56,346 nucleotides of DNA. It comes from Bacteroidota bacterium. GTDB taxonomy: Bacteria; Bacteroidota; Bacteroidia; UBA7662; CANHCV01. Shown here one piece after another: positions 1 to 56,346 of this stretch. The position numbers and the translations under genes were made by a program. The notes beneath the pieces are model-generated. The model ran no database searches. It saw only the letters and a program-made list of their open reading frames with translations, and was not told where the DNA came from. Location: assembly GCA_947459245.1 (NCBI GenBank), contig CANHCV010000009.1:1-56346 (forward strand), given 5' to 3'. The stretch's first letter is position 1; the number at the start of each line of letters is the position of its first letter.

Positions 1-98
1 AGGTCCAATTGACTCTTAAAAACAACCACAAAGGGTTTGGCGGTTAAGATGGAAAAACTTGCACAAATGGCAATGATTCCGCATAAAATTTTCTTCAT
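1..98 (-). CDS. N-terminus of a secreted protein, cut by the window edge
   Basis: An open frame runs leftward from an ATG at 98 to the window edge, about 32 codons. It begins MKKILCGIIAICASFS and continues ILTAKPFVVV. This is a clear signal peptide: two lysines, a hydrophobic stretch, and a likely cleavage site after Thr-Ala near residue 20. A Bacteroidota -7 box (TAnnTTTG on the minus strand, 109-116) lies 10 nt upstream and supports a real start. The mature part is too short to identify a family. It is divergent from the MFS transporter at 168. Confidence 0.55.
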   Translation of the reverse strand, partial: MKKILCGIIAICASFSILTAKPFVVVFKSQLD

Positions 99-108
99 AG
101 TGGTATGG

Positions 109-116
109 CAAATGTA
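109..116 (-). promoter_or_regulatory. -7 promoter box of the partial secreted gene
   Basis: The minus strand reads TACATTTG, an exact match to the Bacteroidota -7 consensus TAnnTTTG, 10 nt before the ATG at 98. No TTG at the usual -33 distance is seen. Confidence 0.45.
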
Positions 117-155
117 ATAGTTTTTTTGGAATCCCACTCTCCATGATTGTTGCAT

Positions 156-163
156 TAACTTTG
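156..163 (+). promoter_or_regulatory. -7 promoter box of the MFS transporter gene
   Basis: TAACTTTG matches TAnnTTTG exactly and ends only 4 nt before the ATG at 168. Transcription would be expected to begin at or next to the start codon, giving a nearly leaderless mRNA. No well-placed -33 TTG is visible. Confidence 0.5.
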
Positions 164-167
164 TTCA

Positions 168-1394
168 ATGAACCAAACTGAAATTGCTCCAAATTACAAA
201 CTTCCCAAAACCATGCTATTCACGTTTGCGATGGTTCAATTTGTGAATGTTTTGGATTTTATGATCATGAATCCACTTGGGCCAACCTTCGAGGAAAAAT
301 TTGGAATCAATACTTCTCAATTTGGATTCTTGGTTGGGATATATACGTTAACGGCTGGGATTTCAGGATTAATTGTTTCTTCCTTTATTGATAAAACCAG
401 GCCCAAGAAAGCGATTACGATTATTTTCATTGGATTTCTCTTGGGCACTTTGGGGTGTGCATTTGCGGTAGATTTCACCACCATGCTTTTGGCTCGGGCA
501 TTTACCGGCGCTTTCGGAGGATTGATGTCGGGAATGGTCATGGCCTTTATCGGTGATACCATTCCAGTTCAAAAACGAGGAGCGGCCATCGGCATTGTGA
601 TGAGTGCGTTTGCGCTGGCATCGGTGATTGGTGTGCCGTTTGGTTTATTTCTAGCTGATCGTTACAGCTGGCAAACTCCATTTTTAGCCGTGGTTGGCAT
701 TGGTTTGTTGGTATTCATCGCTCTGCGCGCCTTCGTTCCCGATATTCCACGCCCCGATGGCGCGGGAAAAGAGAAACGCAATCCGTTCTCCGGACTGATT
801 GCCGCGTTCTCGGTAACCAACCACCGGAATGCTTTGATTTTAACGTTTTTGTTGATGTTGGGACAGTTCTCCATCATCCCTTTCATTGCCAGTTACATGA
901 TTCATAACGTTGGATTTTCCAAAGATCAACTCAACCTCATTTATTTGGTTGGAGGATTAGCCAGTGTTGGAGTTGCACCGTTGGCAGGAAAGTTGTCCGA
1001 CAAATATGGGCGTTATCCGGTATTTGCAATCATGAGCGTTGTTGCCATTGTGCCCATTTACTTCATCACCAACTGCCCACCCATTTCTGAGATCGGTTTA
1101 CCGCTGATTTTAACCGTGAGTAGTTTATTCTTTATTTGTTCGGGTGGACGAATGATTCCAGCCAACGCCATGATTACGAGCGCCGTTCCCATGAAAATTC
1201 GTGGAGGATTTATGAGTGTAAACAGTTCGGTTCAGCACTTATCAAGTGCTTTTGCTGCGTTTATTTCCTCTCAAATTGTGTTCCAGCCCATCAAAAACGG
1301 ACCCATTGAACGGTACGAATGGGTGGGATACATTGCCATCTTCTGCACTTTCATTGCCCTTTGGTTAGGTAAAAAGCTTAAAATTGAAGGTTAA
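168..1394 (+). CDS. MFS transporter (DHA1-like efflux family)
   Basis: This is a 408-residue polytopic membrane protein with about twelve hydrophobic segments, the usual length for a major facilitator. The first segment carries the DFMIMNPLGP stretch common in DHA1-type carriers. The motif-A-like loop between helices 8 and 9 reads GKLSDKYGRYP. The motif-A-like loop after helix 2 (about residues 71-77) reads IDKTRPKK. Such proteins are proton-driven exporters in the inner membrane, usually of drugs or sugars; the substrate cannot be read from sequence. The start at 168 puts the protein next to a -7 box ending at 163. The bPH_4 gene follows after 8 nt and is probably co-transcribed. Confidence 0.85.
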   Translation: MNQTEIAPNYKLPKTMLFTFAMVQFVNVLDFMIMNPLGPTFEEKFGINTSQFGFLVGIYTLTAGISGLIVSSFIDKTRPKKAITIIFIGFLLGTLGCAFAVDFTTMLLARAFTGAFGGLMSGMVMAFIGDTIPVQKRGAAIGIVMSAFALASVIGVPFGLFLADRYSWQTPFLAVVGIGLLVFIALRAFVPDIPRPDGAGKEKRNPFSGLIAAFSVTNHRNALILTFLLMLGQFSIIPFIASYMIHNVGFSKDQLNLIYLVGGLASVGVAPLAGKLSDKYGRYPVFAIMSVVAIVPIYFITNCPPISEIGLPLILTVSSLFFICSGGRMIPANAMITSAVPMKIRGGFMSVNSSVQHLSSAFAAFISSQIVFQPIKNGPIERYEWVGYIAIFCTFIALWLGKKLKIEG

Positions 1395-1402
1395 CACCTA
1401 GA

Positions 1403-1822
1403 ATGAAACAAGAATTCCGTTCAAAGATTGGTTTAGGTTTGGCGCTGCCCATCGGAATCATTTGGGGCGGAGTTACGGTGCTTTTGATTTACCAGGAGAT
1501 TTGGTGGATGGCCGCCTTTATGCTGCTGCTGCTTTCTTGGATTACTCATCTTTTTTTGACAACCAAGTACATCTTAGAAGGAGATACGCTTCACATCCAA
1601 AGTGGTTTTCTTTATAAGAAGAAGTTAAACATTTCCGAAGTTCAAAAAATCATCGAAAGCAACAATCCGCTCAGTTCACCTGCTGCGAGTCTGGATCGGT
1701 TGGAAATACGAAAGACGCCCTGGGACTATGTACTCATCTCACCGAAACAGAAGGAAGATTTCATTCAAGCCATGTTGGAAAAAAATCCCAACATTGAGGT
1801 GAAACGAAGAAAGAAAAAATAA
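1403..1822 (+). CDS. membrane protein with bacterial PH domain (bPH_4)
   Basis: The protein has 139 residues. Two hydrophobic segments (about 9-30 and 33-53) are followed by a small soluble domain. Its TTKYILEGDTLHI and NPLSSPAASLDRLEI stretches match the bPH_4 pattern (PF06713), in which a membrane anchor carries a PH-like fold. The function of this family is not established. The C-terminus is strongly basic (VKRRKKK). The gene sits 8 nt after the MFS gene and is probably its operon partner. Confidence 0.75.
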   Translation: MKQEFRSKIGLGLALPIGIIWGGVTVLLIYQEIWWMAAFMLLLLSWITHLFLTTKYILEGDTLHIQSGFLYKKKLNISEVQKIIESNNPLSSPAASLDRLEIRKTPWDYVLISPKQKEDFIQAMLEKNPNIEVKRRKKK

Positions 1823-1848
1823 AAAAGCCCCAATTTTCATCGGAGCTT
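1818..1848 (-). terminator. rho-independent terminator of the etfBA operon
   Basis: Read on the minus strand, AAGCTCC pairs with GGGGCTT (one G-U) around a loop of about 10 nt, and a run of T follows. It lies just downstream of the etfA stop. On the plus strand it has no T-run, so it serves the minus-strand operon. Confidence 0.55.
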
Positions 1849-1870
1849 GAAAAATCTTCACTACTAAAAT

Positions 1871-2818
1871 TTAAGAATTCTTGAAGGCTTTGATGGCCTC
1901 GTTCAAGCGAGGTAGAACATCAAAAACATCGCCAACCACTCCATAATCAGCGGCTTTGAAGAAAGGCGCTTCTTTATCGGTATTGATGGCTACAATTACC
2001 TTGGAAGAACTCACACCGGCCAAGTGCTGAATGGCACCAGAAATTCCGCATGCGATGTATAAATTGGGTTTAATGGTTATTCCCGTTTGCCCAACGTGCT
2101 CGCTGTGGGGGCGCCAATGAACATCGGAAACCGGTTTTGAACACGCTGTTGCGGCATTCAAGGTATCGGCCAAATTTTCGATTAGGTGCCAGTTTTCGGG
2201 ACCTTTCAATCCACGTCCGCCGGAAACCACCACTTCAGCTTCGGTTAAAGGCACCTTACCGGCGGCCTTCTTCACTTCTTTTACGGTTACACGATTTCCT
2301 GCAGGTGAAAAAGAGCATGATTCTACAGTTGCAGTTCCAGAACCTTCAGCAAAGGAATAGGAGTTGGGAGTAAGGGAAACCACTTTCACCGATTGATTCA
2401 AGGAAAAATCGGCAAAACCTTTGTTCGAGAAAACGGAACGTTTTACGGTATTTCCTTCGGGAAGTGCAATGATTCCAGGAGCAAAAGCTGCATTTAAACG
2501 AACAGCAACGCGAGGAGCAACAGCTTTTCCGGTATATGTATTGGAGACGATGACCCATTGAGCTCCCACTTTGGAAGCAGCATCTGAAATAACTTGAGCA
2601 AAAACGCCGGCATCCATGGCATTGAACGATGCATCGGAATAATGAAGCACTTTGGAAGCGCCAAATTTTCCCAACTCAGCAACCTGTGTTGCATCCATAT
2701 TTCCCATTACTACGGCTGTTACGGAACCTCCTGCAATGGCAGAGGCGAAGGCAACACCTTCGAAAGCAGCTTTCTTGAAGCGTCCTTCAGAATTTTCAGC
2801 AAAAACTAATACACTCAT
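1871..2818 (-). CDS. etfA: electron transfer flavoprotein subunit alpha (FixB/EtfA)
   Basis: This 315-residue protein is the FAD-carrying subunit of electron transfer flavoprotein, which takes electrons from acyl-CoA dehydrogenases and passes them to the quinone pool. The N-terminal half has the nucleotide-binding ETF fold. The C-terminal third holds the family FAD-binding signature, including VSGGRGLKGPENW, GQTGITIKPNLYIA, CGISGAIQHLAG and ADYGVVGD. Length is typical. It lies 2 nt after etfB in the same direction, so the two subunits are translated from one message, followed by a terminator at 1818-1848. Confidence 0.96.
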   Translation of the reverse strand: MSVLVFAENSEGRFKKAAFEGVAFASAIAGGSVTAVVMGNMDATQVAELGKFGASKVLHYSDASFNAMDAGVFAQVISDAASKVGAQWVIVSNTYTGKAVAPRVAVRLNAAFAPGIIALPEGNTVKRSVFSNKGFADFSLNQSVKVVSLTPNSYSFAEGSGTATVESCSFSPAGNRVTVKEVKKAAGKVPLTEAEVVVSGGRGLKGPENWHLIENLADTLNAATACSKPVSDVHWRPHSEHVGQTGITIKPNLYIACGISGAIQHLAGVSSSKVIVAINTDKEAPFFKAADYGVVGDVFDVLPRLNEAIKAFKNS

Positions 2819-2820
2819 GA

Positions 2821-3561
2821 TTAAAGTACTTTCGCTTCGTTGTGAAGCAATGAAACCAACTCGTCCATGTTATTCGGATCGATGAACTTCACCCCTGCTT
2901 TCGGAGCAGGCGCTTGAAATTGTGCAACCTCGGTGCGCTTATCACTTCCGTTGGCAGCAATCACTTGCAATGGCTTGGTGCGAGCGGTCATGATTCCACG
3001 CATGTTTGGAATTCGTGGCTCGCACAAATCCTTCTGGGCCGACACTAAAAAAGGAGTCGCTACTTCAACTACTTCACGTCCACCATCGATGTCGCGCTCT
3101 ACGGATCCAGTGTTTCCACTCACCGTAATCGCTGTAATAACGTTTACGTGAGGAAGATTCAACAATTCTGCAATCATTCCACCAACCTGTCCGCCGTTGT
3201 AATCGATGGATTCACGACCGGTAAAGATGAGATCGAAATTTTGTGAGGCAGCGTAATTCGCAATTTGTTGAGCTACGAAAAAAGCATCGGTAGGCTCTGC
3301 GTCGATGCGAACGGCATCATCAGCACCCATGGCCAAGGCTTTGCGGATATTGGGTTCAGTATCTGCTCCTCCAACTGTGATGACAGTTACCGTTCCACCT
3401 CCCGTTTGTTCGTTCAATTCCAATGCTTTGGTAATTCCTAATTCGTCATACGGATTGATGATGAATTGAACCCCAGCCGTATTCAACGATTTGTTGTCGG
3501 GGGTGAAGGTAATCTTCGTGGTTGTGTCAGGAACCTGACTAACGCAAACGAGAATCTTCAT
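2821..3561 (-). CDS. etfB: electron transfer flavoprotein subunit beta (FixA/EtfB)
   Basis: The 246-residue beta subunit pairs with etfA directly downstream. The start is placed at the ATG at 3561 (MKILVCVSQVPDTTTKI), the family N-terminus; the frame also opens 10 codons earlier, but that stretch is a basic, unconserved run. Family features include NPYDELGITKALEL, the GADDAVRID loop and the FTGRESIDYNGGQVGGM signature. The transcript probably starts near 3592 from a -7 box at 3599-3606 and begins with a perfect 15-nt hairpin. Confidence 0.95.
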   Translation of the reverse strand: MKILVCVSQVPDTTTKITFTPDNKSLNTAGVQFIINPYDELGITKALELNEQTGGGTVTVITVGGADTEPNIRKALAMGADDAVRIDAEPTDAFFVAQQIANYAASQNFDLIFTGRESIDYNGGQVGGMIAELLNLPHVNVITAITVSGNTGSVERDIDGGREVVEVATPFLVSAQKDLCEPRIPNMRGIMTARTKPLQVIAANGSDKRTEVAQFQAPAPKAGVKFIDPNNMDELVSLLHNEAKVL

Positions 3562-3582
3562 AAGCTTTTTTTGTTTTATTTT

Positions 3583-3597
3583 GCGCCTCAAAGGCGC
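3583..3597 (-). promoter_or_regulatory. perfect hairpin at the 5' end of the etfBA leader
   Basis: GCGCCT and AGGCGC form a perfect 6-bp stem around a 3-nt loop. It sits immediately downstream of the inferred etf transcription start and about 22 nt before the ATG, with an A-rich spacer between. It could stabilise the mRNA 5' end or be a repressor half-site pair; the sequence does not decide. Confidence 0.4.
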
Positions 3598-3598
3598 A

Positions 3599-3628
3599 CA
3601 AAGGTACTTATGAAAAACGATAGACTAC
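3599..3628 (-). promoter_or_regulatory. etfBA promoter
   Basis: On the minus strand TACCTTTG (3599-3606) matches TAnnTTTG exactly. A TTG (complement of CAA at 3628-3630) lies 21 nt upstream, close to the usual 19-nt spacing. The upstream half falls inside the divergent TPR gene that starts at 3610. Confidence 0.5.
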
Positions 3629-3924
3629 AACAGTTGTTTGAAATCTTTAAAACAAATGAACAAGATTCTTTCATTGTTTACGCCATCGCCCACGAATACC
3701 AAAAAATGGAAGATTGGGAGATGGCGATGGAATGGTACAACAAGCTCTATTCCATGGCTCCCGATTACTTGGGCATGTACCTTCAATGGAGCCGAGTTGC
3801 CGTGCAGTTGGATCAAATTGAAAAGGCAACCGAACTACTGGAAGAAGGAATTCGATGGGCCATTCAAAAAAAGGATGGAAAAACCAAAGGCGAATTGGAA
3901 ACGGAATTGAATTTAATGGACTAA
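3610..3924 (+). CDS. small tetratricopeptide repeat protein
   Basis: The start is the ATG at 3610 (MKNDRLQQLFEIF), giving 104 residues; the frame is open further upstream but that part overlaps etfB and is not protein-like. Helical pairs such as DSFIVYAIAHEYQKMEDWEMAMEW(YNKL) and the following pair ending KATELLEEGI fit two TPR units. There is no signal peptide, so it is probably a cytoplasmic scaffold. Similar short TPR proteins are widespread in Bacteroidota without a known role. It is divergent from etfB and ends at a strong terminator. Confidence 0.75.
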   Translation: MKNDRLQQLFEIFKTNEQDSFIVYAIAHEYQKMEDWEMAMEWYNKLYSMAPDYLGMYLQWSRVAVQLDQIEKATELLEEGIRWAIQKKDGKTKGELETELNLMD

Positions 3925-3953
3925 AAAAAAGCGGGCTTTCGGCCCGCTTTTTA
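3923..3953. terminator. strong bidirectional terminator
   Basis: AGCGGGC and GCCCGCT form a 7-bp GC-rich stem, extended by a run of A on the left and T on the right. It works on both strands and separates two convergent genes, the TPR gene ending at 3924 and the LamG gene ending at 3958. Confidence 0.9.
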
Positions 3954-3957
3954 ATTT

Positions 3958-5325
3958 TTATTGTTTCACCACTTTTAAGGTGGCTTGCTCGCCGTTGGAG
4001 GTGATCTTCAATAAATAAATTCCTTTTTGAAGGTCGTTCATGGAAATGACTTCCCGTTGATTGGACATTCCTGTTCCAAATTTCACAACTCGACCGTTCA
4101 AGTCGGTGATTTGGAATTGGTACATTCCTTGGGTTAATGTTACTTCTACGTTTAAACGATCGTGGGTTGGATTAGGATAGGCAACAACCGCTTCCGACCA
4201 GTTTAAAATTCCAGCGCCAAGGCGGTTGTAAATGCGGCAACCCGAAGTATCTGTACATCCTTTGTAGGTAACAATGCACGCATAAACGCCGCTCACCGGA
4301 GGGGTATAGCTTTGAGTTGTAGCACCTGCAATGGTTGAAAATCCTTGGTTGCAACGAACCCATTGGTAAGAAGCAGAATCTTGGCGAGCTTTAAGGGCCG
4401 GACCGTTGTTTACCACCGCAGTATCGGTTACCGTTAAAGAAAGCACAATGACTGAATCGCAGCCGTCGCGACCAGAAATACGAACGATATGATTTCCAGC
4501 AGTGGTAAAATTGCGATTTCCAACTGCGTAGGTGCCACCTGGACAAATGTTTGCTGAAACGGGAGTGAAATTGGTTACTCCTGTAACGAAATTGGAAGTC
4601 GTAGAAATCAAGTTGAAGTTATTCAAAACACCATCAATGTTGGCTTTTGAATCGTTTGCCATTAAAATAGAAGAGTTGGATCCATTGGCAACACCCTGAT
4701 TGAATTGGTAATACAATTGCAAACCGGCAGCAGCAGTATCTACTGGAGCACGCATCATGCAATTGATTTCCTGGGTCGTAATGGCACGATTCCAAAGCGT
4801 AACTTCATCAATAAGTCCCATTGCATGGAAATAGGTTCCTTGCCAGGGCACCCCACCAACGAAGAAATCAGACGTGGAGGAGGTAGCAATTGTTCCGGTT
4901 GCTGTTATGGAATCGGTACAAACTCCATCTTTATAAAAGCGCAAACGACTTCCATCGTAAGTCATGGCCAAGTGGGTCCATGTTCCTGCGGCAACTACAT
5001 TTCGAGCAGCGATGGTGTAATCGGTTCCATTGCTGTTGCGAAAACGAGCTTCGATGTTGGTGGTTCCTTGCAATTTCAATAGGTAGAAATCGGCATTGGA
5101 GTTATTACGGAAACCACAAAACCCTTCGTGGTGGGTAGTAAACTGAGGGTTTACCCAGCAAGAAACCGACATCTGTTGAGCGCCTGCAACGGTAGCTGTT
5201 GCTGATGGAGCAGTAATAAAATCATCGGTTCCATCAAAATCCATGGCATTTTGAGGTTGAGCCATCGCCATCAATCCAACAAACAGACCGAGGGCAACTC
5301 CAAAAAAGCGGTAAAGTTTTTTCAT
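3958..5325 (-). CDS. secreted LamG-domain protein with T9SS sorting domain
   Basis: The start is taken at 5325 (MKKLYRFFGVALGL), where a signal peptide begins and is likely cut after AMA near residue 22; the longer frame adds 10 residues with no function. Residues about 25-185 form a laminin-G/concanavalin-like jelly roll (DGTDDFITAP, GTWTHLAMTYDGSRL, GLIDEVTLWNRAIT). A short Ig-like stretch follows. The last 75 residues are a type A T9SS sorting domain (VAYPNPTHDRLNVE, then FQITDLNGRVV, ending KGIYLLKI... VVKQ). The protein should be exported by Sec, passed through T9SS and held on the cell surface or released, possibly binding glycans. Confidence 0.85.
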   Translation of the reverse strand: MKKLYRFFGVALGLFVGLMAMAQPQNAMDFDGTDDFITAPSATATVAGAQQMSVSCWVNPQFTTHHEGFCGFRNNSNADFYLLKLQGTTNIEARFRNSNGTDYTIAARNVVAAGTWTHLAMTYDGSRLRFYKDGVCTDSITATGTIATSSTSDFFVGGVPWQGTYFHAMGLIDEVTLWNRAITTQEINCMMRAPVDTAAAGLQLYYQFNQGVANGSNSSILMANDSKANIDGVLNNFNLISTTSNFVTGVTNFTPVSANICPGGTYAVGNRNFTTAGNHIVRISGRDGCDSVIVLSLTVTDTAVVNNGPALKARQDSASYQWVRCNQGFSTIAGATTQSYTPPVSGVYACIVTYKGCTDTSGCRIYNRLGAGILNWSEAVVAYPNPTHDRLNVEVTLTQGMYQFQITDLNGRVVKFGTGMSNQREVISMNDLQKGIYLLKITSNGEQATLKVVKQ

Positions 5326-5342
5326 ACAATTTAGGTTTGAAA

Positions 5343-5350
5343 CAAAAATA
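5343..5350 (-). promoter_or_regulatory. -7 promoter box of the LamG protein gene
   Basis: The minus strand reads TATTTTTG, an exact TAnnTTTG match 17 nt before the ATG at 5325. The divergent beta-helix gene has a near match, AATCTTTG, at 5362-5369, so both promoters lie in the same 115-bp gap. Confidence 0.45.
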
Positions 5351-5440
5351 AACATGAAATGAATCTTTGCACTTCTTTTTAGTGGATTTATGACAAAACA
5401 AAAAACAACCCATCGTGTTCAGATTTCAAATTCAAACTCC

Positions 5441-6883
5441 ATGAAATCTTGTTTCAAAATAGTTAATTTACTCCTTTTTACCCTAATTACAATCCAATTG
5501 CAGGCCCAAACCCCTGTTTCCGGTGGAATTTACCAAAGCACCACGTGGACTCGCAGCAATAGTCCGTACATCATGACGGGCCCTGTGGTGGTTTTTCCGG
5601 GGGCAACGCTAACCATCGAGCCCGGGGTAAAAATCTTAGTCCGTGAAACTGGGAACGGCACCTCTACTGGAACAAACTACTTGGAAATTCGTGGAACGCT
5701 CCAAATGGTTGGTCAGCCCAATTTACCCATTCAATTGGAGGGTGAAAACCAAAAACAACGGCGCGACGGCTGGTACGGATTAAAAATCATGCGTTCTCAG
5801 GGCGCCGTTCTTCGTGCCGATTATTTCCACCTTGCCAACGCTTACTACGGCTTTTTTGTTGATAACGGCGTTTTGCCCGACTCTTCGGTTTTTCACCAAT
5901 GCGTTTGGAAAACCAATGGATACGCTTACACGGCTTTCAACAAAAGCATTTTCGATTCTTGTGTTTTTCAGAATAACATGGTTGGCATTTCAGGAAACCT
6001 TCTTCCAACTGCCACTCCTTGGATTTCGGCAAACAACTCCAACTTCATTAGTAACAGTGTTGCCGTTAATCCGTACGGTTCCCATGCAGTGGTGCAAAAC
6101 AGTTCTTTTTCGAACAACGATATGGCCATCAGTGGAATCGGATCGATTGAAGTGAATCAGGATTCGTTTTTCAACAATCAAATTGGAATTCGTGGGGTAC
6201 AAGGAAAAGTAGAACAATCGGTCTTCTTCAATAACAATTATGGCATCATCGATGCAAGTGGATTACACATCAAAAACATTGCATTGCAAGGATCAAACTT
6301 GGCATTTGATTTGGGAGAGAATTGCATTTTAGAATGGAGTACGGTAACGAATAACGATACCGCCATTCAAATTTCAAGCAACCTTACTTTTGGCAGCACC
6401 TACCCCAGCATCAAACAAAATAAAATTTGCAACAATAGTCAATACCATGTGGTTAACGGATCGAATTTGAACCTCAATCTTGCTCGAAACTGCTTTTGCG
6501 AACCCGATTCGGCCGCCATCGATGCGAAATTGTACGATGGTTACGACGATATTACCAGGGGATTATTCAACTTTTCTGTATTCGATACCAGCTGTACCAC
6601 GGTTTTGGATGTGGTTGAAAAGGTTTACATCGCAGGAACTCAATTGGCAACCCTAGACCTACCATGGGAAGCCAGTATTTTCCCAAATCCCGGAAACGAT
6701 CAATTCATCGTTCGTTCCAACTTACCGGTAACCCGATTAATTGTTCGAAATTTACAAGGACAGACCGTGGGCGAATTTCAAAACCGAGATGCCGTTTTAA
6801 CCGAATCATGGCCAAATGGAATGTATTTGATAGAAATTCAATCGGGGAAAAACCGAGATTTACTGCGTTGGGTTAAGAAATAA
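5441..6883 (+). CDS. secreted beta-helix protein with T9SS sorting domain
   Basis: The start at 5441 (MKSCFKIVNLLLFTLI) gives a signal peptide cut near LQAQ; an earlier ATG at 5390 adds a polar stretch that spoils it. The mature protein of about 460 residues contains repeated N-rich rungs (NNSNFISNSVAVN, NSSFSNNDMAIS, QDSFFNNQIGI, VEQSVFFNNNYGI) typical of right-handed parallel beta-helices (NosD/pectate-lyase-like). A type A sorting domain closes the protein (SIFPNPGNDQFIV, LIVRNLQGQTVGEF, WPNGMYLIEI). No catalytic residues can be assigned. It is divergent from another T9SS cargo gene. Confidence 0.82.
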   Translation: MKSCFKIVNLLLFTLITIQLQAQTPVSGGIYQSTTWTRSNSPYIMTGPVVVFPGATLTIEPGVKILVRETGNGTSTGTNYLEIRGTLQMVGQPNLPIQLEGENQKQRRDGWYGLKIMRSQGAVLRADYFHLANAYYGFFVDNGVLPDSSVFHQCVWKTNGYAYTAFNKSIFDSCVFQNNMVGISGNLLPTATPWISANNSNFISNSVAVNPYGSHAVVQNSSFSNNDMAISGIGSIEVNQDSFFNNQIGIRGVQGKVEQSVFFNNNYGIIDASGLHIKNIALQGSNLAFDLGENCILEWSTVTNNDTAIQISSNLTFGSTYPSIKQNKICNNSQYHVVNGSNLNLNLARNCFCEPDSAAIDAKLYDGYDDITRGLFNFSVFDTSCTTVLDVVEKVYIAGTQLATLDLPWEASIFPNPGNDQFIVRSNLPVTRLIVRNLQGQTVGEFQNRDAVLTESWPNGMYLIEIQSGKNRDLLRWVKK

Positions 6884-6891
6884 GGGGGAAT

Positions 6892-6981
6892 AAAAAAGGG
6901 CCTCATCGCACCGCTACAACCTCCTGCCCTTGCTACATTCCTGTCCTGGGGGAGTTCAGAGGGAGCTGGTCGTGAAGCCCG
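6892..6981 (-). ncRNA. ffs: signal recognition particle RNA (4.5S, bacterial small type)
   Basis: Read on the minus strand, the transcript starts about GGGCTTCACGACC and ends GATGAGGCCC followed by six T. The ends pair over 8 bp (GGGCUUCA with UGAGGCCC). The centre contains the SRP signature: CAGGACAGGAATGTAGC and AAGGGCAGG, in which the GGAA tetraloop and the adjacent asymmetric loop that bind Ffh are recognisable. About 85-90 nt is normal for the small bacterial form. The T-run at the 3' end is its terminator. It lies between a T9SS gene and priA. Confidence 0.9.
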
Positions 6982-6983
6982 CA

Positions 6984-7013
6984 CAAAATTACTTCTTTTT
7001 ACCCAATTTCCAA
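6984..7013 (-). promoter_or_regulatory. promoter of the SRP RNA gene
   Basis: The minus strand has TTG (7011-7013), exactly 19 nt, then TAATTTTG (6984-6991), a full match to the Bacteroidota housekeeping consensus TTG-N19-TAnnTTTG. The first nucleotides of SRP RNA follow within 3-5 nt. It lies just past the priA stop codon, so the RNA has its own promoter. Confidence 0.8.
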
Positions 7014-7020
7014 CTTTTTT

Positions 7021-9486
7021 TTACGCTGGATCTACATCAATTGAAATAAAAATGGATTTGAAGATGGGCGCACCTTGTAGGGCTCTTTGAAGGTCGAGCA
7101 GGTGCGCTTTGATCGTTTGGGGCTTTATTTTTTCCACTTGGTATTTCACCTGAATTTGACGGTAATACCGATTATTGATTTTACTAACCGGAGGAGGAAC
7201 AGGCCCCAACGTTCCTTTTGGCAAAGTAATCCTCAATTTTTTGGCCATCAATTGGGCTGCTTCTTCCACAATATCTTCTTTCTTCCCCGACAGGGTAATC
7301 ACCATCATTTTTGAAAATGGAGGATAACCAAACTCCTTTCTTTCTTTGATTTGCCAATGAAAAAAAGATGGATAATCTTGCTTTTTAAGAAATGAAAACA
7401 TCGGGTGTTGGGGTTGCCGAGTTTGAATGAGCACCTTCCCCTTTTTCAGGTGCCTCCCTGCCCTTCCCGATACTTGCATCAATTGCTGAAACGTTCTTTC
7501 AACAGCACGAAAATCGGTCCAACTTAACGATTGATCGGCATTGAGAACCCCAACCAAGGTTACATTTTCAAAATCCAATCCTTTGGAAATCATTTGTGTC
7601 CCAACCAAAATATCAATTTCACCCTCTTCCATCGCTTTAAAAATATCTTTGAAGGCCGATTTCTTTTTGGTTACATCTTGATCCAATCGTTCAACCTTGT
7701 AATCGGGAAAAAGCGCTTGAACATCTTCCTCCACTTTCTCAGTTCCAAATCCGAGCATGCTAATATCTTCGCTTCCGCATGATTTACAGGAACTCACCGA
7801 TTTCTCTTGGTGCCCGCAATAGTGACATACGAGGTTCTGACTACCCTTGTGGTAATTGAGGGAAACGTCGCAATTCGGGCATTCTACCAATTTTCCACAG
7901 GTAGAACATTGTTGTACGGGGTGATACCCGCGACGATTTCGAAATAAAATAACTTGGTCGTTGTTCTCTACCTTCTCTTGTATTTCGGAAAGAAGGGCGA
8001 AACTGAAATAATCTTTGATGGCTCCTTGCTCCTTTGCTTTCGCCATATCGATCAATTCGATGGCAGGTGGAACCGCTTCCCCAAATCGTTCATCCAACTC
8101 AACCAATCCAATTTTCCCCGATTGGGCAGCGAAATACGACTCTACCGAAGGCGTAGCCGATCCCAACAAAACCTGTGCATGATGCATTTGCGCCAGAACC
8201 AAGGCACTGTCTCGGGCGTGGAAACGGGGCGAAGGTTCGGCCTGTTTATAGGCCGTATCATGTTCCTCATCAACAATGATCAATCCCAAGTTGGAGAAGG
8301 GAAGGAAAACTCCAGATCGAACACCCAATACCAATTGAAACTGATTTTGCACTACGGCATTGAACAATTCCACCCGTTCTTGCTCGTTCATTTTGGAATG
8401 GTAAACGCCAACTTCTCCGAAAACTTGGCGAATTCTTCCAAGCAATTGGGTAGTTAGGGCAATTTCGGGAACCAAAAAAAGGACTTGTTTTCCTTGTTTC
8501 AGTTGTTCTTCAATCATTTTGATGTAAATGGCCGTTTTTCCACTTCCGGTGATCCCGCGGAAAAGCACCGTTGCAAACTGGGAAAATCCTGTTTTTATTT
8601 CATCCAATGCTCGGGACTGAGCGGAAGAAAGGATGATTTCTTTCTTCTCGACGGCAGATTCCAACAAACGGCTAACCCTTTGTTTGGATTGCACCAAGAT
8701 TCCCTTTTGAATGAGAGCCGAAAGGGGTTGAACCTGTACTTTGGGATGTTTTAAAAACTCTTTTCGACTTAATTCTGAAGCAGCATTTTTGGTCATTTGA
8801 AGGAAGACCAATAGCGCATCGAGTTGTTTGGGTGCTTTTTCAAGCACATCGAAGAGGATGCGCAATTGGGGTTCCTCCCGAAAATTGGGGTGAAGCGATA
8901 AAACGTTTTCGAATTTCGGCGCGACCTTCTCGTTGATTTCTTCGGTAGCTACCGCGCCGCCTTTTTGAATGAGGCTGCGAACGACTCCAAAGGCGGAACG
9001 CTTCCGAATAATTTTTGCAGCTTCATCCAAATCAATTTTCCCTCGAATCTGAATCGCTTCCAACAATAAAAACTCCTGGTCGCTCAATTCCCCCTCGCTT
9101 TCTGCATCGAAATCGGGGTTCGGCAGGAGAATGGTCTTGGAAGCCAACTTCAGGGCAGAGGGAAAAGCTTGGTTCATCACCAAACCCAAGGGCGACAGGT
9201 AATACTGGCTCATCCACTTCCAAAATTGAAGGTGCTTTTCCTCCAACAAGGGAAAAACATCCAATACCTCTTCCACCATTTTGCAGGGATAGGAAGTTGG
9301 ATTTTCAGCGTGAATATTGGTAATGATTCCGGAATAAAATTTACCTTTTTGAAAAGGCACTACCACTCGTTTTCCAACCTGAATTTCTTCAACCAAAGAA
9401 GGTGGAACGGCATAGGTAAACGCATTTTCCAAAGGCAAGGGTAACAATACATCTACATAAGCTCCTATTTCCTGAAAAAGCGACAT
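7021..9486 (-). CDS. priA: primosomal protein N', replication restart helicase PriA
   Basis: This 821-residue protein is the usual size for the SF2 helicase that reloads the replisome at repaired forks. The N-terminal DNA-binding region (YVDVLLPLPLENAFTYAVP, then GKRVVVPF) is followed by Walker A GITGSGKT near residue 312 and the DEEHD box (IIVDEEHDTAYKQ). A zinc-binding insert has paired CxxC motifs (CSTCGKLVECPNC, CHYCG, CKSCG). Motifs V and VI are present (GTQMISKGLDFENV, QVSGRAGR). A -7 box ends 4 nt before the ATG at 9486. The SRP RNA gene follows downstream. Confidence 0.96.
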   Translation of the reverse strand: MSLFQEIGAYVDVLLPLPLENAFTYAVPPSLVEEIQVGKRVVVPFQKGKFYSGIITNIHAENPTSYPCKMVEEVLDVFPLLEEKHLQFWKWMSQYYLSPLGLVMNQAFPSALKLASKTILLPNPDFDAESEGELSDQEFLLLEAIQIRGKIDLDEAAKIIRKRSAFGVVRSLIQKGGAVATEEINEKVAPKFENVLSLHPNFREEPQLRILFDVLEKAPKQLDALLVFLQMTKNAASELSRKEFLKHPKVQVQPLSALIQKGILVQSKQRVSRLLESAVEKKEIILSSAQSRALDEIKTGFSQFATVLFRGITGSGKTAIYIKMIEEQLKQGKQVLFLVPEIALTTQLLGRIRQVFGEVGVYHSKMNEQERVELFNAVVQNQFQLVLGVRSGVFLPFSNLGLIIVDEEHDTAYKQAEPSPRFHARDSALVLAQMHHAQVLLGSATPSVESYFAAQSGKIGLVELDERFGEAVPPAIELIDMAKAKEQGAIKDYFSFALLSEIQEKVENNDQVILFRNRRGYHPVQQCSTCGKLVECPNCDVSLNYHKGSQNLVCHYCGHQEKSVSSCKSCGSEDISMLGFGTEKVEEDVQALFPDYKVERLDQDVTKKKSAFKDIFKAMEEGEIDILVGTQMISKGLDFENVTLVGVLNADQSLSWTDFRAVERTFQQLMQVSGRAGRHLKKGKVLIQTRQPQHPMFSFLKKQDYPSFFHWQIKERKEFGYPPFSKMMVITLSGKKEDIVEEAAQLMAKKLRITLPKGTLGPVPPPVSKINNRYYRQIQVKYQVEKIKPQTIKAHLLDLQRALQGAPIFKSIFISIDVDPA

Positions 9487-9490
9487 TCAA

Positions 9491-9498
9491 CAAAAATA
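9491..9498 (-). promoter_or_regulatory. -7 promoter box of priA
   Basis: The minus strand reads TATTTTTG, an exact TAnnTTTG match with only 4 nt (TTGA) before the priA ATG. This implies an almost leaderless transcript. Confidence 0.45.
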
Positions 9499-9535
9499 AG
9501 GTCAAAAATCTTGGGAAGAAGTTTTTCTTTTCCAC

Positions 9536-9543
9536 TAATTTCG
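9536..9543 (+). promoter_or_regulatory. -7 promoter box of the AlkD-like gene
   Basis: TAATTTCG is one mismatch from TAnnTTTG and ends 4 nt before the ATG at 9548. A TTG lies at 9511-9513, 22 nt upstream. The divergent priA promoter is in the same 61-bp gap. Confidence 0.35.
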
Positions 9544-9547
9544 GAAC

Positions 9548-10216
9548 ATGAATCCGCAACAAACTTTCGAAATCATTTCACTTGAATTGAAAAGAAATGC
9601 CAACCTTGAAAAGAGTGTTAGCATGAAAAAATACATGAAAGAACAGGGTGAATTTCTGGGAATTTCGAGTCCGGTAAGAAAAGAGATCACCAAAGAATGG
9701 ATGAAGGTGCGTTGGGAAACGGAATCGGAAAACTTTGATTTTTTCCACCTGTTGTGGAATGCCCCCCACCGAGAATTCCATTACCTAGGCATGGAATGGG
9801 CGCACAAACAAAAACTATGGAAGTCGGAAAAATTCCTCTCCATTTTAGAGCATTGCATTCATTCCCGCCCTTGGTGGGACACTTTGGATTTTATTGCGGC
9901 GAATTGGGCGGGAGGATACTTTAGTACCTTCCCAGAGAAGCGGGAGGAGGTTTTATCCACCTGGATTTCTCATTCGCACTTTTGGTTCAATCGGGTGGCT
10001 ATTTTGCACCAACTCACCTACAAAAGCAAAACCGACGAAAGCTGGTTAGAACGAAGCATGCTGCCCCATATCCAACAAAAAGAATTTTTCATTCGAAAAT
10101 CAATCGGGTGGGCCTTGCGTCAATATGCTCGAACCTCACCCGATTGGGTAAAAGCTTTTGTTGAAAAACATCCGCTCTCGAACCTCTCTAAACGAGAAGC
10201 ACTGAAGCACTTGTAA
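9548..10216 (+). CDS. DNA alkylation repair protein, AlkD-like HEAT-repeat glycosylase
   Basis: The protein has 222 residues, the normal size for AlkD (PF08713), a HEAT-like solenoid that excises N3- and N7-alkylated purines without base flipping. The N-terminus has the family motif KKYMKEQGEFLGIS then PVRKEI. The DNA-contacting helix reads RPWWDTLDFIA, matching the conserved W-x(0-1)-WD-x-x-D stretch that holds the key Trp and Asp. A later FIRKSIGWALRQYA supplies the conserved Arg. It is divergent from priA, and its stop codon abuts the stop of the convergent giant surface gene with no gap. Confidence 0.85.
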   Translation: MNPQQTFEIISLELKRNANLEKSVSMKKYMKEQGEFLGISSPVRKEITKEWMKVRWETESENFDFFHLLWNAPHREFHYLGMEWAHKQKLWKSEKFLSILEHCIHSRPWWDTLDFIAANWAGGYFSTFPEKREEVLSTWISHSHFWFNRVAILHQLTYKSKTDESWLERSMLPHIQQKEFFIRKSIGWALRQYARTSPDWVKAFVEKHPLSNLSKREALKHL

Positions 10217-13200
10217 TTATTCGCCTCCCGTTTTGGGTGCTGGCTTATCCATCTTAGGTTTCGGTGTTTGCGATGGCTCAACCTTGGGTTTCGTTGGAGC
10301 AGAATTCGTTGGTGGAGTAGTTCTCACCGGCTCTTTCACCGCAGGTTTCGTTGGAGCAGATGAACTGGGTCGTGTTGCAGGCTCGGTGGTTGCGGGTTTA
10401 ACAGGACGTTGTCCGGAAGTTGGTGTTTTCGGTGTTCTACCCTCTTCTACCTTCTTTTGTGGCTCTTGATTTTGGCTCCCCCGATTGGGCGATTGTCCAC
10501 CGCTGCGGGGTGTACTTTCTGTTTGTCCTGGGGTTGATTCCGGCTGATAGTTGATCACCAATTGTTCTTGCTCACGACCATTCGGTGTGGTAACGGTAAT
10601 GGTTATCGGATTGATTCCCACTGTTAACTGCAGCGGACAATTCATTCGGAAAGTAACGGGATCGTACGTAAAACTCACCACATTGTTGTTGTGAATCACT
10701 TCAATTTCTTCGTTGCTTGAAACATTTCGCACTTCGGCTTGGAGGGTAATGCGATCTTGATTCACGGTAGAATTTCTACGGGCCGGATTTAAAACATTCA
10801 ACAAGGGTGCCCCAGAATTGCTGGTTAAATCGTGGTACAACTGGGCTGAATCTTCCGCATGTCCGTTAGCATTGTTCACTTCAACAAAAAGGTAGTTATC
10901 TCCGGTTCTTGGGCGAATACTTGTCTCTAACATTCTGCTTGAAGCATCGTACCCGAAAACATGATTCACCCCATTCAATTTAAATCGAATTTGACCGGAA
11001 GACGTAACATTTTCGAATCGAATTTGGACGCGATATGTTGACGAATAACTGGTATTGTTCATCCTTGCCGATGGATTTACCCAGATGATTCTGGGAATTC
11101 GGTTGGGGTCGGTTGGTTCGGTAGTTGGATTAGAGGGAGTGGATGATGTTGCTAAAGTAATACGAACCGTTTTCGAATCGCTTCCTGCTGCATTTCGTGC
11201 TAAGATGGCAACCGTATTGATTCCATCTTGAAGGGAAAGCGGAACTTGCACACTTCCATCCTCGGGTGAGAATTGGAATGAAACGGAATTTCCGTTTTGA
11301 GTAACGGTGAGCTCATTGGAGGATGCAACATTTCGAACTTGGGCAATGGCCGTATAATCGATGGAGGTTACTCGAATGGATGAAGTTGAAGGGGTACTCC
11401 ATTGAACCGTAGGAGCTAAAGCAGCTGGTGGATTTGTTGTTCCTCCAGGGTTGCCTCCAGGGTTTCCTCCAGGGTTTCCGCCGGGATTACCGCCGGGGTT
11501 TCCGCCGGGATTACCGCCGGGGTTTCCGCCGGGGTTTCCGCCGGGATTACCGCCGGGATTGCCGCCGGGATTGCCGCCGGGATTGCCGCCGGGGTTTCCG
11601 CCAGGATTACCGCCAGGGTTTCCGCCAGGGTTTCCGCCAGGATTACCGCCAGGGTTTCCGCCAGGGTTTCCGCCAGGGTTTCCGCCAGGGTTTCCGCCGG
11701 GGTTTCCGCCGGGGTTACTTGAAACGGATGTTCGATTGATGGTTCTCACCAACATGTCGCTTCCTGCTGAATTTTTGGCTTTGATTTCTACGGTATTTGC
11801 TCCGATTTGAAGCGGTGTAGAAATGGTTATGGTTTGATTGGAATAGGAATAAGTAAAATAAACCGATTTTCCGTTGACCGCCACTTGAAGGTCAGACTTA
11901 TTCTTTACGTTACTTACTTTCACCTGAATAATCTCGGTTGATTTAGTAGTGGTGAGTTGAGATGGACTTACCCATTGAAGGGTTGGAGGATTTTCAGAAT
12001 TGTAATTAACAATGGCTGTTTCTGTAGCAGTTCCTTTTGGATTGGTTCCCGTAATTTGAATGGTATTGGAGCCTTGATTGCAGAAAAACGAACCGCTTAA
12101 AACCCCATTTGATTCATTGTAGAAAAAAGCAACGGTTTCGTTTCCATTGATGTAAACTTTTACGTCCTGAGAGCGGGTAACATTTTTTACTACCGCAGCA
12201 TATTCGTAAGAACTGAAGGTATTTACCCAATTGAACGGACTACGAGAAGGTTTGGTAAATACAATTTGAGGAGCCGCAATGGGATTAGTTGGATTAGTTG
12301 GGTTAGTTGGATTGGTTGGGTTGGTAGGGTTGGTAGGTGTAACAGGATCAAAAGCACCACCTTCTCGCACCAACATGAGATTTTCAACATCACTTCCAAA
12401 TTCGTTTCGTGCGCGAATGCTGAGGTAATGGTTTCCGGGTTCCAACAATAAATTAGCAATTACCGATCCGGAAATGGAATTGAAGCTGAAGTTGGTCAGC
12501 TTCTGTTGATCCAACGTAACCACAATTTGAGAGGGGTCCGAAACGTTCTTCACAATTGCTTCAAAAAGGACTTTTTCTTGGGTGGTATTGAAGAAATTTC
12601 GGGAAGTTGGTCGCATCAAATCAATGGTTGGAGCTTTCCCGAAATTGCTGGGCGTTGAATTTCTCTCAACGGTAACTTCTGCCGTTGACGATTGGGTACC
12701 CCCTGCATTTCGTGCAATGATATTCAATCGGTTTACACCAACGACCAACGGTAGCACGGCAGAAACTGTTCCTGAATTGGCATCAAAAGTAAAATCGTAC
12801 ACTTGATTTCCGCGAGCCATCAATTGGATCTGATTTTTCTCGGTAACCTGTTTTACAACGGCTTGAAAAGTGAAAATTTCATCGGATGTTTTGCCTGTTC
12901 CTCCCGAAGGATTCATCCAAAAAATTTGAGGCGCCAAAACCGGATTGCTTGGCGGATTATTTCGAACGGTATCGATGAACACCGGCTTTACATCATAAAC
13001 TAGCGTACGAGATCCGGAAGCTTGTCCCTGATCATTTCGAGCCATCACCACAATTTCGTTGGTTCCTCGTTGAAGCGCAAGGGTAGCCGTTAGCGTTTGG
13101 GAAGTTTGATTCCATGAAAAACGATCATCATTTACTCCATTCACCAACAGCGTAATTTGGTTCCGATCTTTTACTTGAAACACCTTTGCTCGAACCGTAA

Positions 13201-14161
13201 GCACCGAAGAAGAAGACTCGTACGGATTCCCTGTAGGAAATTCCCAACGAACACTGGGTTCCATGGCTTCTTGCACCTGATTTCCTTTATCTCCCCGCCT
13301 ATTGCGATTAACGAAACCGCCAATCGTAAACTCGGTCTTCAAGGCCGTATAATGAAATCGGTCGTATTTAGCACGAATATCGGTCGAAGCAAAACCGTCC
13401 AATCGATCTTCCTTCCACGGACAAGAAACTTTATGTTCGAGACCAATCATCCAACCCGGTGTGAGGTAAAAACCAAGTCCCGCACCAAAAGAAGGCGTAA
13501 ATCTTAATCGATAAGAATTTAAATCATAACCCACTGCTGCCGATTCGTAATCCAAAGGAATAAGATTTCCATCTTTTTGAAGGGTTCGAATTTGATCGGA
13601 AATTTGATAAGGGTCCCTTTGATTGGCATTGATGGAAGAAAAATTGTAGCCGTCTCCACCGTCTCGGATGAGTTCTTGGAAAACCTGATATCCAGCAATT
13701 CCCAATCCTCCAAATCCGTACAAATAAACTCCAGTTTTTTCTCGCAAACGATTAAGGCCTAAAACCAATTCTAAATTTCCTTCTTTAAAAACTGTTCGAT
13801 GGTTGTGGAATAAACTATCCGTAGCTTGATAGGTATTTGAAAAGTTGAAATCTTGCTTGAATACATTTTCATCGCTTGCAACAGTTCTAAAGGTTTGATT
13901 TCCCTCAGACCTCGCGTTCAACCAACGTCCTCGAAGATCAACGGTCCAAAAAGCATTGGGCTTGCTGTAAACGGGAATTCCCAAGGTTAATCCGCGAGAA
14001 AACATGGGATAAACTTGTTGAACATCCGATTGTTGCCAACCTCCGCCCATGTTTAATCCCAATTTTACTCCTCCGTAACGAATTTCGGAGGTTTGAGCAG
14101 AACTGGAAATGCTGATTAGTCCTAAGAACAGAAATAATGCAGAGTAAAGAACTTTTTTCAT
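10217..14161 (-). CDS. giant surface protein: N-terminal barrel, eight Ig-like repeats, GGNP tract
   Basis: The chosen start is the ATG at 14161 (MKKVLYSALFLFLGL), with signal peptide cleavage near SSSAQ; an ATG 3 codons earlier is also open. Residues about 25-300 look like an outer-membrane beta-barrel (alternating aromatic strands, GFGGLGIAGYQVF, GAGLGFYLTPGWMIG). About eight repeats of 80-90 residues follow, each with a pattern of xxWxxPS, then V.NV..s..I.v..NG, then L..G.N.I.I.ARN..G. A (NPT)n linker lies near 607-626 and a (GGNP)n tract of about 23 units at 815-907. The last 110 residues are Pro/Thr/Lys-rich. There is no T9SS domain. The role is unknown; adhesion or envelope structure is likely. 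Confidence 0.78.
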   Translation of the reverse strand: MKKVLYSALFLFLGLISISSSAQTSEIRYGGVKLGLNMGGGWQQSDVQQVYPMFSRGLTLGIPVYSKPNAFWTVDLRGRWLNARSEGNQTFRTVASDENVFKQDFNFSNTYQATDSLFHNHRTVFKEGNLELVLGLNRLREKTGVYLYGFGGLGIAGYQVFQELIRDGGDGYNFSSINANQRDPYQISDQIRTLQKDGNLIPLDYESAAVGYDLNSYRLRFTPSFGAGLGFYLTPGWMIGLEHKVSCPWKEDRLDGFASTDIRAKYDRFHYTALKTEFTIGGFVNRNRRGDKGNQVQEAMEPSVRWEFPTGNPYESSSSVLTVRAKVFQVKDRNQITLLVNGVNDDRFSWNQTSQTLTATLALQRGTNEIVVMARNDQGQASGSRTLVYDVKPVFIDTVRNNPPSNPVLAPQIFWMNPSGGTGKTSDEIFTFQAVVKQVTEKNQIQLMARGNQVYDFTFDANSGTVSAVLPLVVGVNRLNIIARNAGGTQSSTAEVTVERNSTPSNFGKAPTIDLMRPTSRNFFNTTQEKVLFEAIVKNVSDPSQIVVTLDQQKLTNFSFNSISGSVIANLLLEPGNHYLSIRARNEFGSDVENLMLVREGGAFDPVTPTNPTNPTNPTNPTNPTNPIAAPQIVFTKPSRSPFNWVNTFSSYEYAAVVKNVTRSQDVKVYINGNETVAFFYNESNGVLSGSFFCNQGSNTIQITGTNPKGTATETAIVNYNSENPPTLQWVSPSQLTTTKSTEIIQVKVSNVKNKSDLQVAVNGKSVYFTYSYSNQTITISTPLQIGANTVEIKAKNSAGSDMLVRTINRTSVSSNPGGNPGGNPGGNPGGNPGGNPGGNPGGNPGGNPGGNPGGNPGGNPGGNPGGNPGGNPGGNPGGNPGGNPGGNPGGNPGGNPGGNPGGNPGGTTNPPAALAPTVQWSTPSTSSIRVTSIDYTAIAQVRNVASSNELTVTQNGNSVSFQFSPEDGSVQVPLSLQDGINTVAILARNAAGSDSKTVRITLATSSTPSNPTTEPTDPNRIPRIIWVNPSARMNNTSYSSTYRVQIRFENVTSSGQIRFKLNGVNHVFGYDASSRMLETSIRPRTGDNYLFVEVNNANGHAEDSAQLYHDLTSNSGAPLLNVLNPARRNSTVNQDRITLQAEVRNVSSNEEIEVIHNNNVVSFTYDPVTFRMNCPLQLTVGINPITITVTTPNGREQEQLVINYQPESTPGQTESTPRSGGQSPNRGSQNQEPQKKVEEGRTPKTPTSGQRPVKPATTEPATRPSSSAPTKPAVKEPVRTTPPTNSAPTKPKVEPSQTPKPKMDKPAPKTGGE
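11441..11716 (-). repeat. 12-bp minisatellite encoding (GGNP)n
   Basis: About 23 tandem copies of a 12-bp unit (plus strand ccnggnttnccn-like) encode Gly-Gly-Asn-Pro in the giant surface protein. Because 12 is divisible by 3, copy changes keep the frame. Unit variants are grouped: copies with CCG are clustered on the left, copies with CCA on the right, with CCG again at the end. This suggests local duplication or unequal exchange. Confidence 0.9.
12283..12339 (-). repeat. 9-bp tandem repeat encoding (NPT)n
   Basis: About six copies of a 9-bp unit (plus strand ggattagtt and variants) encode a Thr-Asn-Pro linker between the third and fourth Ig-like repeats of the giant surface protein. It is in frame and could vary in length. 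Confidence 0.75.
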
Positions 14162-14185
14162 AAGAACCATTTTTCAAAGCCTTTT

Positions 14186-14193
14186 CAAAAATA
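14186..14193 (-). promoter_or_regulatory. -7 promoter box of the giant surface protein gene
   Basis: The minus strand reads TATTTTTG, an exact TAnnTTTG match, 24 nt before the ATG at 14161. No -33 TTG at 19 nt is seen. Confidence 0.4.
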
Positions 14194-14302
14194 GAGCTAA
14201 AACTTCCATGTCGGTTTAAATGCGTTTTTTTCTTTCAAAACCCCTTCAATTTGTCCATTTTATTAGACCCTTCATTTGCACTTTTTTTTCGAACTTTGCG
14301 GC

Positions 14303-15079
14303 ATGAATTCACAAAATTTTCCAAATGGTGGCGTTGAAGTTCACCGTTCTGAAGGAATTGCAACCATAACTTTTTATCACCCCCAGTCCAATTCCCTTCC
14401 CGGTGCCGTTTTGCGCTCGCTTGCCGAAAACATTGAAAAGGAAGGAAATCACGCCGATTCGAGGGTCATCGTTCTTCAATCGGTTGGAGATAAAGCATTT
14501 TGTGCTGGAGCCTCTTTTGATGAATTGATTGCGATTGAAGATCTTGAAACGGGGAAACACTTTTTCTCGGGATTTGCTATGGTAATCAATGCCCTTCGCA
14601 AATGTCCGAAATTGGTGATTGGACGAGTTCAAGGAAAAGCTGTTGGCGGAGGAGTTGGCATTGCGTCCTCGGTCGATTATTGTTTTGCAGTTGAGGGTGC
14701 CTCCGTAAAATTATCGGAACTTGCCGTTGGCATTGGTCCGTTTGTGGTTGGTCCTGCGGTGGAACGTAAAATTGGCGTTTCTGGAATGTCGCAACTCGCC
14801 ATCGATGCAACCGAGTGGAGAAGTGCCCGATGGGCCGAACAACACGGGTTGTACGCTCACGTTTTTTCAAACGCAGAAGAAATGGATGCGGGAATTCAAA
14901 CCTTGGCACAAAAATTGGCAAGTTCCAGCCCAGAGGCCATGCGGGAATTGAAGAAAATTTTCTGGTCTGGAACCGAACACTGGGATCAATTGTTGATTGA
15001 AAGAGCGGGAATCAGCGGAACATTGGTTCTTTCCGATTTCACCCGCACTGCCATTCAAAAATTTAAAAGTAAATCATGA
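14303..15079 (+). CDS. enoyl-CoA hydratase/isomerase family protein (crotonase)
   Basis: The start at 14303 (MNSQNFPNGGVEVHR) gives 258 residues, normal for a crotonase; the frame opens 9 codons earlier. The fold signatures are AFCAGASFDELI (oxyanion-hole and CoA-binding loop) and GKAVGGGVGIASSVDY, LSELAVGIGPFVVGPAVERKIG. The second catalytic Glu (in SELAVG) is present, but the position of the first hydratase Glu (GGGxE in classic enzymes) is Gly. Water addition may therefore be altered, or the enzyme may be an isomerase or another acyl-CoA lyase. Its stop overlaps the start of the DUF1573 gene (ATGA). Confidence 0.85.
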   Translation: MNSQNFPNGGVEVHRSEGIATITFYHPQSNSLPGAVLRSLAENIEKEGNHADSRVIVLQSVGDKAFCAGASFDELIAIEDLETGKHFFSGFAMVINALRKCPKLVIGRVQGKAVGGGVGIASSVDYCFAVEGASVKLSELAVGIGPFVVGPAVERKIGVSGMSQLAIDATEWRSARWAEQHGLYAHVFSNAEEMDAGIQTLAQKLASSSPEAMRELKKIFWSGTEHWDQLLIERAGISGTLVLSDFTRTAIQKFKSKS

Positions 15080-15537
15080 TGAAAACGCTTGCATGGATGA
15101 TCGTTATGTGGATGGGCTTCAGCCTTTCTGCATCGGCCCAAGAACAACCCGAACAATCCAAGGCCGAAATTCGTTTCGAAAAAGAAACCCACGATTTTGG
15201 AAAAATTCGGGAAGGTGAAATGGCCTCCTTCGAATTCAAATTCACCAATGTTGGAGAAGAACCCTTGGTTATTTCTCGCGTCAATGTTTCGTGCGGATGC
15301 ACCACACCCGACTGGACTCGTGGGCCCATCGCTCCGGGAAAAACGGGATTCGTTAAAGCAACGTACAATTCTAGCGGACGTCCAGGCACTTTTGATCGTT
15401 CGGTGACCATCACCACCAACGCCAAAACACCGGTTAAGGTGCTCAACATCAAAGGCGATGTAAGCCCTCAGCAACCCAACGAGCCGATTTCGCCTTCATC
15501 ACAAAAACCTTCCATTTTACAAAAAGACCAAAAATAA
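15076..15537 (+). CDS. secreted DUF1573 protein
   Basis: The protein has 153 residues with a signal peptide (MMKTLAWMIVMWMGFSLSASA) cut before QEQ. The mature part matches DUF1573: ETHDFGKIREGE, FEFKFTNVGEEPLVISRVNVSCGCTTP split over two strands, then APGKTGFVKATYNSSGRPG. This is an Ig-like fold common in secreted Bacteroidota proteins; its function is unknown. The start codon overlaps the stop of the crotonase gene by 4 bp, so translation is likely coupled. The aminotransferase gene follows after 3 nt. Confidence 0.85.
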   Translation: MMKTLAWMIVMWMGFSLSASAQEQPEQSKAEIRFEKETHDFGKIREGEMASFEFKFTNVGEEPLVISRVNVSCGCTTPDWTRGPIAPGKTGFVKATYNSSGRPGTFDRSVTITTNAKTPVKVLNIKGDVSPQQPNEPISPSSQKPSILQKDQK

Positions 15538-15540
15538 TCC

Positions 15541-16740
15541 ATGCCAGCCATTTCAAATCGCGGACACCAAATGCCCGCATCGCCCATTCGCAAATTGGTT
15601 CCCTTTGCAGAGGCCGCAGCCAAACGAGGCACCGAAATTTTTTACCTCAACATTGGGCAGCCCGATATTGCAACTCCACCGCAATTCATGGATGCCATTC
15701 GAAACATTAACATCGATGTTTTGGCTTACTCCCATTCGGCTGGAAACGAATCTTATCGAATTAAATTGGCGAATTATTACACCAACCAAGGCATTTCCAT
15801 TACTTCGAACGATTTAATGATTACCGTTGGAGGATCAGAAGCCATCGTTTTCGCCATGATGTCTTGTTTCAACCCAGGAGACGAAGTGATCATTCCCGAA
15901 CCTTTTTACGCAAATTACAACGGATTCGCAACCATGGCTGGGGTTGAAGTAAAACCCATTACGGCCAGCATTTCAAACGGATTTGCTCTCCCCTCTTCCG
16001 AAGCTTTTGAGGCACTAATTACTGATAAAACCAAAGGAATCATCATTTGCAATCCCAACAATCCGACGGGTTATTTGTACTCCAAGGAAGAACTCATGGC
16101 CTTGCGTGATTTGGCATTGAAGTACGATTTGTTTTTGTTTGCTGATGAAGTTTATCGCGATTTTTGTTACGAAGGAAGAGAACACATTTCCATTTTAACC
16201 TTGGACGGGTTGAATGAACACGCTGTGGTGATTGATTCCGTATCGAAAAAATATTCGGCTTGCGGCGCTCGAATCGGCACTTTGATTTCAAGAAACAAAG
16301 AAGTGATGAGCACCGCATTAAAATTTGCTCAAGCTCGATTGAGCCCGCCAACTTTCGAACAAATTGGGGCGGAAGCTGCGATTGACGTTCCTTCTGCCTA
16401 TTTTGAAGAAGTATCAGCCGAATACGTTTCTCGCCGCGATTTGTTGGTAAAGCGACTGAACGACATGCCCGGTGTTACCTGCCCCAATCCAGGTGGTGCA
16501 TTTTATGTGGTGGTTGAATTGCCCATCGACGATTCCGATAAGTTCTGCCAGTGGATGTTGGAGTCCTTCCAACACAATGGCACCACGGTGATGATGGCAC
16601 CGGCAACCGGATTTTATGCTACGCCTGGCCTAGGAAAGAAAGAAGTTCGAATGGCCTATGTCTTGAATAAATACGACTTAGATTTGGCCATGGATGCCCT
16701 TCAGGCTGGCTTGATAGCGTATCAAAAAGAAATGAATTAA
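15541..16740 (+). CDS. pyridoxal-phosphate aminotransferase, class I/II (aspartate aminotransferase family)
   Basis: This 399-residue PLP enzyme has the fold-type I layout. It shows an N-terminal arm (MPASPIRKLVPFAEA), GQPDI, VGGSEAIVFAMM for phosphate binding, NPNNPTG for cofactor and substrate contact, ADEVYRDF with the Asp that binds the pyridine nitrogen, and SVSKKYSACGARIG with the Schiff-base Lys and conserved Arg. It probably uses glutamate/2-oxoglutarate with aspartate, an aromatic or a branched amino acid; the substrate cannot be fixed. It lies last in a three-gene operon and ends at a strong terminator. Confidence 0.9.
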   Translation: MPAISNRGHQMPASPIRKLVPFAEAAAKRGTEIFYLNIGQPDIATPPQFMDAIRNINIDVLAYSHSAGNESYRIKLANYYTNQGISITSNDLMITVGGSEAIVFAMMSCFNPGDEVIIPEPFYANYNGFATMAGVEVKPITASISNGFALPSSEAFEALITDKTKGIIICNPNNPTGYLYSKEELMALRDLALKYDLFLFADEVYRDFCYEGREHISILTLDGLNEHAVVIDSVSKKYSACGARIGTLISRNKEVMSTALKFAQARLSPPTFEQIGAEAAIDVPSAYFEEVSAEYVSRRDLLVKRLNDMPGVTCPNPGGAFYVVVELPIDDSDKFCQWMLESFQHNGTTVMMAPATGFYATPGLGKKEVRMAYVLNKYDLDLAMDALQAGLIAYQKEMN

Positions 16741-16743
16741 ACG

Positions 16744-16773
16744 AAAAAAACCGCCAATTGGCGGTTTTTTTTA
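16744..16773. terminator. bidirectional rho-independent terminator
   Basis: AAAAAAACCGCC and GGCGGTTTTTTTT form a long stem around AATT, with A-run and T-run on either side. It ends the crotonase operon on the plus strand and the lipoprotein gene on the minus strand, whose stop codon overlaps the T-run. Confidence 0.9.
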
Positions 16774-17289
16774 TGGTTTTGCTTTCTTGGCTTTCATCAC
16801 CAAATCGAAATTGGCTGGAACCTCAATGGCTCCAAGAAAAGGCACGGAAACCTTGGTTTTAGTAACTGCCTTGGTATTCCAAGATGCTTCGGTGAGAATT
16901 TGATTGGTTTTCATGATATCGAACTCGGCACCGCCTTCACCTGGAATAACGTGGATGAGTGAGTCGGTTTCGGTAAATGTTCCCGATTCTTTCATTCGCA
17001 CTTCCAATGGACCGATGGCAAAGTTACCAACCCTTAAAGAATCGGTTTCAAAAGTAATGTCGTAAAAAACCTCCGCTGTTTCGCGAATGAAAGCAATGTA
17101 TCCTCGTTGCTTGGCTTCTCCTGTAAACTTACCGCCCAAACCAAAAGGCACATTCAACGATCCATTGTAGGCAATGCTATCTACGAACCAAACTCCGTTG
17201 ATGGTCTTTTTACTGTAAGTGGCCTTGGTGCACGCTCCTAAAGAAACAGCGGCTAATGCGCCAACAATCATCCAATTTTTTAAATTCAT
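16771..17289 (-). CDS. predicted lipoprotein of unknown function
   Basis: The protein has 172 residues and a lipoprotein signal: MNLKNWMIVGALAAVSLGAC, with a lipobox ending in Cys20. The rest is rich in short beta strands (TINGVWFVDSIAYNG, YIAFIRETAEVFYDITF, DSLIHVIPG), resembling small lipocalin-like folds, but I do not recognise a named family. It is probably anchored in the inner leaflet of the outer membrane. A near -7 box (TTTCTTTG on the minus strand, 17294-17301) ends 4 nt before the ATG. Upstream genes run in the same direction, 39 nt away. Confidence 0.75.
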   Translation of the reverse strand: MNLKNWMIVGALAAVSLGACTKATYSKKTINGVWFVDSIAYNGSLNVPFGLGGKFTGEAKQRGYIAFIRETAEVFYDITFETDSLRVGNFAIGPLEVRMKESGTFTETDSLIHVIPGEGGAEFDIMKTNQILTEASWNTKAVTKTKVSVPFLGAIEVPANFDLVMKAKKAKP

Positions 17290-17328
17290 TCTTCAAAGAA
17301 AATAAAAAATGTAAAGATTTCCAACGAA

Positions 17329-18111
17329 TTATTTTTCGGCAACGAGGCCGTAAACGTAGGGAATATCCACCTTCGAACGATGCTTAAACGCAGCTTCGTG
17401 TCCTTCTAACCATGAAAAACACGGATAGGGCGAATAATCCCACTCCCGAAATTGTTCCAACCGAAGTCCAGATTTTAGGATGGCTTGAAGAATATCTTGA
17501 AACGAATAATTGAAGGTAATGTTGGTTCCTCCAACATCAGCTTGGGGATCTGCGTAACTTCCGGTTGTGGTTTCTACGATGGGTTGCCGATTGAAATACG
17601 GATAGTGAAACAAGGTGCCATCATCGCCAACCGACATGCAAACGGGATGAAAATCGACCAGAATGAGCTTCCCATAAGGTTTCAAATGCTTGGCAACAAT
17701 GTTCGCCCACCTGGGAAGATCGTCCAACCACAACAGGGTACCGTAACTCATGTAAACGATATCGTATTCTCCCAGAGAATGCTCTTCCAATTCGTAAAGG
17801 TTGGACTGAACGAACTTGGTGGTTTGACCCAATTCTTCGGCAAAACTTTTAGCTTGAATGATGGCTTTGGAAGAAAAATCCACTCCGGTTACCCGAGCTC
17901 CCATGCGAGAAAGAGAAATGGAGTCCTGACCAAAATGGCACATCAAATGCAAGATGCGCACATCTTTTAGGTTGGCGGGCAACAATTCAAGCTCGGGTGG
18001 ATTCAAGGACGATTTGCCCGCCTTCCAGGAAGCTACATCGTAAAACTCAGAACCAACGTGCACAGCTACGCGTTGATCCCAATACTTTCGGTTTTCTTGG
18101 TAAATGTTCAT
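17329..18111 (-). CDS. class I SAM-dependent methyltransferase
   Basis: The protein has 260 residues. The Rossmann motif I reads VRILHLMCHFGQDSISLSRM, a variant of the usual glycine-rich loop in which HFGQD replaces GxGxG. Motif II is VTGVDFSS, and SYGTLLWLDD and YGKLILVDF fit motifs post-I and III. The substrate is unknown. The stop of the DUF4153 gene lies 2 nt upstream of the start, so the two are co-translated from one message. Confidence 0.83.
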   Translation of the reverse strand: MNIYQENRKYWDQRVAVHVGSEFYDVASWKAGKSSLNPPELELLPANLKDVRILHLMCHFGQDSISLSRMGARVTGVDFSSKAIIQAKSFAEELGQTTKFVQSNLYELEEHSLGEYDIVYMSYGTLLWLDDLPRWANIVAKHLKPYGKLILVDFHPVCMSVGDDGTLFHYPYFNRQPIVETTTGSYADPQADVGGTNITFNYSFQDILQAILKSGLRLEQFREWDYSPYPCFSWLEGHEAAFKHRSKVDIPYVYGLVAEK

Positions 18112-18112
18112 A

Positions 18113-19933
18113 TCAGTATTCTAAAACGAATCCGGGAAATTCACCATTTCCCTCACCATAATTTCCAATGCTAATAGCTGAAACCTTCCCAGATTTACGA
18201 TCAAAATCAATGGAAAACCTAAATAGAATAACTTTCAATTTTTTACCATTTAATTCAGCGTCAATGATGGGAACCTCATTTTTTAAGGTAACATCTTGGA
18301 ATTCTTCACCCGATAAATTTTTAGGAAGTCGATTAAAAAATGAATTCAATGGTATCAAAGATTTTTTTCCATTCTCTTGACAAACCAGATTTTGGTCAAT
18401 GATTTCATATTTCTCCGATGATTCGGATGATAAACGGTATGCTTTTTTTGCTCCAAACAATGGAATTTCATCCATGTTTTCTTTGGAATAAGTGACATAA
18501 ATGGTTTTAGATGGAAGGTCTTCATTTGGATCTCTATTTCTGGGATCAGAATAAGGCAGTTTCCAATCCTCTACTAAACGACTCATAAAATTGTAAACTT
18601 CATTTTCTTCATTCAAGGGAGCTAAGGAAGAATCGGCAGGAAAAAATCCATCCAATCCATCATTTCCAAAGTGTCTTGCTAGGTATTTTATCGTTTCTTT
18701 TACATCGTATTTGATGGAATCATTGGTAGAATTCCGGATTTTATCTTCCATGATTTCTCCCTTTTCATCGATCCAATTTTGGGAAGATAGCAAGGATTCC
18801 AAACGATTTCGTTGACTGCGTTTTGCCACGTTTTCGGCACTGAGTGGCCCAAGGAGCAAAACGGCAACCAAGACAAACAACGACAAGGGAATGCTCATGA
18901 TATTGGATCGTTTGAAGAAGGTGAAGTATGCCGTAATTCCCGATAGCCAAACGGCCAATCCAAAAATAATCACCCTGTTTTCGGTCCAACCGTACTCCAA
19001 AAAGCGAGTAGAAATTGCTACAAACAACAAAATAATGAGGGGCCACAATGCCCAGTAGTACACTTTGGTGTACCACTTCACCCAAGGCGTTTTTTCATCG
19101 GTTTGCAGCGGACTCACCAACAAAAGCGCTAACATTCCAGCAACAGCGAAGGCTAGAATAAGGTAGGTGACAAATCCTTCCGGAAGTTCGGTAAGGAAAG
19201 AAATCTTAACCGAATAAATGTAAAGGATAGAAAGATAAATGACCACCAACGGCATCAATACGTATTGAACAAATTTTTTCAAACCGTTGGGAAACGACAA
19301 ATCGTCCTCCAACGATAGAACATCTTTGGGCAATCCGCCCAAAAAGAAAATGGTGTTGAAGGGAAGTGCAATGAGCAACAAAAGATCCATCCATATTTTC
19401 TCGTGCATTTCAACTTCCAACAAAAACTGAATGCCCAACAATGCCAACGCCAAACCTCCGTACAATGCAGCCGAATACAAGGCGCTCAACAAAAATCGAA
19501 GGAACATGGTTTTGTTGAATTGCCAGAACGCTTGAACCGAATTCGATTTATAAAAAGGAAGGAAAGCTGCAAGAAGATGAAACAAAATTGCAAAACCGAA
19601 AAAATGCAAAGCAAAACTTTGAGGAAGCATATTGATGTAGGGAATCTCAAACAACAATAAGCCCATTACAACCACCCCTCCTGCCAAAATCAATTGTTTC
19701 TTTAAGGAAGAAATTGCCAAATTTTCCAACCAAACGTGCAAGGCTGTAAAAAGTGGAAGGCCCAAAGAAAGAAGCACATTAACATGAATCCACCAAGGAT
19801 CTTCAATTTCATTTTCAATCAGCACAATGGCCATCACTGCCGACAATAGAGCGAAAACAAAAGTCATGGGGAATCTGGAAAGAGTGGTTTGGCTTTTGGT
19901 CATTAACTCTTTCAGGGAAAATAATTTTTTCAT
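18113..19933 (-). CDS. DUF4153 family membrane protein
   Basis: The protein has 606 residues. The first 360 hold about ten hydrophobic segments in the pattern of DUF4153, with the typical PFNTIFFLGGLPKD and WALWPLIILLFVAI stretches. A soluble C-terminal region of about 240 residues is rich in beta strands and charged residues. The function is not established. It lies 3 nt after miaA and 1 nt before the methyltransferase gene, so it is part of a tRNA-processing operon by position, not by obvious function. Confidence 0.75.
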   Translation of the reverse strand: MKKLFSLKELMTKSQTTLSRFPMTFVFALLSAVMAIVLIENEIEDPWWIHVNVLLSLGLPLFTALHVWLENLAISSLKKQLILAGGVVVMGLLLFEIPYINMLPQSFALHFFGFAILFHLLAAFLPFYKSNSVQAFWQFNKTMFLRFLLSALYSAALYGGLALALLGIQFLLEVEMHEKIWMDLLLLIALPFNTIFFLGGLPKDVLSLEDDLSFPNGLKKFVQYVLMPLVVIYLSILYIYSVKISFLTELPEGFVTYLILAFAVAGMLALLLVSPLQTDEKTPWVKWYTKVYYWALWPLIILLFVAISTRFLEYGWTENRVIIFGLAVWLSGITAYFTFFKRSNIMSIPLSLFVLVAVLLLGPLSAENVAKRSQRNRLESLLSSQNWIDEKGEIMEDKIRNSTNDSIKYDVKETIKYLARHFGNDGLDGFFPADSSLAPLNEENEVYNFMSRLVEDWKLPYSDPRNRDPNEDLPSKTIYVTYSKENMDEIPLFGAKKAYRLSSESSEKYEIIDQNLVCQENGKKSLIPLNSFFNRLPKNLSGEEFQDVTLKNEVPIIDAELNGKKLKVILFRFSIDFDRKSGKVSAISIGNYGEGNGEFPGFVLEY

Positions 19934-19936
19934 GGG

Positions 19937-20776
19937 TTAGATTTGATGTTTAAACCAGGTGATTTGCCGTTTTGCGTAATTTCGGCTGTGTTGCTTCACC
20001 ATTTGAACGGCAAAATCGATGGAATATTCTCCATTGAAGGCCGGAAAAAATTCCGAGTATCCCACCGTTTGCAATGGTTCCAAATGTTGAAACGAAGTCA
20101 AGGTACGAACTTCCTCCAATAATCCCAACTCCATCATCTGATCCACGCGCGCATTGATCCGATCGTACAAAAGGGAACGATCCATCTCCATGTTTTCGTA
20201 GGTAATGGTGAACGGACGTTCCAATGCTGCATTTAAACGAAGTTCGCTAAACTTTTTTCCGGTGATGGCCATGACCTCCAGGGCGCGAACCAAGCGTCGT
20301 GGATTCTTCATGTCGGCCGTTCGCGCATAATCCGGATCCAACGCTTCCAATTTTTTGGATAATCCTTCCCAACCGTTTTGTTCGCCTTCCTCCATCAGTT
20401 CTTTTCGAATTTGGGAATCCTTCGGCAATTGGTCCAAACCTTCCAATAAGGCTTTCAAATACAAACCCGATCCTCCAACCACAACCACCTGATCGTGGAT
20501 TTCGAAAAGGTTCTGAATAACAACCAAAGCCTCACGCTCAAATTGCCCGGCCGTAAGCGGTTCATGAATCGAGTGAGAAGCAATGAAATGATGGGGAACC
20601 GCCTTCAACTCTTCCTCCGTTGGACGAGCAACCCCAATGTTCATTTCTCGGTAAACTTGCCGACTATCGGCGCTAACGATTTCCGTTTGAAACTTTTGGG
20701 CAATTTCAATTGCTCGTGCCGTTTTCCCAATGGCAGTGGGACCAACTACGGCAATGATATGTTTCGATTTAGTCAA
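19937..20776 (-). CDS. miaA: tRNA dimethylallyltransferase (MiaA)
   Basis: The enzyme adds a dimethylallyl group to N6 of A37 in tRNAs that read UNN codons. The 279-residue protein has P-loop GPTAIGKT, SADSRQVYREMNIGVARP, VVVGGSGLYLKALLEGLDQLP split over the conserved core, and the C-terminal KRQITWFKHQ. The start is a TTG at 20776 (TTGACTAAATCG) whose last bases overlap the TGA stop of the upstream cca gene. No better ATG exists before the P-loop. Confidence 0.94.
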   Translation of the reverse strand: MTKSKHIIAVVGPTAIGKTARAIEIAQKFQTEIVSADSRQVYREMNIGVARPTEEELKAVPHHFIASHSIHEPLTAGQFEREALVVIQNLFEIHDQVVVVGGSGLYLKALLEGLDQLPKDSQIRKELMEEGEQNGWEGLSKKLEALDPDYARTADMKNPRRLVRALEVMAITGKKFSELRLNAALERPFTITYENMEMDRSLLYDRINARVDQMMELGLLEEVRTLTSFQHLEPLQTVGYSEFFPAFNGEYSIDFAVQMVKQHSRNYAKRQITWFKHQI

Positions 20777-22176
20777 TTTACTGGCGGTTTCAATCCGTAA
20801 TTTTTGGCAATTTCGAGCATATACTCAAATGCCGATGGATAATCGCTTTCAATTTTTCCATCGAGGATGGCTTCTCGCACTGCTGTTTTAATTTCCCCAA
20901 CCGCTCGAGATGCCGGAATTTTAAAGGTTTCCATGATGATTTCGCCGGTAATGGGCGGCTGCCAATTTCGAATTCGGTCCCGTTCTTCCAAATCGGCAAT
21001 TTTCGATTCCAACAAATTGAGGTTTTCTAGAATCCGCTTGACTTTGGCTTCGTTTTTCGAAGTAATATCGGCCCGGCAAAGGGTAAGTAACCCCCGCAAA
21101 TCGTCGCCCGAATCGAACACCAATCGGCGAATGGCACTATCGGTAATATCTTCTTTATTCAACGCCATGGGACGCAAATGCAAGCGAACCAATTTCTGAA
21201 CGTACTTCATCTTTTCGTTCAGCGGCAAACGCAGGCGTTTAAAAATCCCAGGAACCATCCTCGCTCCCATGTCTTCGTGTCCGTGAAACGTCCATCCAAT
21301 TTTTGGTTCAAACTTTTGGGTTGGAGGTTTGGCAATATCGTGTAAAATCGCCGACCATCGCGTCCATAAATCATCGGTTAGGTTGGCGATTTGATCCAAC
21401 ACCTGCAGGGTGTGGTAAAAATTATCCTTGTGTCGAATTCCATTCACTTCCTTCACCCCGTGCAAAGCCACCATTTCAGGGAAAAACTCATGCAAAAGCT
21501 TGGTATCAAAAAGCAACTTAAAACCAATGGAAGGTTTTTTTGATAAAATGATTTTATTCACTTCTTCCACTATGCGCTCTTTGCTGATGATGGAAAGTCG
21601 TGAAGCTTGATCGGAAATGGCTTGAAGGGTAACCGGATCGATGTGAAATTGGAGCTGAGTTGCGAATCGAATCGCGCGAAGCATGCGCAACGGATCGTCG
21701 GAAAACGTTTTGAGTGGATCCAGTGGCGTTACAATCCGTTTGGCTTCCAAATCGGCAATGCCGCCGAACGGATCCTTCAGCAAACCGAATTGAGGGTAAA
21801 TTTGGATGGATAAGGCATTGATGGTAAAATCGCGGCGTTCCATATCTTCCTGAAAGCTACCAAATTCAACGATCGGATTGCGGGAATCGGTTTGATAGGA
21901 CTCCTTTCGTGCACCCACAAATTCCACTTCCAAATCGTCTTGAAATCGAAATGCGGCTGTTCCGTAATTGGCATAATACCCATAATGGGAACAGCCCGGA
22001 ACGGTTTTAACCAATTTTTCAGCGAAGGAAACCCCATCACCAATCACAACGAAATCAACGTCTTTGGAGTCGCGATTCAGCAATAAATCCCGAACGTAAC
22101 CTCCAACGACGTAACATTCGGTTTGGGAAGACTCTGCCACTTCCCTAACTTTCTCAAAAAAAGGATGTTTTAGCAC
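20773..22176 (-). CDS. cca: tRNA nucleotidyltransferase (CCA-adding type) with HD domain
   Basis: This class II polymerase-beta-like enzyme builds or repairs the tRNA 3' CCA end, or acts as a poly(A) polymerase. Hallmarks are GGYVRDLLL and DVDFVVIGDG (the metal-binding DxD), RRDFTINAL, DPLRMLRAIRFATQ, and a C-terminal HD site (ILHDIAKPPTQKF, HGHEDMG). The start used is the GTG at 22176 (MLKHPFFEKVREVAE), just after the argS stop. A TTG at 22203 is also in frame and would overlap argS by 23 bp. It is translationally coupled to miaA. Confidence 0.92.
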   Translation of the reverse strand: MLKHPFFEKVREVAESSQTECYVVGGYVRDLLLNRDSKDVDFVVIGDGVSFAEKLVKTVPGCSHYGYYANYGTAAFRFQDDLEVEFVGARKESYQTDSRNPIVEFGSFQEDMERRDFTINALSIQIYPQFGLLKDPFGGIADLEAKRIVTPLDPLKTFSDDPLRMLRAIRFATQLQFHIDPVTLQAISDQASRLSIISKERIVEEVNKIILSKKPSIGFKLLFDTKLLHEFFPEMVALHGVKEVNGIRHKDNFYHTLQVLDQIANLTDDLWTRWSAILHDIAKPPTQKFEPKIGWTFHGHEDMGARMVPGIFKRLRLPLNEKMKYVQKLVRLHLRPMALNKEDITDSAIRRLVFDSGDDLRGLLTLCRADITSKNEAKVKRILENLNLLESKIADLEERDRIRNWQPPITGEIIMETFKIPASRAVGEIKTAVREAILDGKIESDYPSAFEYMLEIAKNYGLKPPVN

Positions 22177-22180
22177 CGAA

Positions 22181-23950
22181 TTACATCTTTTCTGGTACAC
22201 CAATTCCCAATAATCCTGTGGCGTATTTCAAACAATCAGCCGTTTTTTGATTCAACCATAATCGGAAAACTACGGTTTCGGGATCTGGACTGGGTTGTTT
22301 GAAAATTGGACAGTCGGTGTAGAATTTGTTGTAGGTTTTGGCCAAATCGTAAATGTAATTGCACAAATGTCCGGGATTGTTTTGATGGGCTGCATCCCAA
22401 CGAATTTGTGGGAATTGGATCAACTTTTTCACCAAGTCTTTTTCAGAGGGATGCAGCTCCAAAGCGTTACCGGAATATTCCCAATTCAATCCTTCTTGGG
22501 TTGCTTTTCTTAAAATCGATTTGATTCTCGCATGAACGTATTGGATGAAAGTAGCCGTGTTTCCCTGGGTATCGATGGATTCTTCGGGATTGAAGACCAT
22601 TTTCTTTTTGGGATCTACTTTCAAAAGGAAATACTTTAATCCACCTAAACCGATCATTTCGAACAAAGCATCGCTTTCTTGCTCTGAAAGGCCTTCAATT
22701 TTCCCAAGTTCCGAGGTACGTTCTTTCGCAACCTCAAACATCTCCTGCATCAAATCATCGGCGTCGACCACGGTTCCTTCCCGACTTTTCATTTTTCCGG
22801 TAGGCAATTCAATCATTCCATAACTGAGGTGGTAGCAATTTTTCGCCCATTCGAATCCCAATTTTTCGAGGATATTAAACAGCACCTTGAAGTGGTAATC
22901 CTGTTCATTTCCCACCGTATAAATCATGGCATCCATGTGAAAGTCTTCGAAACGTTCCAACGCAGTTCCGATATCTTGGGTGATGTAAACGCTGGTACCG
23001 TCTTTGCGAAGCACCAACTTTTCATCGAGTCCATCGGCCGTTAAATCAATCCAAACCGATCCATCATCTTTTCGGTAAAAGACTCCTTTTTCCAAACCGA
23101 AATCCACGTATTTTTTTCCAAGCAGGTAGGTTTGGCTTTCGTAGTAGTTTTTATCGAAGGAAACGCCCATCCTTTGGTTGGTCGCTTCGAAGCCCTTGAA
23201 CACCCAATCGTTCATGGTTTTCCAAAGATGCATCACATCGGCATCGCCTTGTTCCCATTTCTGAAGCATTTCTCTGGCTTCCAATAAAATAGGCGCATTT
23301 GCTTCAGCTTCTTCTTGAGATATTCCCGATTCCATCAGACTTTTCACCTGACGCTTAAACTCTTGATCATAAGCCACATAGAACTTCCCAACTAAATGAT
23401 CACCTTTCATGCCCGAAGACTCCGGTGTTTCACCGTTTCCAAACTTCTGCCAAGCTAACATGGACTTGCAGATGTGGATACCTCGATCGTTGATTACCTG
23501 CACTTTAGCAACATTGCTACCAACGGATTGATGCAGATTAGCGACTGAAAATCCGAGCAAATTATTTCGAACGTGCCCCAAGTGGAGCGGCTTGTTGGTA
23601 TTGGGCGAACAGTATTCCACCACCATCTTTTTCCCATTATTTGGAAGATGAGAAAACGACGTTTGCTGAAGGGTTTGGACAAAATCCTGAGAAGCGATGG
23701 TTAGGTTTAGGAATCCTTTCACCACGTTGAAGCCCAAAACGGAAGTAGATCCTTGAAGCAATACCGAACCAAACTCTTGGGCAAGTGCTTCTGGAGATTT
23801 TTTAATCACCTTGACGAATGGGAAGGTGACCAAAGTAAGGTCGCCATCGAATTCAGGACGGGTTTCTTGCCACTGAATGTAGGGTTCAGCCGATTCGATG
23901 GAGTAAGCGGTTTGCAGATGCTGGTTAAGTAGAGCGTTTAAATGTTCCAT
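22181..23950 (-). CDS. argS: arginyl-tRNA synthetase
   Basis: This 589-residue class I synthetase charges tRNA-Arg. The HIGH motif reads HLGH within NTNKPLHLGHVRNNLLG. The KMSKS-like region is TGKMKSREGTVVDADDL. The C-terminal DALR anticodon-binding domain carries TFIQYVHARIKSILRKA and the typical WRW-free Bacteroidota ending. The N-terminal Add-1 region precedes the catalytic core. It begins 2 nt after parC and is followed by cca. Confidence 0.96.
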   Translation of the reverse strand: MEHLNALLNQHLQTAYSIESAEPYIQWQETRPEFDGDLTLVTFPFVKVIKKSPEALAQEFGSVLLQGSTSVLGFNVVKGFLNLTIASQDFVQTLQQTSFSHLPNNGKKMVVEYCSPNTNKPLHLGHVRNNLLGFSVANLHQSVGSNVAKVQVINDRGIHICKSMLAWQKFGNGETPESSGMKGDHLVGKFYVAYDQEFKRQVKSLMESGISQEEAEANAPILLEAREMLQKWEQGDADVMHLWKTMNDWVFKGFEATNQRMGVSFDKNYYESQTYLLGKKYVDFGLEKGVFYRKDDGSVWIDLTADGLDEKLVLRKDGTSVYITQDIGTALERFEDFHMDAMIYTVGNEQDYHFKVLFNILEKLGFEWAKNCYHLSYGMIELPTGKMKSREGTVVDADDLMQEMFEVAKERTSELGKIEGLSEQESDALFEMIGLGGLKYFLLKVDPKKKMVFNPEESIDTQGNTATFIQYVHARIKSILRKATQEGLNWEYSGNALELHPSEKDLVKKLIQFPQIRWDAAHQNNPGHLCNYIYDLAKTYNKFYTDCPIFKQPSPDPETVVFRLWLNQKTADCLKYATGLLGIGVPEKM

Positions 23951-23952
23951 GA

Positions 23953-26607
23953 TTAAAATAAGCTTCCTTGGGTTAAATCATCGGGGTTAATGGGTTTGAT
24001 ATCGAATTCGATGGTGGTTCCAATTTCAATGGCATCGTCCCCACCTTCATCATCTCCGCCCTCGTCGAACGATTTGTTTTCATCGAGCACCGGAAGGGCG
24101 GCATTCGGATCAGGTTCGGGATCGGGGTTGGTTAAAATTACTTCAACAATTGGTTTATCTGAAATTTTATTTCCATTTGCTTTCCAACCTTTTACATCGA
24201 TGAATTCGGATAAATCCCAAGACTTTCCTTGTTCTTTCGAACGTCCGTTTTTCACCCACAAATCCACCAGGGGATTTTCAACGGTAGTGGCGAAAACAAA
24301 CTTTGAGCCAGCACTTTCGGAGATGAATGAAAAACGTTTATCGGTGGTGCTGGTCTCGACCAAGAAACGTTTGCAAGCCCACGTTTCCGACTCGCCAATG
24401 TAATGAATAACCGATAGTGGGCGCTTGGGATTCCAACGTTCGAGGCGATGGATTTTTGAAAAGTCGTAGTGGTTGGTCAATTCGAAACTGGTCAATTCGT
24501 AGCTTCCATCGTTGAATACCACCAAAATGCGATCATCGCTATCGAAGGCACCAAGAAAACGACCACGTCCGTCTTTGTTCAAACGACCCACGTTTTCTTC
24601 AAACCACACTTTAACGCCACCAATGGAGGAGCGCCCTTTTTCTTTGAACTGAATCTTTCGAAGGGGCTGTTTGGTTAGGATATTCCCCTGCGAGCCTCGG
24701 CCTTTGATGGCAATTTCTGCAAAGTCAAAATCAAACACCTTTTTTCGGGCTTTAGCCAAGTTAGAAAGCTGAACATTGATGATTTCCGATTCAGAATTAG
24801 CATTATCGGTTAAATACAGGATCTTGCTTCCTTTCGACCCCTTGGTGAGATCGTATTCTTTGTCGCGGGTAATCCCAACAACATTAAATCGCTTGGCGTA
24901 AGTCGTTCCTGTTGAGCCATCTACGTAGATCAAGTTATAGGCACGACGTTCGTCGTTTTTCCGCCAAACGGCTACGTGAAGAATGTCCTTTCCAACAAAT
25001 TTCTTCTCTTCCACCCGCGAAACGATGAGTTTTCCATCTTTCCGAAAAACGATGATATCGTCGATGTCGGAGCAATCTCCAACAAACTCATCTTTTTTGA
25101 TTCCGTAACCCACGAATCCGTCGGCACGATTCACGTAAAGTTTTTGGTTTGCCACCGCAACTTGGGTAATGTTGATGGTATCGAACTCCCGAATTTCGGT
25201 TTTACGCTCTTTTCCTTTACCGTATTTTTCCAGCAACTTTTCGTACCATGCGATGGTATAATCGACGATATTGGCCAAATGATGCTCCGTTTCCACCATT
25301 TGCTCCTCCAAATTGCGCATCATTTCATCGGCCTTGAACGCATCAAATTTGGAGATGCGTTTGATTTTGATTTCGGTTAATTTCACGATATCGTCAACCG
25401 TAATCTCGCGATAAAACTGCTTTTTGAATGGCTCCAATCCTCGATCGATGGTTTCAATGACCGATTCCCAAGTGGTACATTCTTCAATGTCGTGGTAGAT
25501 TCGGTTTTCAATGAAGATTTTCTCCAAGGATGAAAACAGAAACTTTTCTTTTAGTTCTAAAAGCTTAATTTCCAACTCCCATTTGAGCAAATCCAAGGTA
25601 TGCTGCGCACAGTACTTCAGAATATCCGTCACCGTTAAAAAATGCGGCTTCTCATCAACAATTACGCAGGCATTCGGAGAAATGCTCAATTCGCAATCGG
25701 TAAAAGCATACAGCGCATCGATGGTAAGATCGGTAGATACTCCGGGATGGAGATGAACAACTACCTCAACATCCTTGGCGGTATTATCAACCACCTGTTT
25801 GATTTTTACCTTTCCTTTTTCGGATGCTTTGAGGATGGAATCAATTAAAGAATCGGTTGTAGTACTGTAGGGTATATCCTTGATGATGAGGGTCTTCTTA
25901 TCCAGTTCTTCAATTCGAGCACGAACTCGAACTTTTCCGCCGCGACCGCCTTGGTTGTAGTTCGAAACGTCGACGTAGCCGCCGGTTTGGAAATCGGGAA
26001 ACAACTCGAACGATTGCTTTTTAAGCACCTTGATGGCGGCTTTGCAAAGCTCTTGGAAGTTATGCGGAAGTATTTTGGTTGAAAGTCCAACGGCAATCCC
26101 TTCCACCCCTTGAGCGAGCAAGAGAGGGAATTTCATGGGAAGAGCAACTGGCTCTTTTTTTCTACCGTCGTAACTCAATTGCCAACGGGTAGTTTGAGCA
26201 TTGAAACCGACCTCCAAAGCGAATTTGGATAAACGTGCCTCGATGTAACGCGGTGCAGCAGCGGAATCGCCGGTCCGAACATCGCCCCAGTTTCCTTGGC
26301 AATCGATCATCAGGTCTTTTTGGCCCAAATTCACCAAGGCATCGCCGATGGCTGCATCACCGTGAGGGTGGTACTGCATGGTTTGCCCAATGATGTTGGC
26401 AACTTTGTGAAAACGGCCATCGTCCATTTCTTTCATGGAGTGCAGAATACGCCTTTGAACCGGCTTTAAACCGTCTTCAATAGCCGGAACTGCACGTTCC
26501 AAAATAACGTAAGAGGCGTAATCGAGAAACCAATTTTCGTATAACCCCGAAACTGCGGGGATATCGTGAATTTTCTCGGGTTGGTTGGATTGTTGTTCTT
26601 CGCTCAT
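23953..26607 (-). CDS. parC: DNA topoisomerase IV subunit A (ParC/GyrA family)
   Basis: The start is the ATG at 26607 (MSEEQQSNQPEKIHD); the frame is open 5 codons earlier. The 884-residue protein has the breakage-rejoining core with VPAIEDGLKPVQRRILHSM, YHPHGDAAIGDALVNL and the catalytic Tyr in AAPRYIEARLS. A coiled-coil region, a C-terminal beta-propeller and an acidic tail (DEGGDDEGGDDA) follow. The length and the AAPRYIE variant fit Bacteroidota ParC better than GyrA. The partner parE is not in the window. A -7 box lies at 26625-26632. Confidence 0.9.
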   Translation of the reverse strand: MSEEQQSNQPEKIHDIPAVSGLYENWFLDYASYVILERAVPAIEDGLKPVQRRILHSMKEMDDGRFHKVANIIGQTMQYHPHGDAAIGDALVNLGQKDLMIDCQGNWGDVRTGDSAAAPRYIEARLSKFALEVGFNAQTTRWQLSYDGRKKEPVALPMKFPLLLAQGVEGIAVGLSTKILPHNFQELCKAAIKVLKKQSFELFPDFQTGGYVDVSNYNQGGRGGKVRVRARIEELDKKTLIIKDIPYSTTTDSLIDSILKASEKGKVKIKQVVDNTAKDVEVVVHLHPGVSTDLTIDALYAFTDCELSISPNACVIVDEKPHFLTVTDILKYCAQHTLDLLKWELEIKLLELKEKFLFSSLEKIFIENRIYHDIEECTTWESVIETIDRGLEPFKKQFYREITVDDIVKLTEIKIKRISKFDAFKADEMMRNLEEQMVETEHHLANIVDYTIAWYEKLLEKYGKGKERKTEIREFDTINITQVAVANQKLYVNRADGFVGYGIKKDEFVGDCSDIDDIIVFRKDGKLIVSRVEEKKFVGKDILHVAVWRKNDERRAYNLIYVDGSTGTTYAKRFNVVGITRDKEYDLTKGSKGSKILYLTDNANSESEIINVQLSNLAKARKKVFDFDFAEIAIKGRGSQGNILTKQPLRKIQFKEKGRSSIGGVKVWFEENVGRLNKDGRGRFLGAFDSDDRILVVFNDGSYELTSFELTNHYDFSKIHRLERWNPKRPLSVIHYIGESETWACKRFLVETSTTDKRFSFISESAGSKFVFATTVENPLVDLWVKNGRSKEQGKSWDLSEFIDVKGWKANGNKISDKPIVEVILTNPDPEPDPNAALPVLDENKSFDEGGDDEGGDDAIEIGTTIEFDIKPINPDDLTQGSLF

Positions 26608-26624
26608 AGCAGGATTTCCCAAAG

Positions 26625-26632
26625 CAAAAATA
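26625..26632 (-). promoter_or_regulatory. -7 promoter box upstream of parC
   Basis: The minus strand reads TATTTTTG, an exact TAnnTTTG match 17 nt before the ATG at 26607. It would start the parC-argS-cca-miaA operon independently of the upstream hydrolase gene. Confidence 0.4.
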
Positions 26633-26665
26633 CTTCAAAAAATGGGAAAGCCTTTAAACAAAGAA

Positions 26666-27595
26666 TTAACGAATGGAACCCAGCCAGGATAACATTTCGC
26701 GAGCAACGCTCGGATCGATGCGGTGGCTGGGGTCGGAATACGATTTCATGTTCGATTCGCGGTCTTTCCCAGTCTTTTTCAACACATGATTGATCCCTTT
26801 CAAAATCACGATTTTCGAATTTTTGGAACGATTGGCCAAGATTTTGGCATCTTCCACCCGAACCTGTAAATCCCGATCTCCTTGCAAAACCAGAACTGGA
26901 ATTTGCAACTTAGCTATTTCCTCGGCTGGATCTACCGACATCCAGGAAATGAGGTAGGGCTGTACACTGGGACGAAACAACGACATCATGAAGGGATGAA
27001 CATCGCTTACCTGAGTTCCACTTCTTAGTTTTGATAAAATGGGCAAGGCCATTTCTTGAATTTCTTTCGGTTGATTTCCGATTTGTTCTTGAAGGATTTC
27101 ACCCGCAGAGCGCCCGGGACCCGAGATCGAAACAAAACCCTTGATTGCCACCTTCTGGCAAACCAAAATTCCAATGGTACTTCCTTCGGAATGTCCAGCA
27201 ACGATGACTTCATAGCCCAAAGAAGACAACCATTCCGCCCATTTAATCGCATCTATTGCAAAAGTTTCAAAACGCAACGAACGTTCGGAGAAATTTTTCA
27301 GGGTTGATTTTCCGATCCCTCGCTTATCGATGCGAAGCACCCCTACTCCACCTTTTTGAAGGTCTTCACTGAGTTGCAAATAGGCATTGGATTTCATTTG
27401 AGGATTGTTGCCATCGCGATCGGTTGGCCCGCTTCCCGGTAATAGGAAAACAACTTGTTTGACTTTTTCAGCGGGCAAATCCAAAACCCCTCTCAAGGTA
27501 TCACCGGCTACAACGATTTCAACTTCTTGGCTTTTCTGTGCGAAAGAAAAAAGGGTTACAAAAAGTAACCCTAATAATATGACGATCTTTTTCAT
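26666..27595 (-). CDS. exported alpha/beta-fold hydrolase
   Basis: The protein has 309 residues. The N-terminus MKKIVILLGLLFVTLFSFAQ is a signal peptide. The alpha/beta hydrolase core shows LLPGSGPTDRDGNNP (oxyanion region), RIDKRGIGKS, the nucleophile elbow GHSEGS, an acid in VLQGDRDLQV and a late His (KGINHVLK). It probably hydrolyses esters or acyl groups in the periplasm; the substrate is unknown. It starts inside the last codon of the sigma-54 activator gene (4-bp overlap). A perfect hairpin lies within its signal-peptide codons. Confidence 0.85.
   Translation of the reverse strand: MKKIVILLGLLFVTLFSFAQKSQEVEIVVAGDTLRGVLDLPAEKVKQVVFLLPGSGPTDRDGNNPQMKSNAYLQLSEDLQKGGVGVLRIDKRGIGKSTLKNFSERSLRFETFAIDAIKWAEWLSSLGYEVIVAGHSEGSTIGILVCQKVAIKGFVSISGPGRSAGEILQEQIGNQPKEIQEMALPILSKLRSGTQVSDVHPFMMSLFRPSVQPYLISWMSVDPAEEIAKLQIPVLVLQGDRDLQVRVEDAKILANRSKNSKIVILKGINHVLKKTGKDRESNMKSYSDPSHRIDPSVAREMLSWLGSIR
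27552..27572 (-). repeat. perfect hairpin inside the hydrolase signal-peptide codons
   Basis: AGGGTTAC and GTAACCCT are separated by five bases. In the mRNA the 8-bp stem closes a U5 loop about 23-43 nt downstream of the hydrolase start codon. It may slow ribosome loading or be chance; there is no T-run to make it a terminator. Confidence 0.45.
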
Positions 27596-28950
27596 CGTGT
27601 GAATCCGTATTTATCGATCTTGTTGTACAAATGGCTTCGTTGAATCCCAATTTCCTCGGCCGTTTTGGTGATGTTCCATTGGTTGGATTTCAGCTTTCGT
27701 TCAATGAATTCCTTTTCTACAAAATCTTTGTAATCGTGCAGATCGGAAAAGTTATTAATGATGGCTTCCAAGGTGCTCATGGAGCCAAACTCGAGCGGTC
27801 GGGTGAACTGATTAACCTCTTCATCGGAAATCACATCTCCGCAAAGAATAACCAATCGTTCTACCACGTTTTTCAATTCACGGATGTTTCCAGACCAGGG
27901 AAAGGTTTTCAAAGCTTCTAAAGCTTTTACAGTGAATCGCTTTTGGGGAATGTGGTACTCTTCGCAAGTTTCTTTCAGAAACTTATCAGCCAAAATAGGG
28001 ATATCATCTTTGCGATCAGCCAAAGCTGGAACGTGAACGATGATCACCGATAGGCGATGGTACAAATCGAGTCGGAAGTTTTTGTCTTCGATTTCCCGAA
28101 CGAGGTCTTTGTTGGTCGCTGCGATGACGCGAACATCGACCTTGATTTCTTTTTCTCCACCAACGCGGGAGATTTTTCCTTCTTGAAGCGCTCTCAACAC
28201 TTTTGCTTGCGCTGCGATCGGCATGTCGCCAATTTCGTCCAAGAAAAGGGTTCCGCCATTGGCTTGTTCGAAATATCCTATGCGTTGTTTAATGGCGGAA
28301 GTGAAGCTTCCTTTTTCGTGACCGAAAAGTTCACTCTCGATCAATTCAGAAGGAATAGCGGCGCAATTCACTTCGATGAGTGGCCCTTTGGTGCGGTTAG
28401 ATTTTTCATGAATCCACCGGGCCACCAACTCTTTTCCGGTTCCATTTTCTCCGGTAATCAATACCCGAGCCTCGGTAGGAGCAACCCGATCGATGGTAGA
28501 TTTGATGTTTTGGATGGCCGAAGACTCACCGATGATTTCCTGTGTTCTGGAAATTTTCTGCTTGAGGACTTTGGTTTGTGCTGCCAAATGTCCGCGATCC
28601 AAAGCATTTCGAACCGTAATGAGCAATCGATTGAGATCCGGTGGCTTCACCAGGAAGTCGAAAGCACCCAATCGGGTGGCTTCTATGGCGGTTTCCATGG
28701 TTCCGTGTCCAGAGATCATGATGACCGGCAAATCGGGATACAAGGATTGCAATTGTGCTAAACATTCCAGGCCATCCATTCCGGGCATTTTGATATCGCA
28801 CAAAACCAAATCGAAATGATTTTTTCTAGCGCAATCCAATCCAGCATGTCCATCCTCGGCTTCCGTTACTTGGAAACCTTCAAATTCTAACAAATCTTTC
28901 AATGCGGCCCGAATGGCACGCTCATCATCAATAATGAGGATGTTCGACAT
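27592..28950 (-). CDS. sigma-54-dependent response regulator (NtrC family)
   Basis: The start at 28950 (MSNILIIDDERAIRA) gives 452 residues; the longer open frame reaches back into the RNase P RNA gene and is not protein. The receiver domain has the DD pair, phospho-acceptor Asp52 (LVLCDIKMPG), and Lys102 (FLVKP). The AAA+ domain has Walker A GENGTGKE (about 167-174), Walker B GGTLFLDEIGDM and a sigma-54-contacting loop that reads GSFTSA instead of GAFTGA. A Fis-type helix-turn-helix ends the protein (NITKTAEEIGIQRSHLYNKI). An AGGAG ribosome binding site precedes the start. rpoN lies about 2 kb away; the cognate kinase is not adjacent. Confidence 0.93.
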   Translation of the reverse strand: MSNILIIDDERAIRAALKDLLEFEGFQVTEAEDGHAGLDCARKNHFDLVLCDIKMPGMDGLECLAQLQSLYPDLPVIMISGHGTMETAIEATRLGAFDFLVKPPDLNRLLITVRNALDRGHLAAQTKVLKQKISRTQEIIGESSAIQNIKSTIDRVAPTEARVLITGENGTGKELVARWIHEKSNRTKGPLIEVNCAAIPSELIESELFGHEKGSFTSAIKQRIGYFEQANGGTLFLDEIGDMPIAAQAKVLRALQEGKISRVGGEKEIKVDVRVIAATNKDLVREIEDKNFRLDLYHRLSVIIVHVPALADRKDDIPILADKFLKETCEEYHIPQKRFTVKALEALKTFPWSGNIRELKNVVERLVILCGDVISDEEVNQFTRPLEFGSMSTLEAIINNFSDLHDYKDFVEKEFIERKLKSNQWNITKTAEEIGIQRSHLYNKIDKYGFTR

Positions 28951-28965
28951 AACTTTCTCCTTTCT

Positions 28966-29350
28966 AAAAAATGTCGGCCGGCCCTGTAAGCCGGATTTTG
29001 TCTGAGGGTTTCCCCCGAGCTTGCCATTCATCTAGCCTTGCAGTTGCCCGCAAGGTCCATCGGCCTACCCACAGTGAAATTCCCGAGGGAATCGAAGCGG
29101 GCCGCTTCTGTTCACTGCCTATTTGGCCTTTCAACGCGTGAGGTTTATCCCTCCTTCAAGTCGCCTTGAAGCATCGTGGGCTCTTACCCCACGTTTTCAC
29201 CCTTGCCTTGCTTGCGCAATCGGCGGTTTTTCTCTGCGACACTCTCTGTCACCGTTTCCGGTGCCTTCCCGTTAGGAAGCACGCTGCCCTTGGTTGTCCG
29301 GACTTTCCTCTTGCTATCTTACAAACAAGCGACAAGCCGAACCGACCGAC
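28966..29350 (-). ncRNA. rnpB: RNase P RNA (class A)
   Basis: Read on the minus strand, the transcript begins with GTCGGTCGG, which pairs over 9 bp with CCGGCCGAC at the 3' end (28973-28981) to form P1, and is followed by a T-run. Universal elements are present: GAGGAAAGTCCGGAC (P4/J3-4 strand), the ACAGAA region (GTGAACAGAAGCGG), CTAGATGAATGG and the 3' GACAAAATCCGGCTTACAG. At about 378 nt its length is normal. It cleaves pre-tRNA 5' leaders. It ends only 16-22 nt before the sigma-54 activator gene. Confidence 0.96.
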
Positions 29351-29354
29351 CTCG

Positions 29355-29362
29355 CAAATCTA
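29355..29362 (-). promoter_or_regulatory. -7 promoter box of rnpB
   Basis: The minus strand reads TAGATTTG, an exact TAnnTTTG match ending 4 nt before the first paired base of RNase P RNA. The -33 position reads GAC rather than TTG. Confidence 0.55.
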
Positions 29363-29418
29363 ATCAATTCACCGTGAAATTGTCTAATAAAAAGTACGTA
29401 AAATTTTCCTGTGGATAT

Positions 29419-30699
29419 CTATTGCTTCAACCACTTCTGCTTTACCCAAACGCCTTGAGATTTTCCCATGATCCAATACATTCCAGGTTGAAGGTGAGCA
29501 ATGTTTAACTCGGCGGTTTCCTTCTGTTGCTGAAGAACCACCTTGCCATGTACATCTACCATTTGCATTTGAGAAATGGGGGACGAAAACCGGATGGTTT
29601 GCGAAGCCGGATTGGGAAAAATGGAGAGTGGTTGTTCTTGGATCGTTGTTGAAGCATTCACGTTGCACAGCAATTGCATGATTTGAATCCAAAATTGATT
29701 GTCGAAACTGGAGAGAGCGGGATTTACTCCACCGGCTGACTCCCCAAGACGAACAACCACTAAATTTTGTTGCGGCCAGACGTACAGCTTTTGATCGTTT
29801 TTCCCCAGGCCGCAAATGACTTCATTGGGTGCCGTTGATATCAACTTCCCTTGAATAACCAGCGGAACCAATGGAAGCTGATAACTGGGTTGTCCGTTGA
29901 GCCACCACAAATAACCGTAGCTTTGGTTCAAGGTCTGACTCGGAGTGGTCATTTCGCGAAAATAATTGGTATCGGAAAGCACTACCGTGTTGTTCCATTT
30001 CCCTCGATTGAGCATGAGCAAGCCAAATCGTGCGAAGGAGCGGGTTGTAGAATAAAAAACTCCATCGGATGCCCACAATCCACGCAGGCCTGTGGGTTGC
30101 ATGACTTTTTGAAAGGTGTAGGTATTGATGGTTTGCCCCGTTGCTTGCTCAAGAACATCGTGAAGCAAGAGGTATGGTGCGTTATGATAGTACCACCTTG
30201 TGCCAGCGTCTGAGCGATATTTTAAACAGGTATCCACTTTACAATTCAGGTCGGCCACTCGCTCATCGAAACCGGTGGTCATGGTAAGTTGATGGCGGAT
30301 GGTAATGAGGTCTTCTTTGCTTCGCGGCAAACTGGTCCATCCGGCGCCAAGGTATTTAGAGGTGGTATCGAAAATGGAGAGCCGGCCTTCTTGTTGGGCG
30401 ATGCCAACCAACGTTGCTGCTAGAGTTTTTCCTGCACTGGCCCAATACCAAGCAGAATCAACCGTAAATGTACCAAAATACCTTTCGTAGGCTATTTTTC
30501 CATCTTTCAAGATGATGCAACCTTTGGTGTTGTTTCGGCGCAAAAACTCAGTCAGCGAATCTACCCGAGGAACACACCAACCTAAACTTGCTGGCGACAA
30601 GGTATCCCATTGAGTTCCGCTAACTGGAGGGAAATACAAATTCTGAGAAAACAGCGCTAAAAATTGGAAAACAAAAAAAGTGGTACAAATAAATCTCAT
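29419..30699 (-). CDS. secreted beta-lactamase-fold serine hydrolase with T9SS sorting domain
   Basis: The protein has 426 residues and a signal peptide (MRFICTTFFVFQFLALFSQ). The catalytic domain belongs to the class C beta-lactamase/penicillin-binding family (PF00144): SAGK gives the SxxK nucleophile and general base, and YHN gives the YxN motif. The last 70 residues form a type A sorting domain (LSIFPNPASQTI, MQMVDVHGKVV, LQPGMYWIM). It should be exported by Sec and attached to the surface by T9SS. It may be an esterase or peptidase rather than a true lactamase. Confidence 0.85.
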   Translation of the reverse strand: MRFICTTFFVFQFLALFSQNLYFPPVSGTQWDTLSPASLGWCVPRVDSLTEFLRRNNTKGCIILKDGKIAYERYFGTFTVDSAWYWASAGKTLAATLVGIAQQEGRLSIFDTTSKYLGAGWTSLPRSKEDLITIRHQLTMTTGFDERVADLNCKVDTCLKYRSDAGTRWYYHNAPYLLLHDVLEQATGQTINTYTFQKVMQPTGLRGLWASDGVFYSTTRSFARFGLLMLNRGKWNNTVVLSDTNYFREMTTPSQTLNQSYGYLWWLNGQPSYQLPLVPLVIQGKLISTAPNEVICGLGKNDQKLYVWPQQNLVVVRLGESAGGVNPALSSFDNQFWIQIMQLLCNVNASTTIQEQPLSIFPNPASQTIRFSSPISQMQMVDVHGKVVLQQQKETAELNIAHLQPGMYWIMGKSQGVWVKQKWLKQ

Positions 30700-30794
30700 A
30701 AAAGGAAATTTTTCTCTGAAGTAGACCTTGGTAATAAAATTGGTTTAACTTCGAGGACGGTAAAATCTTTATTTTCTTTGCAGTTCGAAATCCT

Positions 30795-32228
30795 ATGCTC
30801 AAACAATCCCTAAAATTAAAACAACTTCAGCGACTTAGTCCGCAGCAAATTCAATTCATTCAATTGTTGCAGGTACCTACGGCTTCCTTGGAGCAGCGAA
30901 TCAAAGAAGAATTGGAAGAAAATCCAGCCTTGGAAGAGGATTCAAGTGATTTTGAAAACGAGTCGGACTCGGAGGAGGATCAAAAGGAAGAAGATGAGTT
31001 GGATTACGATTTGAGTGAGTATTTGGAAGATGACGGAATTGCGGACTTCCGAACCAAGGATTTGAATTACGAAGACGAGGACGATGACAAGGAATCTCCG
31101 TATGCCAAACGAAACTCCTTCCACGAGAAATTGATGGCCCAAGCCGGAGAGTTGGATTTATCGGAACGCGATAGGGCCATTCTCATTCACATCATTGGCT
31201 CCATCGATTCGGATGGATATTTACGAAGGCCCCTGATGAATCTTTCTGACGATTTAGCTTTTACCCAAAATTTGATGGTTTCGGAGGAAGATCTTGAGCA
31301 TCTTCTTTTAAAAATTCAAGGTTTTGATCCGGCTGGAGTGGGTGCACGAGATCTTCAAGAATGTTTATTGATTCAATTGAAACGGAAGAAGAAAAACGTG
31401 GCCATCAATGTAGCCGTTGAAATGGTCGAGCACCATTTTGATTTGTTTTCCAAAAAGCATTTTGAAAAAATCATGAAAGCATTGGAATTGGATGAAGACC
31501 TTTTCCGAAAAGCCCAGCATGAAATTATTAAATGCAATCCCAAACCGGGTGGAACGGCCGAGGATGACGATCAGTTAGGTACAATTATCCCCGATTTCAT
31601 CATTCATGTTGATCAAGGAGAAATCAGTTTAAAATTGAATGCCAAAAATGCGCCTGAGCTTCGATTGAGTAAAGATTATCAGGAAATGCTGAAGGATTAC
31701 ACCAAACAAGCCGAGAGCGATAAAAAGGTAAAAGACACTTTGGTTTTCATTAAAAGCAAATTGGACTCGGCCAAATGGTTTGTGGATGCCATCAAACAAC
31801 GACAAACCACGTTGTTAACCACCATGGACGCTATTGTTCGGCACCAAGACGCGTACTTTTTATCGGGAGACGAAACCAAATTGAAGCCCATGATTCTCAA
31901 GGACATTGCCGAGGAGATTGGGATGGATATTTCGACCATTTCTCGGGTAGCGAATTCAAAATTTGTACATACTCCTTACGGGACCTTCAGCTTGAAGCAC
32001 TTCTTTTCGGAGGGCATTATGACCGATTCCGGGGAAGAAGTGTCGAGCAAAGAGGTCAAGAAAATTTTGTCGGATTGCATCGAACAGGAAGACAAGCGCA
32101 AGCCGGTTAGCGATGATAAACTGACCGACATTTTGGTGGAAAAGGGATATACGATCGCAAGAAGAACGGTTGCCAAATACCGGGAACAACTTGGAATTCC
32201 GGTAGCTCGTTTACGAAAAGAAATTTAA
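30795..32228 (+). CDS. rpoN: RNA polymerase sigma-54 factor
   Basis: This 477-residue sigma-54 has a Gln/Leu-rich region I (LKQLQRLSPQQIQFIQLL), a very acidic region II (about residues 45-100), a core-binding region (GVGARDLQECL) and a C-terminal DNA-binding part. The RpoN box is intact: ARRTVAKYR, followed by EQLGIPVARLRKEI. It recognises -24/-12 promoters and needs an NtrC-type ATPase such as the one encoded at 27592-28950. Its stop codon overlaps the next start by one base. Confidence 0.96.
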   Translation: MLKQSLKLKQLQRLSPQQIQFIQLLQVPTASLEQRIKEELEENPALEEDSSDFENESDSEEDQKEEDELDYDLSEYLEDDGIADFRTKDLNYEDEDDDKESPYAKRNSFHEKLMAQAGELDLSERDRAILIHIIGSIDSDGYLRRPLMNLSDDLAFTQNLMVSEEDLEHLLLKIQGFDPAGVGARDLQECLLIQLKRKKKNVAINVAVEMVEHHFDLFSKKHFEKIMKALELDEDLFRKAQHEIIKCNPKPGGTAEDDDQLGTIIPDFIIHVDQGEISLKLNAKNAPELRLSKDYQEMLKDYTKQAESDKKVKDTLVFIKSKLDSAKWFVDAIKQRQTTLLTTMDAIVRHQDAYFLSGDETKLKPMILKDIAEEIGMDISTISRVANSKFVHTPYGTFSLKHFFSEGIMTDSGEEVSSKEVKKILSDCIEQEDKRKPVSDDKLTDILVEKGYTIARRTVAKYREQLGIPVARLRKEI

Positions 32229-32851
32229 TGAAACGTTTTTTTTATTTGTGTTCCCTCCTGCTCCATCCACTTTGGATTCCAACTTGGATTTTGTGTTTGT
32301 GGTTTGGAACATTTCTTTCCGCTCGATTTGGATTTTTCAGTTCAACGTTTGGATTGTTTTTGGGGTATGAATTGTTTTTTGTTGCGCTGATTCCCATTTT
32401 AATCTCTTTTTCTACCCGTCTTGGCCAAACTACCGATTGGGAGATGGAGAAGGCATCCAGTCGAGTTTGGCCATTTTTAATCGGCGGGATTTTTTGGTTG
32501 GGATATACGCTAAATCTTAGAAGTGAGTTAGGGGAAATGGCAGATTTGATTTGGTTCACCACCGGAAGCGGGGGAATTTTGCTCTTGACTTTATCGTTTT
32601 GTTACTTCAAAGGATTCAAAGTGAGTGCGCATGCATCGGGCTGGGCCCTGTTGATTCCCATCTTTATCTTCAATCATTCTCTTCCACAAGAAATCCGATT
32701 AGCCTTGTTGTTGATTACCGTAATGATTTGCGGAATCGTAACAGGAATACGTTGGATTTCTGGAGCGCATCAATTGGAAGAATTACTCATTGGATTGTTT
32801 TTAGGCATCCTAATTTCCACTTCTTTCCTCCAAACCGTTTCTAGGCTATGA
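32228..32851 (+). CDS. polytopic membrane protein, PAP2-like
   Basis: The protein has 207 residues with six or so hydrophobic segments. The motifs FKVSAHASG and GIRWISGAHQLEELLIGLFLG resemble the second and third phosphatase signatures of PAP2 proteins (PSGH and SRxxxxxHxxxDxxxG), but the canonical Ser/Arg residues are weak. It may be a degenerate lipid phosphatase. It overlaps rpoN by one base (TAATG) and the histidine kinase by four (ATGA), so all three are one message. Confidence 0.6.
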   Translation: MKRFFYLCSLLLHPLWIPTWILCLWFGTFLSARFGFFSSTFGLFLGYELFFVALIPILISFSTRLGQTTDWEMEKASSRVWPFLIGGIFWLGYTLNLRSELGEMADLIWFTTGSGGILLLTLSFCYFKGFKVSAHASGWALLIPIFIFNHSLPQEIRLALLLITVMICGIVTGIRWISGAHQLEELLIGLFLGILISTSFLQTVSRL

Positions 32852-34149
32852 TCATGTTTCTTCGTAAAATAACCGATGCAGGGGTTACTTCTGAAACTCA
32901 ACGAGAGGATGCCCTTGAAATTCGTGCAACCAACATGATGACCACCTATTTATCCCTGTTGGTTTATCCATTGGTTGCTTATTCGTATTTTGAATTCCCT
33001 GAAAAAACATATTGGATTCAGTTACTTTTTTTGGCTTCACTTTATGGATTAAGTCCTATTTTCAACCACTTCAAACAACATACTTTAGCAAGAACCTTTT
33101 CTGTTTATGCCGGTCTATTGGCCGTTTTGTGGGGGACTTGGTTATTTGGTTTTGATACAGGAGTTCAATTTTTGTTTTTCGTGAATGTGGTCAATGCCTT
33201 TATGTCATTCCATTTTGCACATCGTTGGAAAGTTGCCCTAATTATTTTATCCATTTTCCTTGTTTACCTTTTTTCATGGTACATCTATGAAACTTACGGG
33301 GCAGAGATCCCTTTCAATTACCATCAAAAACAAACTTGGAGCGTTTTCTTTTGGATTCTAGGTTTCGTTGCAATTCTTATCTACTCCTACTTTTCTATCC
33401 AAGTGGTTAGAACCAAAAGCAGAATTTTATTGCAACATCAATCCAAATTAGAGAATCAAAATTTGGCACTATCGAAGGCAAACAAAGAATTGGATTACTT
33501 TTTTTACGCCATTTCTCATGATTTAAGATCCCCACTCGCCTCGGTTTTGGGATTGATTGAATTGATGAAGATAGAAAATGATCCGAAGCAAATCAACAAT
33601 TACCTCAACCTGCAAGAGTCCTCCATTCGAAAAATGAATGACTTTATCTTTGATATCATTCACATTGCAAAAAATGCGCGACAAAAGTTAGAGTCGGAAC
33701 CGATTCATTTCCAACAATTGATTACTGATATTTTTATTCAGCATGAATTCAATGAAGATTCTCAAAAAATTGAAAAGATCATTCAAATTAACGAATCCGT
33801 CCCATTTCATTCCGATCCTACCCGCTTAAAGATTATCTTGAACAACCTACTATCGAATGCCATCCATTATTCGAACACGACGAAAGAACATCCACAAATC
33901 AAGATTGACATCCAAACCTCACATAACAATGCGAAAATCATTGTTTGGGATAATGGTTTAGGAATACCAGAGGAGTATCAAAAGAAGGTTTTCGAAATGT
34001 TTTTTAGAGGCACGGATGCAAAGCCTGGAACAGGGTTAGGCCTTTACATGGTTCACGAAATTGTTTCTAAATTGGGAGGGCAAATTTCTTTAAAATCAGA
34101 AGTTGGGAACTACACCGAATTCACCATTACCCTACCTCAGGTAAACTAA
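32848..34149 (+). CDS. membrane-bound sensor histidine kinase
   Basis: The protein has 433 residues. Residues 35-190 contain about six membrane segments with no PAS or other large sensor domain. An H-box (FYAISHDLRSPLASVLG) puts the phosphorylated His near residue 224. The ATPase domain has LNNLLSNAIHYSN (N box), VWDNGLGIPEEYQ (G1), FEMFFRGT (F) and GTGLGLYMVHEI (G2). No response regulator is adjacent. The start overlaps the PAP2-like gene (ATGA). It could signal to the sigma-54 activator encoded 4 kb away, but that is a guess. Confidence 0.9.
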   Translation: MIMFLRKITDAGVTSETQREDALEIRATNMMTTYLSLLVYPLVAYSYFEFPEKTYWIQLLFLASLYGLSPIFNHFKQHTLARTFSVYAGLLAVLWGTWLFGFDTGVQFLFFVNVVNAFMSFHFAHRWKVALIILSIFLVYLFSWYIYETYGAEIPFNYHQKQTWSVFFWILGFVAILIYSYFSIQVVRTKSRILLQHQSKLENQNLALSKANKELDYFFYAISHDLRSPLASVLGLIELMKIENDPKQINNYLNLQESSIRKMNDFIFDIIHIAKNARQKLESEPIHFQQLITDIFIQHEFNEDSQKIEKIIQINESVPFHSDPTRLKIILNNLLSNAIHYSNTTKEHPQIKIDIQTSHNNAKIIVWDNGLGIPEEYQKKVFEMFFRGTDAKPGTGLGLYMVHEIVSKLGGQISLKSEVGNYTEFTITLPQVN

Positions 34150-34165
34150 TATCCTTTTTTTTTTG

Positions 34166-34173
34166 TAGCTTTG
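34166..34173 (+). promoter_or_regulatory. -7 promoter box of the SPOR protein gene
   Basis: TAGCTTTG matches TAnnTTTG exactly and ends 14 nt before the ATG at 34188. No TTG sits at the 19-nt spacing. Confidence 0.45.
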
Positions 34174-34187
34174 GAAAAATTTTAATC

Positions 34188-34778
34188 ATGAAAACATTAT
34201 TCGTTTCTATTTTTTCATTGGTATCCCTCTTTTCTTTCGGACAAGAAATGACCAAAGAAGAGCGCAAAAAGATTAAAAAAATGTCGGTAGACGAGGTAGC
34301 AGCTGTCATTAAAAATCTTGAAAGCAAATCGACCGATTTGAAAAAATGTTCTACTGAAAAAGATGAAATGCAATTGTTACTCAACAACATGAGCGCTGAA
34401 ATGAATGCCAACAAGTTTGAATTGGATTCGTTGAAAAAGGTTTCAGTCATTCAAAAGGAACAACAAGAAAAACAAGCATTGGAGGAGGTTAATTCCAATC
34501 CAATCAAAGAAAAATCTGGTCTTTATTTCAAGGTTCAACTTGGTGCTTACAACCAATACAGAGCTAAAGGACTAGGAAAATCTGAAATTGAAACCGAAAT
34601 GGTGGAAAACCAAGTGAAATATGTTTTGGGGTATTTTACGAAAATTAACAAAGCTGAAGAGTTTCGGGATGAACTCAAAAAACTTGGATTAGCAGATGCT
34701 TGGATCGTTTGTTACAAAGACGGAAAAAGAATAGCTCAAGAAGCTGCTGAAGCCGAAGGAGTCATCTTCAAAAAATAA
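34188..34778 (+). CDS. exported coiled-coil protein with SPOR-like domain
   Basis: The protein has 196 residues. The signal peptide is MKTLFVSIFSLVSLFSFG. A charged, probably coiled-coil region spans about 22-100. The C-terminal part (YFKVQLGAY, then YVLGYFTKINKAEEFRDEL, ending DAWIVCYKDGKRI) fits a SPOR-like fold that in other proteins binds denuded peptidoglycan. It probably acts in the periplasm. It is followed by a terminator, then by the PorE-like OmpA protein. Confidence 0.75.
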   Translation: MKTLFVSIFSLVSLFSFGQEMTKEERKKIKKMSVDEVAAVIKNLESKSTDLKKCSTEKDEMQLLLNNMSAEMNANKFELDSLKKVSVIQKEQQEKQALEEVNSNPIKEKSGLYFKVQLGAYNQYRAKGLGKSEIETEMVENQVKYVLGYFTKINKAEEFRDELKKLGLADAWIVCYKDGKRIAQEAAEAEGVIFKK

Positions 34779-34782
34779 ATTT

Positions 34783-34806
34783 AAAGCCGCTTCCAGCGGC
34801 TTTTTT
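34783..34806 (+). terminator. rho-independent terminator after the SPOR gene
   Basis: AAGCCGCT and AGCGGCTT form an 8-bp stem around a 3-nt loop, followed directly by a T-run. Confidence 0.88.
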
Positions 34807-34898
34807 CTTGTCCAATTTGCAAGAATTCAACCTTTTTATTTCCACAATTTCTTTGCACGAAATAAGATAAGAGGGATTATTATTACCTTTAGACTCCC

Positions 34899-36773
34899 AT
34901 GAAACGCATCGCTTTCCTTCTGTTTTCCGTATTTCATTTGGCCTCGTTGGCTCAAACGAACCTTCCGAAAAAGGCTGAAAAAATTTACCAAAAAGCCATC
35001 AAAGAAATCAATGCTAATCGGTATCCAGAAGCCATTGTTCTGCTTGAACAAGTTCATGCCTCCAACCCCGAACACGTTAATTCTCTTCTTTCATTAGCAG
35101 ACCTTTATTTCCAAACGGGAAGTGATTCCATGGCCCTCATTTCTTACGAGAAAATCAAAGCCTTTCAAATTGCCACGTACTACAAGGTTTACCTGAATGC
35201 TGGGATATTAAAAATGCGAAAATCCGATTATCAAGGTGCTCAGCAAGACTTTCAAAAATTACTAACTTTCAAGAATTTGTCCTATCAAGCTCACCAAGAT
35301 GGGAAAATGTATTTGGCCGATTGCTCTTTTTCAATGGAAGCCCTCAAAACCCCTTATCGGGTTGATTTGAAAAATTTAGGAGACCATGTCAACACCCCAT
35401 TTTATGAAAATCGTGGGTGGTTGGATGCCTCAGGACAACAGTTGTTTTTCACCCGAAGAGGAGTCAACGACGAAGACATTTATGTCTCCAACAAAAAACA
35501 GGATGGCAGTTTTGATCTTGCAGAACCGGTTTCTTTGGAAATCAATACCGCTTCCAACGAAGGTGGCAGCTCGGTTTCAGGAAATGGAAAATTGTTGTTT
35601 TTTACCGCTTGCGACCGAGCCGACTCTCGTGGTTCGTGCGATATTTACGTCAGCGAAAAAATGGCGAATGGCCGTTTTGGCGCTCCAAAAAATTTAGATC
35701 CCATCATCAATTCCCCTTGGTGGGAGTCTCAGCCCAGCATCAGCTCCGATGGGAAAACCATGTTCTTTCTCTCCAATCGACCTGGAGGGTACGGCGGTTG
35801 GGACATTTGGAAGAGCGTTCATCTGCCAAGCGGTTGGAGTGTTCCCGAAAACCTTGGGCCAACCATTAACACTCGATACGATGAGGCTTCGCCTTTCGCT
35901 CATCCGGATGGCAGAACATTGTACTTCGCCAGTGCCGGTCACCCTGGCTTTGGTGCCAAAGACCTTTTTGTTTCCCACCTAACCGATTCCGGTTGGAACC
36001 GCCCCATGAATTTAGGATCTCCCATCAACAACGCCATGGATCAATCGGGAATATGGATCAGCACCGATGGAAAATCGGGCATTCTCACTTCTGATGATGC
36101 CCCCAATTTAGGTAAAACGGATTTGTTTTCGTTTGAGGTTCCTGAACCGTTCCGACCATGGCCCACCCAGTGGAATCGTTTTAAATTTATTGATGCGCAA
36201 ACCCAAGCTCCTATTTCGGTTCATTTAACCATCAACGAACCCATCAGCAGAACCAATTATTTCAACGATTTCACCAAACCCAATGGTGGAGCAGATATCA
36301 TTTGCGTGCCTTCCGAAAAAACGTTCAGCATCCATGCCGAAGCCCCAGGGTATTTGTTTTTTTCAGGACAATTTGCTCCCACCCAATCGGAAATGACCAT
36401 TGCCATGGAGCCGCTTCAAGTTGGAAAAATGGTAGCTTTAACCAACATCTTTTTTGAAAGCAATTCCGACAGTATCCTACCTTCTTCCGATTCTGAAATT
36501 GTTGTTTTGGCACGTTTCCTTAAATCGAACCCACAGTTAAGGGTAGAAATTCAAGGACATACGGATGCGGTAGGGAAAAAAGATGCCAATCTAAAACTGT
36601 CTGATAAGCGAGCGAAAGCATTGTTTTTAAAACTTCGCCTTTTGGAAGTCCCCTTCAACCAAATTGAATTCAAAGGTTATGGAGATGCTCAACCTATTGC
36701 CGATAATGGTTCTGAGCTCGGACGATCAAAGAACAGACGGATTGCTATTAAGATCGTTCGCATCAATCCATAG
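34899..36773 (+). CDS. OmpA-family protein with TPR and propeller domains (PorE-like)
   Basis: The 624-residue protein has a signal peptide (MKRIAFLLFSVFHLASLA), TPR helices (about 20-140), a WD40/PD40 propeller (residues about 150-420, with repeats such as ISSDGKTMFFLSNRPGG and HPDGRTLYFASAG), a short carboxypeptidase-regulatory-like domain (about 430-500) and an OmpA peptidoglycan-binding domain (about 510-624, IQGHTDAVGKKDANLKLSDKRA). This order is the architecture described for PorE of the T9SS. Related proteins with the same layout exist, so assignment to T9SS is probable, not certain. Unlike a lipoprotein it has no lipobox Cys. Its end overlaps the convergent helicase gene by 11 bp. Confidence 0.8.
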   Translation: MKRIAFLLFSVFHLASLAQTNLPKKAEKIYQKAIKEINANRYPEAIVLLEQVHASNPEHVNSLLSLADLYFQTGSDSMALISYEKIKAFQIATYYKVYLNAGILKMRKSDYQGAQQDFQKLLTFKNLSYQAHQDGKMYLADCSFSMEALKTPYRVDLKNLGDHVNTPFYENRGWLDASGQQLFFTRRGVNDEDIYVSNKKQDGSFDLAEPVSLEINTASNEGGSSVSGNGKLLFFTACDRADSRGSCDIYVSEKMANGRFGAPKNLDPIINSPWWESQPSISSDGKTMFFLSNRPGGYGGWDIWKSVHLPSGWSVPENLGPTINTRYDEASPFAHPDGRTLYFASAGHPGFGAKDLFVSHLTDSGWNRPMNLGSPINNAMDQSGIWISTDGKSGILTSDDAPNLGKTDLFSFEVPEPFRPWPTQWNRFKFIDAQTQAPISVHLTINEPISRTNYFNDFTKPNGGADIICVPSEKTFSIHAEAPGYLFFSGQFAPTQSEMTIAMEPLQVGKMVALTNIFFESNSDSILPSSDSEIVVLARFLKSNPQLRVEIQGHTDAVGKKDANLKLSDKRAKALFLKLRLLEVPFNQIEFKGYGDAQPIADNGSELGRSKNRRIAIKIVRINP

Positions 36774-39700
36774 ATAAAACTTTCCCGTTTCTTTCGATCC
36801 AATTGATCAACTGTTCGTAAGGAGAGGAATCAATCAGAAATTGCCGATTCCCGAATAAGACGAATTGCTTTCTCGCACGAGAAATTGCAACCAATAGTTT
36901 TCGATCTACCCCATTCTGTTCGGTGGAAGTCAACGCTTCTAAATAATTCCGTCCATTCACACAGGTGGAAAACAAGATATAATCGGCTTCACTGCCCTGA
37001 AATCGTTCCACGGTATCAATAGGAATTAGTTTTTCGATTTCATCTTGCAAATTCAACAATGCCCGTTGCCTACGAATGGCTTCTTTTATTTCTTCAATTT
37101 GAGCTCTCCAAGGGGTAATGATTCCTAAAAAATCTCCCCAATCTTTTTCTTGGGTTTTCCTTTGTACCAATTGAAGTACGATTCTTGCCAAATCATCGGC
37201 TTCGGATCGATTTACTTTTCCTCGATCTAGATTTCGATTTTCAACAAACACCAATCTTTTCTGCTGGGATTTTTCTCCCCAACCATCTTGAATCATCCAT
37301 TGATCTTGTTGATATTCATTTCCAGTCCTCAATACCGTTGGCAAATAATGGGATGAAAGGGCTTGAGCAATATCGTCATGCATCCTAAAATGGGTGTCCA
37401 ACGTAATCATCCCCTTCCATCCATTACGGTCGTTGAGAAACCATAGGCGTTCAAAAAGAGAATCGGTCCAACGACTAAACAACCCCATTTCCTCCATTCT
37501 CTCCATGGCCGATTTGATGGCTGTATTTTGGATCGCTTTAAGCTTAGAAAGATCGTTCAATTCAAAATCTTGTGCCAGCACCGGTGGCAATTGCTGGTGA
37601 TCTCCGATGAGAATAAATCGCTGAAACAGGGGAATGATGCCCGAAAGCTGGCTCTCGGTTACCTGACTGGCTTCATCGACAATTAAGTTTGGAATTGACC
37701 CTGTAATGGACAAAAAATCGGGGAAACGGGCGGAAAATGATGCAATGGTAGATAGATAAACGGTGGATTCTTTCAATGCATCCGTGTATTCTTTGATGGA
37801 TTGGGACGGATCTGACTCATCGGTTCGAAGCGAAAAAAAGGAAATGCTTTGAGCTTTGAATTTTTGAGCAATTTCTTCAACCGCCCGATTTGTAAAGGCC
37901 AGAACCACTGTTTTCTCATCTTTCTCCTGAAAGCTCCGAACGATTTGAGTGAGTACTCTGGAGGTTTTTCCAGTTCCGGGAGGTCCTTGAATGAGCAGGT
38001 AATCGTTGGCAGATCGGGCCATTTCAACGGCACGCTCAGTGCGATCCACCGTAGAAAATTCAGATTGCGAAAAAGTGGGCTCTGAACAACCCAGCATCTT
38101 TTCAATGGTTTTGGAGTTTCTAGCGTTTGGAAAAAGATTGGAGAGCGATTTAACGGTTGCCCAAATGGTACTATCTAAAAACACTTCTTCCAAATTGAAG
38201 GCAGGTATGGATGCGATGTGTTCATTGGAATAACGAGGAGCAAAGGATTGAAGGGTAATTTTTTGCGCCTCAATTTCAAGTACAACACCTCTGAACCATT
38301 GTTCATTGAGCGGATTCGGTTGTTGATTGGCGTCGCATGCTGTGATTTGGACCAAACTTCCAATGCGAAACGGGTGAGGCCAACCACTGTGCTGGAAAAC
38401 CATCTTTTGATCATCCACTTCCAACAAGGTAGCGGCATGAATCATGGAAAATTTATCCAATTTCTCAGCAACGGATTCCGACCAAATGGATGCGGCACCT
38501 TTGTTTTTTCGGTGAATTCCACTTTGGTAATCACCCAGTTTTAATGAAAGCCATTCGCGCATTTGAACGCTCAACATTCCCAAAAAATAAGCACGCAAAT
38601 AATGGGCTTCGGGAAATGCGTTGATCGATTGATACCCTTCCAAAAAAGTAATCATCTTTTTTATTCCAAAAGCACTCTGCGTTGATTCAAAAACGGGCTC
38701 GAGGGCTTTGATTGCACCGTGAACCTCATTCAATTGGAAGGAGGCCAATCGCTTGCAAGTAGCTAAAATAAAGTTCCTGGCCTCATCCGCTTGAATGAGG
38801 TAGGGATAAACTTGATCTACGTTGAGGTTACGCAGCGATCGATCGGCTGAAGATGCATAGAGGATTGCGCCGCTAACCGAAGCCTTTTCCCCATAAGTTT
38901 GCCGAATAAGTCGATAATACAAAATTGTTTGAACCTCGTATTTCATGTCGATCCAGCCTCCCGGCGCCTTACCCGACTTCAATTCAATGATATCCATGGC
39001 GCCAGATTCCTTTTCAAGCAATAAATCCAAACGTCCGGTAAAACCGTCGGCAATGGAAACAAAGGTTGGCTCAATTCGAATGTCTTTGCTCCCTTCTCGA
39101 ATTTGCTTTACAAAAGTGATCAGATTGGGAGCAACCAAATTTTGAATCTTTTGAACCAGTTCCTTCAATTGATTCTGATCGAAAATAGCCGCTTGCAATT
39201 TATTCTTCAGGAGCGATTTTCGGATGGTTTGTTGGATCCAATCCGAATCATATTTTCCTGCAACCACCATTTGATCCAACAAATCGTTTGATAAAATTCC
39301 CTGCAATAGATGAATTGAAAACACTTCTGCTTTAAACTTGTTCCCAAAAAACGATTTCCAACGTTGACCATTGGGGCCGAAAACTTCTGAAATATCTGAA
39401 ACCGAAAACAAAGCATCGGGATCGAGGATCATCCTACTTTCTGGGGTAACCTTCAAACGGTTTTCCTCTGGCAAAAAATGGAACAAACATACTTTTTGTC
39501 CTACCTCAAGCAAAGGGAGGTAAACCGAAAAATCAAAAAAAGAATTTCTCCCTAACTCAATCACCCAACATTTTTGATGATTGACCGAATAACCAACAAC
39601 TTCCGTTTGAATTTGCACAAGCGTTAATTCAATGGTTTCAAATTGCTGGAAAACAACTGCGGTAGTTTCTAAAGGTGATGGCTTTGTTCCATCGTTTAAT

Positions 39701-39999
39701 AACCAATTCCCATATTCAAGAATTTGGTCTTCCAAGCTTGCAGGCAGTGTTTCTAATTCAAACAACGCCTTCCAAAGGGCAATAGCATCTGCTTCTAAAT
39801 TTGAATTCGATTCTTTTTCTTTGATTAAAAACAACCAACGGCTTAAACCGCTGCGATAATTCCGCGCATTATTCTGGGTCATTCTTTCCAAGAAATATTC
39901 CCACTCGGTTCTCCAAGTAAACGCTCTTTCTCCCGTTTCCTTGAATTGAATAAGCCTTTGATAAGACCGATTGGCCTTCTTTAAAACACCATCCTCCAT
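36763..39999 (-). CDS. Dna2-like nuclease-helicase (PD-(D/E)XK plus SF1 helicase)
   Basis: The start is the ATG at 39999 (MEDGVLKKANRSYQ), 1078 residues; the frame is open 19 codons further. The N-terminal half carries a RecB-like nuclease motif: GRLD (about 322-325) and DIIELKSGK (about 336-344), with the catalytic Asp, Glu and Lys in place. The C-terminal half is an SF1B helicase: GPPGTGKT, LIVDEASQ, GDHQQLPPV, ERFQGSEAD, AISRARKQF. This resembles Dna2, which processes flaps and resected ends. No clear Fe-S cysteine set is visible. It overlaps the upstream HhH-barrel gene by 19 bp. Confidence 0.85.
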   Translation of the reverse strand: MEDGVLKKANRSYQRLIQFKETGERAFTWRTEWEYFLERMTQNNARNYRSGLSRWLFLIKEKESNSNLEADAIALWKALFELETLPASLEDQILEYGNWLLNDGTKPSPLETTAVVFQQFETIELTLVQIQTEVVGYSVNHQKCWVIELGRNSFFDFSVYLPLLEVGQKVCLFHFLPEENRLKVTPESRMILDPDALFSVSDISEVFGPNGQRWKSFFGNKFKAEVFSIHLLQGILSNDLLDQMVVAGKYDSDWIQQTIRKSLLKNKLQAAIFDQNQLKELVQKIQNLVAPNLITFVKQIREGSKDIRIEPTFVSIADGFTGRLDLLLEKESGAMDIIELKSGKAPGGWIDMKYEVQTILYYRLIRQTYGEKASVSGAILYASSADRSLRNLNVDQVYPYLIQADEARNFILATCKRLASFQLNEVHGAIKALEPVFESTQSAFGIKKMITFLEGYQSINAFPEAHYLRAYFLGMLSVQMREWLSLKLGDYQSGIHRKNKGAASIWSESVAEKLDKFSMIHAATLLEVDDQKMVFQHSGWPHPFRIGSLVQITACDANQQPNPLNEQWFRGVVLEIEAQKITLQSFAPRYSNEHIASIPAFNLEEVFLDSTIWATVKSLSNLFPNARNSKTIEKMLGCSEPTFSQSEFSTVDRTERAVEMARSANDYLLIQGPPGTGKTSRVLTQIVRSFQEKDEKTVVLAFTNRAVEEIAQKFKAQSISFFSLRTDESDPSQSIKEYTDALKESTVYLSTIASFSARFPDFLSITGSIPNLIVDEASQVTESQLSGIIPLFQRFILIGDHQQLPPVLAQDFELNDLSKLKAIQNTAIKSAMERMEEMGLFSRWTDSLFERLWFLNDRNGWKGMITLDTHFRMHDDIAQALSSHYLPTVLRTGNEYQQDQWMIQDGWGEKSQQKRLVFVENRNLDRGKVNRSEADDLARIVLQLVQRKTQEKDWGDFLGIITPWRAQIEEIKEAIRRQRALLNLQDEIEKLIPIDTVERFQGSEADYILFSTCVNGRNYLEALTSTEQNGVDRKLLVAISRARKQFVLFGNRQFLIDSSPYEQLINWIERNGKVLSMD

Positions 40000-42014
40000 T
40001 GAATTCTCCAATCGTATTTCGTAGAACCCGTCACCAAATCCACACCACTTCCCCACTCGTTTCGATCCTTTGAATGGAAAACTCCGAATTTAGACGACAA
40101 TTCCATGTTTTTTGCCAAGTCCCATTTGACCAGCGCATACATCCTACTTCCATTTCCGTACAAAGCAGGAACTGAAAAGTAATAGAGTAAATCGCTCTCA
40201 TAAGCATAAATTGCAGTATTAAACGAAGGGGTTTGAAACCATGCCCATCGCAAATTCAAGGTTATCGGACTGCTTAACTTTTTGTATTGAAAATCTTGAA
40301 ACAATGCAAATCCATTTTCAAGGGTTGTTTCTTTTTGAAAACCACTCCATTCCAAACGGGTTTGCCAAGTGATCATTTCGCCGGTTGAAAACTTCGCATT
40401 TCCGCGAAGTCCATACCTTGAATAATCAACCAATGGAGAAATGGGAGCCATTGATAGGGAACTGTTTTCTTGTTTGATTCGGTACCTGCCCCGCAAATAA
40501 AAACTTGATTTCCGACTGGGTGTATATTCGATGTTCACCAAACTTTCCCAGCCGGAACTTGGTGCATCTACCCCAAAACGTAACCAGGGAAAAACAAACC
40601 GATCGATGTAGGAGGAAACGGTCCATTTTTTCCTCGGAATCGCTTGAAATCCGAAGTAAAATCCTTCTTCATTGGTCGCAAGGGTATTTTCTGCAATGGC
40701 GCTTCCGAACAACGTATGAAACCGAGGTGAGAAGTTTCGGTACATGGCCGCCAACGTAAAACGAGCATCCAAAGGAATTAACACCCCTTCTGTTACCGCC
40801 CATCCCGAATCGCCATGGGAAACTTCGCCCCAAACCAATAAATTTTTGATGGAAAATTGGTGATCAAATCCAACATTTAAAATCCGATTACCCTGGAAAT
40901 CAAAGCGATCGTACAAGGCTGAATTTCTCACAAACGGACGAGAAAATGTACTGTGCAAAACCGTAAATCCGACCGTTCCTGAGGAAAATTTCCATTTGAG
41001 GTTACCTCCCAATTGGGTGGTTCTTACTGATTTCCGATCGGCCAATTCTGAAAGTGTTCGATGGTAACCCGATAAATTCAAACCGCTTACAACGACGTCT
41101 TCGCCAAACAAAACCGAATCGTTATTGGCCGATAAATTTGCATCGGAATTTTTGATGGAGGTGAATAAACTCAACTCGAGGGGTGCTCTTGGATGGGCCA
41201 AAACCAGCGCACCGCCACGAAAATACTGGGCCTCGTTGGCGCTGGTATAGGGCACAATCCCCCTCCCCTGACGCAAAACATTCAACACAAAGGGCGATTT
41301 ACCAAATGCCAAACCCGACCATGCCGTAAGTCCCTGTCCGAACTGAACGTTGTAATCGCCAACTATGGCCTTTTTCACCCACTTTTTTCCCATCCATTGA
41401 ATATGTCCGGAAGTGAAATCAAAACCCAATTGGGCCGAATCGAAACGATAGGCTTCGCCGGGATCGTTCTCTGCCACAAAACCCAAGGTTAACCGATTGC
41501 CGTACGTGTATTTGTAACGAATAAAATTCCCTAAAGGCCCGCCCAAATACCGTTTTGAAGACGTATCTGAATACCCAAACGCTAAAGGAAAATTAGCTCT
41601 CGATCGCAGCATTAAATCGTGCTTATCATCGGAGTTTTGAACCATGGGCGTTCCAAAAACAGCTAGAAACGGGGCTAATAATTGGGCTGTTTTTAAATCC
41701 CAACCATCGATGGATTGCAATTCATACACCGATAAAAATGCTCCATATCGATTGCGATGGGCTAAAAATTGTTCAATTTGAATCTCCGATAAAAGCGGAA
41801 TCTGCTTCAGTTCTTCTCGACCAACCGATTGCAAATCCATCGGATGCCTCTGCCAATAATCCAACTTGGAAAACAAATCGGTAAAATCGAAATCTGAACC
41901 AGCGTTTTCAATGATTGCTTGGATCAAATCTTCGGTTGCATTCTGGGTTTTTGTTTGTGCATGGATTTCCGATGCCACCAGAACAAGTAGAATAAATAAA
42001 ACGAATTTCCTCAT
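39981..42014 (-). CDS. outer-membrane barrel protein with ComEA-like helix-hairpin-helix domain
   Basis: The 677-residue protein has a signal peptide (MRKFVLFILLVLVASEIHA), then a helix-hairpin-helix pair at about 55-118 (LQSVGREELKQIPLLSE, then AFLSVYELQSIDGWDLKTAQ) like the ComEA DNA-binding fold, then about 530 residues of amphipathic strands ending in Phe (WRIQWRMVF), an outer-membrane barrel. The HhH domain should face the periplasm. DNA uptake is possible but unproven; HhH motifs may also bind other partners. The start overlaps the stop of the upstream OMP gene (ATGA). Confidence 0.75.
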   Translation of the reverse strand: MRKFVLFILLVLVASEIHAQTKTQNATEDLIQAIIENAGSDFDFTDLFSKLDYWQRHPMDLQSVGREELKQIPLLSEIQIEQFLAHRNRYGAFLSVYELQSIDGWDLKTAQLLAPFLAVFGTPMVQNSDDKHDLMLRSRANFPLAFGYSDTSSKRYLGGPLGNFIRYKYTYGNRLTLGFVAENDPGEAYRFDSAQLGFDFTSGHIQWMGKKWVKKAIVGDYNVQFGQGLTAWSGLAFGKSPFVLNVLRQGRGIVPYTSANEAQYFRGGALVLAHPRAPLELSLFTSIKNSDANLSANNDSVLFGEDVVVSGLNLSGYHRTLSELADRKSVRTTQLGGNLKWKFSSGTVGFTVLHSTFSRPFVRNSALYDRFDFQGNRILNVGFDHQFSIKNLLVWGEVSHGDSGWAVTEGVLIPLDARFTLAAMYRNFSPRFHTLFGSAIAENTLATNEEGFYFGFQAIPRKKWTVSSYIDRFVFPWLRFGVDAPSSGWESLVNIEYTPSRKSSFYLRGRYRIKQENSSLSMAPISPLVDYSRYGLRGNAKFSTGEMITWQTRLEWSGFQKETTLENGFALFQDFQYKKLSSPITLNLRWAWFQTPSFNTAIYAYESDLLYYFSVPALYGNGSRMYALVKWDLAKNMELSSKFGVFHSKDRNEWGSGVDLVTGSTKYDWRIQWRMVF

Positions 42015-42787
42015 CTTTTTTCTACGGTTAGCCCCATCTGACTTCCCAACGGATTTTGATTCATTGCGCCCCAGCCAATTCTAAATCTACCGGGCTGGTA
42101 CGCTATTCCCAATGAAATTGTTTGTGGTTTCGTTTGAAACCCGAGTTGCAACGACCATTTCTTTTGAACTTGATAGGCCAGCCCTAAACGTGCTTGAATG
42201 GAATAAATGGGATCAAGTGAAATTTCGATAACCGATTTGCAGAAAGGGCCAAACGAATGGGAAATGGCGGCATCGATGGAAGGCTGAATGGGCTGTGCGG
42301 TATCAACCCATCCTTCCAAGGAACGCACAGAAACAGCCCAATCGGTGTTTTTTCCCGTTTTTCCCGAAGCATATAAACTTCCTGAGACGTAATTTTCAAG
42401 AACAAACCCAGGAACAACAATTTGATAGGTCGTTAGGCCCAAACCAGCCCAAAAGTTTGCATCTAACTTTCGGGAATACGCTGCATGAACCCCACGTTGA
42501 GAATAATTAGAAACGCCAGAATTCCAGATGAATAAACCGCCTTGTTGACTTTCTTTTTGAACAAAAAGGCCCGCATTGAAATCGTTCAACTCTTGAATTC
42601 CATATTTATTTAAGAATGAAAAACCGTATTGAATTCCGGAATCTGCCCGGCAAGCCGCATTAGAAAAAGCTCGGGAATAGAGCGAGCCAAACTGTTTTTG
42701 ATTCCCCATTCCCCACTGAATGGATTGCTGTGCTTTTAATGAGAAGCCGATCATCAAGACGAAAAAAAGTGAAACAATACGATTCAT
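42011..42787 (-). CDS. outer-membrane barrel protein, FadL/PorV-like
   Basis: The start is placed at 42787 (MNRIVSLFFVLMIGFSLKA), which opens a signal peptide; the longer frame adds 36 residues with no support. The 258-residue product is made of beta strands with the SLYSRAFSNAACRADSGIQYGF stretch split over a loop, similar to the GARAxxxGxA N-terminus of FadL-like PorV/PorQ proteins. I do not recognise a named family. The stop overlaps the HhH-barrel gene (ATGA), and it shares a promoter region with the PPTase gene. Confidence 0.65.
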   Translation of the reverse strand: MNRIVSLFFVLMIGFSLKAQQSIQWGMGNQKQFGSLYSRAFSNAACRADSGIQYGFSFLNKYGIQELNDFNAGLFVQKESQQGGLFIWNSGVSNYSQRGVHAAYSRKLDANFWAGLGLTTYQIVVPGFVLENYVSGSLYASGKTGKNTDWAVSVRSLEGWVDTAQPIQPSIDAAISHSFGPFCKSVIEISLDPIYSIQARLGLAYQVQKKWSLQLGFQTKPQTISLGIAYQPGRFRIGWGAMNQNPLGSQMGLTVEKR

Positions 42788-42830
42788 GATTCTAAGATAA
42801 GGGAGTGGGTGGTTGTTTCCCAAACGACTG

Positions 42831-42838
42831 CAAATGTA
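42831..42838 (-). promoter_or_regulatory. -7 promoter box of the OMP/HhH/Dna2-like operon
   Basis: The minus strand reads TACATTTG, an exact TAnnTTTG match 43 nt before the ATG at 42787. A large inverted repeat sits in the -33 region (42855-42877). Confidence 0.4.
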
Positions 42839-42854
42839 GAAGGTGAAAATCCGA

Positions 42855-42877
42855 TTATCCGTATATGAAACGGATAA
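42855..42877. promoter_or_regulatory. inverted repeat overlapping the -33 region, possible operator
   Basis: TTATCCGT and ACGGATAA form a perfect 8-bp inverted repeat around a 7-nt centre. It lies 17-39 nt upstream of the -7 box at 42831-42838, where a repressor or activator would act on the minus-strand operon. The rest of the 252-nt gap to the PPTase gene contains AT-rich sequence with no further element I could identify. Confidence 0.4.
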
Positions 42878-43027
42878 AATATTGTTAATCTTCATTCCAA
42901 AATTTGTTCTCGAACTGTTAAAAAAAACACAAATAGTGCGATCACATGTCCATTCTCATGGTTTTTTATTCGAAAAGCGAGATAAAGTCGGTTTAGTTTT
43001 GATCGCGTTTGGATTAAAAAAACAGCC

Positions 43028-43035
43028 TAACTTCG
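43028..43035 (+). promoter_or_regulatory. -7 promoter box of the PPTase gene
   Basis: TAACTTCG is one mismatch from TAnnTTTG and ends 4 nt before the ATG at 43040, predicting a nearly leaderless mRNA. TTG candidates lie 16 and 26 nt upstream, neither at the ideal spacing. Confidence 0.35.
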
Positions 43036-43039
43036 CACC

Positions 43040-43663
43040 ATGGAATTCGGTGAGCTCAACGATTTAGGCCTTTTCTACCACTTTACCGAGGCGGAGGAAA
43101 TGGAATCAGGTTTCCTTACAGAAAAGGAGTTGGAGCTCATTTCGAATCGGCACAGGAACAAACAATTGGATTTCATTCGAGGACGTACCTGTGCCAAGAT
43201 GGCGTTGAAAAAAATGGGATTTCCGATTGCGAACGTGGAGTTATTGAGTGAACCCGACGGACAGGTTTCCTGGCCAGAGGGCGTTGTAGGATCCATTTCC
43301 CATTCCAAAGGACTAGCGGGTGCGATTGTAGGATGGAAGAAAGATTTTCAAAGTTTAGGGTTGGATATTGAGCTTCGAAACAGGGTTCAACCAGAAATCT
43401 GGGATCGGCTTTTCACCGAATTGGAACAGGAGGTTTTGCTCCAATTTCCAATGGAACTTCAATCGGAAAAGGCAACGGAAATTTTCAGTTTAAAGGAAGC
43501 ATTTTATAAGTTTCAGTGGCCCTTAACCAAAACGTTTTTGGGCATGCGGGATGTGGAATGGAAGGGGCATGGGTTTGCTGCAGGAATTTCAAGTAAATTA
43601 CCGACTTACCGGTGTTTCACCTCGCTGTACAATCAGCACCACATTTCAGTCATCGTTGGCTAA
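43040..43663 (+). CDS. 4'-phosphopantetheinyl transferase
   Basis: The 207-residue protein is of EntD/Sfp type. It moves phosphopantetheine from coenzyme A to carrier proteins. Motifs in order: RGRTCAKMALKKMG, VVGSISHSKGLAGA (the SxSH site), LGLDIEL (metal-binding Asp and Glu) and FSLKEAFYKFQWP (SxKEAxYK). The gene stands alone just before accA, suggesting a link to fatty acid synthesis, although an acpS is likely elsewhere in the genome. A -7 box lies 4 nt from the start. Confidence 0.9.
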   Translation: MEFGELNDLGLFYHFTEAEEMESGFLTEKELELISNRHRNKQLDFIRGRTCAKMALKKMGFPIANVELLSEPDGQVSWPEGVVGSISHSKGLAGAIVGWKKDFQSLGLDIELRNRVQPEIWDRLFTELEQEVLLQFPMELQSEKATEIFSLKEAFYKFQWPLTKTFLGMRDVEWKGHGFAAGISSKLPTYRCFTSLYNQHHISVIVG

Positions 43664-43682
43664 ATTGTGGATTTCTTTGGCC

Positions 43683-43712
43683 TTGCCCAACCCATGCAAC
43701 TTCGTATCTTTA
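43683..43712 (+). promoter_or_regulatory. accA promoter
   Basis: TTG at 43683-43685, exactly 19 nt, then TATCTTTA at 43705-43712, one mismatch from TAnnTTTG. The expected start is near 43718, giving a leader of about 16 nt before accA at 43734. Confidence 0.65.
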
Positions 43713-43733
43713 CCCGTTCAAAAATAACCAACC

Positions 43734-44687
43734 ATGCAGTTTCTCGACTTCGAAAAACCCATTCAAGACCTTTACGAAGAACTCGATCGCATCCGCGAAG
43801 TTTCTAAAAAAAGCAAAGTAGATCTCAGTGCTTCCATCGCTGATATCGAAAAGAAAATTGAAGAATCGAAAAAAAGTTTGTACAAAAACCTATCTGGATG
43901 GCAAAGAGTTCAGCTTTCTCGCCACCCAGAACGCCCTTATACCTTGGAATACATCGAAAGAATTTCCGAAGGTTTCGTTGAATTATTCGGGGATCGAAAT
44001 GTAAAAGACGACAAAGCCATGGTGGGCGGGTTCGGTCAAATCCAAGGACAAACCGTGATGTTTATTGGACATCAAAAAGGAAATACCACCAAGCAACGGC
44101 AGTACCGAAACTTTGGTATGGCCAACCCCGAGGGATACCGAAAGGCTCTTCGGCTGATGAAAATGGCTGAAAAATTCAACAAGCCCATCGTTTGTTTGAT
44201 CGATACCCCTGGAGCTTTTCCTGGCATTGAAGGGGAGGAACGCGGACAAGCTGAAGCGATTGCACGCAATATCCAAGACATGTTTCTTCTTACCGTTCCC
44301 GTGGTTTGCGTGATCATTGGCGAAGGAGCCTCAGGAGGAGCCATCGGAATTGGGGTTGGAGATCGTGTTTTCATGATGGAAAACACTTGGTATTCGGTCA
44401 TCTCACCTGAATCTTGCTCTTCCATTTTATGGAGAAGCTGGGAACACAAAGAACGAGCAGCTGAAGCCCTAAAACTTACAGCCAAAGACATGCTCGGAAA
44501 CGGATTGATTGATGGAATCATTAAGGAACCCCTCGGTGGCGCCCACGTAAATCCTGAAGAAGCGGCTAAAAACCTGCAAAAGAAAATAGTAGAATCACTG
44601 AAAGAACTGATCCCCATGGATGCAGAAGAAAGAATTCAAGAACGCATGGCCAAATTCGTAAAAATGGGGGTTTTCAATGAAGCGTAA
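43734..44687 (+). CDS. accA: acetyl-CoA carboxylase carboxyltransferase subunit alpha
   Basis: The 317-residue subunit transfers the carboxyl group from biotin to acetyl-CoA to make malonyl-CoA with AccD. It has the family N-terminus ([17 protein letters not shown]), the [12 protein letters not shown] stretch, and the crotonase-like core with [46 protein letters not shown] and the C-terminal [12 protein letters not shown]. Its last 11 bases overlap the start of the TonB receptor gene. Confidence 0.97.
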
Positions 44688-46980
44688 TATCTTAACCTTC
44701 GCCTTTATCCTTTTAACCACCGCCATTTTGGCCCAAACAACTGGGACCATTCGCGGATTTTTGTACGATAAAAAAACGGGAGAACCCATTTTATTCGGTA
44801 CGGTGGCCCTCAAAGGAACCAAGTTTGGCACCAATTCAGATGCCACCGGACTGTTTGTCCTCTCCAAAGTTCCTCCCGGAACCTACACTTTGGTGGGATC
44901 CAACCTCGGTTTCGACACCTTGGTTCAAACCATCAATTTGAAAGCGGGAGAAATCAAAACCCTCCGACTTGAAATTGCTCCAAAAGGCGTTGAAATGGGA
45001 GGAGTTTCCATCAATGCCGACGCTGAGAAAAAATCGGAACGTGTCAACATTTCCGTTGAAACCATCACATCACGTCAAATTTCAAAAATTGCATCGGTGG
45101 GTGGCGAGCCCGATATCGCTCAATATTTGCAGATTCTACCAGGAGTAGTTTTCACGGGCGACCAAGGAGGACAACTGTATATTCGAGGCGGGGCACCCAT
45201 TCAAAACAAAGTTTTGTTGGATGGAATGGTGATTTACAATCCATTTCACTCCATTGGCTTGTTTTCTGTTTTCGAAACCGATATCATTCGAACCGCCGAT
45301 GTTCTTTCTGCCGGTTTCAATGCCCAATACGGCGGTCGCGTTTCGGCTGTGATGGACGTGAATACCCGAGATGGGAATCAGAAGTTTCACAAACAAAAAA
45401 TTTCCGTTTCTCCATTCGCATCCAAATTGATCATGGAAGGGCCATTGGGCAAATCTACCGATTCGAAGTTGGCGCCAACCTATTTGGTGAGCGGAAAAAC
45501 CTCTTATTTGGATAAAACATCGCCTATTTTGTATTCCTATGCCGACACCAACGGACTTGGCTTACCCTTTTCTTTCAATGATATTTACGGCAAAATTTCC
45601 TTCAATTCCAGAGGTGGTTCCAAGCTGAATTTATTTGGATTTAATTTCGATGATCGCGTTCAATATCCCAATGCGACCAACATCGGATGGAAAAACAGAG
45701 GAGCTGGAGCAAATTTCATTTTGGTTCCCGAAGGATCTCCCACCATTATCCGTGGAAATGCTGCATTTTCCGACTACCTCATTAGCCAAAACGAAGCCGA
45801 TGGATTGCCAAGAAGTTCGAAAATTTCTTCCTTCAATTCCGGATTAAATTTCAGTTATTTCTTGGGAAAAGATGAGTTGAACTACGGTTTCGACATTCTT
45901 AATATGCAAACTGATTTCCGCTTCACCAATCAGGCGAATCGAACCATTTACGACACTAAATATTCAACCGAACTGAGTGGATTTGCGAAATACCGCATTG
46001 TAAAACCTAAATTGGTGATTGAACCCGGAGTGCGTTTGCAGTACTACGCTTCCATTCGTGAAACTTCGGTAGAACCCCGAATCGGGATGAAATGGAATAT
46101 TTCCAAAAAGGTTCGTTTCAAAGCGGCGAGCGGGTTGTATTCTCAAAACCTATTCTCGGCAAGCAGCGATAAAGACGTGGTGAATTTATTCTATGGATTT
46201 CTTTCAAGTCCATCTTTTGAAGATATCCCCAAGAATTTCAACGGTTCTCCAGTAACTTCTAAATTGCAAAAAGCTGCACACTTGGTAGCTGGAATTGAAT
46301 GGGATCCACATCCCAATTTGGAAATTAATTCTGAGGCATTCATCAAGCGTTTTGGTCAAATCATCAACATCAATCGAAATAAAATTTTTGAAAGCGGTGG
46401 CAATACCCCTGATTTGTTTACCAAAGATTTTATTGTTGAAAATGGAGATGCCTATGGATGGGATTTTCGTGCTAAATACGAGAAAAAACAACTTTATCTA
46501 TGGTTTGTTTACTCCCTCACGTACGTGAATCGTTACGATGGAATTCGTAAATATGCTCCGGTTTTCGATCGCCGCCACAACATCAACCTGGTTGCTACGT
46601 ACATGTTTGGAAAGGGGAAATTATGGGAGGCCAGTGCCCGTTTCAATTACGGTTCTGGATTTCCATTTACCCAAACCCAGTCCTTTTACGAAAAAACTCC
46701 TTTGGATGACAAAGGAATTGGAACCAACTTTTTGGGATCAAATGGCAGTTTGGGAATTCTTTACGCCGAGTTCAATGCTGGCCGACTACCCGATTATCAC
46801 CGCATGGATTTAAGTGTTAAAAAATCTATGCCTGTTTTCAAAGATGCTGATTTCGACGTTACTTTCTCGGTTTCAAACGCGTACAACAGAGCCAATATTT
46901 TCTACTTCGATCGGGTGAATTACCGTCGAGTAAATCAGTTGCCCGTTCTGCCCAGTTTGGCCATGAGCTTAACTTTCTGA
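44677..46980 (+). CDS. TonB-dependent outer-membrane receptor
   Basis: The 767-residue protein has a signal peptide ([19 protein letters not shown]), a carboxypeptidase-regulatory-like domain (about 22-105, [20 protein letters not shown]), a plug domain (about 115-230, [24 protein letters not shown] split) and a barrel ending in Phe (SLAMSLTF). TonB energy drives uptake of a ligand not readable here. No SusD follows; instead a TPR protein begins after 1 nt. The start overlaps accA by 11 bp, so its translation may be coupled to fatty acid synthesis. Confidence 0.9.
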
Positions 46981-46981
46981 T

Positions 46982-49900
46982 ATGAAAAAACTTTTGGTGC
47001 TTTTCTTTTTGGGATTTTCAACTTCGGTTGTTATGGCCCAAAGGAATCTTGGAATGCAGCCCGAATGGGTTCTTCAGCGTGATGTTCATTACCAATTGGA
47101 ACATCGAGCTTGGTTGCCCTGCCTTTCCTCCCTCCATGAATTGGAGAGCGTATCACCGCAACTCTTCGAACAACGAGATTGGAAAACCCTCCGAATGATT
47201 TGCGACGCAAAGAATCATCCAGAAAAAATCAATCAATTGGAGCAATTCCTTCGTGAAGGAGGCAGTTCCTACCAAGATTTAGGTTGGTGGATCGTGGGAA
47301 CATCTTCTTTTCAGAAGAAAGATTACTCAAAAGCATTGAATCAACTTCAATCGATCCAAAACAAGGAACAATTTCAAACCGATGAGCTGATTCAGATCAA
47401 TTACATGACGGGAGTTTGCCAATTTCAAAAAGGGAACTACAAGAATGCAAAAAACCTGTTAAACGACATCAAGGAACTTCCTTCTCCGTACAAAGGGCAG
47501 GTCAATTATTTGTTAGCTTACATTCTTATTTCAGAAAAAGATTACCAAAAGGCCATCGAACAATACAAAAAAATTGATGCCGACCCCAGTTACTCCAAAG
47601 AAGCCATTGTAAAAGTGGCGGAGTTGTTGTACGAGTTAAAACAATATTCCGAAGTCATTTCGTACGCTCAAAATAAAGTTGGAAACATTTCTGGAAGTGA
47701 AGAAATTTCCCTTTATCGCTTGCTTGGCTTAGCTTATTTCCAAACCAAAGACTATTTCAAATGCCAATCTTTTTTGAAGAAAACCAGTCAATCTGAAAAG
47801 TTAAGTCCAACAGAAAATTACTACCTCGGATTGTCGTCGTTCTTCATCAAAGATTACAAGGAAGCATTGGATCCATTGGGAAAAGTAGGCGTTCAAAAAG
47901 ACTCGATGGGTCAGAATGCCACGTATTACCTCGCGCATTCGCTCTTGGAAAATGGGAACAAAGACCAGGCGCGATTGGCGTTTCAGGCTGCTTCCAAAAT
48001 GAATTTCGATCCCATTTTGAAGGAAGAGAGTTCTTTCCAATACGCTCAATTGTCTTATGAATTAGGTCAATTGGTTGGCGCGCTCCCTGCCCTTCAAAAC
48101 TTTATCAAGGATTACCCCAAAAGCAAATTCAACACCAAAGCGAGGGAACTTCTTTCCACCATGTTGCTGGAAGCCAACGACTTTAAATCGGCCTTAGAAA
48201 TTTTAGAGAAGATTCCTGAATTCGATTTTGTAACGAAGAAAACCTACCAACGAGCTTCGTACTACCGCGGGGTGGAGCTTTACAATGCTGGAGATTACAA
48301 AGAAGCCATCAACTGTTTTTACAAATCACAACAGCATTTGGTGGATAAGAAAATTGAAATTTTATCCCATTTCTGGCGTGCTGAAGCCCTTTTCAAACAA
48401 GGAGATTACGCGGGATGTAACTTCTCCCATCAAAAATTCCTCAATCAATTCGAGGAATCTTTCAAATTACCCATCGAATCATCGCCCATGGTTGCTCACT
48501 ACACCCTGGGTTACAGCTATTACAAAACGTTGAAAAATGTACAAGCCGCTACCGAATTTTCGAAAGCTGCCAACGAATTCGAATTGAATCGTTTGTCGGC
48601 CTTGAAAGTCTTGGGGCAAGGATTTGCCGCCGATTTGTATGGCCGTTTAGGCGATCTTCATTTCCTTTCAGGCAATTACGCCAGTGCAAAAAACGCCTAC
48701 GGAGAAATCAGCAAAAACCAATGGCCAGGGGCCGAGTACGCCGAATTGCAAATGGCCATTTTAACCGGCTTGGAAGGAAAAACGGCCGATAAATTGGAGC
48801 AGTTAAAAACACTTCTCTTTAAATATCCCAACTCCGCTTACAAAGACCAAGTGTTGTTGGAAATTGCTAGCATGTACTTCACCCAAGTTAAGTTTGATGA
48901 AGCTTTGGTCGTTCTTCAGCAATTGATTTCTGAACGAAAAGAAAGTGCTTATTTGAAGAAGGCATTCCTTACCAAAGGATTAATTGAATACAACTTGGAG
49001 AAATACGAAGATGCCATTGTTACGCTGAAGCAGGTGGTAGAAAACTACCCACGCACCAACGAATCTGAGGATGCGATGGAGACCTTGGAAAACATTTACA
49101 GCACCTTGAATCGGGTAGACGATTATTTGAAATACGCCAGCATTCACTCGAACATTCAACCTTCGGAAGCGAAGCAAGATTCATTGACCTTCCTTGCTGC
49201 TGAAAATCAGTTTAGAAAGAAAAACGTTTGCAAGGATGCCGTTGACGATTATTCCAATTACCTCAAAAAATTCCCTCAAGGATTATTTGTAGACAAAGCG
49301 CATTTCTTACGAGCCGAATGTTACAACCGCATGAATTTCCGTACCCAAGCTTTGGAAGATTACGAGTACATCATTGCCCAAAAACGGAATTCCTATTCGG
49401 AAGCATCCTACATCAATGCGGCTCGATTGGCTTTTCAGCTGAAAAATTACTCGAAAGCCCTTCAATTCTTCCAAGAATTACAGAAGTTTGCGTTATCGGA
49501 GGGGAATTTGTTGGATGCGAAGGCCGGGGAAACCCAGTGCTTGTTTGCCCTTGGAAATTACGGCGATTGCAAGAAAGCCGCCGAGAGGTTACTTAATAGT
49601 CGTTCGGTTCCTACCGAAATGCAGGCCTTGGCCCATTTGTATTTGGGTAAGGCAGAAATTGAAAACAATAATTTGGGGGCAGCTTTCACCGCTTTGGACA
49701 AAGTATTGAACCAAGTAAAAGATGAAAAAGCAGCCGAAGCAAGATACCTGCAAGCCATGATTTATTTCAAACAAGGGAAACAAGACAAATGCCAAAACGC
49801 GATTTTCGATTTAACCGAAAAATTGCCTTTTTACGGCACCTGGATTTCGAAAGGATTCATGCTGTTGGCCGATAGCTACGTGGCGCAGAAAAACATCTTC

Positions 49901-50011
49901 CAAGCCATTGCTACTTTGGAAGGATTGATCGAAAACGAAGATCAACCCGAGCTTTTGGAAGAAGCAAAAAAGAAATTGGAAGTGTATAAAAAAATGGAGG
50001 GAGGACAATAA
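46982..50011 (+). CDS. large exported TPR protein (1009 residues)
   Basis: The signal peptide is MKKLLVLFFLGFSTSVVMA. The rest consists almost entirely of TPR-like helical pairs (for example NYKNAKNLLNDI, DYQKAIEQYKKI, DYKEAINCFYKSQQ, KYEDAIVTLKQVVENYP, YSKALQFFQEL), probably more than fifteen. It should be a periplasmic scaffold. It resembles in size and composition T9SS-associated TPR proteins such as SprE, but has no lipobox, so that link is not supported. It is 1 nt after the TonB receptor and 2 nt before the OMP. Confidence 0.8.
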   Translation: MKKLLVLFFLGFSTSVVMAQRNLGMQPEWVLQRDVHYQLEHRAWLPCLSSLHELESVSPQLFEQRDWKTLRMICDAKNHPEKINQLEQFLREGGSSYQDLGWWIVGTSSFQKKDYSKALNQLQSIQNKEQFQTDELIQINYMTGVCQFQKGNYKNAKNLLNDIKELPSPYKGQVNYLLAYILISEKDYQKAIEQYKKIDADPSYSKEAIVKVAELLYELKQYSEVISYAQNKVGNISGSEEISLYRLLGLAYFQTKDYFKCQSFLKKTSQSEKLSPTENYYLGLSSFFIKDYKEALDPLGKVGVQKDSMGQNATYYLAHSLLENGNKDQARLAFQAASKMNFDPILKEESSFQYAQLSYELGQLVGALPALQNFIKDYPKSKFNTKARELLSTMLLEANDFKSALEILEKIPEFDFVTKKTYQRASYYRGVELYNAGDYKEAINCFYKSQQHLVDKKIEILSHFWRAEALFKQGDYAGCNFSHQKFLNQFEESFKLPIESSPMVAHYTLGYSYYKTLKNVQAATEFSKAANEFELNRLSALKVLGQGFAADLYGRLGDLHFLSGNYASAKNAYGEISKNQWPGAEYAELQMAILTGLEGKTADKLEQLKTLLFKYPNSAYKDQVLLEIASMYFTQVKFDEALVVLQQLISERKESAYLKKAFLTKGLIEYNLEKYEDAIVTLKQVVENYPRTNESEDAMETLENIYSTLNRVDDYLKYASIHSNIQPSEAKQDSLTFLAAENQFRKKNVCKDAVDDYSNYLKKFPQGLFVDKAHFLRAECYNRMNFRTQALEDYEYIIAQKRNSYSEASYINAARLAFQLKNYSKALQFFQELQKFALSEGNLLDAKAGETQCLFALGNYGDCKKAAERLLNSRSVPTEMQALAHLYLGKAEIENNNLGAAFTALDKVLNQVKDEKAAEARYLQAMIYFKQGKQDKCQNAIFDLTEKLPFYGTWISKGFMLLADSYVAQKNIFQAIATLEGLIENEDQPELLEEAKKKLEVYKKMEGGQ

Positions 50012-50013
50012 TC

Positions 50014-51657
50014 ATGAAAAAAGGACTGCTCTTTTCCATCTCGATTTTGGGGACTTTAGCGGTTTGGGCACAACCCAGAACCGGTTTAAAGGTAGATTCT
50101 GTGATGGTGGTTAACACCTATAAACCGAATTTATTGGATCCAACAAAAATGATTTTCAAACCCAGTTTACCTGAAATTGAAAAGGAAAAACCGGTGTTTA
50201 AATACACCCGAATTGAACGATACCTTTCGCCAAAATTCAAACCCGAATTCAAAGCTCCGTCTTCGTTTCGCGGTGTGACCGAATTAAATACACCTAAAAA
50301 CACCATGCTTGCAGGATTTGGATCCACCATCAATCCCGTATTTGGGTACGACGGTGGATTTTCAGCCAAAAACAATTTGCTGCTGGTTCACGTTGCACAT
50401 CAAAGTGCATTTGGCAAATTGAACTTGGCCGATTCTACCTTGAATCCGCACTACTCCGATTCTCGCATTCGGGCAGAGGATCAATTCCAATCCACTGCAT
50501 TCGGCGGTAAAGTGGGCGTAGATTTTGACCATCGCTGGAACCGCCGCTACGGTTGGGCTACCGACAGTCTTATCCGCGATTCGCTAACCAATTCCTACCG
50601 CCAAATCGGCTTTGATGGAGAGGTTGCCGGAAAAGGAGAAATCCTGCCTTGGAAAGCCGGAGTGAGGTACCAAAACATGACTGATCAAATTGGCGCTTCG
50701 GAAGGAATGCTTCAGCTCTACGGCTCAGCGTCACCCGTTATTTTATCGGCGTTTTCGACCAAAATTGACGTAAGTTTTCAAACGGTAGGACTGAATCCGA
50801 ATTCGTTGGTGATTCCACAATTCAATCGGAATGTGGTGGAGATTACGCCATCCATCCAGAAAAAAACAGAAAAAGCGCAGTTGGAAGCTGCCCTTGGAAT
50901 TGTTACCGAAAGCTATTCGGCTCTAACCGATTCAACCAAATTGCATTTATTCCCGCGCTTTTCCGTTGGTTACCAATTGGATGAAAAAACTCAAGCAAAG
51001 TTGATTTTCCACAGCGGTTTGCAATGGAATACCTACGCTCAAATGAGCAAAATCAACCCGTTCATGTCCACCCCATCTCTGCTGCTCAATACCACGGAAC
51101 GTTGGAACCTGGGAGTTGCCGGCAATCACACCTTGGAGTCTGGTTGGATGGTATCGCTGAAGGGAAGTGCTGGAGCCTATCAAAACATGCCTTTTTTCGT
51201 TTCTTATCCCCAACAAATGGAGTCGACCTTCTTTGTTGCTTTTGATTCTTTAACCAAGATTCAGAAATTGGAAGGAACACTTCAGAAAAAATTTGACGGA
51301 CAGTGGGAAATGGCGATGGGATGCATGGTTCAAAACGTCAAAACCACAACCTTGGCCGATGCGTTTTACACCCCAAGGGCAAAGTTGGATTTAAACGTAA
51401 AGTATGCACTTCAACCCAAAACAAAAGTGGGTTTGGAAGCTCATGTTTGGGGAATTCGCACGTTTGCTGGAGGACAAAAATCGGTTTCTACTCTTCCATG
51501 GGTTCCAGATTTAACGCTCACCATGGATCATGAATGGAAGAAAGGATTGAGCTTTTTCGGACGTTTGCAAAACATGGCATTCACCAATTACGCCCTTTAT
51601 TTTGGAGTTCCAGCCTACGGCCCCAATGTTTTGATGGGGATTCGTTGGAACCATTGA
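50014..51657 (+). CDS. predicted outer-membrane barrel protein of a TPR operon
   Basis: The 547-residue protein has a signal peptide (MKKGLLFSISILGTLAVWA), a Pro/Lys-rich region (about residues 35-85, with LPEIEKEKPVFKY and LSPKFKPEFKAP), then regular amphipathic strands ending in the aromatic-rich tail PNVLMGIRWNH. It is probably an outer-membrane barrel anchored to the TPR protein, 2 nt upstream. I do not recognise a family. It may be the third member of an envelope complex with the TonB receptor and the TPR protein. Confidence 0.65.
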   Translation: MKKGLLFSISILGTLAVWAQPRTGLKVDSVMVVNTYKPNLLDPTKMIFKPSLPEIEKEKPVFKYTRIERYLSPKFKPEFKAPSSFRGVTELNTPKNTMLAGFGSTINPVFGYDGGFSAKNNLLLVHVAHQSAFGKLNLADSTLNPHYSDSRIRAEDQFQSTAFGGKVGVDFDHRWNRRYGWATDSLIRDSLTNSYRQIGFDGEVAGKGEILPWKAGVRYQNMTDQIGASEGMLQLYGSASPVILSAFSTKIDVSFQTVGLNPNSLVIPQFNRNVVEITPSIQKKTEKAQLEAALGIVTESYSALTDSTKLHLFPRFSVGYQLDEKTQAKLIFHSGLQWNTYAQMSKINPFMSTPSLLLNTTERWNLGVAGNHTLESGWMVSLKGSAGAYQNMPFFVSYPQQMESTFFVAFDSLTKIQKLEGTLQKKFDGQWEMAMGCMVQNVKTTTLADAFYTPRAKLDLNVKYALQPKTKVGLEAHVWGIRTFAGGQKSVSTLPWVPDLTLTMDHEWKKGLSFFGRLQNMAFTNYALYFGVPAYGPNVLMGIRWNH

Positions 51658-51676
51658 TCACTTTTTTCTATCTTTG
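51645..51676 (+). promoter_or_regulatory. promoter of the HU-CCDC81-SPOR gene
   Basis: TTG (51645-51647), 21 nt, then TATCTTTG (51669-51676), an exact TAnnTTTG match. It ends 5 nt before the ATG at 51682, so the mRNA would be nearly leaderless. The 24-nt gap follows the OMP gene, so this gene can also be read from the upstream operon. Confidence 0.5.
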
Positions 51677-51681
51677 AAGCC

Positions 51682-52620
51682 ATGATGCCCTTCACCCAAC
51701 GTTTGCAATTTCTATTGGAAAAGTACGATGCTTTGATTTTGCACGGTTTCGGCGCATTTTATGCACGTTATCAAACGGCTCAATGGCATCCGGTAACGCA
51801 TCGAATTATCCCTCCCCAAAAAGAAATTTCTTTCAACCGATCCATTTCTCAAACCGATGGAGTGTTGGAAAATGAATTCAAAGTTTCTTTCGACTTAACT
51901 ACGGAAGAGTCGCACGAATTGGTTCATGGAATGGTTCAATTTTTATTGGAGGAATTGGAACAACAAAAGCGTTTAGTTTTTGAAGGAGTGGGAGAAATTG
52001 TTGTTCGACCCGACGGAAGTTGGCGTTTCCTTCCATTTGAAGAAAATCATATTTTACCCGAATCGTTCGGTCTCTCACCCGTTCAAGTACGTCCTGTTTT
52101 GCGCAATACCTCGCCTACCCCATCATTTGAAAACGTGGTGGAAGAGGAGCAGGCAACGGAGACCTCACTAAAATTTTTTCCTTGGAGAGCCGTTGCCGCT
52201 TCCATCGTTTTGGTTGTTTTTACCGGCACCTTGTTTTGGATGAACCCATTTTCGGATGATTCAAAGGATGCCCACCACACGGCTCAGTTGGTACAAACCC
52301 AACCTTCTAGCAGTTTCGATTCTTTGAAAGAAGAACCACAAGAAGAAACCGCGGAAACCCCTTCCCTACCCGCTGAAGCGGCAGAAGAGATTACGATTGA
52401 AACCCCTCAAACGGGTTTTTACATCATCGTTGGCTCTACCACTTCGGAAAGCGAAGCGGTAGAAAAAGCGAAGAGCCAACATTGGCTGCCCTTAAACTTC
52501 CCAGAAATTGGTCGTATTCGTTTGGCGACCGAGCGTTTTGATACCCGCAACGAAGCTTTGAGGGAGTTGGAAAAAGTTCGATTGGAAGTTAATTCCGAGG
52601 CTTGGATTTTGAAGCACTGA
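51682..52620 (+). CDS. HU-CCDC81 and SPOR domain protein
   Basis: The 312-residue protein has two Bacteroidota-specific HU-CCDC81-like domains (about 5-60, ILHGFGAFYARY; about 65-135, FKVSFDLTTEESHELV, FEGVGEIVVRPDGSW), a membrane helix (about 169-189, VAASIVLVVFTGTLFWM), an acidic linker and a C-terminal SPOR domain (about 250-312, TGFYIIVGSTTSESEA). The HU-like part is cytoplasmic and could bind DNA; the SPOR part binds peptidoglycan. This suggests a link between chromosome and cell wall. It lies 1 nt before the LolD-like gene. Confidence 0.85.
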   Translation: MMPFTQRLQFLLEKYDALILHGFGAFYARYQTAQWHPVTHRIIPPQKEISFNRSISQTDGVLENEFKVSFDLTTEESHELVHGMVQFLLEELEQQKRLVFEGVGEIVVRPDGSWRFLPFEENHILPESFGLSPVQVRPVLRNTSPTPSFENVVEEEQATETSLKFFPWRAVAASIVLVVFTGTLFWMNPFSDDSKDAHHTAQLVQTQPSSSFDSLKEEPQEETAETPSLPAEAAEEITIETPQTGFYIIVGSTTSESEAVEKAKSQHWLPLNFPEIGRIRLATERFDTRNEALRELEKVRLEVNSEAWILKH

Positions 52621-52621
52621 T

Positions 52622-53278
52622 ATGTTGCAGCTTCAAGAAATTTCTCATTCATTCGGTTCATTGAAAGTGCTGGAAAACGTTTCCTTGAACATTCCATCTC
52701 AACAGGTGACCACGTTGGTTGGTCCGTCGGGAGCTGGAAAATCGACCCTATTGCACATTGCTGGAACGTTGTTGATTCCGCAAAGCGGAAAAGTTATTTG
52801 GGATGGCGTGCCGGTGGTAGGAATGAAAGAAAAGGAATTGGCGAAATGGCGGAATGAATCCATTGGATTTGTGTTCCAGTTTCACCATTTGTTGGGAGAG
52901 CTTACCGCTTTAGAAAACGTGATTTTACCCGGTTTAATTGGCAATCGACCAACGGAAGAGCTGAAAAAGCGCGGGCTGGAGTTATTGGAAAAAGTTGGGT
53001 TATCGAATCGTATTTCGCATTTACCAGGGCAATTATCGGGTGGTGAACAGCAGCGGGTTGCCGTCGCCCGCGCCTTGATCAACCGTCCGAAAATGATTTT
53101 GGCCGATGAGCCATCGGGCAATTTAGATACCCGAAATGCGGAGTCCCTGCATCAGTTGTTTTTCGATTTAGCCGAGCACGAGCAGCAGGGATTTTTAATT
53201 GTTACGCACAACGAGGAATTGGCCAAGCGCAGCCACCGCAATATTGAGTTGCGGGACGGTAGGGTTTTTGGCGGGTGA
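52622..53278 (+). CDS. ABC transporter ATP-binding protein, LolD-like
   Basis: The 218-residue ATPase has Walker [11 protein letters not shown]-loop [11 protein letters not shown], signature [15 protein letters not shown], Walker [13 protein letters not shown] and the H-loop VTHNEELA. This matches the LolD/MacB family, which energises LolCE-type release of lipoproteins from the inner membrane. No permease gene is adjacent, so the membrane partner must be elsewhere. It is the last gene of the run and is followed by the palindromic element. Confidence 0.88.
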
Positions 53279-53280
53279 TT

Positions 53281-53383
53281 GGCGCTCCTCGAGTGTTCCC
53301 GACGAAGGTCGGGAAAATATCGAGAGGGCGCCGATGTTGCCTTCGATATTAATCTCACTACGTTCGATTCACTCGAGGAACGG
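53281..53383. repeat. nested palindromic element
   Basis: A 103-bp stretch with three nested inverted repeats: outer arms TCCTCGAGTG (53286-53295) and CACTCGAGGA (53370-53379); a compact hairpin with 8-bp arms TTCCCGAC and GTCGGGAA (53296-53315); and AATATCGA (53316-53323) with TCGATATT (53343-53350). GGCGC at 53281 also pairs with GCGCC at 53328. It could form a cruciform or folded RNA. It lies between convergent genes, the site where REP-like or MITE-like repeats accumulate. There is no T-run. Confidence 0.7.
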
Positions 53384-53464
53384 AATCGCCCGCTCCCTGA
53401 GGTCCTCTAAGGGAGAAGGGATCGCACCAGAAACGGGACAGGCAGACCCACTGGTCCACCTAAA

Positions 53465-53908
53465 CTACAGTACAAACGGATGATCCTTCTTCAAGGATTC
53501 GAAAAGGGCGCGAAGGGCGCGTTTCTGACTTGGTAACGACAATCCCACATCCGTGGGTTTGCTCATGGCTACCGCCCCATTTTCTAACATTCGGTAAAAA
53601 ACCACCTTGCGGCCCTGCCATTTGTAATCGATGATTTCGTTCAATGGAATGCTCAGGTGAACCTCCTCAGCAGCTTCTCGATCGGTGGCAACCCAAAGGT
53701 GGCCGCGACTGATTTCAAAACAATAATAGGCCGGACGAAAGGATAAATACATGACAATTACCGCCACAAATCCCCCAATGGCCGAATACATCTGCGCATC
53801 GGAATCCCAAAGGTGAAATAAACTTGGGCAGAAGCCTAAAAATGCGAATACAAATAACGAGATGCGGAAAACCAACATCAATTTAAAATTTTCAATGGGT
53901 GCCATCAT
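53465..53908 (-). CDS. small membrane protein of unknown function (PH-like)
   Basis: The 147-residue protein has two hydrophobic segments (about 10-32 and 41-60) followed by a soluble domain with short strands (HLWVATDRE, HLSIPLNEIIDYKWQGRKVVFYRM). That layout is like membrane-anchored bacterial PH domains, but I cannot match a named family. The start overlaps the lpxB stop by 4 bp (two ATGs occur in tandem; the first is used here), so it is the last gene of the surE-lpxB operon. Confidence 0.65.
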   Translation of the reverse strand: MMAPIENFKLMLVFRISLFVFAFLGFCPSLFHLWDSDAQMYSAIGGFVAVIVMYLSFRPAYYCFEISRGHLWVATDREAAEEVHLSIPLNEIIDYKWQGRKVVFYRMLENGAVAMSKPTDVGLSLPSQKRALRALFESLKKDHPFVL

Positions 53909-54975
53909 GCAATTAATCTTTTCAAAATATCGGCTGCAATTTGCGGCTCAGGTTCCAATTCTCCAAAGGCCGCTAACAATTTTTCACGGGTTGCCGTTCC
54001 CGATTTTGATTCTAAAATTCGATTCAACGATTCCGATAACTCATTCACGCCCCAATAAGGTCCAACCTTCTCCTCCACTTCCGTTTTTCCGAGGACCAAA
54101 TTCACCAAACTGATGTATTTCAGCTTCACTAAAACTTTGGCCAGCATCCAACTGAATCGATCCAACCGGTACACCAAAACCTGCGGACAGTTGGCCAATC
54201 CGGCCTCTAAAGAAACCGTTCCGCTGCACAAAACAGCTGCTTTGCTTTCTTTCAACAAGGTTTTAGATTTATGAGAAATGGATATTTCGGGATGATTAAA
54301 ATGCGCCAACAACCATTTCTCTTCCATTCCAGGTGCACAGGAAAGAATGAACTTTTCAGATGGAAATCGATCCATCAACGCCTGAAAAACTGGGGCTAAC
54401 GATTGAATTTCTTGCTTGCGACTACCGGGGAATAGGGCAATCTGATTGAGGCGATTCACCTCCTCGGTGGTTCTCCATTCCGCTGCAGTTGGATTTCCAA
54501 AATAGCTCACCTCCACTCCCCTTTCTCGGTAAAAAGACTGCTCAAACGGAAGAATGCAATACAGTTGATCCACCGAAGATTCAATGATCTTGATTCGACT
54601 TTCTTTCCAAGCCCAAACGGTGGGAGAAATGTAGTAGAACACCTTCATTCCTCGTTTTTTCGCCCATTGAGCGATGCGCAAATTGAATCCTGGATAATCA
54701 ACCAAAATGAGCGCATCGAAAGAGTTCGACTGCAGGTGCTGCTTTACTTCCCGAAAGTTGTTGCGAACGGTTTTCCAATGTTGTATCACTTTGAAAATCC
54801 CCATGATGGACAATCGGTCCAATGGAATGAGCGAAGGTTTCTTGATTACGGTTTCAAGCGCCGCTCCTCCACAAAAATCGAATTGGGCGTTGGGCGCTTG
54901 CTTTTGAATGGCACGAACCAAAGCAGCAGCATGTTGATCGCCGCTCACCTCCCCCGCCATTACAAAAAACTTCAT
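53905..54975 (-). CDS. lpxB: lipid-A-disaccharide synthase
   Basis: The start is at 54975 (MKFFVMAGEVSGDQHAA), the family N-terminus; the open frame runs 59 codons further but overlaps the next gene and is not protein-like. The 356-residue enzyme joins UDP-2,3-diacylglucosamine and lipid X to make the tetraacyl disaccharide of lipid A. Family marks: MAGEVSGDQH, VDYPGFNLR, VFYYISPTVWAWKESR, LPFEQSFY, YFGNPTA, ALFPGSRKQEI. It is a peripheral membrane glycosyltransferase. It overlaps its neighbours by 4 bp on both sides. Confidence 0.95.
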   Translation of the reverse strand: MKFFVMAGEVSGDQHAAALVRAIQKQAPNAQFDFCGGAALETVIKKPSLIPLDRLSIMGIFKVIQHWKTVRNNFREVKQHLQSNSFDALILVDYPGFNLRIAQWAKKRGMKVFYYISPTVWAWKESRIKIIESSVDQLYCILPFEQSFYRERGVEVSYFGNPTAAEWRTTEEVNRLNQIALFPGSRKQEIQSLAPVFQALMDRFPSEKFILSCAPGMEEKWLLAHFNHPEISISHKSKTLLKESKAAVLCSGTVSLEAGLANCPQVLVYRLDRFSWMLAKVLVKLKYISLVNLVLGKTEVEEKVGPYWGVNELSESLNRILESKSGTATREKLLAAFGELEPEPQIAADILKRLIA

Positions 54976-55262
54976 CCCGCAAAAAAGATCAAAATCGCTC
55001 CAATGATCCCATAAACCAATGTTCCAACGATAACGCCTCGGGTACTTTCGTACAAACTTCGGTTCAAGAAGTAGTAAAACAACACCAAATTGATGACGCA
55101 GCAAAGGGCAATAACCTTCATTAAAATCTTCTCTTTTACCATGGCATCCCACGCTTCAGGAAGTTGAGATCCACCGCTCATGGCTAAGAAAATAAGGGTA
55201 AATAAGATGGAGGGAAATAAAACACCCAGTGCCACTCCAAATTTTAATTGATCGCGATTCAT
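54972..55262 (-). CDS. small inner-membrane protein of the lpxB operon
   Basis: The start at 55262 (MNRDQLKFGVALGVLF) gives 96 residues; the longer frame overlaps surE. Three hydrophobic segments: about 7-29, 48-70 and 75-95. No known domain. The stop overlaps the lpxB start (ATGA) and the start overlaps the surE stop (ATGA), so it is tightly coupled to lipid A synthesis. Similar small proteins occur in this position in Bacteroidota. Confidence 0.75.
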   Translation of the reverse strand: MNRDQLKFGVALGVLFPSILFTLIFLAMSGGSQLPEAWDAMVKEKILMKVIALCCVINLVLFYYFLNRSLYESTRGVIVGTLVYGIIGAILIFFAG

Positions 55263-56029
55263 AAGTTCCAATTTTTGATGGCCTCTTTCCATCCGTAGTG
55301 CGTAAGGTCGAAATTTACCGGAACCACCGAAGCGAAGTTATGCTTCAGTGCCCACTCATCGGTATCGTCGCCCCCGTCGTTATTTACAAACTCACCCGTA
55401 AGCCAATAATAAGTTTTTCCATGGGGATCGACCCGTTTGTCGAATTTCTCAACCCATTTTGCTTGCGCCTGACGACAAATTTTTATGCCTTGAAATTCAG
55501 ATTGGGCGCAATGGGGAATGTTTACGTTCAGTACAAATGGAGGTTGCGGACGGTGATGCAAAACTTGTTGAATGACTTTTTTTGCAACTTCCACCGCTAA
55601 AGAGAAATCCGCTTCCCAAGAAAAATTGGTCAACGAAAAACCAATAGAAGGAATCCCTTCCAAACCACCCTCAACCGCCGCCGACATGGTTCCACTGTAC
55701 AAAATATTCACCGAGCTATTGCTTCCGTGGTTAATCCCCGAAATCAATAAATCGGGTTTTCGGTGCATCACTTGATCAACGGCCAATTTCACACAATCTA
55801 CCGGGGTTCCCGTTGTGTGATATGCCGCCTTCACTCCTGGAAACAATCCTTTTACTTCCAGCATCCTCAACGGCTTGGAAATGGTAATGGCGTGTCCCAT
55901 TCCCGACTGACCAGAATCGGGAGCGACCACTACAACTTCACCAAAATACTGAGCGGCTTCGATCAGGGCTTTGATTCCGGGAGCGGTAATTCCATCGTCG
56001 TTGGTCACTAAAATCAAGGGAGTATTCAT
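55259..56029 (-). CDS. surE: 5'/3'-nucleotidase SurE
   Basis: The 256-residue metal-dependent phosphatase removes phosphate from nucleoside 5'- and 3'-monophosphates. The N-terminus LVTNDDGITAPGIKAL holds the two metal-binding Asp residues; VVVAPDSGQSGMGHAIT and LLISGINHGSN supply the remaining site. Length is normal. The start overlaps the stop of the FAD oxidoreductase gene (ATGA) and the stop overlaps the next start (ATGA). Confidence 0.95.
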   Translation of the reverse strand: MNTPLILVTNDDGITAPGIKALIEAAQYFGEVVVVAPDSGQSGMGHAITISKPLRMLEVKGLFPGVKAAYHTTGTPVDCVKLAVDQVMHRKPDLLISGINHGSNSSVNILYSGTMSAAVEGGLEGIPSIGFSLTNFSWEADFSLAVEVAKKVIQQVLHHRPQPPFVLNVNIPHCAQSEFQGIKICRQAQAKWVEKFDKRVDPHGKTYYWLTGEFVNNDGGDDTDEWALKHNFASVVPVNFDLTHYGWKEAIKNWNL

Positions 56030-56346
56030 GGCACAAAGGTCGTTTTATTTTCTTTAATTTTTGGTATTTTAATGGTTTTGGGGTTCACTTCCTCGTTCAT
56101 TTCTTTTCCGTTTTTCCAATGTTGCACCCACTGATGTGCAAAAAAAGGCGACAGGATCACTCCTTTGCTTCCAAACGCGTTCAAGATGGCCAATTGATTG
56201 TATTCAGGATGAAAACCGGCGAACGGGCGACGGGAATGATTCGCAGGTCGAACGCCGGAAAGATGTTCCAGTACCTCCACTTTTCTGCCGATGGTTTTCT
56301 CCAACTTCTCGATCAATATTGAAGCGTCTTCTTCCGAAGGATTCCA
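56026..56346 (-). CDS. C-terminal part of an FAD-dependent oxidoreductase, cut by the window edge
   Basis: An open frame of 107 codons enters from the window edge with no start visible. The sequence LEHLSGVRPANHSRRPFAGF, then FGSKGVILSPFFAHQWVQHW fits the C-terminus of D-amino-acid-oxidase/glycine-oxidase-like flavoproteins (a substrate-site Arg in GVRP and the GSKG FAD-tail loop). The substrate is unknown. It lies first in the run with surE, which it overlaps by 4 bp. Confidence 0.75.
   Translation of the reverse strand, partial: WNPSEEDASILIEKLEKTIGRKVEVLEHLSGVRPANHSRRPFAGFHPEYNQLAILNAFGSKGVILSPFFAHQWVQHWKNGKEMNEEVNPKTIKIPKIKENKTTFVP

Follow-up and report, generated by a model that had tools for sequence, protein, structure and literature searches.

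The window, i.e. the whole stretch of 56,346 nucleotides that was analysed, carries on its reverse strand three overlapping genes to which a preliminary description had drawn attention. The first encodes a small, PorV/FadL-like outer-membrane β-barrel protein (OMP) of 258 aa (42011..42787), assigned on the basis of the ORF, an AF2 model, fold matches in the PDB and the NCBIfam matches of its relatives. The second, defined by its ORF, profile matches and an AF2 model, encodes a protein of 677 aa consisting of a signal peptide, a helical segment resembling a helix-hairpin-helix (HhH) domain and an outer-membrane barrel of around 24 strands (39981..42014), and will be referred to as the HhH-barrel. 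The third is the gene of a nuclease-helicase of 1078 aa (36763..39999). According to their coordinates, the two barrel genes overlap by 4 bp (ATGA), while an overlap of 19 bp between the genes of the HhH-barrel and the nuclease-helicase follows from the ORF list. Genes were called with a basic ORF finder, which also gave a longer ORF for the nuclease-helicase, beginning with GTG at 40056. In two further genomes of the genus, all three genes appear in the same frames, with the same overlaps and lengths, and dN/dS values among genomes of the genus are between 0.04 and 0.12 for the small OMP, the HhH-barrel and the nuclease-helicase alike. These data confirm that the three overlapping genes are genuine and under strong purifying selection. 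Their layout and domains are those initially described, with the qualification that the matches of the window proteins to the Pfam HhH and Dna2 models lie below the respective cut-offs. Some 42 nt ahead of the start codon of the small OMP, the sequence TACATTTG (42829..42836, reverse strand), read directly, matches TAnnTTTG, which we take to be the Bacteroidota -7 consensus, and constitutes a weak indication of a promoter element. On the opposite strand, the gene of a TPR-PD40-OmpA protein (34899-36773), similar to CHU_0125 and PorE at scores below the cut-offs, runs towards the helicase gene. The 3' ends of these convergent genes overlap by 11 bp (36763-36773), and this overlap is kept in both other genomes of the genus.

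A total of 180 HhH-barrel loci were read, obtained from relatives of the window genome, from 80 named GTDB genomes and from a phylum sample; the three sets are not fully independent, since some named loci may duplicate sampled genomes (e.g. L065 and G001). The nuclease-helicase was the downstream neighbour in three of the 179 loci where such a neighbour was visible, all of them from the window's genus, and two of the three (L041 and L065), being on contigs of the same length, may correspond to one genome. Full-length matches to the helicase were limited, among 40 relatives, to three members of that genus, the window genome included. The large HhH-barrel was present in 29 of these 40 relatives and in 242 of the 296 genomes that represent the Bacteroidota in the phylum sample. 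Immediately upstream and on the same strand, a PorV-like barrel was encoded in 18/20, 74/78 and 51/80 loci of the three samples, typically with a 4- or 11-bp overlap or less than 30 bp apart. With the helicase adjoining the barrel in a single genus and the PorV-like gene preceding it in most loci, these results show that the conserved unit is a pair of barrels, often translation-coupled and found across most of the phylum, and that the trio is confined to the window's genus. That the helicase belongs to a conserved system, as initially hinted, is thus not supported, since in most relatives the trio does not occur together. No paper on this HhH-barrel family was found in the open-access literature.

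In the nuclease-helicase itself, the motifs of a RecB-type PD-(D/E)XK nuclease (GRLD at residue 322, ELK at 339 and QTILYY at 357) and those of an SF1B helicase (Walker A at 672 and DEAS at 775) are intact, and AAA_11, AAA_12 and PDDEXK_1 pass the Pfam cut-off. Dna2 and RecB-like nuclease-helicases likewise have such a nuclease (GRLD, ELK, QxxxY) fused to an SF1B helicase. The window protein differs from Dna2, however, in that its score against the Pfam model of that name is 19.3, below the cut-off of 22.4, and in the absence of a cysteine cluster after the nuclease. In Dna2, four cysteines around the nuclease domain hold an Fe-S cluster; this pattern was not found in the window protein, whose only cysteines are located at positions 144, 171, 415, 555, 638 and 1013. 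The most plausible reading of the protein is that of a Dna2/RecB-like enzyme processing DNA in the cytoplasm, which was added to the transcript late and in a single genus. It may act on incoming DNA, although the comparative data do not support this. An arrangement in which the three genes constitute one machine in the window's genus, with the barrels importing DNA and the nuclease-helicase processing it, would fit the conservation of the overlapping operon in three genomes, the low dN/dS values and the integrity of every nuclease and helicase motif. We nevertheless consider it very unlikely, given that the helicase is not next to the barrel anywhere outside the genus, that its N-terminus has no signal peptide and its nearest full-length relatives are scattered and only 24-27% identical, and that a transforming strand enters the cytoplasm in single-stranded form, to be handled by DprA and RecA. 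There is about an even chance that the helicase is instead an independent repair or anti-phage enzyme sharing the transcript by accident, which would be compatible with the barrel pair being a DNA importer. This would be in line with the matches of its SF1 half to MkoA/MkoC and PLuB helicase-like models with its sparse distribution and with the occurrence of relatives on Bacteroidota records that are catalogued as plasmids; on the other hand, the PADLOC matches cover the helicase half only and do not amount to a system, and no defence partner genes were recognised among the neighbours scanned.

Regarding the pair, the AF2 model of the small OMP has 14 strands (pLDDT 78.8), and its matches in the PDB fold search include TodX/FadL and the PorV component of the type IX translocon (8gl6_F, TMq 0.74). 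Twelve of its 18 positional relatives match the NCBIfam PorV/PorQ family NF033709, the best with 7.7e-21; the window protein gave no match to this model, and five relatives scored 44-65 bits against a curated cut-off of 90, i.e. below it wherever the score was read. It shares with this family the small FadL-type barrel of 14 strands, and differs in these scores and in having the HhH-barrel rather than SprA as gene partner. As regards type IX secretion, the PorV-like neighbour of the barrel was present in none of nine loci from genomes lacking SprA, compared with 51 of 71 SprA-positive loci (L152-L231; Fisher p 4e-5, a test that ignores relatedness). The nine loci represent three lineages. From the missing neighbour in the SprA-less loci, the small protein, unlike its large partner, may depend on type IX secretion. 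This system was in fact rejected as the parent system of the latter because 67 of 68 SprA-less genomes keep it (63 of them belonging to one family); there are also 53 SprA-positive genomes without the large barrel.

The AF2 model of the HhH-barrel (pLDDT 83.3) consists of a helical N-terminus followed by the barrel, the strands of which were counted on the DSSP line. In the PDB it only resembles generic large barrels (MtrB, TonB-dependent receptors and ushers), with TM values of ~0.4. The HhH-like segment corresponds approximately to residues 57-119 (41658..41846, reverse strand). The window protein reaches 19.2 bits against HHH_3, for which the Pfam cut-off is 27, and 16 bits against TIGR01259 (comE), while 19 of 20 relatives match HHH_3, and several relatives score above the curated cut-off. 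Sequence comparison indicates that the segment is homologous to the HhH of ComEA, with the common signature LNxA...EEL...GxLxSxYEL...GF. It differs from ComEA in being fused to an outer-membrane barrel of ~550 residues and in having lost the GhG hairpins, which in the window protein are replaced by LLSEIQ and GWDLKT. The first hairpin conforms to L-L-[S/N/T]-[D/E]-x-Q where ComEA has PGIG, GhG being present at this place in none of 74 aligned members, and the second glycine of hairpin 2 is gone in nearly all of these 74 sequences. The segment is acidic, its net charge averaging -2.6. By comparison, GhG is retained in the main HhH module of 20 of 21 separate ComEA-type proteins from related genomes, and one such protein, intact and of 292 aa (L061), is encoded in the window genome. 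The general loss of GhG, along with the acidic character of the segment, makes canonical DNA binding by the HhH of the barrel unlikely as judged from sequence, so that the periplasmic DNA-binding module initially proposed is not supported, a proper ComEA being encoded elsewhere in the genome.

A link between the barrel pair and DNA uptake was found in one family, designated f23. All four f23 loci located through the barrel have ComEC as the next gene; the identity of ComEC was established with Pfam PF03772 in two loci, whose proteins then served to recognise it by sequence match in the remaining ones. Among the best 30 ComEC loci of the family, the C-terminus of the barrel was encoded just upstream in 27. 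The remaining three are from genus g41, for which the phylum sample yielded at best weak barrel matches. In wider loci, covering 20 genera, the barrel was just upstream of ComEC in 19 of the 19 genera other than g41, the distance between the two genes being mostly between -19 and +44 bp. The complete order PorV-like - HhH-barrel - ComEC was present in 17 of these 19, including one genus with a small ORF between the barrel and ComEC and one in which the barrel frame is shortened; the two genera left have no PorV-like gene, and in one of them the barrel frame is broken. This order is kept through at least 15 genera, with the gene after ComEC varying among them. Outside f23, ComEC was not seen in any of 175 visible downstream neighbours of the barrel. 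Locus L161, which seemed to have comEC as neighbour according to the N-terminus of the product, encodes a methyltransferase/GT87-like protein instead. The f23 layout is one ancestral arrangement, in which the pair and ComEC likely form an operon, and the retention of the barrel-ComEC junction while the neighbours change argues for a functional tie. Proximity to comEC, which the preliminary description had proposed to look for together with dprA, was therefore found directly after the barrel in f23, g41 excepted, and nowhere else in the loci sampled. Of the DNA-uptake hint contained in that description, the part concerning the two barrels is sustained through this linkage, while the helicase and the HhH as DNA binder no longer contribute to it. 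In the window genome itself, comEC, dprA and comEA are all on other contigs (C3, C33, C45). The ComEC gene of the window's genus (G000:C3:14620-15405, also G001 and G002) has an open frame of 524 aa, compared with ~690-720 aa in most relatives.

The co-occurrence of the barrel with ComEC or DprA proved uninformative, because both are near-universal (40/40 and 38/40 relatives, respectively). The barrel is not present wherever the competence core is: genus g6 has no barrel and yet retains ComEC, accompanied in most of its genomes by DprA and ComEA, and from this genus and g41 it can be concluded that ComEC does not require the barrel. Two large families of the phylum sample, f25 and f26, have SprA and no HhH-barrel; judging from their size and richness, they may be the Weeksellaceae and the Flavobacteriaceae, in which case the transformable Riemerella would be among them. 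As for secretins, none was detected in the window genome, nor in most of its sampled class. Ten genomes of this class do bear a secretin, nine of them from one family, and these have no barrel or only a weak match. In other classes, however, secretin and barrel occur together, and for this reason the idea that one replaces the other was not argued from their distribution.

Taking these data together, the barrel pair is most likely the outer-membrane part of a DNA import route, the main rival being a large transporter unrelated to DNA. In bacteria that have no type IV pilus secretin, the large barrel would be the conduit bringing DNA across the outer membrane into the periplasm. The HhH of this barrel would have lost DNA binding and could act as a periplasmic gate or docking domain, and the PorV-like barrel may be an accessory or assembly partner. 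The intact ComEA-type protein, encoded separately, would then retain the DNA before it is pulled through ComEC. We give a probability of roughly 0.45 to this reading, in which the pair is the functional unit, with the large barrel as DNA conduit, the small one as accessory and the helicase as an addition in one genus. Against it stand the limitation of the comEC arrangement to one family, the acidic HhH without GhG, the genera and the large family f26 that lack the barrel, and the structural matches of the large barrel, which give no pointer to DNA.

The rival would have the two barrels as a transporter or assembly module for large substrates of another kind (e.g. a glycan, a protein or a lipid), in which the HhH would be a structural plug; the f23 comEC operon would be a frozen accident of gene order. 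Although we regard it as somewhat improbable, several observations could be accommodated by it: the acidic HhH without DNA-binding hairpins, the neighbours read outside f23, which are unrelated to competence, the genera that retain ComEC, ComEA and DprA without the barrel, and the PorV/PorQ type of the small partner, known from type IX secretion. This rival does not readily account, however, for a barrel-ComEC junction maintained through so many genera while the gene after ComEC changes, nor does the independence of the large barrel from type IX secretion favour it. The DNA-import reading could be extended to the whole phylum, the pair then being a new type of DNA-uptake pore in Bacteroidota, with a single-chain barrel of ~24 strands, a ComEA-derived HhH converted from receptor to gate and a PorV-like barrel; it would take the place of the type IV pilus secretin and hand DNA on to ComEA and ComEC. 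This broader proposal is the more tentative one, and we would rate it as rather doubtful. Such a pore is proposed to do what PilQ-type secretin channels do, letting DNA through the outer membrane, and it would differ from them in being a single-chain barrel as opposed to a secretin ring.

In Porphyromonas gingivalis, transformation needs ComEA and ComEC, and the outer-membrane step has been described as unclear (PMC11532111). A concrete candidate for this step in Bacteroidota is the barrel pair, because in f23, with the exception of g41, its gene unit runs into comEC, the gene of the inner-membrane DNA-import channel, and this has a bearing on gene spread in gut, oral and aquatic communities. 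Natural transformation is routine in laboratory Chlorobaculum tepidum (PMC3842273), a possible carrier of the unit. The proteins involved in transformation of Riemerella anatipestifer (RA0C_RS02645, RS04915 and RS04920) likewise include an HhH protein and a predicted outer-membrane barrel. RA0C_RS02645 is essential for transformation; the position of its HhH, residues 236-301, agrees with the separate ComEA-type protein described here and not with the HhH-barrel. RS04915 is a predicted barrel of the carboxypeptidase-regulatory-domain type, unlike the HhH-barrel (PMC8459023). No barrel gene such as this one was reported in a transposon screen of 3000 mutants of R. anatipestifer (PMC8459023), which would count against the DNA-import reading if that species carries one.

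Regarding other neighbours of the pair, the gene directly upstream, in divergent orientation, encodes in one locus (L166:6840-7718) a protein that Pfam confirmed as DUF4835, and proteins with N-termini resembling it are found at many other pair loci. In the Parabacteroides distasonis and Bacteroides finegoldii records (L302, L303), the barrel gene is located beside nadA, an RNA methyltransferase gene, a DUF4294 gene and a radical SAM gene, and in the B. finegoldii record no PorV-like gene adjoins it.
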